From positions 1 to 33,496 of the forward strand of contig NZ_JQJI01000026.1 of the NCBI RefSeq assembly GCF_000745455.1: a stretch of DNA of 33,496 nucleotides, in the 5' to 3' direction. The notes beneath the pieces were generated by a model, which searched no databases, was not told where the DNA came from, and saw only the letters and a program-made list of their open reading frames with translations. The stretch comes from Mesoaciditoga lauensis cd-1655R = DSM 25116 (GTDB taxonomy: Bacteria; Thermotogota; Thermotogae; Mesoaciditogales; Mesoaciditogaceae). The translations under genes were made by a program, and so were the position numbers. Shown piece by piece: positions 1 to 33,496 of this stretch (its first letter is position 1; every line of letters starts with the position of its first letter).

Positions 1-177
1 ACCGGTTGATTCCATAGCAATTGAAACGTCATCATGGATGTTAGACAATTTGGAGGAAAATTTCTTGAATCCGTTCTTTGACTGTCGAAATGTTTGCACA
101 ACATATTTATCCTTGTCAGGATAATAAAAAGCAACGTCAAACTTTTCAGAAGAAATATCCACACCAACGTATACCAT
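1..177 (-). CDS. IS110-family recombinase (DEDD transposase), N-terminal fragment cut by window edge
   Basis: Reading the minus strand from an ATG at 177 gives an open frame to the window edge that starts MVYVGVDISSEKFDVAF and reaches AMESTG at its end (59 residues visible). The VGVDIS opening, with the first acidic catalytic residue (D7), and the later MESTG with its glutamate are the hallmarks of the RuvC-like DEDD domain of IS110-family recombinases, which move circular element intermediates by site-specific recombination. An AAAGGAGG ribosome site lies about 7 nt before the ATG and fixes the start. The remaining acidic residues and the C-terminal serine domain lie outside the window. IS110 elements have a long non-coding region upstream of the recombinase, and one is present here (178-351). 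The family call is firm; the subgroup cannot be given. Confidence 0.85.
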   Translation of the reverse strand, partial: MVYVGVDISSEKFDVAFYYPDKDKYVVQTFRQSKNGFKKFSSKLSNIHDDVSIAMESTG

Positions 178-351
178 ACAGATTCCTCCTTTTCATAAAC
201 CCGTTAGACGTCCGATCTTTTGAGGTCATTATTCTGAATCATGTTTGTGGAGGAAGCTAAATCCGAGACACAAGCTTACAGGCTTAAAAGATGTTCTAGC
301 TTTCTGCAGCAAACTTGATTCAGGCTTAAACCTACAATTATATTTTACACG
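178..351 (-). ncRNA. IS110 left-end non-coding region, candidate bridge RNA
   Basis: This stretch of about 174 nt separates the recombinase start from the point (352) where sequence matching repeat family A begins. IS110 elements carry a structured bridge RNA in this position; about 177 nt is the size known for IS621. A TATAAT box lies at 337-342 on the minus strand, just inside the element. That fits the known pattern in which the -10 is in the left end and the -35 is supplied by the right end in the circular form. A hand fold gives a stem AAGCTA/TAGCTT enclosing an internal loop with GAACATCTTTT on its left side, and an upper stem AAGC/GCTT. CATCTT also occurs in the flanking target. The position is strong evidence; the fold and guide assignment are tentative. 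Confidence 0.5.
337..342 (-). promoter_or_regulatory. -10 box for the IS110 non-coding RNA / recombinase
   Basis: TATAAT read on the minus strand, about 10 bp inside the element's left junction at 351/352. No good -35 is visible in the flanking repeat, consistent with a promoter completed only when the element ends are joined. This reading is inferred from family knowledge. Confidence 0.4.
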
Positions 352-433
352 GTAAGATGGGAAAAAGAGCGAATCCGTTCTGACAGGACTTCGAAGAAAT
401 TGCCTTTCGTAATGTTCACGCACAACATGAGTT
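352..433 (-). repeat. Repeat family A, copy A1 (left arm only, interrupted by the IS110 element)
   Basis: The reverse complement matches the left arm of the family A element at 6819-6902 nearly base for base: the terminal AACTCATGTTGTGCGTGAAC, then a CGAAG block, then CAGAACGGATTCGCTC and CATCTTAC. Identity stops abruptly after CATCTTAC, where the IS110 left end begins. The missing core and right arm should lie beyond the other end of the insertion, outside the window. From 434 to 514 nothing recognisable is seen before the next gene. Confidence 0.8.
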
Positions 434-514
434 GAGAATCTTTTAATTAAAATGAAAACTGGGTAAAAGAAAGCTATCCAAGTCTAAGAGAAAAAAACGA
501 GGAACAGGATTTTG

Positions 515-2143
515 CTACAACGACAATTTCGTCGGTGTGCTTACAAACTCCACGAATTCGGATGACTTTAAAGAAGGGCTCAAATAGTAACCCTGGATCG
601 CATCAACTTTGTATTCTTTTAACTTTTCAAACTGTTTCTCATTTTCCACACCTTCAGCTACCGTTAGAATACCAAGTGATTTTCCCAGAGCAACTATGGC
701 TTTCACAATTTCACTATTCCTTGGATTGGACAACATGTGCCGTATGAAAGACATATCTATCTTTAAAATATTTATTGGCAGTGTGGCTAAATATTTTAAG
801 TTGGAATAACCAGTTCCAAAGTCGTCGAGAGATATCTTAACACCTAAGAAATCTAATTCGCTTATCGTGCTCCTTGTTACTGGTGAATCTTTCATAAGTG
901 TCCGCTCTGTCAGTTCTATTATCAAATCCTCTGGTTTTAATTCGTATCTTTTTAGGGTTTCTTCTATGAATTGCGAAAATCCAATTTTTTGAAAATGATT
1001 TGCGGAAATATTCACGCTTATGTTTATCTGTATATTCTCATTTCTCAATATTTTTAACTGTTTACATGTTTCTTCTATCGTCCACTCCCCAATTTGTGCT
1101 ATTAATGGTCCTCCCTCTATATCAGGAATGAATTCATTTGGTAGAACTAAGCCGCGTTCTGGATGATGCCATCTTATAAGAGCTTCGGCACTTATCACTT
1201 TACCACTGTACAAGCTTACAATTGGTTGATAATAAAGTTCAAATTCTTTCTTCTTTAACGCTCTTTGTATTTCGATTTTGAGCTTTGTCTCCTCCGTTGT
1301 CTCTGTGGTAAGGGTATCATCGTAGAAGGCATAACATCCTTTTCCTTTTGATTTTGCTCTATACATTGCTATATCAGCTTTGTGAATTAATTCTTCTGAA
1401 TTTTCTCCTTCGTCTGGATATAAACTTATACCTATGCTTGCTGACACAGAAACTTTTTCCTGACCGATCTCAATAGGTTGAGAGATCACATCCTTTATCT
1501 TTTTTACAACGTGGAGAATACTTTTTACATCTCGGACCCGAATGACAATTACAAATTCATCTCCCCCTATACGCGAAACGGTATCTGATTCTCTTAGAAC
1601 TGAAGACAAACGTTGAGCTATCACTTGTAAAACCAGATTTCCTTCTCTGTGAGAGAAATGATCGTTTATTTTTTTGAAATCATCTAAGTCTAAAAATAAA
1701 ATAGCTACCTTTTCGCTGTTACGTCTGGCTATGCTGAAATCCTGATGAATCCGGTCTCTTAAAAGCACTCTTGTGGGCAATAAAGTTAACTCATCGTGAT
1801 ATGCCATAAAATCTAACTGATTTAATATCATGTTATTTTCAAGGGGTTCTAAAAATACAAGAGCATATTTATCGAATATGAGAGAGTAACTTAGAACTTT
1901 TTTGTTTTCTCTAAGTGAATAAATTCCATTTAAAGGAAGGTTGAAGTCTCCCTTTTTGGAAAATTGCATTGAAATTGGCATAATTTCTGGGAGAATTTTT
2001 CCGATTATATTATTTTTTCCGATTAAATCATTTGCGGCCTTATTCGAATGTATGATCTTATCATTTTTATCTACAAGCAAAGTTCCTACTTGCGTATTAT
2101 TTACTGCTAATAAAAGATAATCTTTTTCTTCACGGCAAACCAT
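515..2143 (-). CDS. PAS-GGDEF-EAL c-di-GMP signalling protein
   Basis: A cytoplasmic c-di-GMP turnover protein; no membrane segment is visible. Numbering from the upstream ATG (2173): PAS-like segment at about 20-110 (GTLLVDKNDKIIHSNKAA), GGDEF domain at about 120-285 with an intact GGDEF motif at 203-207 and an RxxD inhibitory site (RESD) just before it, and EAL domain at about 300-545. The EAL domain keeps EALIRW (330-335), NISANHF, ELTERT, DDFGTGYS (450-457), KIDMSF, AEGVE and QGYYLS, so phosphodiesterase activity is expected. The usual GHxxGD of the GGDEF domain reads SHREGN here, so cyclase activity is less certain. I prefer the start at 2143 because AAGGTGG lies 5 nt before that ATG, while the ATG at 2173 has no ribosome site. 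Monocistronic, divergent from the marR operon. Confidence 0.93.
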   Translation of the reverse strand: MVCREEKDYLLLAVNNTQVGTLLVDKNDKIIHSNKAANDLIGKNNIIGKILPEIMPISMQFSKKGDFNLPLNGIYSLRENKKVLSYSLIFDKYALVFLEPLENNMILNQLDFMAYHDELTLLPTRVLLRDRIHQDFSIARRNSEKVAILFLDLDDFKKINDHFSHREGNLVLQVIAQRLSSVLRESDTVSRIGGDEFVIVIRVRDVKSILHVVKKIKDVISQPIEIGQEKVSVSASIGISLYPDEGENSEELIHKADIAMYRAKSKGKGCYAFYDDTLTTETTEETKLKIEIQRALKKKEFELYYQPIVSLYSGKVISAEALIRWHHPERGLVLPNEFIPDIEGGPLIAQIGEWTIEETCKQLKILRNENIQINISVNISANHFQKIGFSQFIEETLKRYELKPEDLIIELTERTLMKDSPVTRSTISELDFLGVKISLDDFGTGYSNLKYLATLPINILKIDMSFIRHMLSNPRNSEIVKAIVALGKSLGILTVAEGVENEKQFEKLKEYKVDAIQGYYLSPSLKSSEFVEFVSTPTKLSL

Positions 2144-2243
2144 TATAGCCACCTTCTCTGTAACTTTTGTCATATATGCTTGGATCAGTTAAGGGCTTCG
2201 AAAAAAATTCCTTCCAATTATAAAACGATAAAAAGTTTTTTTG

Positions 2244-2257
2244 AAAGTGCACACTTT
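2244..2257. promoter_or_regulatory. Small dyad AAAGTG-CA-CACTTT, candidate operator
   Basis: A perfect 6-bp inverted repeat with a 2-bp spacer in the 301-bp divergent gap between the GGDEF-EAL gene and marR. MarR proteins bind short dyads like this, often near their own genes, but the site is nearly 190 bp from the marR start. The assignment is a guess. The rest of the gap is AT-rich with no other clear structure. Confidence 0.25.
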
Positions 2258-2444
2258 TATCTTTTTCAAAAATTACCTTTTGTACCGATTAAAATTCCGC
2301 TTCCACGCGCACCAGAAGTAATTTTATCACTTTTTATTTTAATGTAGCACATCCCTTGTTGTTTAATATTAATTCTTATTTTTAACTATTCATTTTTTGA
2401 ACTTTTATTTTCGTTGTCAGTCTAACAAATCGGAGGAGGATAAG

Positions 2445-2897
2445 ATGGAAAAGAACGAGAGTAAAAAGATATTGGAAATGGTTTTTGACCTTATCATCAA
2501 TTTCACGAAAATACTTCCAAGCTGTGAGGAAACTGAAAATTTGAAGACGATGGAGTTTTACATACTTATGTATATTGGCATGAAATCCAGTAAGAAGATG
2601 AGCGAGCTTGCCAGGGTATTTTCAATAGCGAAATCCAACGTTACAGTTTTGGTAGACGGCATGGAGAAAAAGGGATACCTTAAAAGGGTGAGAAATAGCG
2701 ATGATAGAAGGGTAATAAATGTAGAACTTACCGATAAAGGAAAAAGGCTATTCGACTTGACGGTGAAAAATTTTGAGAAGGTGATAAATGACGTCATGGA
2801 AAGAATACCACCAAAAGACTTAGATGTGATATCAGATGGATTTTTCAGGATGATAAAGATCTTCAATTCCTCAAAAAGCGCAAAAAGTGCACCATGA
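2445..2897 (+). CDS. MarR-family transcriptional regulator
   Basis: A 150-aa winged-helix DNA-binding protein of normal MarR size. The recognition-helix region reads KMSELARVFSIAKSNVTVLVD, followed by the wing KGYLKRVRNSDDRR and the conserved VELTDKGKRLF strand-helix; flanking helices would form the dimer interface. The start is set by CGGAGGAGGATAAG immediately before the ATG at 2445; an upstream in-frame ATG (2397) lacks such a site. The stop is 20 bp before the start of the epimerase gene, so the two are very probably co-transcribed. MarR proteins commonly repress their own operon and respond to small aromatic or oxidative signals; the ligand cannot be read from sequence. Confidence 0.92.
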   Translation: MEKNESKKILEMVFDLIINFTKILPSCEETENLKTMEFYILMYIGMKSSKKMSELARVFSIAKSNVTVLVDGMEKKGYLKRVRNSDDRRVINVELTDKGKRLFDLTVKNFEKVINDVMERIPPKDLDVISDGFFRMIKIFNSSKSAKSAP

Positions 2898-2916
2898 CGT
2901 ATGTGGAGGTGAAGGA

Positions 2917-3918
2917 ATGATACTTGTTACCGGTGCAACCGGACACGTGGGGAACGTTCTTGTCAGGAAACTCCTTCAGAGGGGCGAAAAAGTGAGAGTT
3001 CTTGTATTGAAAGGTGATGATTTAACCCCTTTGAAGGGATTAAATGTTGAAAAGATAGAAGGAGACGTCAGAAATTTTGAAGATGTAAAAAAAGCTGTCA
3101 AAGGTGTGGATTTCATATATCATTTAGCAGCATTGATCAGCATAGGTGCAGGAAAGAAAGGTTTAATTAAGAGTGTAAATGTAAAGGGTGTTGAAAACAT
3201 TCTAAGTGCCGCTAAGATTTTTAAAGTTAAAAGGGTGCTCTACATGGGTTCCGTTCATGCTTTTGCAGAGCTACCACGGGGAAGTTTTATAGATGAGAAT
3301 ACTCCATTTGATCCTAAACTGACAACAGGAGTGTATGGAAAGACAAAAGCTTTTGCCGCTTTGAAAGTGCTGAACGCGACAAAAAGTGGACTTGATGTTG
3401 TCATCGTATGCCCAACAGGAATAGTGGGACCTTACGATTTCAAAAAATCAGAGATGGGTACGATGATATTGAATTTTTTACATGATGAATTACCAATAGG
3501 GATAAAAGGCTCTTTTGATTTTGTAGATGTTCGTGATGTGGCAGATGGAGCGATAAAGGCATGTGAAAAAGGGAAAAAAGGGGAAGCTTACATACTGAGT
3601 GGCGAAAAAGTGGAAATGGATAAAATGATGGAAGAATTGAGAAAAATCACCGGTAAAAGAGGGCCGTTTATCATGTTGGAAAAAAGAAATGCAATGCTTT
3701 TGTCGTATTTTTCATTGGTAACGTCTATTTTAGGGAGGAAAAAGGCAATTTTCACTCCTTATTCTGTCCATACATTGAACATGGACTATACTTTTTCTCA
3801 TGAAAAAGCAACGAAGGAACTAGGGTACGCTCCAAGGCCTTTTGTTGAAACGCTTCAAGATACGGTAAAGTGGTTTGTGAATTTTGAGAATAAGGCTCAA
3901 AAGTTGGCAATTCTATGA
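2917..3918 (+). CDS. NAD(P)-dependent epimerase/dehydratase (extended SDR, dihydroflavonol-reductase-like)
   Basis: 333 aa with an N-terminal Rossmann fold: TGATGHVG (5-12) binds the dinucleotide and GDVRN (49-53) follows the second strand. The SDR catalytic residues are present: S112 in MGSVHAF and the YxxxK pair Y140/K144 in VYGKTK. The later CPTGIVGP and VDVRDVADG segments are typical of the dihydroflavonol-4-reductase/NAD-epimerase group. The substrate is unknown; a sugar nucleotide, a ketone or a steroid-like ring are all possible for this group. The start at 2917 follows GGAGGTGAAGGA; an upstream frame overlapping marR has no ribosome site. Probably regulated by the MarR protein encoded just upstream. 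Confidence 0.9.
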   Translation: MILVTGATGHVGNVLVRKLLQRGEKVRVLVLKGDDLTPLKGLNVEKIEGDVRNFEDVKKAVKGVDFIYHLAALISIGAGKKGLIKSVNVKGVENILSAAKIFKVKRVLYMGSVHAFAELPRGSFIDENTPFDPKLTTGVYGKTKAFAALKVLNATKSGLDVVIVCPTGIVGPYDFKKSEMGTMILNFLHDELPIGIKGSFDFVDVRDVADGAIKACEKGKKGEAYILSGEKVEMDKMMEELRKITGKRGPFIMLEKRNAMLLSYFSLVTSILGRKKAIFTPYSVHTLNMDYTFSHEKATKELGYAPRPFVETLQDTVKWFVNFENKAQKLAIL

Positions 3919-3970
3919 AATTTGTTTCTGAAATCATTTTTATGTAAGAAGTCTGCCCCAACTTGCGGGG

Positions 3971-4000
3971 GTGTCAATAAAGCTGGTGTCAATAAAGCTG
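3971..4000 (+). repeat. 15-bp exact tandem duplication
   Basis: GTGTCAATAAAGCTG occurs twice with no spacer (3971-3985, 3986-4000), ending 13 bp before the first possible fdhD start codon. It could be simple slippage, or it could move the promoter relative to the gene. Confidence 0.9.
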
Positions 4001-4013
4001 ACGAAAATTTTAT

Positions 4014-4736
4014 ATGTGCGAAGTGATTAAAGTGATGAGAAAAACGGAAATTGTAAGGATAGATGAAAAAGGATTCAGAGAGATGGAAGACGTTGTTATC
4101 GAAGAAAAGATGATCGAAATACTCTTTAATGAAAATGACGTTGGTACGATTTCGTGCACGCCAAAAGAACTTAAATATCTGGCTGTTGGATACCTTTACT
4201 GTAAGGGACTCATAAGCGACGCGAATGTGGATATTAAGCTGTTTTCATCAAAGATAAAAGCGAAATCAAACGATTCTAAGAAAATTGGGTTAAACACAAA
4301 ACGAGAATGCAATGCGAACTGTGTGGATATAAAAACGATATCCACAAGCATGGCAGACTTACTTGGTTCTTCAGAAATTTTTTTAGAAACTGGGGGATGC
4401 CACATAGCCGGCGTTTTTGATTTGAAAGAAAGGAAATACGCTTACATTTGTGAAGATGTTTCGCGTCACAGCGCTGTTGAGAAGTGCATTGGCTTTTTGG
4501 TTTCTCATCCAAACAAAATAGAAATACCCGCCCTTTTTTTAACGGGGCGGGTGAATTTTGAAATCGTTCAAAAATGTGCCAAAATAGGCATTCGAATGAT
4601 CGTAACCAAAGCAGCCGTTACGGCTGGAGCAATTGAAGAATCGAAAAAACGTCGCATAACTCTTATTGGCTTTGCCCGTCAGGATAGGGCAAATGTTTAC
4701 TCTTGCTTCGAGAGGATTGAGACTTCCAAATCTTAG
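4014..4736 (+). CDS. fdhD: FdhD-family protein (sulfur carrier for formate dehydrogenase maturation)
   Basis: 240 aa, slightly short for FdhD (about 260-280). FdhD passes sulfur from a cysteine desulfurase to the Mo/W-bis-MGD cofactor of formate dehydrogenase. Recognisable blocks: CTPKELKYLAVGYLYCKGLI (48-67), TGGCH (126-130), EDVSRHSAVEKCIG (the usual RHNAxDK), LTGRVNFEIVQKCAKIGI, and GFARQDRANVYS near the end. The conserved CxxC sulfur-transfer motif is replaced by CNANC (C99, C103), a CxxxC spacing. No formate dehydrogenase gene is in the window. The start is uncertain: neither ATG at 4014 nor ATG at 4035 has a strong ribosome site. It could serve another molybdenum or tungsten enzyme. Confidence 0.82.
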   Translation: MCEVIKVMRKTEIVRIDEKGFREMEDVVIEEKMIEILFNENDVGTISCTPKELKYLAVGYLYCKGLISDANVDIKLFSSKIKAKSNDSKKIGLNTKRECNANCVDIKTISTSMADLLGSSEIFLETGGCHIAGVFDLKERKYAYICEDVSRHSAVEKCIGFLVSHPNKIEIPALFLTGRVNFEIVQKCAKIGIRMIVTKAAVTAGAIEESKKRRITLIGFARQDRANVYSCFERIETSKS

Positions 4737-4737
4737 A

Positions 4738-5009
4738 AACTCCTGTTGTGCGTGAACATTACGAAAGACAATTTCTTCGAAGTCCTGTCAGAACGGATTC
4801 GCTCCTTTTTTCCATCTTTTAGTCCAAAATATGAGGCACGCTCAGACACTCGTCCATGAGTGCTTCGCTTTCTCGGCACGTCCTGCGCCTTTCAACCTCA
4901 TATTTGTGAATTTTCAGATGGGAAGCTCATATGTTCTGACAAGTACTTCGAGGGTGAGATTTAATCCCTTTTCGAAATACTTTATAACATTAACGCACAA
5001 TGTGAGTTA
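4738..5009 (+). repeat. Repeat family A, copy A2 (full length)
   Basis: A complete 272-bp element. Outer ends are an imperfect inverted repeat (CTGTTGTGCGTGAAC against the reverse of the AACGCACAATGTGAGTT end). Inside are a second pair (CGAAGTCCTGTCAGAAC against GTTCTGACAAGTACTTCG) and a core whose arms include CAAAATATGAGG and CCTCATATTTG, enclosing hairpins with ACACTC/GAGTG. It starts 1 bp after the fdhD stop, and its right end contains the stop codon of the convergent gene, so it makes up the whole intergenic region. No protein coding is evident. Confidence 0.88.
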
Positions 5010-5546
5010 GAAATTTCCTTTTTTCGCGATTGAACCCAGCATTATAAGTTCAAATCCATCGAAAAGCAAACTTATGCCAACGATCAATCCAACCCAAAAT
5101 ATGGAACTGAAAGGCCATCCCATTATCATCCAAATTCCCAAGAATATGGACAACGTACCGTTTAAAATGGCAAGCAAGGCACTCAATTTCGAACCAGCCA
5201 TATCGAATGCGAAAGTGAAATTTGAAAAGGCATCGATCAACAGGTAGGCTGAAAACATAATACCCAGTGCCGCAATGCCAACTCCAGGGAAAATGAGCAT
5301 AAGCAAACCAGTTATAAAAAGCACAACGGATTTGAGCCAGGCACCATGAGATTTTTTGTAACTTTTAAAAGTGGCGTACGCTGTGAAAATGGAACTTGTA
5401 ACGAGAACGCTACCAAAGAAAACTGCCGCACTTAAACTCATTATTGGGGGGATTAAAATCCCAAGAGTTCCAACTATTACCATCAATATTCCAGCAACTA
5501 TTGAATGTTTTGAGAATTTCTGTAAGACTTCTTTTTCGAAAATCAT
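5007..5546 (-). CDS. DUF308/HdeD-family membrane protein
   Basis: 179 aa with about six hydrophobic segments arranged as paired helices (VAGILMVIVGTLGILIPPI, ALGIMFSAYLLIDAF, FLGIWMIMGWPFSSIFWVG and others), matching the HdeD/DUF308 family of small integral membrane proteins. HdeD is linked to acid resistance in enterobacteria; elsewhere the role is unknown. The ATG overlaps the arsC stop as ATGA and has GGAGGGATTGTC in front, so it is translated with arsC. Its TAA stop is supplied by the outer end of repeat copy A2. Confidence 0.85.
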   Translation of the reverse strand: MIFEKEVLQKFSKHSIVAGILMVIVGTLGILIPPIMSLSAAVFFGSVLVTSSIFTAYATFKSYKKSHGAWLKSVVLFITGLLMLIFPGVGIAALGIMFSAYLLIDAFSNFTFAFDMAGSKLSALLAILNGTLSIFLGIWMIMGWPFSSIFWVGLIVGISLLFDGFELIMLGSIAKKGNF

Positions 5547-6001
5547 GACAATCCCTCCTTTTCTACCTGAAATTCGGCATTTTCTTCACTTTCCTTTACG
5601 AAATTTTCTTCTATCCATTTGGTTATTTCATCTCTAACACGCCTGAAGGCATCCATTTTTTCTTTGTCTGAACCCACCACTTGTGCTGGATCTTCAAAAT
5701 TGTGGTGTATATGAACCTTCCCCGGAAAGAAAGGACACGTTTCGTTTGCATGATCACATACTGTGATGACGTAATCGAATATTTTTCCTTTGAATTCTTC
5801 TATGCTCTTTGAGCGGTGATTTGAAATGTCTATACCTATTTCTTCCATTGCCTTAATGGCGTATGGGTTGACGTTGGATGCAATGGTTCCAGCGCTTGCA
5901 ACTTCGTATTTGTCAGAATATCTGCTTCTCAAAAAGCCTTCTGCCATCTGAGATCTGGCGGAATTATGAGTACATATAAACAGAACCTTTTTCTTGTTCA
6001 T
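5543..6001 (-). CDS. arsC: Arsenate reductase, thioredoxin-coupled type
   Basis: 152 aa of the low-molecular-weight phosphatase fold. The P-loop is C10-THNSA-R16, and the two further redox cysteines of the pI258-type enzyme are present as C82 and C89 in VCDHANETCPFFPG. This matches the C10/C82/C89 triad that passes a disulfide to thioredoxin after reducing arsenate to arsenite. SAGT and the FEDPA block also fit the family. The start at 6001 follows AAAGGAG by 5 nt; an upstream in-frame ATG at 6034 lacks a ribosome site. No arsenite pump or ArsR gene is adjacent; the partner gene is the DUF308 membrane protein. Confidence 0.93.
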   Translation of the reverse strand: MNKKKVLFICTHNSARSQMAEGFLRSRYSDKYEVASAGTIASNVNPYAIKAMEEIGIDISNHRSKSIEEFKGKIFDYVITVCDHANETCPFFPGKVHIHHNFEDPAQVVGSDKEKMDAFRRVRDEITKWIEENFVKESEENAEFQVEKEGLS

Positions 6002-6056
6002 CTCTACTCCTTTCATCTTTAAACCATCTTTCAAAGTAGATCATAGCATACATATG

Positions 6057-6062
6057 CTATAA
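6057..6062 (+). promoter_or_regulatory. -10 box (TATAAT) for the riboswitch-cobO transcript
   Basis: TATAAT lies a few bases before the first paired elements of the cobalamin riboswitch, the right place for a transcript that begins with the aptamer. The -35 is not clear. Confidence 0.45.
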
Positions 6063-6065
6063 TTT

Positions 6066-6250
6066 CCCAGTCTACGAGGAACTCTGGTGAAAATCCAGGG
6101 CGGGCCCGCCACCGTGACCGGCTACGAAACTCATAACAGAGCCACTGGTGAAAACTGGGAAGGCATGAGGAGTAGGACAAACCGGAAGCCGGGAAACTCA
6201 TGACGCCACGCCTTCGTGGAGAGAGGCTGGTGAAAACCATTCTGCACTTT
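6066..6250 (+). promoter_or_regulatory. Cobalamin (adenosylcobalamin) riboswitch
   Basis: Conserved pieces of the B12 aptamer appear in order: GGAACTCTGGTGAAAATCC, then GGGCCCGCCACCGTGA (the CCCGCxACUGU block), GCCACTG...CTGGGAAGGC (P6), and the B12-box region GGAAGCCGGGAAAC. The last part, GGCTGGTGAAAACC, could close the element. The gene 50 nt downstream makes adenosylcobalamin, so feedback control by its product is expected. TGCCTCTT at about 6252 could pair with the AATGAGG ribosome site near 6286, suggesting translational control; this pairing is inferred by eye. Confidence 0.88.
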
Positions 6251-6300
6251 TTGCCTCTTTTCCATGATCGCCAAAAAATATTAAATGAGGTGATCTTCAA

Positions 6301-6813
6301 ATGGAAAAAGGATACGTTCAAGTTTACACTGGAAATGGAAAAGGAAAAACCACTGCTGCCATAGGGCTTAGCACGAGAGCCGCTGGGGCAGGATTGAAAG
6401 TTTCTTTCATTCAGTTTATGAAAGGTCAGTACACGAGCGAATTGGAAAGTTTTAAAAAGCTGGGAATAGAATTCTACCAGGGCGGAAGGCCAGAGTTCAT
6501 AATTGGTAAAGCGAAAAAGGAAGATATAGAGGCGGCAGAAAAAACTCTTGAATTGGCGAAAGAAAAGGCCACTAGTGGAAAATACGATGTGGTGGTGTTG
6601 GACGAAGTTAACGTTGCCATTTATCTAGGTCTTGTAAGCGAAGAAGACATCCTTAAACTCATAGAAGAAAAATCAGATGGAACCGAGCTTGTATTAACCG
6701 GAAGATATGCCACCCAAAAGATCATGGATAAAGCCGATTTAGTCACAGAAATGCGAGAAATAAAACATTATTTCAACGCTGGTGTGCAGGAAAGAGTTGG
6801 AATAGAGCGCTAA
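6301..6813 (+). CDS. cobO: Corrinoid adenosyltransferase, CobA/CobO type
   Basis: 170 aa, typical for cob(I)yrinic acid a,c-diamide adenosyltransferase, which moves the adenosyl group of ATP onto reduced corrinoid. The P-loop TGNGKGKTT is at 10-18, followed by VVLDEVNVAIYLGLV (Walker B-like) and the C-terminal LTGRYA...ADLVTEMREIKHYF...GVQERVGIER block of the family. Start: GAGGTGATC about 6 nt before the ATG. It stands alone with no other cobalamin genes nearby, so it may serve salvage of imported corrinoids. Controlled by the riboswitch just upstream. Its stop is 5 bp from repeat copy A3. Confidence 0.95.
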   Translation: MEKGYVQVYTGNGKGKTTAAIGLSTRAAGAGLKVSFIQFMKGQYTSELESFKKLGIEFYQGGRPEFIIGKAKKEDIEAAEKTLELAKEKATSGKYDVVVLDEVNVAIYLGLVSEEDILKLIEEKSDGTELVLTGRYATQKIMDKADLVTEMREIKHYFNAGVQERVGIER

Positions 6814-6818
6814 TTCTT

Positions 6819-7087
6819 AACTCATGTTGTGAGTGAACATTACGAAAGGCAATTTTTTCGAAGTCCTGCCAGAACGGATTCGCTCTTTTTTCCATCTTAC
6901 GATTCAAAATATGAGGCACGCTCAGACACTCGTCCGTGAGTGCTTCGCTTTCTCGGCACGTCCTGTGCCTCTCAACCTCATATTTTGAATCCTCCGCCGG
7001 AGAGCTCATATGTTCTGACAAGTACTTCGAGAGTGAAGTTTAATCCCTTTTTGAAATGCTTTGTAGCATTGGCACACAATATGAGCT
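6819..7087 (+). repeat. Repeat family A, copy A3 (full length, best-preserved)
   Basis: A 269-bp element with the same nested inverted repeats as A2: outer ends AACTCATGTTGTG and CACACAATATGAG, middle pair CGAAGTCCTGCCAGAAC / GTTCTGACAAGTACTTCG, and a core with perfect arms ATTCAAAATATGAGG / CCTCATATTTTGAAT around GAGGCAC/GTGCCTC and ACACTC/GAGTG hairpins. It starts 5 bp after the cobO stop and ends 1 bp before the stop of the convergent HD-GYP gene, so it is the entire intergenic region. Confidence 0.88.
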
Positions 7088-7088
7088 C

Positions 7089-9146
7089 TTAAGCCATTTT
7101 GCTTTCTTTTTGCATTTTTAAAAAGACTTCAACCACCGCGGGATCGAATTGCTTTCCCGCGTTTTTTTCGATTTCTTCCAGCGCCATTTCTTCACTCAAC
7201 GCTTTTCTGTACGGTCTATCGCTTGTCATGGCATCAAACGTATCACACACTGCCATTATTCTCGATTCTAACGGTATTTCTTCCCCTTTTAAACCGTCTG
7301 GATATCCCTTACCATCCCATCTTTCATGATGATGCCTTACGATCTTAGAAATGTTTTTCAACTGAGCTCCTTCTTCGATCAACTCAGCACCGATTATCGG
7401 GTGCTTTTTTATCTCGTTGTACTCCTCAGATGTGAGTTTTCCATTTTTGTTCAAAATTTCCAATGGAACGAAGATCTTTCCCACATCATGAAGCAATCCG
7501 GCTTGATGAATTTTTCTTTGAGCTTCTTCATCCATTCCCATCATTTTTGCTATGTTTCTCGAACACTCTGCCACACGCTCGGAATGGCCCTTGGTGTAGA
7601 CGTTGTACTTTTCAAGGGCTTTAACGAGTACTAGTGTAAGTCTCTCTTGAAGATCCCGCTGAAACCTCATGTATTTTCTCGACACGTAAAATGCCGTGGC
7701 TATTTTCGAGAAACTACTCAAAATTTCTACGTCATCCTGTGAAAAGGCGTATTCACTTCCCTTTGGAATGTCGAGGGACATGTATCCTAAAGTTTCATTC
7801 AAAAATTTCAACGGTGCGACCAACGATTCTTTTATGGGTTTTGTGGCTTTTTTCACCACTTCAAGTGCTTTTGAAGGAGCTTGTTCTTCATCTTCCTTCA
7901 AGATATCTTTTACGATCTGCACTTTGTCGAATCTGGCGAGTTCAAAGTCCACTTTTGGATCCTTTAAAATTTTCTCATCGTGTCCACGACATGCGACTAT
8001 TTTCCATTTTTTCTCATCAAAAATCCAGATGCTTCCATATTTAGCAACCGGGATCATTTCCAGAGCCCTGTTAAGCATTTGTTCGAGAAATTCTTCTCCC
8101 TTTATCTTTATCATGTCAAGCTGGGAAAGAGAAACTACCATCGCTCGAAATCTTTTACTGAGCTTTTCAAGGTCGGAGTAAGCGTTTTCCAATTCTTCAT
8201 TTATAGCCCTTATCTCCTCATTTGAAGCTGTAAGCTCTTCAATGGTTTCGCTTAATTCTTCATTTTTTCTTTCAAGCTCACTTGCTTCTTTTTTTACAAG
8301 TTTCCTCAAGATGATCACGTTGGCAGCCAACACCACAAAAACAAGAATACCGACGCCAAAAACGTAAAAAACCCATTTCGGGATGAAAGGCCTTGCGGAA
8401 GGGACATTTAAGTATTTAGAAATCGACTCGTTGAGAACGGAATTGTCGTTCTCTTTCATTTGCTTGATGTACCTGTCCACAACCGGTGCTATGATCTTTG
8501 CAACGTGGCTTTGTTTAGAAAAAGCAGCTTTTTCCTCAATAAGATAGAAAATCATTGATGTGCTCTGTAGTCTGTATTTTGAAGCGTTTTCAACGCCAAA
8601 AAATCTGTTTACAACGCCGGCGTCTATTGTTTTATCTTTAACAGCTTTGAAAATGTCGGGGTAGCTGTTAAATTCGACGAATTTGGTCTTAACATTGAGG
8701 TGCTCTAAAAAATATTTTATTCCCAGTGGCCCTCCATAGAAGATATCCGATTTTAAAACGCCGACGCGCTTGCCGTTCAAATCAAAAAAAGAGTCAATGG
8801 AACTTCCTTTATGTTTGTACACTTGAGCCCAATTTGACAAAAAAAATTCGTTGGTGAAATAGCAAAACGATTTTCTTTCCTTCGTTTCAGCTATGCCAAG
8901 AAGCATATCGATCTTACCGCTTTTCAGATCCGGCAAGAGCTTGGAAAAAGACTCGTAAACATATTCAACTTTCCAATTTTCCTTTTGCGCTATGAAATTC
9001 ATAACATTCACAAGTATGCCCTGAGCGCTTCCATTTTTATAGAAGGAAAGAGGTGGATTATCGTAAATGCCAACTTTGACGGTTAGAGAGAAGGAAAAAG
9101 CAAAAAAGGAAACCAACAGCACAAAAAATAGAAGCGTCTTTCTCAT
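7089..9146 (-). CDS. Periplasmic solute-binding sensor with GAF and HD-GYP output
   Basis: 685 aa. Signal peptide 1-20; a family-3 solute-binding (PBPb) domain at about 21-245 (VGIYDNPPLSFYKNG, LPDLKSGKIDMLLG, LNGKRVGVLKSD); one membrane helix at about 257-281; a coiled coil at 284-335; a GAF domain at about 345-490; HD-GYP at about 505-680. The HD pair is at 553-554 (LLHDVGK), the second metal cluster is HHHERWDGKGYPDG (605-618) with GYP at 614-616, and CDTFDAM follows, so c-di-GMP phosphodiesterase activity is expected. The domain order suggests that binding of an extracellular amino-acid-like ligand controls c-di-GMP breakdown. Start at 9146 follows AGAGAGGTGGGG; the longer upstream frame has no such site. 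Divergent from the chemoreceptor gene. Confidence 0.93.
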   Translation of the reverse strand: MRKTLLFFVLLVSFFAFSFSLTVKVGIYDNPPLSFYKNGSAQGILVNVMNFIAQKENWKVEYVYESFSKLLPDLKSGKIDMLLGIAETKERKSFCYFTNEFFLSNWAQVYKHKGSSIDSFFDLNGKRVGVLKSDIFYGGPLGIKYFLEHLNVKTKFVEFNSYPDIFKAVKDKTIDAGVVNRFFGVENASKYRLQSTSMIFYLIEEKAAFSKQSHVAKIIAPVVDRYIKQMKENDNSVLNESISKYLNVPSARPFIPKWVFYVFGVGILVFVVLAANVIILRKLVKKEASELERKNEELSETIEELTASNEEIRAINEELENAYSDLEKLSKRFRAMVVSLSQLDMIKIKGEEFLEQMLNRALEMIPVAKYGSIWIFDEKKWKIVACRGHDEKILKDPKVDFELARFDKVQIVKDILKEDEEQAPSKALEVVKKATKPIKESLVAPLKFLNETLGYMSLDIPKGSEYAFSQDDVEILSSFSKIATAFYVSRKYMRFQRDLQERLTLVLVKALEKYNVYTKGHSERVAECSRNIAKMMGMDEEAQRKIHQAGLLHDVGKIFVPLEILNKNGKLTSEEYNEIKKHPIIGAELIEEGAQLKNISKIVRHHHERWDGKGYPDGLKGEEIPLESRIMAVCDTFDAMTSDRPYRKALSEEMALEEIEKNAGKQFDPAVVEVFLKMQKESKMA

Positions 9147-9198
9147 TACCCCACCTCTCTTTGTGTTATGGATATGATAAGTAATAATTTCAATTGTA

Positions 9199-9271
9199 TA
9201 ACATATTGTTATTTGAGGTTTCAAAACATACAATGGTGTTATAATTCTATACGATGTTACAACATATTATT
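9199..9271. promoter_or_regulatory. Repeated AACATATTxTT motif in divergent promoter region
   Basis: AACATATTGTT (9200-9210, within the dyad TAACA-TAT-TGTTA at 9199-9211) and AACATATTATT (9261-9271) are two near-identical sites 61 bp apart between the HD-GYP and chemoreceptor genes. They could be binding sites for a shared regulator or just AT-rich promoter sequence. Confidence 0.3.
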
Positions 9272-9297
9272 GTACGTTATCTTTTTAATTGTATATC
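9270..9297 (+). promoter_or_regulatory. Candidate sigma-70-type promoter for the chemoreceptor gene
   Basis: TTGTAC (9270-9275) and TATATC (9292-9297) with a 16-bp spacer, about 37 bp before the GTG start. Found by eye only. Confidence 0.4.
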
Positions 9298-9333
9298 ACA
9301 TTTGTTAAATTTACGAGAAGGGGGAGATGTTGG

Positions 9334-11019
9334 GTGAGCATGAAAGTAAAGGTCATCGTACTTGTGGTAGTTCCAATCGTTGTCCTATGGGGTGTCGGGA
9401 TGTTCATTTATTTTCGATTGGGAGACACCTCGGCAAAAATTAACAGCATGGCAGATGTTTATCTCAAGGCGTTTGAATACTCCAAAAACATTCATATTGA
9501 ATCGTTAAAAGGTGAAGAGAGCGTTTTTTCTTACGTCATTTCTAAATCAGATTCAAACAAAGAACGAGCCCTTCAATCAATGGAAAACCTAAAGTCAACT
9601 GTTAAAGAATTTGATAAATTGTCTCTTACAAAATATGCAAATGATTTAAAAACGATGAAATCTTACATCTCTTCTCTGGAATCTCAAGTGCAAGAATTGG
9701 ACAAAGAGATAAAAAGCGGAAGCCAAGACTTGACGTCTGAAGAAAATAAACTTAGAAAAACCATGAGCGATATTGTAACGCTTGCAAGCAATATGGCGGA
9801 ATCTTCAAAAAAAGATATCGACACTTCTGCCAATGTTGCCAGGAATTCCATTTCCACCGCTATGTTCTTACAGCTTTACATTCCTCTTATCGTGCTTGCA
9901 ATTTCCATTGTGATCGCTCTCTTAGTTGTTAGAGCGATGTTCGTAAATATGAAACCTCTGATGGAGGCCGCGAATAAACTTCAAAATAACGATCTGAGCT
10001 TTGAATTTAAAGAGGAAAGAAAGAAGAAGGGAAAAGATGAACTATCTCAATTGTTTGAGGCGTTTAGAAAAGCCACCATCCTTTTGAAAGAAAATATGAA
10101 AAATCTTCACCAAAGCTCAAAGGAAGTTTCAGATGAGATGGACAACGTTACAGGAGCTGTGGATTCGGTAGCTCAAGGAATGAACGAAGTAACGGTGGCT
10201 GTGACGGATATCGCCCAGAAGATGCAAGATATTTCGGCGGCAACCGAAGAAGTTACAGCCAGCGCAGAAGAAATGTCCAGCGCCATAAAAACGGTCGCTG
10301 ACAACGCTCAGGAAGCGTCAAGATTCAGTGAAGAAAGCTCAGAACTTGCAAAAGACGGTGGGAAAAGCATAGAAGAAGTGATAAACGCCATGAAAGATAT
10401 CTCTAAGGTAGTTGTAGATATCCAAAAAATGGTGGAAAACTTCAATTTAGGAGCGAAGGAAATTACCGATTTTGTCACCACAGTTACAACGATAGCCGAG
10501 CAAACGAATTTGTTGGCGTTGAATGCTTCAATAGAAGCGGCGAGAGCAGGAGAAGCCGGAAAAGGCTTTGCGGTTGTTGCGGATGAGATAAGAGATCTCG
10601 CTGAAGAAAGCAAACAGGCTGCCGCGAAAGTTGAAAAAGTTGTTGAATCCGTAAACAGCGTCGCACAAGACTCGTTAAAAGTTTCGGACAGAATACAAGC
10701 GGCCGCGGAGAATGGATCAAAACTCGCCGACGAAGCCGCTGAAAAATTGAAGGACATAATATCAAGAATAGACAAAGTTACTCAAATGATGGAAAGCATA
10801 GCGGCTGCGGTTCAAGAACAAACCGCTTCGATGGACGAAGTGGCTACGGCGATGACCAACAACGCAAAGACGGCTACAGATGTTTCCGCATCTGCTGAAG
10901 AAATATCAGCCTCCGCTCAAGAAACAAATGCAGCATCAGAAGAGATAGCTTCATCCGTCAAAAAGGTTAGAGAAAAGGTCGTCAATTTGGAGAAAATAGT
11001 TGAAATGTACAAAATTTGA
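9334..11019 (+). CDS. Methyl-accepting chemotaxis protein
   Basis: 561 aa from a GTG at 9334. Transmembrane helix 1 near the N-terminus ([23 protein letters not shown]), a periplasmic mainly helical domain of about 160 residues, a second helix ([22 protein letters not shown]), a HAMP-like linker ([11 protein letters not shown]...[11 protein letters not shown]), then a long coiled-coil signalling domain. The tip carries the conserved [20 protein letters not shown] and [16 protein letters not shown], which contact CheA/CheW. Alanine/serine/glutamate-rich stretches on either side are likely methylation regions. The start is chosen because AAGGGGGAGAT lies about 7 nt before the GTG; the next ATG is at 9340. 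The ligand is unknown. With the divergent HD-GYP sensor it forms a signalling pair. Confidence 0.95.
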
Positions 11020-11024
11020 GATTT

Positions 11025-12197
11025 TCACATTTGCACAACGAAGCGCTTTATGAATCTTATTTGAACGATTACAACCAAACCCAGCAGTAAGAGAGACATT
11101 ATTCCCAAACCGATCATCCCCTGGGCCATTTGAATGCTTAATCCGCCCAGAAGGGGTCCAAATGCTGATAGCGTTCCGATGGTGGCTTCGTGGAAGCCAC
11201 CTTGTTTGCTATGTTCATTATTATAAGAATTCAAAGCGTAGAATATCGCGTAAGTATATGGTATCGCATAACTCATGCCGGCAAAAAACGCCAAGAAAAA
11301 GAATTGGCCTATAGAAGGATGTACAAAGAGTAATATAACTTCGATAGGGAATCCCATCATCAGAACAAAAGCTTTTAACGGTTCACCAACCCATATCCTT
11401 ATTTTTCCCAAAACGATAAAACTTATCAACACGCCAAGATTGGCACCAGCTGCCAAAAAACCACTTATCGAAATTGGGATGCCGCTAAAAGCCGCCATTT
11501 TCGGAAATAAAGAGAGAAATGCCGCATAGGTAAGGCCAGAAAATACCAATGTCAGCCTGTAAACACGTCTGTAGAGCTTTATATCCGGAATTCTCACGTT
11601 TGAAGTGTGTTTTATCTTCATTGATGGAATGAAGTTCACGCTTTCTCCATGTTTGGACATGTCCTTTTTTATGATGAAGTAAGCAATAAGGTTGAGGAAT
11701 ATGGAGAATGCGAAAACCACATACGGAACCTTGCTTATTAAAAACGGTCCAAGAATTATTCCAACGATATTTCCTGTGCTCCAGGAGAGGTTGAATCTCT
11801 GAATGGTATTCGCTGTATCGATCCCAAGCGATTTTTCTTGTTTTGACAACAATCCTTCTATTTGAGGAAAGAAAGTTCCAAAGAAGACGTTAATTCCCAC
11901 CACGAATATGAACAATCCCGCTGTGTTAGACAGCAAAAATCCAAACGTGCTGAAAATGGCAAAAATGAGCAAGGCGTAGGAGATGACTTTTTTGTGGCCG
12001 TGTTTGTCACCAAGTCTTCCCAAAGCAAAGCTTGTTGCTATGTAAGAAAGCGCACCTGTGAAATTCATCAAACCTATGAAAAAGAAAGATAATCCCCACC
12101 TTGCTGCCAACGTGTTGACGGAGGATAAAAGAAGGTACATGAGGATGGAGAAGTTGTTGGTTATAAGATGATAAACGTGGTATTTACCCTTTATCAA
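11025..12197 (-). CDS. Major facilitator superfamily transporter
   Basis: 390 aa with about twelve hydrophobic segments. Between helices 2 and 3 is GRLGDKHGHKK, the MFS signature loop. A longer basic central loop (KKDMSKHGESVNFIPSMKIKHTS) separates the two six-helix halves. The substrate is not evident; the overall look is that of the sugar or drug efflux MFS groups. The start is a TTG at 12197 preceded by AAAGGATGA; an ATG close by is out of frame. Its stop is 5 bp from the convergent chemoreceptor stop, with no terminator between them. Confidence 0.85.
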   Translation of the reverse strand: MIKGKYHVYHLITNNFSILMYLLLSSVNTLAARWGLSFFFIGLMNFTGALSYIATSFALGRLGDKHGHKKVISYALLIFAIFSTFGFLLSNTAGLFIFVVGINVFFGTFFPQIEGLLSKQEKSLGIDTANTIQRFNLSWSTGNIVGIILGPFLISKVPYVVFAFSIFLNLIAYFIIKKDMSKHGESVNFIPSMKIKHTSNVRIPDIKLYRRVYRLTLVFSGLTYAAFLSLFPKMAAFSGIPISISGFLAAGANLGVLISFIVLGKIRIWVGEPLKAFVLMMGFPIEVILLFVHPSIGQFFFLAFFAGMSYAIPYTYAIFYALNSYNNEHSKQGGFHEATIGTLSAFGPLLGGLSIQMAQGMIGLGIMSLLLLGLVVIVQIRFIKRFVVQM

Positions 12198-12312
12198 AGG
12201 GGATCATCCTTTCATCATGAAATTTTCGATGATTATAGCACTTAAAATGAATTATATGATCGTTCCGACATGCATGAAAATAACAATTTCAATGGGTATG
12301 AAAATAGATTTT

Positions 12313-12669
12313 CTCACATTGTGCACCAATATTACAGAGCATTTCAAAAGGGGATTAAATCTCACCCTCGAAGTACTTGTCAGAACATATGAGCTCGCCA
12401 TCTGAAGATTCAAAATATGAGGTTGAGAGGCACAGGACGTGCCGAGAAAGCGAAGCACTCACGGATGAGTGTCTGAGCGTGCCTCATATTTTGGATTGTA
12501 AGATGGAAAAAAGAGCGAATTCGTTCTGACAGGACTTCGAAAAAATTGCCTTGACCGCTTGCAAAGCGGGTTTTAAATCAAAAAGTGTCGTCAAATGTGG
12601 CTCACATGTTCTCGTAGAGAAATTAATGCTTCTTGTAGTACCTTTCGTAATGTTCACGCACAACATGAG
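12313..12669 (-). repeat. Repeat family A, copy A4 (full length with long left arm)
   Basis: About 357 bp, inverted relative to A2 and A3. All parts are present: outer ends CTCACATTGTGC and CGCACAACATGAG, the middle pair, and the core with CAAAATATGAGG / CCTCATATTTTG arms. A 91-bp segment at 12551-12641 is added in the left arm between GCAAT and ACGAAAG of the usual sequence; a matching segment is found in A7. It occupies most of the 570-bp gap between the divergent MFS and amidohydrolase genes. The remaining 100 bp (12670-12769) should hold the amidohydrolase promoter, but no clear boxes were identified. Confidence 0.85.
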
Positions 12670-12769
12670 ATAAAATGATACATCTTTAAAGGGAATTTTC
12701 AGTATTTCTCATTTTGTTTGATGTGTGATAGCATATGTTTGACTACAAAGTTCAGAGGGGGGCGATTTT

Positions 12770-13876
12770 GTGGAAATAGCTAAAAGAGTTATAGAACACA
12801 GACGATGGCTTCATCAACATCCAGAGCTTGGTTTTGAAGAATATGAAACTTCGGACTACATCGCGGAACACCTAAAAAAGGCCGGCATACCTTTTAAAAG
12901 ACTTAAAACTGGTATCTTAGCCGATTTAAACGTGGGAGCCTCGCAAACTTTTGCGTTGCGTGCGGACATAGACGCCTTACCCATTCAAGAAGTTGGGGGA
13001 AGAGAATACGGTTCGAAGAATCCAGGTAAGATGCACGCTTGTGGTCACGATGCACATGCAGCCATGCTTTTAACAGCCGCTGAGTACATGGCACAGAATG
13101 CTCCGAAAAAGAACGTGAGATTCATTTTTCAGCCCGCTGAAGAAGGAAGAGGTGGAGGGGAGTTCATGGCAAACAACGGTGCCGTGGATGGAGTTGATAT
13201 GGTTTTTGGAATACATGTTTGGGCAAAAACGAGAAGCGGAGTTTTTGAAGTGAAAGAAGGTCCTCTCATGGCAAGCGCTTCTGAGTTTGAAATAGACATC
13301 CATGGAAAGGGTGGACATGCCGCATCTCCACACCTCAACGTAAACCCAATAGCAATTGGTGCCACGTTAACCAATGAGTTGTACAAAATTGGAATGCTTT
13401 ATGTGGATCCGATTCAAAACTCTCTTGTGAACGTTACCTCTTTCAATTCCGGTAACACCTTTAACGTCGTTCCCGAAGATGCCAAATTGTTGGGAACCAT
13501 AAGGACTTTTTCAGATGAAGCGAGAGAAGTCATTTTTCGAAAGATCAAAGAGCTTGAATCCATAGTTAAAGCCCTTGGCGGAGAAATGACAGCGGATTTA
13601 AAATCAGTAACTTATCCCGTCGTTAACTCAAAAGAGGCTGTGGTTGTGGCAAGAGAAGCTTTGAAGAGACTTGAATTTGAAACTGTTGAAGCTACCCCTA
13701 CAATGGGAGGGGAAGACTTTTCCTTTTACCTCAAAAAAGTGCCGGGAGCTTTTCTGTTCTTAGGGGTTAGAAATGAAAAGAAAGGCATAACTTCTCCACA
13801 TCATAGTCCCACTTTTGATGTTGATGAAGAAGTTTTGGAAAAAGGGGTAAGGTTCTTTATAGAACTTTGCAATTAA
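12770..13876 (+). CDS. M20-family amidohydrolase (N-acyl-amino acid/hippurate hydrolase-like)
   Basis: 368 aa zinc amidohydrolase of peptidase family M20D, which removes acyl groups from N-acyl amino acids or related amides. Motifs: RRWLHQHPELGFEE near the N-terminus, ADIDALP (66-72), the metal site MHACGHDAHAA with C91 and H93, EE at 124-125 in QPAEEGRGGG, H149 in GIHVWA, a dimerisation lid starting HGKGGHAASPH, GGEDFSFY, and HHSPTFDVDEE near the end. GTG start with GAGGGGGGCG in front. N-acetyl-diaminopimelate deacetylase is an alternative in this family; no lysine genes are adjacent to support it. Single gene. Confidence 0.93.
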   Translation: MEIAKRVIEHRRWLHQHPELGFEEYETSDYIAEHLKKAGIPFKRLKTGILADLNVGASQTFALRADIDALPIQEVGGREYGSKNPGKMHACGHDAHAAMLLTAAEYMAQNAPKKNVRFIFQPAEEGRGGGEFMANNGAVDGVDMVFGIHVWAKTRSGVFEVKEGPLMASASEFEIDIHGKGGHAASPHLNVNPIAIGATLTNELYKIGMLYVDPIQNSLVNVTSFNSGNTFNVVPEDAKLLGTIRTFSDEAREVIFRKIKELESIVKALGGEMTADLKSVTYPVVNSKEAVVVAREALKRLEFETVEATPTMGGEDFSFYLKKVPGAFLFLGVRNEKKGITSPHHSPTFDVDEEVLEKGVRFFIELCN

Positions 13877-13950
13877 AAAATTCAGTTCTCTGCGAATTTG
13901 TGTGGATAACATATTTCGAATAATAGCATCCTTTGACATTTTACTACCAC

Positions 13951-14156
13951 TTTCCAAGCGGTCAAGGTGATTTTTTTCGAAGTCCTGTCAGAACGGATTC
14001 GCTCTTTTACCCATCTTACGACTCAAAAAACGAGGCACGCTCAGACACTCATCCATGAGTGCTTCGCTTTCTCAACACATCCACGTGTTTCCCAACCTCG
14101 TTTTTATGAGTCTTCAGATGGAAAGCTCATATGTTCTGACAAGTACTTCGAGGGTA
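13951..14156 (+). repeat. Repeat family A, copy A5 (left end degraded)
   Basis: It begins inside the long-arm segment (TTTCCAAGCGGTCAAGG), then has the middle pair CGAAGTCCTGTCAGAAC / GTTCTGACAAGTACTTCG and a core of the AAAAAACGAGG / CCTCGTTTTTATGAG subtype. The outer terminal repeats are missing. Part of the 1031-bp gene-free gap at 13877-14908, which otherwise holds a hairpin (14267-14297), repeat B1 and a core-less A remnant. Confidence 0.8.
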
Positions 14157-14266
14157 CTTTTTTTACTTGATAACAAGGTATTTTAGGATGATTTTGTTCA
14201 GAACTGCAACAACAGACAGAATAGAGAATCGCATGTTTTACCCACACTAAACTAATGAGAACCAAA

Positions 14267-14297
14267 AATTCTCCCTTTGTAAATCAGAGGGAGAATT
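14267..14297 (+). terminator. Hairpin, possible terminator
   Basis: AATTCTCCCTTTG and CAGAGGGAGAATT form a 13-bp stem with one wobble pair and a 5-nt loop, followed by GATTTAATTT. The T-tract is weak and the nearest upstream gene ends almost 400 bp away, so it may instead be the edge of a mobile repeat. Confidence 0.35.
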
Positions 14298-14310
14298 GAT
14301 TTAATTTACT

Positions 14311-14748
14311 CTCAAATTATGCAAGTTTGAGTATGAGAACCCTCAAACCTTTGAATATAGCTTAATCCTTCGGAATTATTCCCCCCTTCGTCGGCTTTGC
14401 CGACACTTCCCCCGCAAGCGGGGGAAGACTTCTTATATAAAATGACTTTGACGCCATTTCCCTCACAAATGGGGACAGACTTTTCAATTTGGAAAGTAGC
14501 TCTCTTGATTCTCCCATGTAAAATATAGTTGTTAAATGAAACACTCAGATAATGGAGAAGCTCGTCAGTCTCCTAGGCATAAAGCCTGTTGGGAGGTTTG
14601 GGTCTCTCCTCCCAAAACTGGGAGGAGTGGCAACGTAGTTGACGAGGAGGGTTCATCTTTCCTTTTGGTTTCAATGCCAACGTCTTTCCAATTGATTTCT
14701 TAATCTTCATGCACAACCTCATTCAATTTGAGTTGCATAAATTGAATT
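14311..14748 (+). repeat. Repeat family B, copy B1 (expanded)
   Basis: It begins CTCAAATTATGCAAG and AATATAGCTTAA, then GTCGGCTTTGCCGAC and a perfect GC-rich hairpin at 14406-14427 (CTTCCCCCGC / GCGGGGGAAG), and ends with TTCAATGCCAACGTCTTTCC, AATTGATTTCTTAATCTTC and TTCAATTTGAGTTGCATAAA. About 200 bp is inserted between the hairpin and the tail relative to B4. It includes a second hairpin CTCCTCCCA-AAAC-TGGGAGGAG near 14613-14634 with TTGACGAGGAGGG after it. This looks like stacked REP-type palindromes. Confidence 0.75.
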
Positions 14749-14749
14749 A

Positions 14750-14905
14750 CTAATCTTGTGCATGAACGTTACTAAGAGTATCAAATTTAGGATAACAGAA
14801 AAGTCAAAGACTCTAATCTAAGAAAGCTCATATGTTCTGACAGGGTACTTCGATAGTGAAATTTGATCCCTTTTTGATCAGTTTTGTCGCATCAACTCAT
14901 GCGAT
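14750..14905 (+). repeat. Repeat family A remnant without core (A5b)
   Basis: TTGTGCATGAACGTTACTAAG resembles the A left end, followed after about 50 bp by AAGCTCATATGTTCTGACA, GGTACTTCGATAGTGAAATT and TGATCCCTTTTTG, the A right arm. The hairpin core is missing. It also repeats 34 bp already present at the right end of A5, so the region is a broken and rejoined tandem. Confidence 0.6.
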
Positions 14906-14908
14906 GAC

Positions 14909-15451
14909 TTAATTTAAACTCTCTTTCATTTTTTCAAGTGTTTCTTGATCTAACAATTTGTCATTTTTGTAGTACAAGACCGGCGCACGGAAATAAGGAG
15001 TTTTACCTCTCATATCCATGGGGATTAAGAGTTCAAATTCGTCTCTATAATCTTCCCAATTTATCAAAACAGGCGTTGCCAAACCGTCTTTAAGGCATTC
15101 ATCTAACGTATCGAAATGGATAACTTTTCTGAATGCGCTCGATATGTCTTTTATGGACTCTTCTGGAAGGTAGGTGTAAACTTCAACTTCTTTCAACTGA
15201 TCAAAACCTATTCCGGCTTTTTGGCGGTAAATAAGAGTGTTTCCACCTTTCAATCTGTAAGATTTTGTTTTTTCATCCAACTCCCTGTTATGGGCAACTC
15301 TTCCTATAAGTGCCGCATCGATGCTTCCAACACGTAACATGTATAACACTTCTGCAGCGCTTGAAGCGGGCAGAAAATCGATATCGTCAAAATTTCTTGC
15401 GATCTTTTCCACGTAAGGTTGCATAGTTGGGCAATACGAAAGTTTTATCAT
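14909..15451 (-). CDS. Uncharacterised protein, periplasmic-binding-like fold possible
   Basis: 180 aa, not recognised with confidence. No signal peptide or membrane helix is visible. The opening IKLSYCPTMQPYVEKIA, the middle AAEVLYMLRVGSIDAALIGRVAH, and LINWEDYRDEFELLIPMDMRGKTPYF look like a type-2 periplasmic-binding or MqnA/MqnD-like alpha/beta fold that has stayed in the cytoplasm, but the family was not established. The ATG has GGAGGAG in front (AAGGAGGAGAAAAAG). It lies 26 bp after degV and ends the hpt-recG-rsmD-degV run, so it is probably co-transcribed. Confidence 0.6.
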   Translation of the reverse strand: MIKLSYCPTMQPYVEKIARNFDDIDFLPASSAAEVLYMLRVGSIDAALIGRVAHNRELDEKTKSYRLKGGNTLIYRQKAGIGFDQLKEVEVYTYLPEESIKDISSAFRKVIHFDTLDECLKDGLATPVLINWEDYRDEFELLIPMDMRGKTPYFRAPVLYYKNDKLLDQETLEKMKESLN

Positions 15452-15476
15452 CTTTTTCTCCTCCTTGCATTTGTTT

Positions 15477-16286
15477 TTAATTTTCTCTTATGAATCCTAC
15501 CAGAACAAGTCCATATCCACCATGAACGGTTATAACCGGCCCAGCTTCACAAGAAATAACATCATTTTGTGTGTGACTTTTTATATATTCAACCTCTTTC
15601 TCAGCTTCCACGTGAGCGACCACGATTTTCCTTCCAAGAATGGGTTGAGAATTTACAAAACTCACTATCTCTTTTAGAACTCTTTTAAATCCCAACGTCA
15701 CTTTGTGAAGTTTTATTTCCCCATCTATTCCTCTTAAAATTGGCTTTGCGTTCAGCAAGTTCATCAGCTTTCCAACAATTGGGGCAGCTCTTCCACCTCT
15801 TATAAGGTTGTCTACCACTTTTATGCCGAATATCGTCTCCAATTTTTCACTGAGTTCTCGAAGCTTTTTTGCACTTTCTCCAAGCTCAGAAGTTTTAGAT
15901 ATTTCGCACGCTTCAAGTACAAGCGCTCCCAGCGCTGCGGATGTGCTTTTTGAGTCTATAACTTTCACCTTTTCACCAAATTTTTTTGCAATTACCAAAG
16001 CATTTTGATAAGTTCCACTTAATTTTGAAGAAAGGTGTACGGATAAGACGCCATCGTACTCTTGAAGCGCTTTTTCATAAGCTTGTTGAAACCTTACAGG
16101 CGTTACCTGAGAAGTTTTTACATCGTTTCCGATGTTCATGAGTTCTATAACCTCTTTGGAACTCAACTCCGCTTTTTTCCCGTTTAAAATTATATCCAAC
16201 GGCAAAATTTCTATATCGTGTTTCTCAATCAGATCATCAGGTAGATCGCAAGAGCTATCAGTTATCACCTTTATTCTCAACTTCAA
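15477..16286 (-). CDS. degV: DegV-family fatty-acid-binding protein
   Basis: 269 aa. DegV/FakB-type proteins hold a fatty acid between two domains; in Firmicutes, FakB presents it to the FakA kinase. Conserved pieces: VITDSSCDLP at the N-terminus, HLSSKLSGTYQNA around the middle of domain 1, DSKSTSAALGAL, RGGRAAPIVGKLMNLLNAKPIL, AHVEAEKEVEYI, and GPVITVHGGYGLVLVGF at the end. No fatty acid kinase is in the window. The start is a TTG at 16286 with AAAAGGGGCG before it and overlaps the end of rsmD by 29 bp; a TTG two codons later is equally possible. Confidence 0.9.
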   Translation of the reverse strand: MKLRIKVITDSSCDLPDDLIEKHDIEILPLDIILNGKKAELSSKEVIELMNIGNDVKTSQVTPVRFQQAYEKALQEYDGVLSVHLSSKLSGTYQNALVIAKKFGEKVKVIDSKSTSAALGALVLEACEISKTSELGESAKKLRELSEKLETIFGIKVVDNLIRGGRAAPIVGKLMNLLNAKPILRGIDGEIKLHKVTLGFKRVLKEIVSFVNSQPILGRKIVVAHVEAEKEVEYIKSHTQNDVISCEAGPVITVHGGYGLVLVGFIREN

Positions 16287-16833
16287 CGCCCCTTTTGTAA
16301 AAACTTAAGATAACGTCTCCATATCTTTTTCTTTTTTCTAGAAAAATATTCTCTCCTTGAGAAGGGGGCATTTCCTTTTCGAAGGATTCTATTATCCCAA
16401 TTCCATCTTCCTTCAACAAAGCGTTATGCCTATCCAACGATTTGAACGCTTCAAAAGTAAGACCCGTTCCAAAGGGAGGATCCATGAAAATGATGTCAAA
16501 ATTCTTGCCTTTTTCTTCCAACCTTCTCATGGCTATCCTAAAGTCAACATTCATAACGATGGCTTTGGAGTGCACTTTTTCAAGATTTTTCCTTATTGCC
16601 CAACACGAAGATTTGGCAATTTCAACTATCGTGGCTTCTTTTGCTTCCCTACTTAGGGCTTCTATTGAAACGATGCCACTTCCACCGAAAAGCTCTAACA
16701 CACTTTTGTTTGCCACGCTGATAATATCGTAAAGCGCCTCTCTAACGATGGCAGGAGTGTATCTTGTTCTTTTATCTTTAACGGAACTGATGGTGATGCC
16801 TTTATACTTTCCGCCTGTTACCTTCAAATTCAT
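16258..16833 (-). CDS. rsmD: 16S rRNA (guanine966-N2)-methyltransferase, RsmD family
   Basis: 191 aa, normal length. The N-terminal VTGGKYKGITI and TRYTPAIVREALYDII blocks are family hallmarks. The SAM-binding motif is LELFGGSG (46-53), and the N6/N2-methylase catalytic motif DPPF is at 118-121. It methylates G966 of 16S rRNA in assembled 30S subunits. The ATG overlaps the recG stop (ATGA), and the gene end overlaps degV, so the three are translationally linked. Confidence 0.93.
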   Translation of the reverse strand: MNLKVTGGKYKGITISSVKDKRTRYTPAIVREALYDIISVANKSVLELFGGSGIVSIEALSREAKEATIVEIAKSSCWAIRKNLEKVHSKAIVMNVDFRIAMRRLEEKGKNFDIIFMDPPFGTGLTFEAFKSLDRHNALLKEDGIGIIESFEKEMPPSQGENIFLEKRKRYGDVILSFYKRGVEVENKGDN

Positions 16834-19157
16834 CCAACCTCCACAAATTTTATTCTCTCACCGTATCTTCTTTTTATCTCTTTCATTAAATTTGGATAAC
16901 GTGCAAGCTCTGGATCGGCTTCTAGAATTTCTTCAGCATCCCTTTTCGCCTCTTGGAGAAGGTTCTCATCGTGAATAAGATCTGCTACTTTGAATTCCGG
17001 AAGCCCATGTTGACGGGTTCCCATGAACTCTCCAGGACCTCTTAGTATTAAATCGTAATTGGATAATTCGAATCCGTTAAAAGTACGTGAAAAATATCTG
17101 AGCCTTTCATTTTCAACTCCGTTCGTCAAGAGGATACAGTATGATTTCTTTCCGCCCCTTCCTATTCGCCCTCTCAGCTGATGAAGTTGGGCTAAGCCGA
17201 ACCTTTCCGGATGTTCTATAACCATTATATTTGCATGAGGTATATCTATTCCAACCTCTATAACCGTCGTGGATACCAAAATTTCTATTTTCTTCGTTTC
17301 GAAATCCTTCATAACCTTTTCTTTTTCTTCAGATGGCATCTTTCCGTACAACAAACCAACGTTATACCCTTTGAATGGTCCGTTCACGAATTCTTCGTAT
17401 ATCTCTTTTGCGGCTTTGATGTCCATTTTTTCTGATTCTTCAACGAGTGGAGAGATCCAAAATATGCCAGTTCCATTTTTTATCTCTTCTCTTACGAAAT
17501 CGAACACTTCTTCCCTTTTGGAATTGTTAACGAGCAGGGTTTTGGGAGGCTTTCTGCCGCTTGGCATTTCGTCTATTATCGTTATATCAAGATCACCGTA
17601 TATGGTCATCGATAACGTGCGGGGAATTGGCGTAGCCGTCATGAACAAAGTGTCAACGGCTTTTCCTTTTGACATAAGCGCTTCTCTTTGCCTAACTCCA
17701 AATTTGTGCTGTTCGTCTATAACTACAAGGCCCAAATTTTTAAAAATGACGTCTTTTTGTATAAGAGCGTGTGTTCCAACCACGATATCCACTTCGCCGT
17801 GCAAAATTTTTTCTTTTATCTCCCTCTTTTTCCCTGGGGGAGTGGAGCCTGATAAAAATTCTATTTTTATGCCTTGGCCTTCAAGATCCGTTCTTAATCT
17901 TTCGTAATGCTGACTGGCCAGAACGTACGTAGGTGCCATAAAGGCCACTTGAAATCCGCTTTCTATAACGTTTAAGATGGAAATTTCTGCGACGACGGTT
18001 TTACCGCTTCCCACATCTCCTTGCAAAAGCCTGTTCATAACAAGAGGCTTTTGCAAATCTTCTTCTATTTCTTTTACAGCTTTCTTTTGGGCATCGGTTA
18101 ACTCAAATGGAAGTTTTTTGATGAAGGAACTTGAAAGTTCGCCCATGAATTTCTTTGATACGCCGCCTTTGGATTGAATTCTCTTTTTTGCCATAATTTG
18201 GGATATTTCCAAAAGAAAGAATTCTTCATATGCTAATCTTTCTCTTGAAGAAGCTAGATGATATTCACTTGTTGGAAAGTGAATGCCGTACATCGCTCTT
18301 TTTACATCTAATAATTTCCTTTTTTCCATAACAACATCTGGAAGCGGTTCTTCAAGAAGATGAACGTAAGGGATGTTTGATTCCATTATAAGGCGCATCA
18401 TATTTTGAGATATTCCCGCGGTTAAATCATAAATGGGAGATATTTTCACGGCTTTTTCATCCACGATTTCAAAGTCCGGAGATGTTACCTGATATTGTCC
18501 ATGGTTGTTTTTAACAATTCCACTGAATGCTATACGTTTCGCATCTTTTATCTTTTTGTAGACGTATTCTTGGTTGAACCAAACGAGATACATATTTGAA
18601 AAACCATCTGTAATCACGGCGGTAACTATGACATACCCTTTTGCCCGTCTTTTTTCCACACTTACGATAGTTGCCGTTGCCGAAACACGTTCTCCTTCTC
18701 TTAGGCTTAGCACATTAAGAGGTTTTCTCCAATCATCGTACATGCGTGGAAAATGATGAAGTAAATCTCGGATGGTAAAAATTCCCAGACGAACTAGATG
18801 CTCTTCTCTTGAAGGTCCCACTTTTTTCGCGAATTTCACGGGAGAGTCTAAATCAACACTCTTTTCCGGTTGTGGAGGAAGAGACGTTAAATTCTCCCTT
18901 CTCATCTTTTCGATCATTATAAGTCCATTTTTGAGTCGGATTTTTTTTCTTTCTTCTTGAAATTTAGAAAGACCAAAAAAGTATCTGCAGAATTTTTCCA
19001 TTCTCTCAACGGCCGAAGGTGGAACGTCTTTGACGTTCCTCAAAGAAGAAGCCATGAACCTTTCGATGTCCAAAAAATTGCCTTCACCTCTAAGAGCTTC
19101 TTTGAACATCCTTTCGGAGAGGGTCAGAAAATCTTCAAAGAGCAATTCATTTTTCAT
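16830..19157 (-). CDS. recG: ATP-dependent DNA helicase RecG
   Basis: 775 aa, longer than E. coli RecG (693) because of an N-terminal helical extension of about 110 residues, as in the Thermotoga maritima structure. Then come the OB-fold wedge (about 145-235, DDWRKPLNVLSL...), helicase domain 1 with Walker A GDVGSGKT (380-387), DEQH box (481-484) and MTATPIPRTL, and helicase domain 2 ending in QLRGRIGRGG and the C-terminal RecG block. It reverses stalled forks and unwinds branched DNA. Its start overlaps the end of the small membrane-protein gene by 11 bp; no strong independent ribosome site is needed. Confidence 0.96.
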   Translation of the reverse strand: MKNELLFEDFLTLSERMFKEALRGEGNFLDIERFMASSLRNVKDVPPSAVERMEKFCRYFFGLSKFQEERKKIRLKNGLIMIEKMRRENLTSLPPQPEKSVDLDSPVKFAKKVGPSREEHLVRLGIFTIRDLLHHFPRMYDDWRKPLNVLSLREGERVSATATIVSVEKRRAKGYVIVTAVITDGFSNMYLVWFNQEYVYKKIKDAKRIAFSGIVKNNHGQYQVTSPDFEIVDEKAVKISPIYDLTAGISQNMMRLIMESNIPYVHLLEEPLPDVVMEKRKLLDVKRAMYGIHFPTSEYHLASSRERLAYEEFFLLEISQIMAKKRIQSKGGVSKKFMGELSSSFIKKLPFELTDAQKKAVKEIEEDLQKPLVMNRLLQGDVGSGKTVVAEISILNVIESGFQVAFMAPTYVLASQHYERLRTDLEGQGIKIEFLSGSTPPGKKREIKEKILHGEVDIVVGTHALIQKDVIFKNLGLVVIDEQHKFGVRQREALMSKGKAVDTLFMTATPIPRTLSMTIYGDLDITIIDEMPSGRKPPKTLLVNNSKREEVFDFVREEIKNGTGIFWISPLVEESEKMDIKAAKEIYEEFVNGPFKGYNVGLLYGKMPSEEKEKVMKDFETKKIEILVSTTVIEVGIDIPHANIMVIEHPERFGLAQLHQLRGRIGRGGKKSYCILLTNGVENERLRYFSRTFNGFELSNYDLILRGPGEFMGTRQHGLPEFKVADLIHDENLLQEAKRDAEEILEADPELARYPNLMKEIKRRYGERIKFVEVG

Positions 19158-19338
19158 TTTGAATGTTCAATTGCGTCGCGACGTTGCTTTCAAACTTTAT
19201 GGAAGTGGCCACAGATTCTATTCCGATGCGTTGAAGTTCCATTTCATCTACCTGGTTTCTCGCAAAAAGCCCCATCGCCGTGAAGGTGATGGCTATGAGG
19301 ACTCCTATTAAGAAAATGCTTAGTTGTCCTTTACGCAT
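19147..19338 (-). CDS. Small single-pass membrane protein, unknown
   Basis: 63 aa: short basic N-terminus (MRKGQ), a hydrophobic helix (LSIFLIGVLIAITFTAMGLFA), then a charged 40-residue tail (NQVDEMELQRIGIESVATS...). It could be a small pilin- or FtsL-like protein, but no family is recognised. It is real rather than a chance frame: GGGGTATATAG precedes the ATG, it overlaps hpt by 8 bp and recG by 11 bp, and no other frame fills the gap between those genes. Confidence 0.65.
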   Translation of the reverse strand: MRKGQLSIFLIGVLIAITFTAMGLFARNQVDEMELQRIGIESVATSIKFESNVATQLNIQNEK

Positions 19339-19843
19339 CTATATACCCCACGTATGGCATATTTCTGTATTTTTGATCGTAATCGAATCCGTAGCCAAGG
19401 ATGAATTTATCCTCTATGCTAAACCCAGAAAAATCTATGGGAGTTTCCACTTTTCTGCGAGCATGTTTTTCAAAAAGGGTTACCACTTTTAAACTAGCGG
19501 GGTCATACTTTGCAAAGTACTTCAATATGTAGTTTAACGTTATGCCGGTGTCTACTATGTCTTCGACGACTAAAATGTGTTTTCCAGTTATGCTCTCATC
19601 AAGCCATGATTTCACTCGCACCCTTTCGGTGCTTCCTTCTCCCACGTAGCTGGACACTTGCACAAAACTGTACGATACATTCAACCCCACTTCTAACACC
19701 AAATCGCTGAAAAAATGAACAGCTCCTTTTAAAACACAAACCGCCACGATTTCATTAGTTATGGGTTTGTAAAAGTCAGTTATCTCTTTACCGAGCTCTT
19801 TTATCCTCTTTTGTAACTGCTCTCTCGTGTAAAGTACGTGCAC
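19331..19843 (-). CDS. hpt: Hypoxanthine phosphoribosyltransferase
   Basis: 170 aa purine salvage enzyme that joins hypoxanthine or guanine to PRPP. The PRPP-binding motif VVEDIVDTGIT is at 92-102, the flexible-loop segment SSYVGEGSTERVRVK at about 64-78, AVCVLKGAVHFFSDL near the N-terminus, and the C-terminal FILGYGFDYDQKYRNMPYVG closes the active site. GTG start with GGAGGTGAACAA immediately before it. First gene of the run leading into recG. Confidence 0.95.
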   Translation of the reverse strand: MHVLYTREQLQKRIKELGKEITDFYKPITNEIVAVCVLKGAVHFFSDLVLEVGLNVSYSFVQVSSYVGEGSTERVRVKSWLDESITGKHILVVEDIVDTGITLNYILKYFAKYDPASLKVVTLFEKHARRKVETPIDFSGFSIEDKFILGYGFDYDQKYRNMPYVGYIDA

Positions 19844-19865
19844 TTGTTCACCTCCACTGATTTTT

Positions 19866-20294
19866 TCATGTTTTTATGGTAACGTTATTCACTTTTTTAA
19901 CAACGGATGGTGAAAATTTTGCCGCCCTTCTCCTGGTTCCCTTGTTAAGAACTAAATAATAAAGTCCTATTATTCCTCCGGCTATTCCAAGTGATATGTA
20001 ATCATTCATTCCTACGAAATATTTCAGCGTCAAGAGTGTTGATAGCAATATAACAACTGGTATGCCATACAGCAATCCCGACAATGCCGATACACTCACG
20101 CGTTGAGGAATGTTTATCTCTACCATGTCGCCTACTTTGATGTCGTATCCATTTGGGTTGATAACATGGATATTTTTTTTGCTACCGCAAACGGTATTAA
20201 GGGGACATGATTGGCATGAAGCGACATCGTTCGAAAAAGTCTGAACTTCTATCGTATGCTTTTCTACTTTTAAAACTTTTGCTATTTCACGCAT
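19866..20294 (-). CDS. RseC/MucC-family membrane protein (SoxR-reducing system)
   Basis: 142 aa. The N-terminal part carries CxxCxxxxxC (CQSCPLNTVC, residues 28-37), then a small beta domain (YDIKVGDMVEINIPQRV), two membrane helices (LLYGIPVVILLSTLLTLKYF, YISLGIAGGIIGLYYLVL) and a basic tail. This is the RseC arrangement; in other bacteria such proteins modulate sigma-E signalling or help reduce SoxR with the Rnf complex. No Rnf genes are in the window. CAGGAG lies about 10 nt before the ATG. It ends 22 bp before hpt, so it probably heads the cluster. Confidence 0.85.
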   Translation of the reverse strand: MREIAKVLKVEKHTIEVQTFSNDVASCQSCPLNTVCGSKKNIHVINPNGYDIKVGDMVEINIPQRVSVSALSGLLYGIPVVILLSTLLTLKYFVGMNDYISLGIAGGIIGLYYLVLNKGTRRRAAKFSPSVVKKVNNVTIKT

Positions 20295-20307
20295 TTCAAA
20301 TCAACTC

Positions 20308-20324
20308 CTGATATAATTATATCA
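20308..20324 (-). promoter_or_regulatory. Probable -10 region of the rseC-hpt-recG transcript
   Basis: The palindrome GATATAATTATATC contains TATAAT on the minus strand, 20-30 bp before the rseC-like ATG. The -35 is not certain. Confidence 0.4.
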
Positions 20325-20457
20325 TCATTGAGCTTTACAAGTAGGTGAAATTTTTCGTTATGCCAAATGGAAGTAAACTGTAAGTAGTAAGCCGTGAAGT
20401 GATGAATGGCAAGAATTGAGTAGCTCGAATTTTTACGTGCAACAAGATGTGATGTTA

Positions 20458-21151
20458 GAAACTCACAGTGTACAGGAAAGTAACAAATTTAGTTTTGCGG
20501 AAAAAAGCGATCATTGAAAATATTTATCGAAACACATTCCGGCACGAATTCACTCTTTTATCCATCTTACGACTCAAAAAACGAGGCACGCTCAGACACT
20601 CATCCATGAGTGCTTCGCTTTTTCAACACATCCGTGTGTTTTCCAACCTCGTTTTTATGAGTCTCCAGATGGAGAGTTCATAAGTGCCGGCAAGTGTTTC
20701 GATAAAGGGAGAGGGAGAGGGAGAAGAAAAAAGATCTGTTATTTTACACCTTGTATGGCGTCTTCATATGTTTTGACGAAAACTTCAAAAAGGGAGAAGA
20801 GAAAGGCGAAGAAAAGCATGATTAATTCGAAACACTCGCCAACACGAATTCACTCTTTTATCCATCTTACGACTCAAAAAACGAGGCACGCTCAGACACT
20901 CATCCATGAGTGCTTCGCTTTTTCAACACGTCCGTGTGTTTTCCAACCTCGTTTTATGAGTCTCCAGATGGTGAGTTCATAGGTGCTGGCACGTGTTTCG
21001 AAAGAAAAAGGGAGAAACATATGTTTTGACAGAAATTTCAAAAAAGGAGAGAAAGGCAAAGAAAAGTGTTGGATGATCGCTGTAAATAGCCATGAATGTT
21101 GGTTTATAGATGATATGTTAATTACTTAGCACTTAGCACAGCGTGAGTTAG
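20458..21151 (+). repeat. Compound family A element: two compact cores between distant terminal repeats
   Basis: Two cores of the compact subtype lie about 300 bp apart: 20526-20704 and 20826-21002. Each is bounded by TCGAAACAC and GTGTTTCGA, with inner AAAAAACGAGG / CCTCGTTTT arms and an ACACTC/GAGTG hairpin. Each core is followed by purine-rich DNA and a CATATGTTTTGAC...AAAGGC tail, making a tandem duplication. Weak terminal repeats are seen at both ends: AACTCACAGTGTAC (about 20460) and CACAGCGTGAGTTAG (about 21138). This fills most of the divergent gap between the rseC-like and RNase HI genes. No coding sequence or other RNA gene is seen at 20295-21180. Confidence 0.75.
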
Positions 21152-21180
21152 AGAAAGCAAAATCAAAGGATGTGAATCGT

Positions 21181-21594
21181 GTGAAAAAAGTGATTATCAA
21201 GACGGACGGCGGAGCTCTTAAAAATCCCGGGAGGGCGGTATCTGCTTTCGTGATAGAGTGTAATGATGAACTCGTTTGCATTCATTCTGAATATATAGGT
21301 GAAACCACAAACAATGTTGCAGAGTACAAAGCTGTTATAATGTCTTTGAAGTACGTGAAAGAACGTTACAAAAACGCCAAGTTCGTTCTTCAAAGCGACA
21401 GTCAGCTTGTTGTAAGACAGCTATCTGGAGACTACAAAGTAAAAGCAAAGAATTTATTTCCACTTTGGCAAGAAGCAAAAGATTTAGTTGAAAAGTTAAA
21501 GGTAGAAGTAAGATGGGTTCCACGCGAAGAAAACAAAGTGGCTGATTTTCTTGTAGGCATAATCAGGAGGGGCAAAAGTGGACAAGATCTTTGA
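21181..21594 (+). CDS. rnhA: Ribonuclease HI family protein
   Basis: 137 aa from the GTG at 21181, a compact RNase HI that cuts RNA in RNA-DNA hybrids. The four catalytic acidic residues are seen: D9 (KTDGGALKNPG), E48 (NNVAEYKAV), D73 (LQSDSQLV) and D122 (ENKVADFLV). It lacks the basic handle region of E. coli RNase HI, like archaeal and many Gram-positive forms. AAAGGA lies 8 nt upstream of this GTG; another GTG at 21172 is too close to it. The end overlaps the next gene by 17 bp. Confidence 0.92.
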   Translation: MKKVIIKTDGGALKNPGRAVSAFVIECNDELVCIHSEYIGETTNNVAEYKAVIMSLKYVKERYKNAKFVLQSDSQLVVRQLSGDYKVKAKNLFPLWQEAKDLVEKLKVEVRWVPREENKVADFLVGIIRRGKSGQDL

Positions 21595-22078
21595 TGTGAT
21601 TTTTTCTCCAAGAGATTTTTTTAGGGCACCAAAATACAAACCTTTAGATTCTTTATTCGTTATATTGGTGATATGGATTACCAATGCACTTATACTTTAT
21701 CCTTTGTTAAAATCCACGCCTTTTTTTGGAAAATACGTTTTGCTTTCGCTAATCGTATTGGGGCTTTTTTTCGTTTATTGTATCTTCGCTATCGCGATTC
21801 ACTTGATAATAGGAAAAGCCAATCGTAATGCCATGATAGGGTTTCCTTACGTTATGGTTCCCCATGTTATGAGCGGATGGATATTTTCGCTTACCTTAAA
21901 TGGGAAGTGGTTAAGCTTTCTTTATTTGATTCCTTTGGTATGGTCTGTTGTGCTTGAGTTTTATCTTGTGAGATCTTCTACGATCCATGGGATCTTGTAC
22001 ACCGTTGTGGTTAGAGTTGCAAGAGATGTGATCTTCCTTTTGGGCGTTTACGCCTTTTTAAGGGGATGGATAATTTGA
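21578..22078 (+). CDS. Yip1-domain-like integral membrane protein
   Basis: 166 aa. The N-terminus IFDVIFSPRDFFRAPKYKPLDSL is typical of bacterial Yip1/YIF1 domain proteins, followed by four or five membrane helices (FVILVIWITNALILYPLL, YVLLSLIVLGLFFVYCIFAIAIHLI, and others). The role is unknown. GTG start at 21578 with AGGAGGGGC; the gene overlaps both neighbours (RNase HI by 17 bp, glycosyltransferase by 13 bp), so it is translationally coupled to them. Confidence 0.8.
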   Translation: MDKIFDVIFSPRDFFRAPKYKPLDSLFVILVIWITNALILYPLLKSTPFFGKYVLLSLIVLGLFFVYCIFAIAIHLIIGKANRNAMIGFPYVMVPHVMSGWIFSLTLNGKWLSFLYLIPLVWSVVLEFYLVRSSTIHGILYTVVVRVARDVIFLLGVYAFLRGWII

Positions 22079-23286
22079 AAATAGGCATGCTAACTGATAC
22101 TTACATTCCACAAGTCAACGGCGTTGCAACATCTGTTAATCTGTTCAAAAGGTATCTTGAAAACCTTGGAGAAAATGTGTACGTCTTTGCTCCAATGGTT
22201 CCAGAAAATGAGAGCAATGCTTTTAAAGTTAGTGGATTGAAGTTCTTTTGGGAAAAACAACATCGGTTGGCCATTCCCATTTCGCACAAAATAGCCAATT
22301 TAACATCTAGATTAGGCATAGAGATAATACATTCTCACGCCCCATTTAGCATGGGATTTCAAGCTTTAAGAATAAGCGAGAAATTGGGAATCCCACATGT
22401 TCATACGTACCATACACTGCTGACAGAGTACCGTCATTATATTCCCCTTCCTTTTAGGCCAACCGAAGAGGCGGTTAAAGAATTCAGTGCATGGTTTTGC
22501 AATTTGACGGATACGGTTATAGCTCCTACCGAAAAGATAAAGGAAGAACTCCTTGGATACGGCGTTACGGTTCCAATTCACATACTTCCAACCGGTATAG
22601 ACGTTGAAAACTTTCAAAGACCATTGAGTTTTTCCGTTAGAGAAAAGCATTCTATACCTCAAAATCATAAGATAATACTGTACGCCGGAAGGATAGCAAA
22701 GGAAAAAAACGTGGACTTTCTTTTGGAATCTTTTGCGCTCCTCCGCTCATCCATTAAAAATGTAACACTCATAATGGCAGGAAATGGACCGGAGATGCAA
22801 GAAACATTACATAGAGCCCGTCGACTTGGAGTCTCACAAAACGTGGTTTTAACAGGTTACGTTAAGCGAGATATGTTGGTTGAGTATTACAGACAAGCGG
22901 ATGTTTTTGCTTTTGCATCTGTAACTGAAACTCAGGGTTTGGTTGTCTTGGAAGCGTTGGCCGCCGGTTTACCCGTTGTAGCCATCGCGAAAGAAGGCGT
23001 TAAAGACGTTTTAAAGGATGGAATTGGCACCATTTTGCTTGATGAGGTGGAAATGCCTTCTTTTGTGAGAGCACTGGAAAAGATGTTAAAAGATGAAAGC
23101 TTTTCTCAGAAAATGTCAGAGGAAGGTGTAAAATATGTTACAGAACACTGGTCTATGAATACGATGGCAAGAAGATTAGATGGGATCTATAAGGGCGTGC
23201 TCTCATCTTCTAACAAAAGGAGGAAAAACAATGGTTCCAAATCTTTTTTTGCTTATTTACGCCGTTTCGGCTTACGCGTTTTCTAA
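22066..23286 (+). CDS. GT4-family glycosyltransferase, diacylglycerol glucosyltransferase-like
   Basis: 406 aa GT-B fold retaining glycosyltransferase. The N-terminal TDTYIPQVNGVATSV and HSHAPFSMGFQALRISEKLGIPHVHTYHTLL segments are characteristic of the group that glucosylates diacylglycerol to make membrane glycolipids. The C-terminal half has LPTGIDVENF, YAGRIAKEKNVDFLLESF, and the donor-binding ExxxxxxxE pattern in ETQGLVVLEALAAGLPVV. The basic tail (SSNKRRKNNGS) could aid membrane association. The ATG at 22066 sits directly against AAGGGG, so a TTG at 22075 with better spacing may be the true start. The exact acceptor is inferred. Confidence 0.88.
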   Translation: MDNLKIGMLTDTYIPQVNGVATSVNLFKRYLENLGENVYVFAPMVPENESNAFKVSGLKFFWEKQHRLAIPISHKIANLTSRLGIEIIHSHAPFSMGFQALRISEKLGIPHVHTYHTLLTEYRHYIPLPFRPTEEAVKEFSAWFCNLTDTVIAPTEKIKEELLGYGVTVPIHILPTGIDVENFQRPLSFSVREKHSIPQNHKIILYAGRIAKEKNVDFLLESFALLRSSIKNVTLIMAGNGPEMQETLHRARRLGVSQNVVLTGYVKRDMLVEYYRQADVFAFASVTETQGLVVLEALAAGLPVVAIAKEGVKDVLKDGIGTILLDEVEMPSFVRALEKMLKDESFSQKMSEEGVKYVTEHWSMNTMARRLDGIYKGVLSSSNKRRKNNGSKSFFAYLRRFGLRVF

Positions 23287-23866
23287 CAACTCTTTGGTTT
23301 ATGCGAACAACAAAAAAGAAATTCAAAAGGCGTCTATATGGATAGTACTTATCTCACTCTCCCTAACATTTGATTTGTTGACAAATTGGGTAGGACTGCT
23401 AAGTGTTTTCGTTTTCACTGCCTTCTTGATTTTAACCACTTTTGCCAAATCAAAGAAAGATAAGATGAGTTGGTACTTGACATGGGAACTCATAAATGTT
23501 GGAGTTGCTCTGGCTTTCACCTTACCACTTTCAGGTTGGTTATCGTCAGATTCTTATCTTCGTCCTCCTTTTGTGAATTATTTGCTGGGTCTTACGATAG
23601 CCTCCGTTGTTTTTGCGGATATTTTTAGAAGAGTCGGCATAATTCCGAAAGATTCTGGAGATTCTGATGGGGATTTTGAGAGGATACTGCTCTTCATATT
23701 TATAATGGCAGGTCAGCTTTGGTACACCTTGCTTACGATCGCTGGGATGTTGATTTACAGATTTTTAAGGTATAAAAAGCCTTCGGTAATGTGGATATTA
23801 AGTCCCGCAGTGGGAGTGCTTTTCTCGCTATTTTGGTATCTTTTGATGAATTTTGAATGGATCTAA
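23231..23866 (+). CDS. Polytopic membrane protein, unknown
   Basis: 211 aa with six or seven hydrophobic segments (NLFLLIYAVSAYAFS, IWIVLISLSLTFDLL, LLSVFVFTAFLILTTF, ELINVGVALAFTLPLSGWL, YLLGLTIASVVFADIF, ILLFIFIMAGQLWYTLLTIAGMLI, VGVLFSLFWYLLM). No family is recognised. The start at 23231 follows AGGAGG by 7 nt and gives a 56-bp overlap with the glycosyltransferase gene, so it is part of the same operon that continues to flaG and fliD. Confidence 0.75.
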   Translation: MVPNLFLLIYAVSAYAFSNNSLVYANNKKEIQKASIWIVLISLSLTFDLLTNWVGLLSVFVFTAFLILTTFAKSKKDKMSWYLTWELINVGVALAFTLPLSGWLSSDSYLRPPFVNYLLGLTIASVVFADIFRRVGIIPKDSGDSDGDFERILLFIFIMAGQLWYTLLTIAGMLIYRFLRYKKPSVMWILSPAVGVLFSLFWYLLMNFEWI

Positions 23867-23911
23867 ATTTTTTCTAATATTTGCCGATAAACATGTGCGG
23901 AGGGATCGATT

Positions 23912-24265
23912 ATGGTGGATAAAATTCAGAGATTGAATTCGACTGCAAGTGAAAATGTAAAAAGCTTTGACGATGCTTCTTTAAGGGTGGGAAGTAAACA
24001 TCAAGATTCGTATACTAGCCAGCAAAAAGACCAAGTACGTGCTCAAAAGGCATTCGAGGAGTTGGCCAAAAAGCTGGAAGACTTTCAAAAAGTGGTAAAA
24101 ACGAGTTTTAAATATGAAATATTAAAAGATCCGGACATGATAGTGTTGAAAGTTGTAAATGATGACAACGGAGAAGTGGTAAGGCAAATTCCCCCAAAAG
24201 AGGCAGTAAGATTGGCAAAAGCCATAGACGAGTTGTTAGGGCTTTTCGTGGACAAGCATGTCTGA
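23912..24265 (+). CDS. flaG: FlaG-family flagellar protein
   Basis: 117 aa with a low-complexity polar N-terminus and a conserved C-terminal FlaG domain: KTSFKYEILKDPDMIVLKVV, GEVVRQIPPKEAVRLAKAIDEL. FlaG affects flagellar filament length in other bacteria and usually sits next to fliD, as here. GGAGGGATCGATT precedes the ATG. Confidence 0.92.
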   Translation: MVDKIQRLNSTASENVKSFDDASLRVGSKHQDSYTSQQKDQVRAQKAFEELAKKLEDFQKVVKTSFKYEILKDPDMIVLKVVNDDNGEVVRQIPPKEAVRLAKAIDELLGLFVDKHV

Positions 24266-24309
24266 TTTGAGAATTGAAAGAAAATTGAAACGTTAAAGAG
24301 GTGAAGTGG

Positions 24310-26154
24310 ATGAACGTTAACCCAACGAGTTCAAATTTGAACGATTATCTTTCTATGCCCATCTCCATGCCGGGATTGGCAAGTGGAATGGATTGGCAAT
24401 CTTTGATTCAAAAGATGATGAGCGTTTCAGAAGAACCGCTTAAAAGACTGGAGTCCCAAAGAACGGAACTTCAAAACGAACAAAGTGCCCTGGAAGATAC
24501 TTTCAAACCGATGTTGGAGGATTTCAGGCAATCCTTGCTAACGTTGGAATTACAATCCACATTCACCGCAAAAACATCAAGCGTATCTGATACTTCTGTT
24601 TTGAGTGCAGACGTTACATCGACGGCCTTAAGCGGGAGTTATCAAATAAAGGTCGATAACATGGCAACTTTTACCACCATGACGCCCTCAACCACCGTTG
24701 GAAAATCGGTGGATCCCACTAAAACACTTGATAGTTTAACTTTAAGAAATGCGATAACAAGCGGTTACATCACCATAAATGGTGTACAAATAGATATCGA
24801 TCCGTCAAGTCAATCGTTGAATGATGTGATAAATGCCATAAACAATTCTGGTGCGGGAGTTACCGCATCGTATGATTCAACTACAGATAAGATGACCTTG
24901 ACGGCAAATGGAAACAACCTTATAAACATAGGTTCACCATCTGACACATCGAACTTTTTACAAGCCATGTATTTGACAAATGCTCCACAGGATGTCGATA
25001 CGAATGGTAACACTGTAGTGACTTCAACCGTGCACATAGGTGCAATAGACCCGTCAGCCACTTTATCATCTTTGGGAATAAATTCTGGAGATATAAAGAT
25101 AAATGGCGTGGACATTTCAGTAGATTCAACCCAAACGCTACAAAGCTTCATAGAAGAAATAAACAATTCAAGCGCCAACGTAACGGCATGGTACGATTAC
25201 AATTCAGATAAAATTTATCTTCGTTCGAAAGTCGGTGGTCCCGTTTCAATTTCTGCGGCTGAAGCTGATTCTTCCAATCCAACAAACGCCATAAGCACTT
25301 TTGGTTGGGATAGTGCAACACAGAGTACAGGTCAAAACGCTCAAATTGAGGTCAGCATGGATGGAGGAGCAACGTGGACCACTTACAGTCGTTCCACGAA
25401 TACGATTTCAGACATTTTGCCGGGCGTAACGTTTAATCTTTATTCTTCCTCTTCAACACCGGTGACTTTGACCGTTTCTCAAGATACTTCGAAAGCCATG
25501 GATGCTGTAGAAAAATTTGTAAATTCTTTCAACAAGATAGTTAATTGGATAAATGACCAGTACAACCAAAAACCACCGAAAGATACGCAAAATGTGAGCG
25601 GTTCTGCAGCGACAAAAGGGGCACTCTATCAAAATGAAATGATAGAAAGTGTACTTTCAAAAATGAAAAGCATGGTTTATCAACTTGTACCTGGGCTTTC
25701 AAAATACAACAGCTTGCCGTCCGTGGGAATAAGTACCGGTAGTGTTGGATCTGGATGGTATCAAACCATGATAGGAACGATTTCTTTAGACAAAGACAAA
25801 TTCCAAGCGGCGTTGCAAGATGATCCCCAACAGGTATACGAACTCTTCGCAAACGATCCGGATTCTTCTACAGGTGATCCGAATGCAGGCAAAGGGATCA
25901 TTCAACAACTGGACAGTACACTTTACTCATTTACCGAATTCAACGGGATAATAGATCAATACGCTTCGAACCAAGGTTACATTGGACAAAGGCTTTTGAG
26001 TTTGAATTCTCAAATAGCCGATACGGCAACTTTTCTCAAACAGCAACAGCTGAATTACATTCAAGAATACACGGCAATGGAAAGAATGCTGGGAGGGTTG
26101 TCTGGTCAAAGCTCATTCATTTCAAGTATTTCATCTCAAAGCTCATCTCAGTAA
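24310..26154 (+). CDS. fliD: Flagellar hook-associated protein 2 (filament cap)
   Basis: 614 aa. FliD forms the cap at the filament tip and guides flagellin assembly. FliD_N is at about 15-115 (PGLASGMDWQSLIQKMMSVSEEPLKRLE, followed by a coiled coil). The middle contains two flagellin-type IN repeats with GYITINGVQIDIDPSSQSLN and GDIKINGVDISVDSTQTLQ. FliD_C is at about 390-605 (AVEKFVNSFNKIVNWIND, ALYQNEMIESVLSKMK, and a closing helical segment). AGAGGTG stands 6 nt before the ATG at 24310, better than the GTG at 24301. No fliS follows; the next DNA is repeat B2. Confidence 0.95.
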   Translation: MNVNPTSSNLNDYLSMPISMPGLASGMDWQSLIQKMMSVSEEPLKRLESQRTELQNEQSALEDTFKPMLEDFRQSLLTLELQSTFTAKTSSVSDTSVLSADVTSTALSGSYQIKVDNMATFTTMTPSTTVGKSVDPTKTLDSLTLRNAITSGYITINGVQIDIDPSSQSLNDVINAINNSGAGVTASYDSTTDKMTLTANGNNLINIGSPSDTSNFLQAMYLTNAPQDVDTNGNTVVTSTVHIGAIDPSATLSSLGINSGDIKINGVDISVDSTQTLQSFIEEINNSSANVTAWYDYNSDKIYLRSKVGGPVSISAAEADSSNPTNAISTFGWDSATQSTGQNAQIEVSMDGGATWTTYSRSTNTISDILPGVTFNLYSSSSTPVTLTVSQDTSKAMDAVEKFVNSFNKIVNWINDQYNQKPPKDTQNVSGSAATKGALYQNEMIESVLSKMKSMVYQLVPGLSKYNSLPSVGISTGSVGSGWYQTMIGTISLDKDKFQAALQDDPQQVYELFANDPDSSTGDPNAGKGIIQQLDSTLYSFTEFNGIIDQYASNQGYIGQRLLSLNSQIADTATFLKQQQLNYIQEYTAMERMLGGLSGQSSFISSISSQSSSQ

Positions 26155-26161
26155 TTCAGCT

Positions 26162-26345
26162 TGTGCATCAAGTTTAAGAAATCAATTGGACAAAGTCATC
26201 GGTATTGAAAGTCAAAATGGGAAATGAAGCCGCTGTGTTATTTGCCCCTATTTATGAGGAAAGTCAACAGAGTCATTTCTATGTAATATAGTCTTCCCCC
26301 CACTCGTGGGGGAAGTGTCGACGGAGTCGACGAAGGGGGAATCCC
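26162..26345 (-). repeat. Repeat family B, copy B2 (degraded)
   Basis: On the minus strand the order matches B4: hairpin CTTCCCCC...GGGGGAAG near 26292-26312, GTCGACGGAGTCGAC, and the AAGAAATCAATTGGAC / CGGTATTGAAA tail near 26176-26205. It fills the 245-bp gap between fliD and the racemase gene, and its GC-rich hairpin could end fliD transcription. Confidence 0.7.
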
Positions 26346-26399
26346 CTTTTTTGTTTTGGTTTTGCTTGATAAAATCCATGATGAGTGGGAGGACAAAAA

Positions 26400-27098
26400 A
26401 TGGGGAAAAATCCACAAAAAGTGCTGGGAGTTTTGGGTGGAATGGGGCCAGCTGCTTCGGCAAGATTTTTAGAAATATTGGCAGAACTTTCTCCTGCTAA
26501 AAGCGATCAGGAACATCCCAAAATATTTTACATATCAGATCCTCAAATTCCTGATAGAACAAAGGCCATACTTGAAAACGGAGAAGATCCTAGTGTGCAG
26601 ATAAAAGCAGATCTGTTTAAACTTGTTGAATGTGGAAGTGATATTTTGGCCGTGCCTTGCAACACAGCGCATTACTTCATTGAAAATTTCGTAGATGAGT
26701 TGCCAATACCGCTTGTGAGCATTGTGGAGGCAAGCGTTAAACTCGCAAGGAAGGTATCCCCTCAAGGTGCCTGGTTACTTTCGACAAAAGCCACATGGAG
26801 GAGCGGATTGTATTCAAAACATGCCAACCGTTATGGATATAACCTGTACTTTCCAGATGATGAAACAAGAGAAGAAGTTCAAAGGGTTATTTACCTTGTC
26901 AAAACAAATAAAATAAAGGAAGCTTCAATAAGATTGGAAGATGTACTGAAGAAACTTTGGGGGGAAAGAGATATTCCTTTCATAGCAGCCTGCACGGAAC
27001 TTCCCCTTGCCTACGAGGCAAGCTCATTACCGCAAGAAAAGATGATTTCCAGTTTGTTCGCGCTTGCGAAAAGTTGCATCGAAGAAATTTATCGATGA
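26400..27098 (+). CDS. Aspartate/glutamate racemase family protein
   Basis: 232 aa cofactor-independent racemase. LGVLGGMGPAAS at the N-terminus is the signature of the aspartate racemase group. The two catalytic cysteines are C87 in VPCNTAHY and C198 in AACTELPL. D-aspartate or another D-amino acid for the envelope is the expected product. GGGAGGA lies 6 nt before the ATG at 26400. Single gene; its stop is 6 bp from repeat A7. Confidence 0.92.
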   Translation: MGKNPQKVLGVLGGMGPAASARFLEILAELSPAKSDQEHPKIFYISDPQIPDRTKAILENGEDPSVQIKADLFKLVECGSDILAVPCNTAHYFIENFVDELPIPLVSIVEASVKLARKVSPQGAWLLSTKATWRSGLYSKHANRYGYNLYFPDDETREEVQRVIYLVKTNKIKEASIRLEDVLKKLWGERDIPFIAACTELPLAYEASSLPQEKMISSLFALAKSCIEEIYR

Positions 27099-27104
27099 TC
27101 TTAT

Positions 27105-27319
27105 CTCATGTTGTGCGTGAACATTACGAAAAGTATTACAAGAGACATTATTACAAAAATTTTCTACGAAAACATATAAGCACCATTTGACAACACTTTT
27201 TGATTTAAAACCCGCTTTCCAAGCGGTCAAAGCAATTTTTTCGAAGTCCTGTCAGAACGGATTCGCTCTTCTTTCCGTCTTCCTAATTCAAAATATGAGG
27301 CACGCTCAGACACTCGTCT
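27105..27319 (+). repeat. Repeat family A, copy A7 (long left arm, truncated in core)
   Basis: Terminal CTCATGTTGTGCGTGAACATTACGAA, then the roughly 99-bp long-arm segment (27132-27230) matching the one in A4, then the middle block and the start of the core (CAAAATATGAGGCACGCTC). It stops in the middle of the core at about 27319, where repeat B3 begins. The other half is not found downstream. Confidence 0.8.
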
Positions 27320-27580
27320 TATGGCAAGTTTGAATATAGCTTAATTCTTTGAAATTATTTCCCCCTTTGTCGGCTTCGCCGACACTTCCCCCACAAATGG
27401 GGGCAGACTTCTTATATAAAAATGGCTTCGCCGACGCTTCCCCCGCTTGCGGGGACAGAATATCCATAAAATGACGAGGAGGGTTCATCTTTCCTTTTGA
27501 TTTCAATGCCAACAGCTTTCCAATTGATTTCTTAATCTTCACCCATCCCTCATTCAATTTGAGTTGCATAAAGCGAACAA
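27320..27580 (+). repeat. Repeat family B, copy B3
   Basis: AATATAGCTTAATTC, GTCGGCTTCGCCGAC with CTTCCCCCAC, a second GGCTTCGCCGACGCTTCCCC unit, then GACGAGGAGGGTTCATC and the TTCAATGCCAACAGCTTTCC / GAGTTGCATAAA tail. The doubled hairpin unit indicates amplification of the palindromic part. With A7 it makes up the gap at 27099-27605. Confidence 0.75.
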
Positions 27581-27605
27581 CGTACATTCAGCATACCTGC
27601 GGATG

Positions 27606-29105
27606 TCATGTAAGCTTCTTTATGGTTGACGTCACCCATTCTTCCATAAAAGCGGCATCTTTTTCGCTTATCTCTTGATGAGCGTATCTGAGTTTTATGA
27701 AAATGTTGGTGGCTTTTTCTACGTTTTCGTCTTCAATCTTCTTTTTTAAATCCCTTTCAAATTCATAGGGTGTGCTGGAAGGGTTTCCAACTTTCCTTCT
27801 CAACATGTTGTAATAAAAGAGCACTTTCTGCCAGGGTTTAGCATTGGGTTCAAGCTTTTCTTCCTTTTCTTCATGAAGCAGAACATTTTCCTTTTCCCCG
27901 TGTGAGGCTTTTTTTCCGTAAGAAGGGGTCATGTCTTTTAAAAACCTGAATATCATGTACAAGAATATGACCAACCCTATAACCGCTAACGTGATCCAGA
28001 AGATTGGATTCCCAGTTTGAAGGCCCGAATTACGGCTTCCAATGTACCTGGTGATATCGTTGTTGTGGGGGAGATCAAAGGGAAGTGACATGGCGCGTGG
28101 TTGGAACTGAAAATTCACTTTTGGAACTTTTAGAGCATTTCCAGCTACGTGAAAAGTGTAAAGGAGCATCATTATCATGAAAAATACAGAGATGATCATC
28201 CATATTATCCACATAACGTTTTTCCACTTCAATTTCTTTCTAGTTCCTTTAACTTTAAAGAAAGCCACTATGAAAAACGCGCCCAAACTCATAATGGATA
28301 TTCCTACGATGTATATTATCATGTTGAATATCATATTCTCTATCCCACTTTGGGAAACGTAAATTTTTCGGTGAGATGAATTAGGTAGAGAAATAGGTGT
28401 CCTTGTTGCCAAAGGATGGACATTTCCAATATGATTAGTTGCAACGGAAGTATTGGTTGATTGCGATGAATGAACCGGAATGAAGCTTTCAAACGGTGTA
28501 AAAGGATGAAAGAGCGTACCTACAAAGAAGAAGAGCACGCCAATTGCGATGGCAACAACAAAGAAAATTGCGAAAGTGCGTGAAAGCCTCATTTTTTTCA
28601 CATTTAGCGAAAGTAAGAAGGAAATGGCAAACAACACCATGAATACAAAAGAGATCGGCAAGCAGCAATATTGTGTGGCTATGCCGGCTATTATGGCAGA
28701 AACCGAAAGCACCAAAAAAGTGTTAAGGGTTTCTTTGAGCAAATGGGCAGTTAAATATCCAATCACGTAAGAGATGACAAAAAACATGCTTGCCAGTGCA
28801 AAGTTAGAAAGAGGCCCAGAAAACCAAGAGGCCAAATTCAACCAAAAGGCTTTAAAAGTGAATAAAAACGGATTCATTCCCGAAAAGAACGAAAGGAAGA
28901 AAACAGATGAAAGTGTGTAAGGAATGCTCCACACTATCCATGAACTTCCGAATTTTTCCACAGTTATTGAAAAAAACTTCACGAATAACAAAAGTATCGG
29001 TAAAAACAGCAGGCCGATAAATGGTATTCCAAAGGCATAAGCAAGAAGTATTTCAAATGCTATGAGCCATGACAGATCAACGAGTTTCCAAAGGGCTTTT
29101 TTCAT
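27606..29105 (-). CDS. TgpA-like membrane protein with DUF4129, no transglutaminase core
   Basis: 499 aa. About six membrane helices in residues 1-200, a soluble loop (about 205-255), two further helices (NMIFNMIIYIVGISIMSLGAFFIVAFF and NVMWIIWMIISVFFMIMMLLYTF), another loop and helix, and a C-terminal DUF4129-like segment (YYNMLRRKVGNPSSTPYEFERDLKKK). This is the outline of TgpA proteins encoded with MoxR and DUF58, but the Cys-His-Asp transglutaminase domain normally between the helices is absent. GAGGTGATAC precedes the ATG; it overlaps the DUF58 gene by 29 bp. Role inferred: envelope component of a MoxR system. Confidence 0.75.
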   Translation of the reverse strand: MKKALWKLVDLSWLIAFEILLAYAFGIPFIGLLFLPILLLFVKFFSITVEKFGSSWIVWSIPYTLSSVFFLSFFSGMNPFLFTFKAFWLNLASWFSGPLSNFALASMFFVISYVIGYLTAHLLKETLNTFLVLSVSAIIAGIATQYCCLPISFVFMVLFAISFLLSLNVKKMRLSRTFAIFFVVAIAIGVLFFFVGTLFHPFTPFESFIPVHSSQSTNTSVATNHIGNVHPLATRTPISLPNSSHRKIYVSQSGIENMIFNMIIYIVGISIMSLGAFFIVAFFKVKGTRKKLKWKNVMWIIWMIISVFFMIMMLLYTFHVAGNALKVPKVNFQFQPRAMSLPFDLPHNNDITRYIGSRNSGLQTGNPIFWITLAVIGLVIFLYMIFRFLKDMTPSYGKKASHGEKENVLLHEEKEEKLEPNAKPWQKVLFYYNMLRRKVGNPSSTPYEFERDLKKKIEDENVEKATNIFIKLRYAHQEISEKDAAFMEEWVTSTIKKLT

Positions 29106-30408
29106 AGCTGCGTATCACCTCATCCACCGATTCGTTATCCATCAGCACATGTACCATGACGTTGTTTTCCGTGAGCAATGCACTCTGATCTCGAAGCTTT
29201 TTCACCTCTTGTGGGAGAATTGCAAAGGATCGGTATTTTTTATGATATGGCATTCTAAATCCATATGGCATGACGAATGCGATGAGTTCCGAAACCCTCG
29301 ATCTGATCGTCAAAAGCTTCGGAATCACATCGTCGGTAAGATATAGAGAAATCAAAACCACCGTTGAGTTTTTTGACATGGAGTACATATCTTTTTGAAG
29401 AACGTTCTCAAGCAAGAGCTCTTCGCTTGGGTTATCTATTCCACGTGCCCGTGCCAAAACATCTAAATATGGAACGTAGTCTTTTCTCACCCATTGAGGG
29501 AATACCTCGTATATTTTGTCTGCTAGCACTTTTAAAGTAATTTCCATTCCATGATCTGAAAAGTATTTTACCATTCCAGATGCTGCTATTGACGCGTACT
29601 CTTCGTAATCTTTTCTTATTGAAGACCAGACGTTTCTTGCATATACCTGGGGAGGAAGATTGTAATCCACGTACATCTTTATTACAGAAGATGCGGTATA
29701 CTCATATTCTTTCACCATCAGCTTGTCCAGATGTGCACTTATCTTCCAATGAATGCGCTGGAATGGTTCGCCGGCATATTCGTGAACACCTGTAATATGT
29801 GTAACATCTTCTAAAAGCTTGAAATCAGTTTTCTCTCCTTCAACGGGATCTATCAACATGGTTTTGAACGTGTCAAGCGGAAGCATCTTTGGGAAAACCA
29901 AAACAGAGCGGGCCGGGTTAAAAGTCTTTTCGACTTTAAAGAGACCCAAAAATCCTTTAACTACCACACGAACATGCAAAAAGCTATGCTCTCCGCGCGT
30001 TCTAAAGCCCATAGTATACCTTATCGACAAAGAAGAGTGCGGTTTCAAAACACCTTTTGCGCTTTTCTCACCATACGTTTTCTTCTCCTCATCTTCCAAA
30101 TTCAAGCTCTCATCTATCACATATCCGCTTTCAGCTCCGAAATCCACGAGCTGAACGTTTGAAAGTATGAAATTCGACTCGTTGTAAACCGAAGTTACGC
30201 ATTCAACTGGATCATCCGTGAAAACTCGCTGGGGGGAAACGCTGGTTTTTATCTTTAATTTTTTCGTGCTTTTAACCGAAAGAGCAAAATAGATCCATAT
30301 GATCGCTACAAAAGAAGCTATGGCCAATGTGAATGGGCCCACGCTTATTAAAAGTATTAGCCCTACGAATATCGAAAGTGCTATAAGAGACGAGAGATCA
30401 TATTTCAT
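29077..30408 (-). CDS. DUF58 domain protein (MoxR-associated, vWA-like)
   Basis: 443 aa. Two N-terminal membrane helices (LIALSIFVGLILLISVGPFTLAIASFVAII), a beta-rich extracellular part (SPQRVFTDDPVECVTSVYN...), then the DUF58 signature PFQRIHWKISAHLDKLMVKEYEY and a vWA-like alpha/beta C-terminal half (MYVDYNLPP..., STVVLISLYLTDD...). DUF58 proteins are regular partners of MoxR AAA+ ATPases and probable clients or adaptors. The ATG overlaps the moxR end by 11 bp and has no strong ribosome site, so translation is coupled. Confidence 0.9.
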   Translation of the reverse strand: MKYDLSSLIALSIFVGLILLISVGPFTLAIASFVAIIWIYFALSVKSTKKLKIKTSVSPQRVFTDDPVECVTSVYNESNFILSNVQLVDFGAESGYVIDESLNLEDEEKKTYGEKSAKGVLKPHSSLSIRYTMGFRTRGEHSFLHVRVVVKGFLGLFKVEKTFNPARSVLVFPKMLPLDTFKTMLIDPVEGEKTDFKLLEDVTHITGVHEYAGEPFQRIHWKISAHLDKLMVKEYEYTASSVIKMYVDYNLPPQVYARNVWSSIRKDYEEYASIAASGMVKYFSDHGMEITLKVLADKIYEVFPQWVRKDYVPYLDVLARARGIDNPSEELLLENVLQKDMYSMSKNSTVVLISLYLTDDVIPKLLTIRSRVSELIAFVMPYGFRMPYHKKYRSFAILPQEVKKLRDQSALLTENNVMVHVLMDNESVDEVIRSYEKSPLETR

Positions 30409-31348
30409 CTTTTTTCGTCACCGGCACTGGGACCTCTTCAAAAGTTCTTTCTATCACGTCTTCCACTTTTACCATCTTCACCCTTGCTTCTGATGTAAGA
30501 ATGAGTCTATGGCCTAACACCTCTTTTGAAATGGCTTTGACGTCATCCGGAATAACGTAATCTCTTCCCTTTACCAGGGCATATGACATGGCACCTTTCA
30601 TAAGGCTAATAGATGCTCTTGGGCTTGCACCAAGGTATAAATCTTTATCATTTCGAGTATGTTCGACGATTTTGGCTATGTAATCTTTTATCGTTTCATC
30701 AACGGTTACGTGCTTTACAGCGTTTTTCATGAAAGAAATTTCCTCTGGAGTTATGACGTTTTCGACGTCTTCTATTGGATGATGTTCCATCTGTGAAGTA
30801 AGCATCTTTATCTCCATGTCATGTGTTGGGTATCCCATCTTTAAAATGTAAGCAAATCTGTCTAATTGGGCTTCTGGTAAGGGAAATGTTCCTTGATACT
30901 CAATGGGATTTTGAGTTGCTATTACGAAGAAATTATCGCTCAACTTTCTTGTGACGCCATCAACTGTTACCTGTCCTTCCGCCATCGCTTCTAAAAGAGC
31001 AGATTGGGTCTTAGGCGTGGCTCTGTTAATTTCATCAACTAAAAGAATATCGGTGAATATAGGACCTTCTTTGAATTCAAAATTCCCACTTTCCTTTTTG
31101 TAAATGGATAAGCCTGTTAAATCCGTTGGAAGAAGATCGGGGGTGAATTGGACACGTTTGAAATCCAGTCCTAAAGAGATGGAAAGCGCCCTTGCCAACA
31201 TCGTTTTCCCTGTACCGGGTACATCCTCCATAAGCACATGTCCGCCTATCATGAAGGCAGAGATGATCTTTTCTATAACTTCTTCCTTTCCAAATATAAC
31301 CTTCGAGACGTTGTTTATTATCTTTTCCCTTATCTCAGATACTTGCAC
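30398..31348 (-). CDS. MoxR-family AAA+ ATPase
   Basis: 316 aa. Walker A GTGKT at 45-49 (MEDVPGTGKTMLAR), Walker B LLVDEINRA, sensor-1 VIATQNP, and the C-terminal lid with LGASPRASISLMKGA, all typical of MoxR (AAA_3) ATPases that remodel or activate envelope and metal proteins. The GTG at 31348 is taken as the start because GGAGGTG stands 6 nt before it; the longer frame from an ATG at 31390 would begin inside a hairpin. First gene of the moxR-DUF58-TgpA-like operon. Confidence 0.93.
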   Translation of the reverse strand: MQVSEIREKIINNVSKVIFGKEEVIEKIISAFMIGGHVLMEDVPGTGKTMLARALSISLGLDFKRVQFTPDLLPTDLTGLSIYKKESGNFEFKEGPIFTDILLVDEINRATPKTQSALLEAMAEGQVTVDGVTRKLSDNFFVIATQNPIEYQGTFPLPEAQLDRFAYILKMGYPTHDMEIKMLTSQMEHHPIEDVENVITPEEISFMKNAVKHVTVDETIKDYIAKIVEHTRNDKDLYLGASPRASISLMKGAMSYALVKGRDYVIPDDVKAISKEVLGHRLILTSEARVKMVKVEDVIERTFEEVPVPVTKKDEI

Positions 31349-31368
31349 TTGAGCCACCTCCAAAATAA

Positions 31369-31391
31369 AATGACTCCTTTTAGGAGTCATT
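31369..31391 (-). terminator. Perfect 10-bp hairpin before moxR (terminator or attenuator)
   Basis: AATGACTCCT and AGGAGTCATT pair perfectly around a 3-nt loop. On the minus strand the stem is followed by TTATTTT and then, within about 10 nt, by the moxR ribosome site GGAGGTG. It could end the transcript of the upstream PEBP gene, or act as a leader element for moxR. Confidence 0.55.
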
Positions 31392-31520
31392 GGCTTTCAA
31401 AGCTTTAAAGGGCGAACTCCTCCGCCTTTTTTATTTAAACATATCTTTATTTTGAAAACGTAACACAAAAATGTCGATGAAATGAATTTCTACTATTTAC
31501 CAGGGGAAAGAAAAAAAGTG

Positions 31521-31955
31521 CTACCTTTGATACAATCCTATCAATTCCGTAGAAGAGAGAATATGGTTTTTCATTTCTTTTTCTAATTGTTTTTTCGATG
31601 CCCCATTTTTTAAATTTAAAAATGAGTCTAAAGCGTAAAGTTTGAAATGATAGTGATGAATTCCATGGCCCCTTGGAGGGCATGGACCATTGTACGAATT
31701 TCTCCCAAAATCATTTCTTCCCCGTGCGAAAGTCTCCATAGTATTTTCTTCGATTTTTCCAGTAGGCTGTATGTTCCATGCCACCCAGTGCACAAACGTT
31801 CCCATTGGAGCATCTGGATCGTCCACTATTATCGCTAAACTTTCAGTTGATTGCGGCAACGATTTTATCTCCAAAGGAGGATTGATATCTTCACCATCGC
31901 ATGTGTATTTTTTCGGAATGAACCCCATGTGCTCAAAAACTGACTTTATTTCCAT
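31521..31955 (-). CDS. YbhB/YbcL-family (PEBP-like, Raf kinase inhibitor-like) protein
   Basis: 144 aa, the usual size of bacterial PEBP homologues. FIPKKYTCDGEDINPPLEI at the start, the ligand-site DDPDAPMGTFVHWVAWNI (45-62), and GPCPPRGHGIHHYHFKLYALD later are the family hallmarks. No signal peptide, so cytoplasmic. The biochemical role is unclear in bacteria. AAAGGAGGCGAAAAA precedes the ATG. The 130 bp that follow it on the minus strand hold the hairpin before moxR. Confidence 0.93.
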   Translation of the reverse strand: MEIKSVFEHMGFIPKKYTCDGEDINPPLEIKSLPQSTESLAIIVDDPDAPMGTFVHWVAWNIQPTGKIEENTMETFARGRNDFGRNSYNGPCPPRGHGIHHYHFKLYALDSFLNLKNGASKKQLEKEMKNHILSSTELIGLYQR

Positions 31956-32119
31956 TTTTTCGCCTCCTTTCGTAATACCTTACCTTTCTTGCTTTCACCC
32001 ACTAAATTCTTTAACAAAGTTTCCGAGCTTCACCATTTTCGTTCATAGAGAAAAACTTGCCACTTATACGACGGGGTAGTTCACTTCCAGGTTCAAATGA
32101 TAACGCATCTTGTGCGTCG

Positions 32120-32310
32120 ATGGTAAAGCATTGTTAATGCCAAAGTGAATAACCAAATGAACTAAATAAGACTAAAAATGCATGAAAAGCAACTACAAAG
32201 CACAAAGCCAATCAAAAAGAAATTAAATCTCATGCTCGAATATTTATCAGAATATATAAGCTCTCCCTAGGGAGAGCTCATATGTACCGGCAAGCATTTT
32301 AGGGGGGTGA
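32120..32310. repeat. Repeat family A remnant A8 with a perfect 20-bp palindrome
   Basis: CTACAAAGCACAAAGCCAATC, AGAAATTAAATCTCATGCTCGAA and TATTTATCAGAATATATAAGC match the right arm of family A in reverse; GAGCTCATATGTACCGGCAAG then follows in forward orientation. The two arms meet in a perfect palindrome, AGCTCTCCCTAGGGAGAGCT (32259-32278). The hairpin core is lost. The rest of the 31956-32401 gap shows nothing clear beyond AT-rich DNA. Confidence 0.6.
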
Positions 32311-32401
32311 AAAGCTTTTGTTATCACCAACTTCCATCGAAAGAAGTGATAATGTTGGAATCTATCATCCTATATCTTGGATTTAGTGGCTAATAATGGC
32401 T

Positions 32402-32767
32402 TTAAAGGCTTTTCTTAGTTACTTCGCTTTCATGTTGTTGCTCTTCCATAAATTGCACTTTTGTTGGAACTAATTCCCTAACTTTGGCAATGATCTTGTT
32501 TTGCTTTATAACTTCATGTACAACCTCAGTAGATGGAAAAGTTATAGCCCCAACCGGACAAATGTTTGCGCAAGTCGTACAACCAACCAAACAGTTGTAA
32601 GGATTGGCGACTACAGGCTTTTTAGCATTCAAATCGTAACTGTACACGCTCCTTCCACATGTCATAAAGCACAACCCGCATCCAACACATGTAGCTGGGT
32701 CTATTGTTGGATACCACTTTATAGTCTTTCTTGGAATCCCAAACCATTCATCAAATTTTCCTGCCAT
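32402..32767 (-). CDS. Ferredoxin-type protein with two [4Fe-4S] clusters
   Basis: 121 aa. First cluster CxxCxxCxxxC: C27, C30, C33, C37 in CVGCGLCFMTC. Second cluster: C59, C63, C66, C70 in CLVGCTTCANICP, with CxxxC spacing in place of CxxC. Extensions at both ends (a 26-residue head with WFGIPRKTIKWYP and a 45-residue charged tail) make it larger than a simple bacterial ferredoxin; it may be an electron-transfer subunit. No partner oxidoreductase is adjacent. The ATG at 32767 follows AGAGGTGATCGAA, better than the GTG at 32776. Confidence 0.9.
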   Translation of the reverse strand: MAGKFDEWFGIPRKTIKWYPTIDPATCVGCGLCFMTCGRSVYSYDLNAKKPVVANPYNCLVGCTTCANICPVGAITFPSTEVVHEVIKQNKIIAKVRELVPTKVQFMEEQQHESEVTKKSL

Positions 32768-32937
32768 TTCGATCACCTCTTAAATTATTTTTTTCACAAT
32801 GTTCCATAACATAAAAGAGCTTTTTAAGCTTTTGCTCAAAACTATGATATCACGAAAAAAATTTCTTTGGGTTAAGTTTTGTTTATGTTATTTGGGAAGA
32901 AATATTGTGATTTTTTTAACTTTATTTATTTTTTCTT

Positions 32938-33176
32938 CTAAACTCTCAATTTATGCAACTCAGATTGAATGAGGTTGTGTGTGAAGATTAAGAAATCAAT
33001 TGGAAAGTTGTCGGCATTGAAACCCAAAGGAAAGATGAACCCTCCTTGTCATTTTATGGATATTCTGCCCCCGCAAGCGGGGGAAGTGGTGGCGGAGCCG
33101 ACATAGGGGGGAGAATAATTTCAAATGATTTAAGCTATATTCAAAGGTTTGATGCTCAAATTATGCAAGTCGAGTT
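32938..33176 (-). repeat. Repeat family B, copy B4 (most regular)
   Basis: Read on the minus strand: ACTTGCATAATTTGAGCATC, AATATAGCTTAAATC, CGGCTCCGCC, hairpin CTTCCCCCGC/GCGGGGGC, ATCCATAAAATGACAAGGAG, TTCAATGCCGACAACTTTCC, and a TTCAATCTGAGTTGCATAAA end. About 239 bp. It lies in the 500-bp gap between the ferredoxin gene and the putative transposase; 32780-32935 is AT-rich and should hold the ferredoxin promoter. Confidence 0.75.
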
Positions 33177-33205
33177 AAAGAGATAAATATTGGATAACAA
33201 GGTCA

Positions 33206-33234
33206 TTGAAAAAGGCATGAAATCCTCCTATAAT
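33206..33234 (+). promoter_or_regulatory. Sigma-70-type promoter for the putative transposase
   Basis: TTGAAA (33206-33211) and TATAAT (33229-33234) with a 17-bp spacer, 35 bp before the ATG. This is the best consensus promoter seen in the window. Confidence 0.6.
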
Positions 33235-33268
33235 CGTTGTGGACAAACAAACTCAAAGGAGTGATTCC

Positions 33269-33496
33269 ATGCCCACAACAAATATACCACAAATTCTGTC
33301 TTCTATCCTAAAGCCAAATATGTTTTCAAGAAAAGACCAACGTCTCAGAATTATGGCTTATACTCTTGGCTTGTCTATGCCAAAGCATGTCAACGAATCG
33401 AACATTTCAAAATACATCCATATTTGTCAGTCTTCCATTTCTCGCACTCTTTCAGCCAACGCCATCTCTACTGAACTCATAACATCCTCAAGGATG
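33269..33496 (+). CDS. Probable transposase, N-terminal fragment cut by window edge
   Basis: An open frame from an ATG at 33269 to the window end (76 residues), with AAAGGAGTGATTCC in front. It begins MPTTNIPQILSSILKPNM and contains KYIHICQSSISRTLSANAIS, which looks like a helix-turn-helix. The setting (edge of a repeat-rich gap, strong own promoter) suggests an insertion-sequence transposase of DDE type, but no catalytic domain is in view and the family is not established. Confidence 0.45.
   Translation, partial: MPTTNIPQILSSILKPNMFSRKDQRLRIMAYTLGLSMPKHVNESNISKYIHICQSSISRTLSANAISTELITSSRM

Follow-up and report, generated by a model that had tools for sequence, protein, structure and literature searches.

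Some of the repeats in the genome of Mesoaciditoga lauensis (2.17 Mb in 65 contigs) lie so tightly between convergent genes that they seem to end them, which raises the question of how a repeat comes to fit a gene boundary to the base. The sequence-only reading of this locus took the copies of one family, family A, to fill convergent intergenic gaps exactly, and proposed that the element either targets gene ends or terminators, or serves as a bidirectional terminator or mRNA 3' stabiliser and has replaced the original spacer. The window analysed here is the whole of contig C22, 33,496 nucleotides long. Taken as a whole, the data make it very probable that family A is a MITE with a 7-bp target-site duplication (TSD) at TTANTAA, that the fit to the gaps comes about through a duplicated stop codon, and that no regulatory function is needed.

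Family A, here designated type T1, is a MITE: it has no transposase, carries terminal inverted repeats of ~27 bp and a long inner hairpin, and is flanked by a 7-bp TSD. Its short form measures 265-267 bp and its long form about 364 bp. A 22-base core of the element matched 190 sites genome-wide with at most 3 mismatches, 95 on each strand, compared with 0 for the reversed control. From the sequence around 100 of these 190 sites, together with other loci, we assembled 125 core copies (at most 4 mismatches), and both T1 ends were found in 56 of them; the addition of 20 further stretches brought the set to 63 T1 end pairs, 57 of which included the core. The short length, the terminal repeats paired in 57 copies, the lack of a transposase gene and the fixed TSD length of 7 bp are all as expected of a MITE. 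REP and BIME sequences are palindromic units of 20-40 bp mobilised by a RAYT (Y1) transposase, and elements of 265-364 bp with terminal inverted repeats and a TSD do not belong to them. T1 is not AT-rich, its GC content of 0.43 and 0.45 exceeding the 0.39 of the window; AT-richness was not used as a defining property of MITEs because it is termed typical in a review of these elements. An Rfam scan of the window matched only the cobalamin riboswitch upstream of cobO, and family A is therefore not a catalogued RNA. A literature search of titles and abstract openings found no account of Mesoaciditoga repeats. Family A is a previously undescribed repeat family of an established class, the MITEs, and not a dedicated gene-end signal. 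Among the 10 genomes of the family that were scanned, the core was present in five (190 sites in its own genome, 10 in the congeneric genome G005 and 5, 9 and 5 in three others) and absent from four genomes of one other genus and from G008.

The ends of the element were placed with the help of the target. At its outermost base the terminal repeat varies with the target and not with the family, agreeing with the target in 20/21 and 19/21 cases at the two ends, and these matches include the non-consensus bases G, C and A. The true T1 element is therefore CTCA..TGAG, with the outermost terminal base reassigned to the target, and a TSD of 5 bp, as it was first read, gave way to one of 7 bp. Scored with this base counted as target, an exact 7-base direct repeat flanked 18 of the 57 T1 copies with both ends and core, compared with 0.38 for shuffled right flanks. 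A further 5 copies had a single mismatch (23/57 with at most one) and the remaining 34 had 2 to 6. In 32/57 copies at least 3 of the 7 bases differ between the two TSD positions, which we count against the MITE explanation; in these copies either the signature of insertion has faded or the ends were wrongly placed. The target consensus, TTANTAA, is AT-rich and palindromic: after symmetrisation, T occupies position 1 and A position 7 in 37/46 each, with TTA..TAA between. A near-perfect TSD together with called genes on both sides was available for 20 copies, and in 4 of these the TSD overlapped a stop codon. The preference for TTANTAA makes stop codons somewhat likely insertion sites.

At the two convergent pairs that fit most closely, the duplication accounts for the fit. 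The copy A2 is a short T1 element of 267 bp on the plus strand (4740-5006), bordered by TTAGAAA on the left (4733-4739), which includes the fdhD stop TAG at 4734-4736, and by TTAGAAA on the right (5007-5013), which includes the stop of the DUF308 gene (TTA on the plus strand, 5007-5009). One duplicated TTAGAAA hence covers the fdhD stop and, on the opposite strand, the DUF308 stop. The A2 site as described earlier is real, with its ends shifted by a few bases, whereas the DUF308 stop, previously credited to the element, is a TSD copy and so is supplied by the target. A3, a short T1 element of 265 bp on the plus strand with an inner hairpin module TTCGAAG..CTTCGA of about 174 nt (6857-7030), was confirmed between cobO and the HD-GYP gene, its ends now refined to 6821-7085 with a 7-bp TSD on each side. 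Its left TSD, TTCTTAA (6814-6820), immediately follows the cobO stop (6811-6813), and the gap from cobO to A3 is exactly these 7 bp; its right TSD, CTCTTAA (7086-7092, one mismatch), includes the HD-GYP stop (TTA, 7089-7091). In-silico excision of the element together with one TSD copy left FdhD, DUF308, CobO and HD-GYP all unchanged, so nothing was replaced or truncated at A2 or A3. In the resulting empty sites, the fdhD and DUF308 stops overlap and the cobO and HD-GYP stops are 3 bp apart. The proposal that the element has replaced an original spacer is contradicted at both sites, as the flanks plus one TSD copy rebuild intact gene ends.

Relatives of M. lauensis carry filled, internally deleted and empty versions of orthologous sites, which shows that copies are gained, can outlast the separation of species and are worn down by internal deletions. 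In the closest named relative by CobO, the Mesoaciditoga MAG L031 (88 % identity), the fdhD/DUF308 site is occupied by a ~100-bp copy without the inner hairpin, and behind its cobO comes an ABC-transporter-like frame and no element. In G005, the counterpart of the site at C6:42348 is filled by an element whose left part is deleted, the positions corresponding to C10:14104 and C10:19166 carry no element, and the orthologous gene at the latter ends at the corresponding codon. The HD-GYP gene of G005 ends without an element and has a nagA-like convergent neighbour instead. By eye, the repeats TAATTTA and AATTTTA flank two short T1 copies in this genome, and DNA comparison around C6:47517 was uninformative because synteny is lost. 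The adjacency of cobO and HD-GYP is shared with neither L031 nor G005.

To place the two sites in the genome-wide context, genes were called with a home-made caller whose starts are approximate; it took the place of a first caller based on codon use, which had cut a known gene in two. Called genes contained none of the 125 cores. The 55 complete T1 copies with flanking genes comprise 27 in tandem, 19 in divergent and 9 in convergent gaps, so that the exact filling of convergent gaps holds for A2 and A3 and not in general. Over all types, with 12 of the 125 core copies left out for lack of a neighbouring gene, 106 gaps are occupied (54 tandem, 31 divergent, 21 convergent). Gaps without a core served as controls: 161 were longer than 0 bp, with 130 tandem, 17 convergent and 14 divergent, and 85 measured at least 30 bp, with 57 tandem, 14 convergent and 14 divergent. 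Divergent gaps are over-represented among the occupied ones (31/106 versus 14/161, p = 2e-5), and weighted by base pairs the number of divergent T1 copies is near expectation (19 observed versus 16.9). Element-bearing convergent gaps were not shorter than control gaps (Mann-Whitney p = 0.91), and 3/9 versus 1/17 measured at most 8 bp (Fisher p = 0.10).

If the element actively targeted gene 3' ends or transcription terminators, a convergent excess would be in agreement with this, and such an excess was seen against all control gaps above 0 bp (21/106 versus 17/161, Fisher p = 0.048), but it disappeared against gaps of at least 30 bp (21/106 versus 14/85, p = 0.58; T1 only, 9/55, p = 1.0). For distances to stops and starts we used a target-weighted null for the 55 copies, with a matrix built from 19 sites and four near-stop sites excluded. 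Thirteen copies lay within 20 bp of a stop where 6.8 were expected (p = 0.02), and in tandem pairs the stop side was the closer one in 19/27 (p = 0.052); the excess within 9 bp was not significant (8 versus 4.2, p = 0.07), although an earlier unweighted test had given 8 versus 2.7 within 8 bp (p = 0.005). Starts were depleted, with 1 copy versus 5.8 expected within 20 bp and 8 versus 15.0 within 50 bp (p = 0.03 each), and depletion near starts yields an equal bias without any targeting. With 19/55 copies between divergent genes and only 13/55 within 20 bp of a stop, the targeting of gene ends as such, put forward earlier, is not supported, and the genome comes close to the situation in which most copies lie far from gene ends, which had been named as speaking against a role there. 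Both stops lay within 9 bp in 3/55 copies versus 0.08 expected (p = 7e-5), two of the three being the cases that prompted the test; this double-sided fit still stands above the target-weighted null, and we count it against the explanation that we prefer. All in all, active targeting appears very improbable, and we read the stop proximity as mildly better survival of insertions on the stop side; the way in which the finding was chosen accounts in part for the double-sided cases.

A role of the hairpin as a bidirectional terminator or mRNA 3' stabiliser, retained for that at convergent ends, could draw on two observations: either strand folds strongly (z = -5.6 and -6.4), and in another Mesoaciditoga genome the orthologous site has kept the A2 insertion. 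That orthologous copy, however, lacks the entire hairpin. Scanning the element for terminators found no stem with a U-run, the one candidate in each copy being a weak 6-bp stem with CTTCGCTTTC behind it, and thus not the GC-rich stem and U-run of an intrinsic terminator. Of 65 hairpin modules found, 45 were aligned and inspected by eye: two-sided changes occurred in 6 of 48 pairs, mostly in the same few related copies, and broken pairs were mostly A-C with G-U not commoner, so neither RNA strand is favoured. Since most copies lie away from convergent ends and many upstream of genes, the bidirectional terminator proposed earlier is unsupported, and we regard this explanation as very improbable. 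The tight fit of A3 might also stem from recombination between two copies of the element, which would have brought cobO and HD-GYP together. In favour of this, neither L031 nor G005 has these genes next to each other, but the flanks agree at 6/7 TSD bases with the mismatch outermost, whereas a recombinant would have unrelated flanks, and such an event is very unlikely.

The preferred explanation, insertion at TTANTAA followed by selection, can be put as a sequence of steps. That T1 has transposed is evident from the 7-bp duplication at TTANTAA-like sites, and an IS4-like transposase may have moved it in trans. Whichever strand is read, the TTA and TAA of the target can serve as stops, and duplicating 7 bp would leave a complete stop on either side of the insert. 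Insertions at stop codons would then be near-neutral and be retained, the duplication carrying the stop, while insertions in genes or near starts would presumably be purged by selection. On this reading, copies would look fitted to convergent gaps because the target contains TTA/TAA and the duplication rebuilds both stops; the pattern is explicable without a regulatory function. That the palindromic target and the 7-bp TSD together form a stop-sparing safe-haven strategy, allowing cost-free colonisation of even overlapping convergent ends, goes a step further and seems unlikely to us. As an alternative origin of the inner hairpin, its separate insertion into a short T1 element was considered and is less favoured, as the varied inner deletion points of other short copies (by eye) point to deletion.

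The parent of T1 is likely an IS4-like insertion sequence with DDE and YREK motifs. The right end of an insertion sequence with a DDE/YREK transposase has the left terminal sequence of the MITE. In G005, a second insertion sequence (L238) encodes a transposase with YREK and has an end that reads CTCACCCTGTGCGTGAACATTACGAAA; its right end, and both ends of a remnant in G009 (L236), match the T1 termini. Termini common with an autonomous element were thus found in G005 and G009, and the own genome yielded no complete insertion sequence of the L238 type, only remnants. It also holds pieces, at five contig ends, of a second insertion sequence with the end CTCACGTTGTGCGTGGATGTTAAG, the termini of which resemble those of T1 without being identical; both points weigh against the parentage proposed here. 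A near-complete relative of the latter in G005 (L221) encodes a transposase of 376 aa in which D77D111E and YREK (Y..R...E......K) are present, and which agrees with the IS4 family in both motif and DDE spacing; for L238 the agreement covers YREK. The NCBIfam IS4 and IS701 models match the candidate transposases below their cut-offs, the best being IS4_4 at 111.6 and 101.2 bits versus 250. The sole insertion sequence with both ends (L222, about 1587 bp) has no matching flanking repeat.

According to a survey of the IS4 family (PMC2266710), its ISPepr1 subgroup combines a 7-8 bp duplication, a length of 1500-1600 bp and preferential 5'-CT ends, listed as YT-AA-YTT. T1 resembles this subgroup in its 7-bp duplication, AT-rich target and 5'-CT ends, as does L222 in its length; the candidate parents resemble IS4 in YREK, and the L221 spacers of 77 and 111 fall within D(60-110)D(100-150)E (PMC2266710). 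The agreement of the ends is partial, the terminus CTCA departing from YT-AA-YTT. Prokaryotic MITEs as described in the sections consulted of PMC10969869 share with T1 a length below 500 bp, terminal inverted repeats, intergenic location, a stem-loop, size variants arising by internal deletion and target duplications that erode with age, and QMITE2 of Coxiella is found there mainly in 3' untranslated regions. Unlike typical members, T1 is no richer in A+T than the genome, and a 7-bp TTANTAA target is not mentioned in those sections. The pneumococcal BOX, RUP and SPRITE repeats, described in PMC3049150, are likewise high-copy and intergenic, also between convergent genes, although sequence and host differ; 36 BOX copies supply the stop codon of a gene, without strong signs that the gene was truncated. 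These repeats show a clear enrichment in convergent gaps where T1 shows a weak one, and SPRITE is terminator-like whereas T1 is not (PMC3049150). A stop codon within the duplicated target is a concrete, testable reason why repeats may seem to end genes, and it cautions that repeat-to-stop distance is unsafe as evidence of terminator function. An abundant element family and a candidate parent transposase are hereby described for Mesoaciditoga, a deep-branching thermophile.

The window contains 7 core copies, 4 in convergent and 3 in divergent gaps, two of the latter sharing one gap. A long T1 form (12313-12669, minus strand) lies in the divergent gap between an MFS gene (-) and an M20 peptidase gene (+), its TSD not matching. 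A7 (plus strand) starts at 27105, 6 bp past the racemase stop as noted before, but has no right end beyond about 27318, and a different repeat family starts near 27329, so this gap is not filled by the element. A1 is an end fragment of T1 in which the core motif is missing (approximately 332-438, minus strand). At 13884-14263 on the plus strand lies a type C element, with the hairpin core of T1 and different termini (AGTTCTC..GAGAACC). Type C hairpins as part of transposase genes were ruled out, the upstream genes being ordinary chromosomal ones. The element is flanked by an 8-bp TSD, AAAAATTC, at 13876-13883 and 14264-14271, whose left copy overlaps the final base of the M20 stop.

The hairpin core of T1, the MITE with a 7-bp target site duplication (TSD), is also found in a second class of element, type C, which occupies positions 13884-14263 of the window and has further copies on contigs C2, C3, C12, C13 and C18 of the same genome (G000). 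Type C ends in AGTTCTC..GAGAACC and has an 8-bp TSD; both ends could be recognised in 10 copies, and in 4 of these the two TSD copies were identical when compared by eye. A single hairpin module is common to MITEs of two classes of terminal inverted repeat and TSD.

In type B, the core is flanked by the arms TCGAAACACTTGCCAGCAC..GTGCTGGCAAGTGTTTCGA. Copies were located at 20544-21002 and elsewhere in G000 (C2:18907/19199, C5:27387/27674, C20:7210/7502), frequently paired in tandem with a spacing of about 290-330 bp and linked by a repeat of another kind that contains AACTCTGTTATTTCGCATCTTG.

Different repeats are nested in each other: at the end of contig C29 of G000 (L217), ACTCACGTTGTGC-type ends enclose a type B hairpin beside an IS piece. 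In the same-genus genome G005 (C59, L221 1449-1475), a T1-type terminal repeat directly abuts a near-complete IS (..GTTACAA joined to ACTCACGTTG), and this position suggests insertion of the IS into an older T1-type copy.

An additional repeat family (3930-3971, 14343-14776, 26158-26341, 27329-27594 and 32946-33152) has CCCCC-rich hairpins (..GTCGGCTTTGCCGACACTTCCCCC..) and an end similar to AGGTTGTGCATGAAGATTAAG. Immediately upstream of cobO, a cobalamin riboswitch aptamer was detected at 6076-6199 (Rfam RF00174, 71.1 bits).

Follow-up and report, generated by a model that had tools for sequence, protein, structure and literature searches.

Miniature transposons of Mesoaciditoga lauensis carry a TwoAYGGAY-like two-hairpin module with paired predicted CsrA-binding loops

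Family A copies in the window and in the genome

The stretch of DNA analyzed here (the window; 33,496 nucleotides, positions 1 to 33,496 of contig NZ_JQJI01000026.1 of Mesoaciditoga lauensis cd-1655R = DSM 25116) contains eight copies or fragments of a repeat termed family A. Cyclic-di-GMP genes at 515-2173 (GGDEF-EAL) and 7089-9233 (HD-GYP-type with a solute-binding domain) adjoin the copies A1 and A3, and a cobalamin riboswitch (RF00174, 71 bits; 6076-6199) is located upstream of a cobO-type adenosyltransferase gene (6301-6813). The named relatives of this cobO gene place the host in the Mesoaciditogaceae, the best of them being from a Mesoaciditoga metagenome genome (88% protein identity). 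The features of family A are as follows.

340..433, + strand: A1, partial copy with one terminal repeat and outer arm, without the core (by repeat comparison)
4739..5007, − strand (the strand with the GGA loops): A2, short-form miniature transposon, 269 bp, ends ACTCC...TGAGT, duplication TAGAA at 4734-4738 and 5008-5012
4823..4908, − strand: A2 inner module, stem P3 and two GGA hairpins (R1 covariance model, 102.1 bits)
4875..4889, − strand: A2 hairpin P4, stem GGCGC/GTGCC, pentaloop AGGAC (from sequence and structure)
4840..4868, − strand: A2 hairpin P5, GC + tandem GA + AG, bulged U, 5 bp, hexaloop ATGGAC (from sequence, pair counts and folds)
6820..7086, − strand: A3, short-form miniature transposon, ends ACTCA...TGAGC, duplication TCTTA at 6815-6819 and 7087-7091
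6903..6988, − strand: A3 inner two-hairpin GGA module (R1, 109.4 bits)
12312..12670, + strand: long-form copy (~360 bp), terminal repeats at both ends (core 12410-12495, + strand, 107.5 bits)
13884..14263, − strand: type-2 miniature transposon, 380 bp, ends AGTTCTC...GAGAACC, same module inside (core 14022-14108, − strand, 99 bits)
13876-13883 and 14264-14271: 8-bp duplication AAAAATTC around the type-2 element
20524..20704, − strand: type-3 context, core II module, first member of a tandem pair, AYGGAY loops in both hairpins (R1 20573-20659, 100.3 bits)
20827..21003, − strand: type-3 context, core II module, second member of the tandem pair (R1 20873-20959, 99.0 bits)
27104..27318, − strand: long-form copy broken off inside the core, CCCCC-hairpin repeat directly after it

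The initial annotation had described nested inverted repeats around a two-hairpin core, and this architecture is indeed present at A2 and A3. Both are non-coding, as had been claimed, apart from an 82-aa ORF with a TTG start that overlaps A3; A2 is overlapped by no ORF of at least 80 aa beyond its last base. The high copy number in both orientations was borne out as well, and the copies are not confined to the window: the 21-base core (up to three mismatches) had 94 forward and 95 reverse matches, 189 altogether, in the 2.17-Mb genome, the reversed pattern used as a control had none, and the core is also present in sister genera. Copy number among the host and sister genomes is very unequal. 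In 824 kb of the genome, 99 full-length cores were found and divided by sequence into three classes (core I, core II, and core III); family A copies are not mutually independent.

Transposon shells around a separable core

A2 and A3 are non-autonomous miniature transposons (MITEs), one of the forms initially considered for them. Their shell (shell 1) has the ends ACTCA...TGAGT and occurs in a long (~365 bp) and a short (~268 bp) form. Within 824 kb of the genome, 39 paired inward ends were found at a spacing of 255-470 bp, 14 of which are flanked by exact 5-bp target duplications, compared with 0.18 expected from mismatched end pairings. For one copy (L093:7368-7731), the corresponding site in the genome G012 of the same genus is cleanly empty and holds TAAAA only once. 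Of a second shell, with the ends GTTCTC...GAGAAC, ten copies were found; all of them measure 378-383 bp, and three have 8-9-bp duplications by inspection (including the one at 13884-14263). The third context consists of core II in tandem arrays, often together with a core III remnant. Furthermore, three elements have shell-1-like ends but no core, one of them (L092:18743-19051) with a plausible target duplication, and a related genome has kept both ends at the A2 site while the core is missing. Because the core resides in two MITE shells and in tandem arrays, and because elements without it exist, it is cargo that is separable from the ends. Thus, family A is a real repeat, but not the single element it was first taken for; it is modular, and the terminal repeat originally singled out belongs to one of several shells round a shared core.

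A full-length relative sharing this terminal repeat and carrying a transposase, as had been envisaged, was not found: no transposase adjoins the shell-1 ends examined, including terminal repeats in relatives, and no repeated segment longer than 600 bp is present in 824 kb of the genome. A2 and A3 resemble other bacterial MITEs in being short and non-coding, with terminal inverted repeats and target duplications and without a transposase of their own, but differ from the usual ones in carrying a conserved RNA module which they have in common with an unrelated MITE shell, and in that no autonomous parent was found. The earlier suggestion of a large REPIN-like element was dropped. Like REP/REPIN sequences, family A consists of high-copy extragenic palindromes; unlike them, it has long terminal repeats and 5-bp duplications, and PF01797 (Y1/RAYT transposase) is absent from the 99.96% complete genome, whereas control genomes were positive. 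A viral origin was likewise set aside, a single motif scan over viral contigs having given 0 matches.

Hairpins with CCCCCGCAAGCGGGGG and GTCGGCTTTGCCGAC characterize another repeat family, which is present at 14343-14763, 26297-26341, 27329-27594, and 32946-33152 of the window, with further copies at L075:2648-2940 and L093:11048-11505. As some of its copies are bounded by family-A-like ends, it is probably mobilized by the same enzyme.

Fold and relatives of the inner module

When folded as RNA, the minus strand of A2 reached −101 kcal/mol (z −7.5) and the plus strand −84.5 kcal/mol (z −4.7); on either strand, none of 200 shuffles was as stable. The G-strand, which is complementary to A2 as printed, is much more stable than the other one. 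The separable inner module within the elements comprises ~175 bp. Along the G-strand, one side of stem P3 is followed by TTGRGA, hairpin P4 with the loop A(N)GGA(Y), and GAGAAA; then come a helix of GC, tandem GA and AG, a bulged U, five pairs, an AYGGAY loop, a tail, and the other side of P3. The tandem-GA helix is GCGAAG/CUGAGC with the bulged U, and a compensatory pair (49-68) lies next to the bulge. Core II has two hexaloops, and core I combines AGGAC with AYGGAY. The junction linkers are conserved as strongly as the GGA itself, which is explained in part by the tandem-GA helix and only in part by CsrA.

The proposal that pairing is conserved was examined by aligning copies, and it held: 12 pairs have changed on both sides among 18 sequences from seven genomes, 13 when the tandem-GA helix is added, and the covariation score was reached by none of 500 shuffles and the signal lost when the partners were slid, although the shuffles leave sequence kinship in place, so that the weight lies on the effect size and on distant relatives. 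Such relatives exist. Of 103 Thermotogota genomes searched with a covariance model (with rough E-values), 10 contain the module; in other families, GGA is present in both loops in G042 and G043 and in one loop in G052. In G004, which belongs to another family, the arms are unrelated, yet the layout is the same: one loop is AGGAT, the other is either AAGGAA or ACGGAA, and the bulged U keeps its position. The copies L303-L309 of this genome are a multi-copy nested inverted repeat whose long outer arms (e.g., TAGGAGGCATATCTCGATGT) enclose two GGA hairpins. For the inner module, then, the initial idea of a highly structured RNA agrees with the covariation, the stability of one strand, and partial similarity to an Rfam family.

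This family is TwoAYGGAY (RF01731). At relaxed thresholds, the two core II copies of the window matched it with 27.7 bits (20827..21003) and 26.1 bits (20524..20704), the threshold being 43. Other searches were negative: at curated thresholds, the Rfam scan of the window returned the cobalamin riboswitch only, A3 alone had no Rfam match at E ≤ 5, and RF01731 had no match in the host genome at E ≤ 0.01. In G043 (L205; the family name Petrotogaceae was inferred for this genome), the R1 model and RF01731 find the same place, the latter with 52.2 bits, which is above the threshold. RF01731 is multi-copy in the genus of G043, and only Petrotogaceae relatives reached the gathering threshold. TwoAYGGAY was first reported from human gut, γ-Proteobacteria, and Clostridiales as a probable RNA of unknown function that was “probably not” cis-regulatory (PMC2864571); later, it was proposed to be a CsrA-binding RNA, tandem-GAs and matches to the CsrA motif being reported for it (PMC4333381). 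Like the module described here, it has two adjacent hairpins with AYGGAY loops, a tandem GA in the second hairpin, and an outer closing stem. Unlike it, the window copies score only 26-28 bits, one loop is often a 5-nt AGGAY, and the module of Mesoaciditogaceae rides in MITEs in ~190 copies, which differs from TwoAYGGAY as reported. We thus term the module TwoAYGGAY-like; it is a distant relative, since the window copies miss the RF01731 threshold.

In G038, eight RF01731 copies (L229, L233, L238, L240, L244, L248, L252, L255) lie in a repeat with the conserved ends CAGACTGTTGAC.../...CTACAAACTG, the left end also being written CAGACTGTTGACAAAATAAAATAT; several copies have the same terminator-like hairpin on both sides, as if duplicated at insertion. 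With these conserved ends, a mobile context of the RNA may be general. In several copies from G013, G014, and a metagenome genome of Mesoaciditogaceae (L054, L184, L190, L195, L102:192-277, L294-L299), a different hairpin, which ends in ACGACCAAAGCGATAGCTGCGA, has taken the place of one side of P3; the module thus recombines with other repeats.

GGA loops, predicted CsrA binding, and alternative readings

CsrA/RsmE recognizes the sequence A(N)GGA(N) when it is presented in a loop with a closing C-G pair, and the repeats of CsrB read CAGGA(U/A/C)G (PMC7652899). The P4 loop of core I with its closing pair is CAGGACG, and A(N)GGA(Y) loops closed by C-G are present in core I, in core II, in four sister genomes, and in the other families. 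The genome of M. lauensis encodes CsrA directly behind fliW (motifs MLVLRRK and LREEL; PF02599, 3.2e-21). CsrA was found in nine of the 10 module-bearing genomes, the remaining one being G013, which has many module copies and is 87% complete. As CsrA is widespread among Thermotogota (it is present in 78 of the 103 genomes), its co-occurrence with the module is only permissive.

Both GGAs are intact in 46 of 50 core I copies and 37 of 39 core II copies, and one GGA is lost in six of 10 core III copies. In core I and core II, GGA was changed in eight of 533 cells (0.015 per site), each change being confined to one copy, compared with 633 of 8,602 (0.074) in the outer arms and 91 of 354 (0.257) at the Y sites beside GGA, the variation of which may be inflated by deamination as these sites adjoin G. 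When single-copy mutations are considered, however, GGA (1.5%) does not stand out from arm sites (1.05%), i.e., it mutates at the background rate. That GGA loss in core I and core II is never shared but occurs in single copies at the background rate suggests that selection acts on the spreading lineages. Among recent variants, strand-specific selection was considered and rejected: an apparent excess of G-U over A-C vanished with a strand-neutral pair set. The lack of such a pairing bias, together with the missing core at the related A2 site, suggests little selection on resident copies.

On balance, we consider it probable, if by no means certain, that these MITEs carry a TwoAYGGAY-kind RNA presenting paired predicted CsrA-binding loops and acting as a selfish, transposon-borne CsrA decoy; it is the mutation pattern at GGA that would fit such behavior. 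The GGA strand would be transcribed and one CsrA dimer would clamp both loops. The clamped module might then sequester CsrA or change how stable the host transcript is and how it is translated; it might also protect the RNA or affect expression of the transposase in a lost autonomous parent. In either case, the GGA loops would be needed for the spread of the element rather than be kept site by site for the host.

The same mutation pattern, with GGA and linkers kept in spreading lineages and GGA not kept in resident copies, would also be expected of a cis signal. The module might thus act at the DNA level in transposition, its hairpins, GGA included, being read on single-stranded DNA or a cruciform (which nested palindromes favor) by a transposase or host factors. 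We regard this as unlikely, given that one module is shared by two shells with different ends and duplications (5 versus ~8 bp), that elements with the same ends and, at L092:18743-19051, a plausible target duplication lack the core, as does the A2 site of the related genome with both its ends, and that a Y1 transposase is absent from the genome.

Gene context bears on a further reading. A role as terminators or mRNA 3′-end stabilizers has been proposed for REP/BIME sequences, and the repeats could likewise be structured filler of this kind, with GGA loops inherited without binding CsrA. Most copies are intergenic, A2 and A3 being located between convergent stop codons. Among 63 full copies of the host genome in co-directional gaps (ORFs of 100 aa or more being counted as genes), core II and core III have their GGA strand antisense to the flanking genes at 31:5, and their C-strand accordingly sense, whereas for core I the ratio of antisense to sense is 14:13; the antisense group overall is located shortly after the upstream gene. 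GC skew gave no sign of such a strand bias in convergent or divergent gaps. The antisense preference is compatible with poor tolerance of GGA hairpins within mRNAs or with biased insertion, and as the GGA strand is mostly antisense outside core I, the module is a poor fit to a 5′-UTR regulator. Nevertheless, filler seems to us a less likely account still, because co-directional, divergent, and convergent gaps all hold copies (63/22/21) in proportions near the make-up of all 150-3000-bp gaps (152/50/42), and because GGA is kept across lineages with almost wholly different stems and arms, which filler would not need.

Finally, a sponge or buffer that benefits the host, its copies being read through and jointly titrating CsrA beside FliW, would make use of ~190 copies with two sites each, of the tandem arrays lining up several GGA hairpins, and of the intact fliW-csrA, but is improbable considering that GGA in resident copies decays at the background rate, that the orthologous A2 site of a related genome lacks the core, and that copy number among related genomes is very unequal. 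Possibly, the host has recruited the decoy as a CsrA buffer dispersed over its genome.

As a CsrA decoy, the module would have its closest functional counterparts in the sRNAs CsrB and RsmZ, which also present paired GGA hairpin loops on one strand; the tandem arrays of the module line up several. In contrast to the one dedicated gene of such an sRNA, the module, known here from its sequence, exists as many dispersed mobile copies. The setting differs as well, since the Mesoaciditoga host uses fliW-csrA; whether any species employs FliW together with sRNAs has yet to be established (PMC7652899). The literature on CsrA with MITEs or repeats, and on MITEs in Thermotoga, gave no earlier description of such an arrangement.

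The findings suggest that mobile DNA may spread a regulator-binding RNA across a genome. More tentatively, and with considerable doubt, we propose that several unrelated MITEs of the Thermotogota independently took up a CsrA-binding two-hairpin RNA because tapping CsrA aids their spread, which would make TwoAYGGAY the cargo of mobile elements. If so, genomes would be seeded with hundreds of regulator-binding sites, and bacteria would offer an example in which mobile DNA rewires regulation at the level of RNA, via sites for a global post-transcriptional regulator. For the orphan RNA TwoAYGGAY, family A adds a further lineage and a mobile setting and supplies natural test cases in abundance, and the module bears on a question of the CsrA field, namely whether organisms using FliW also have RNA antagonists (PMC7652899).
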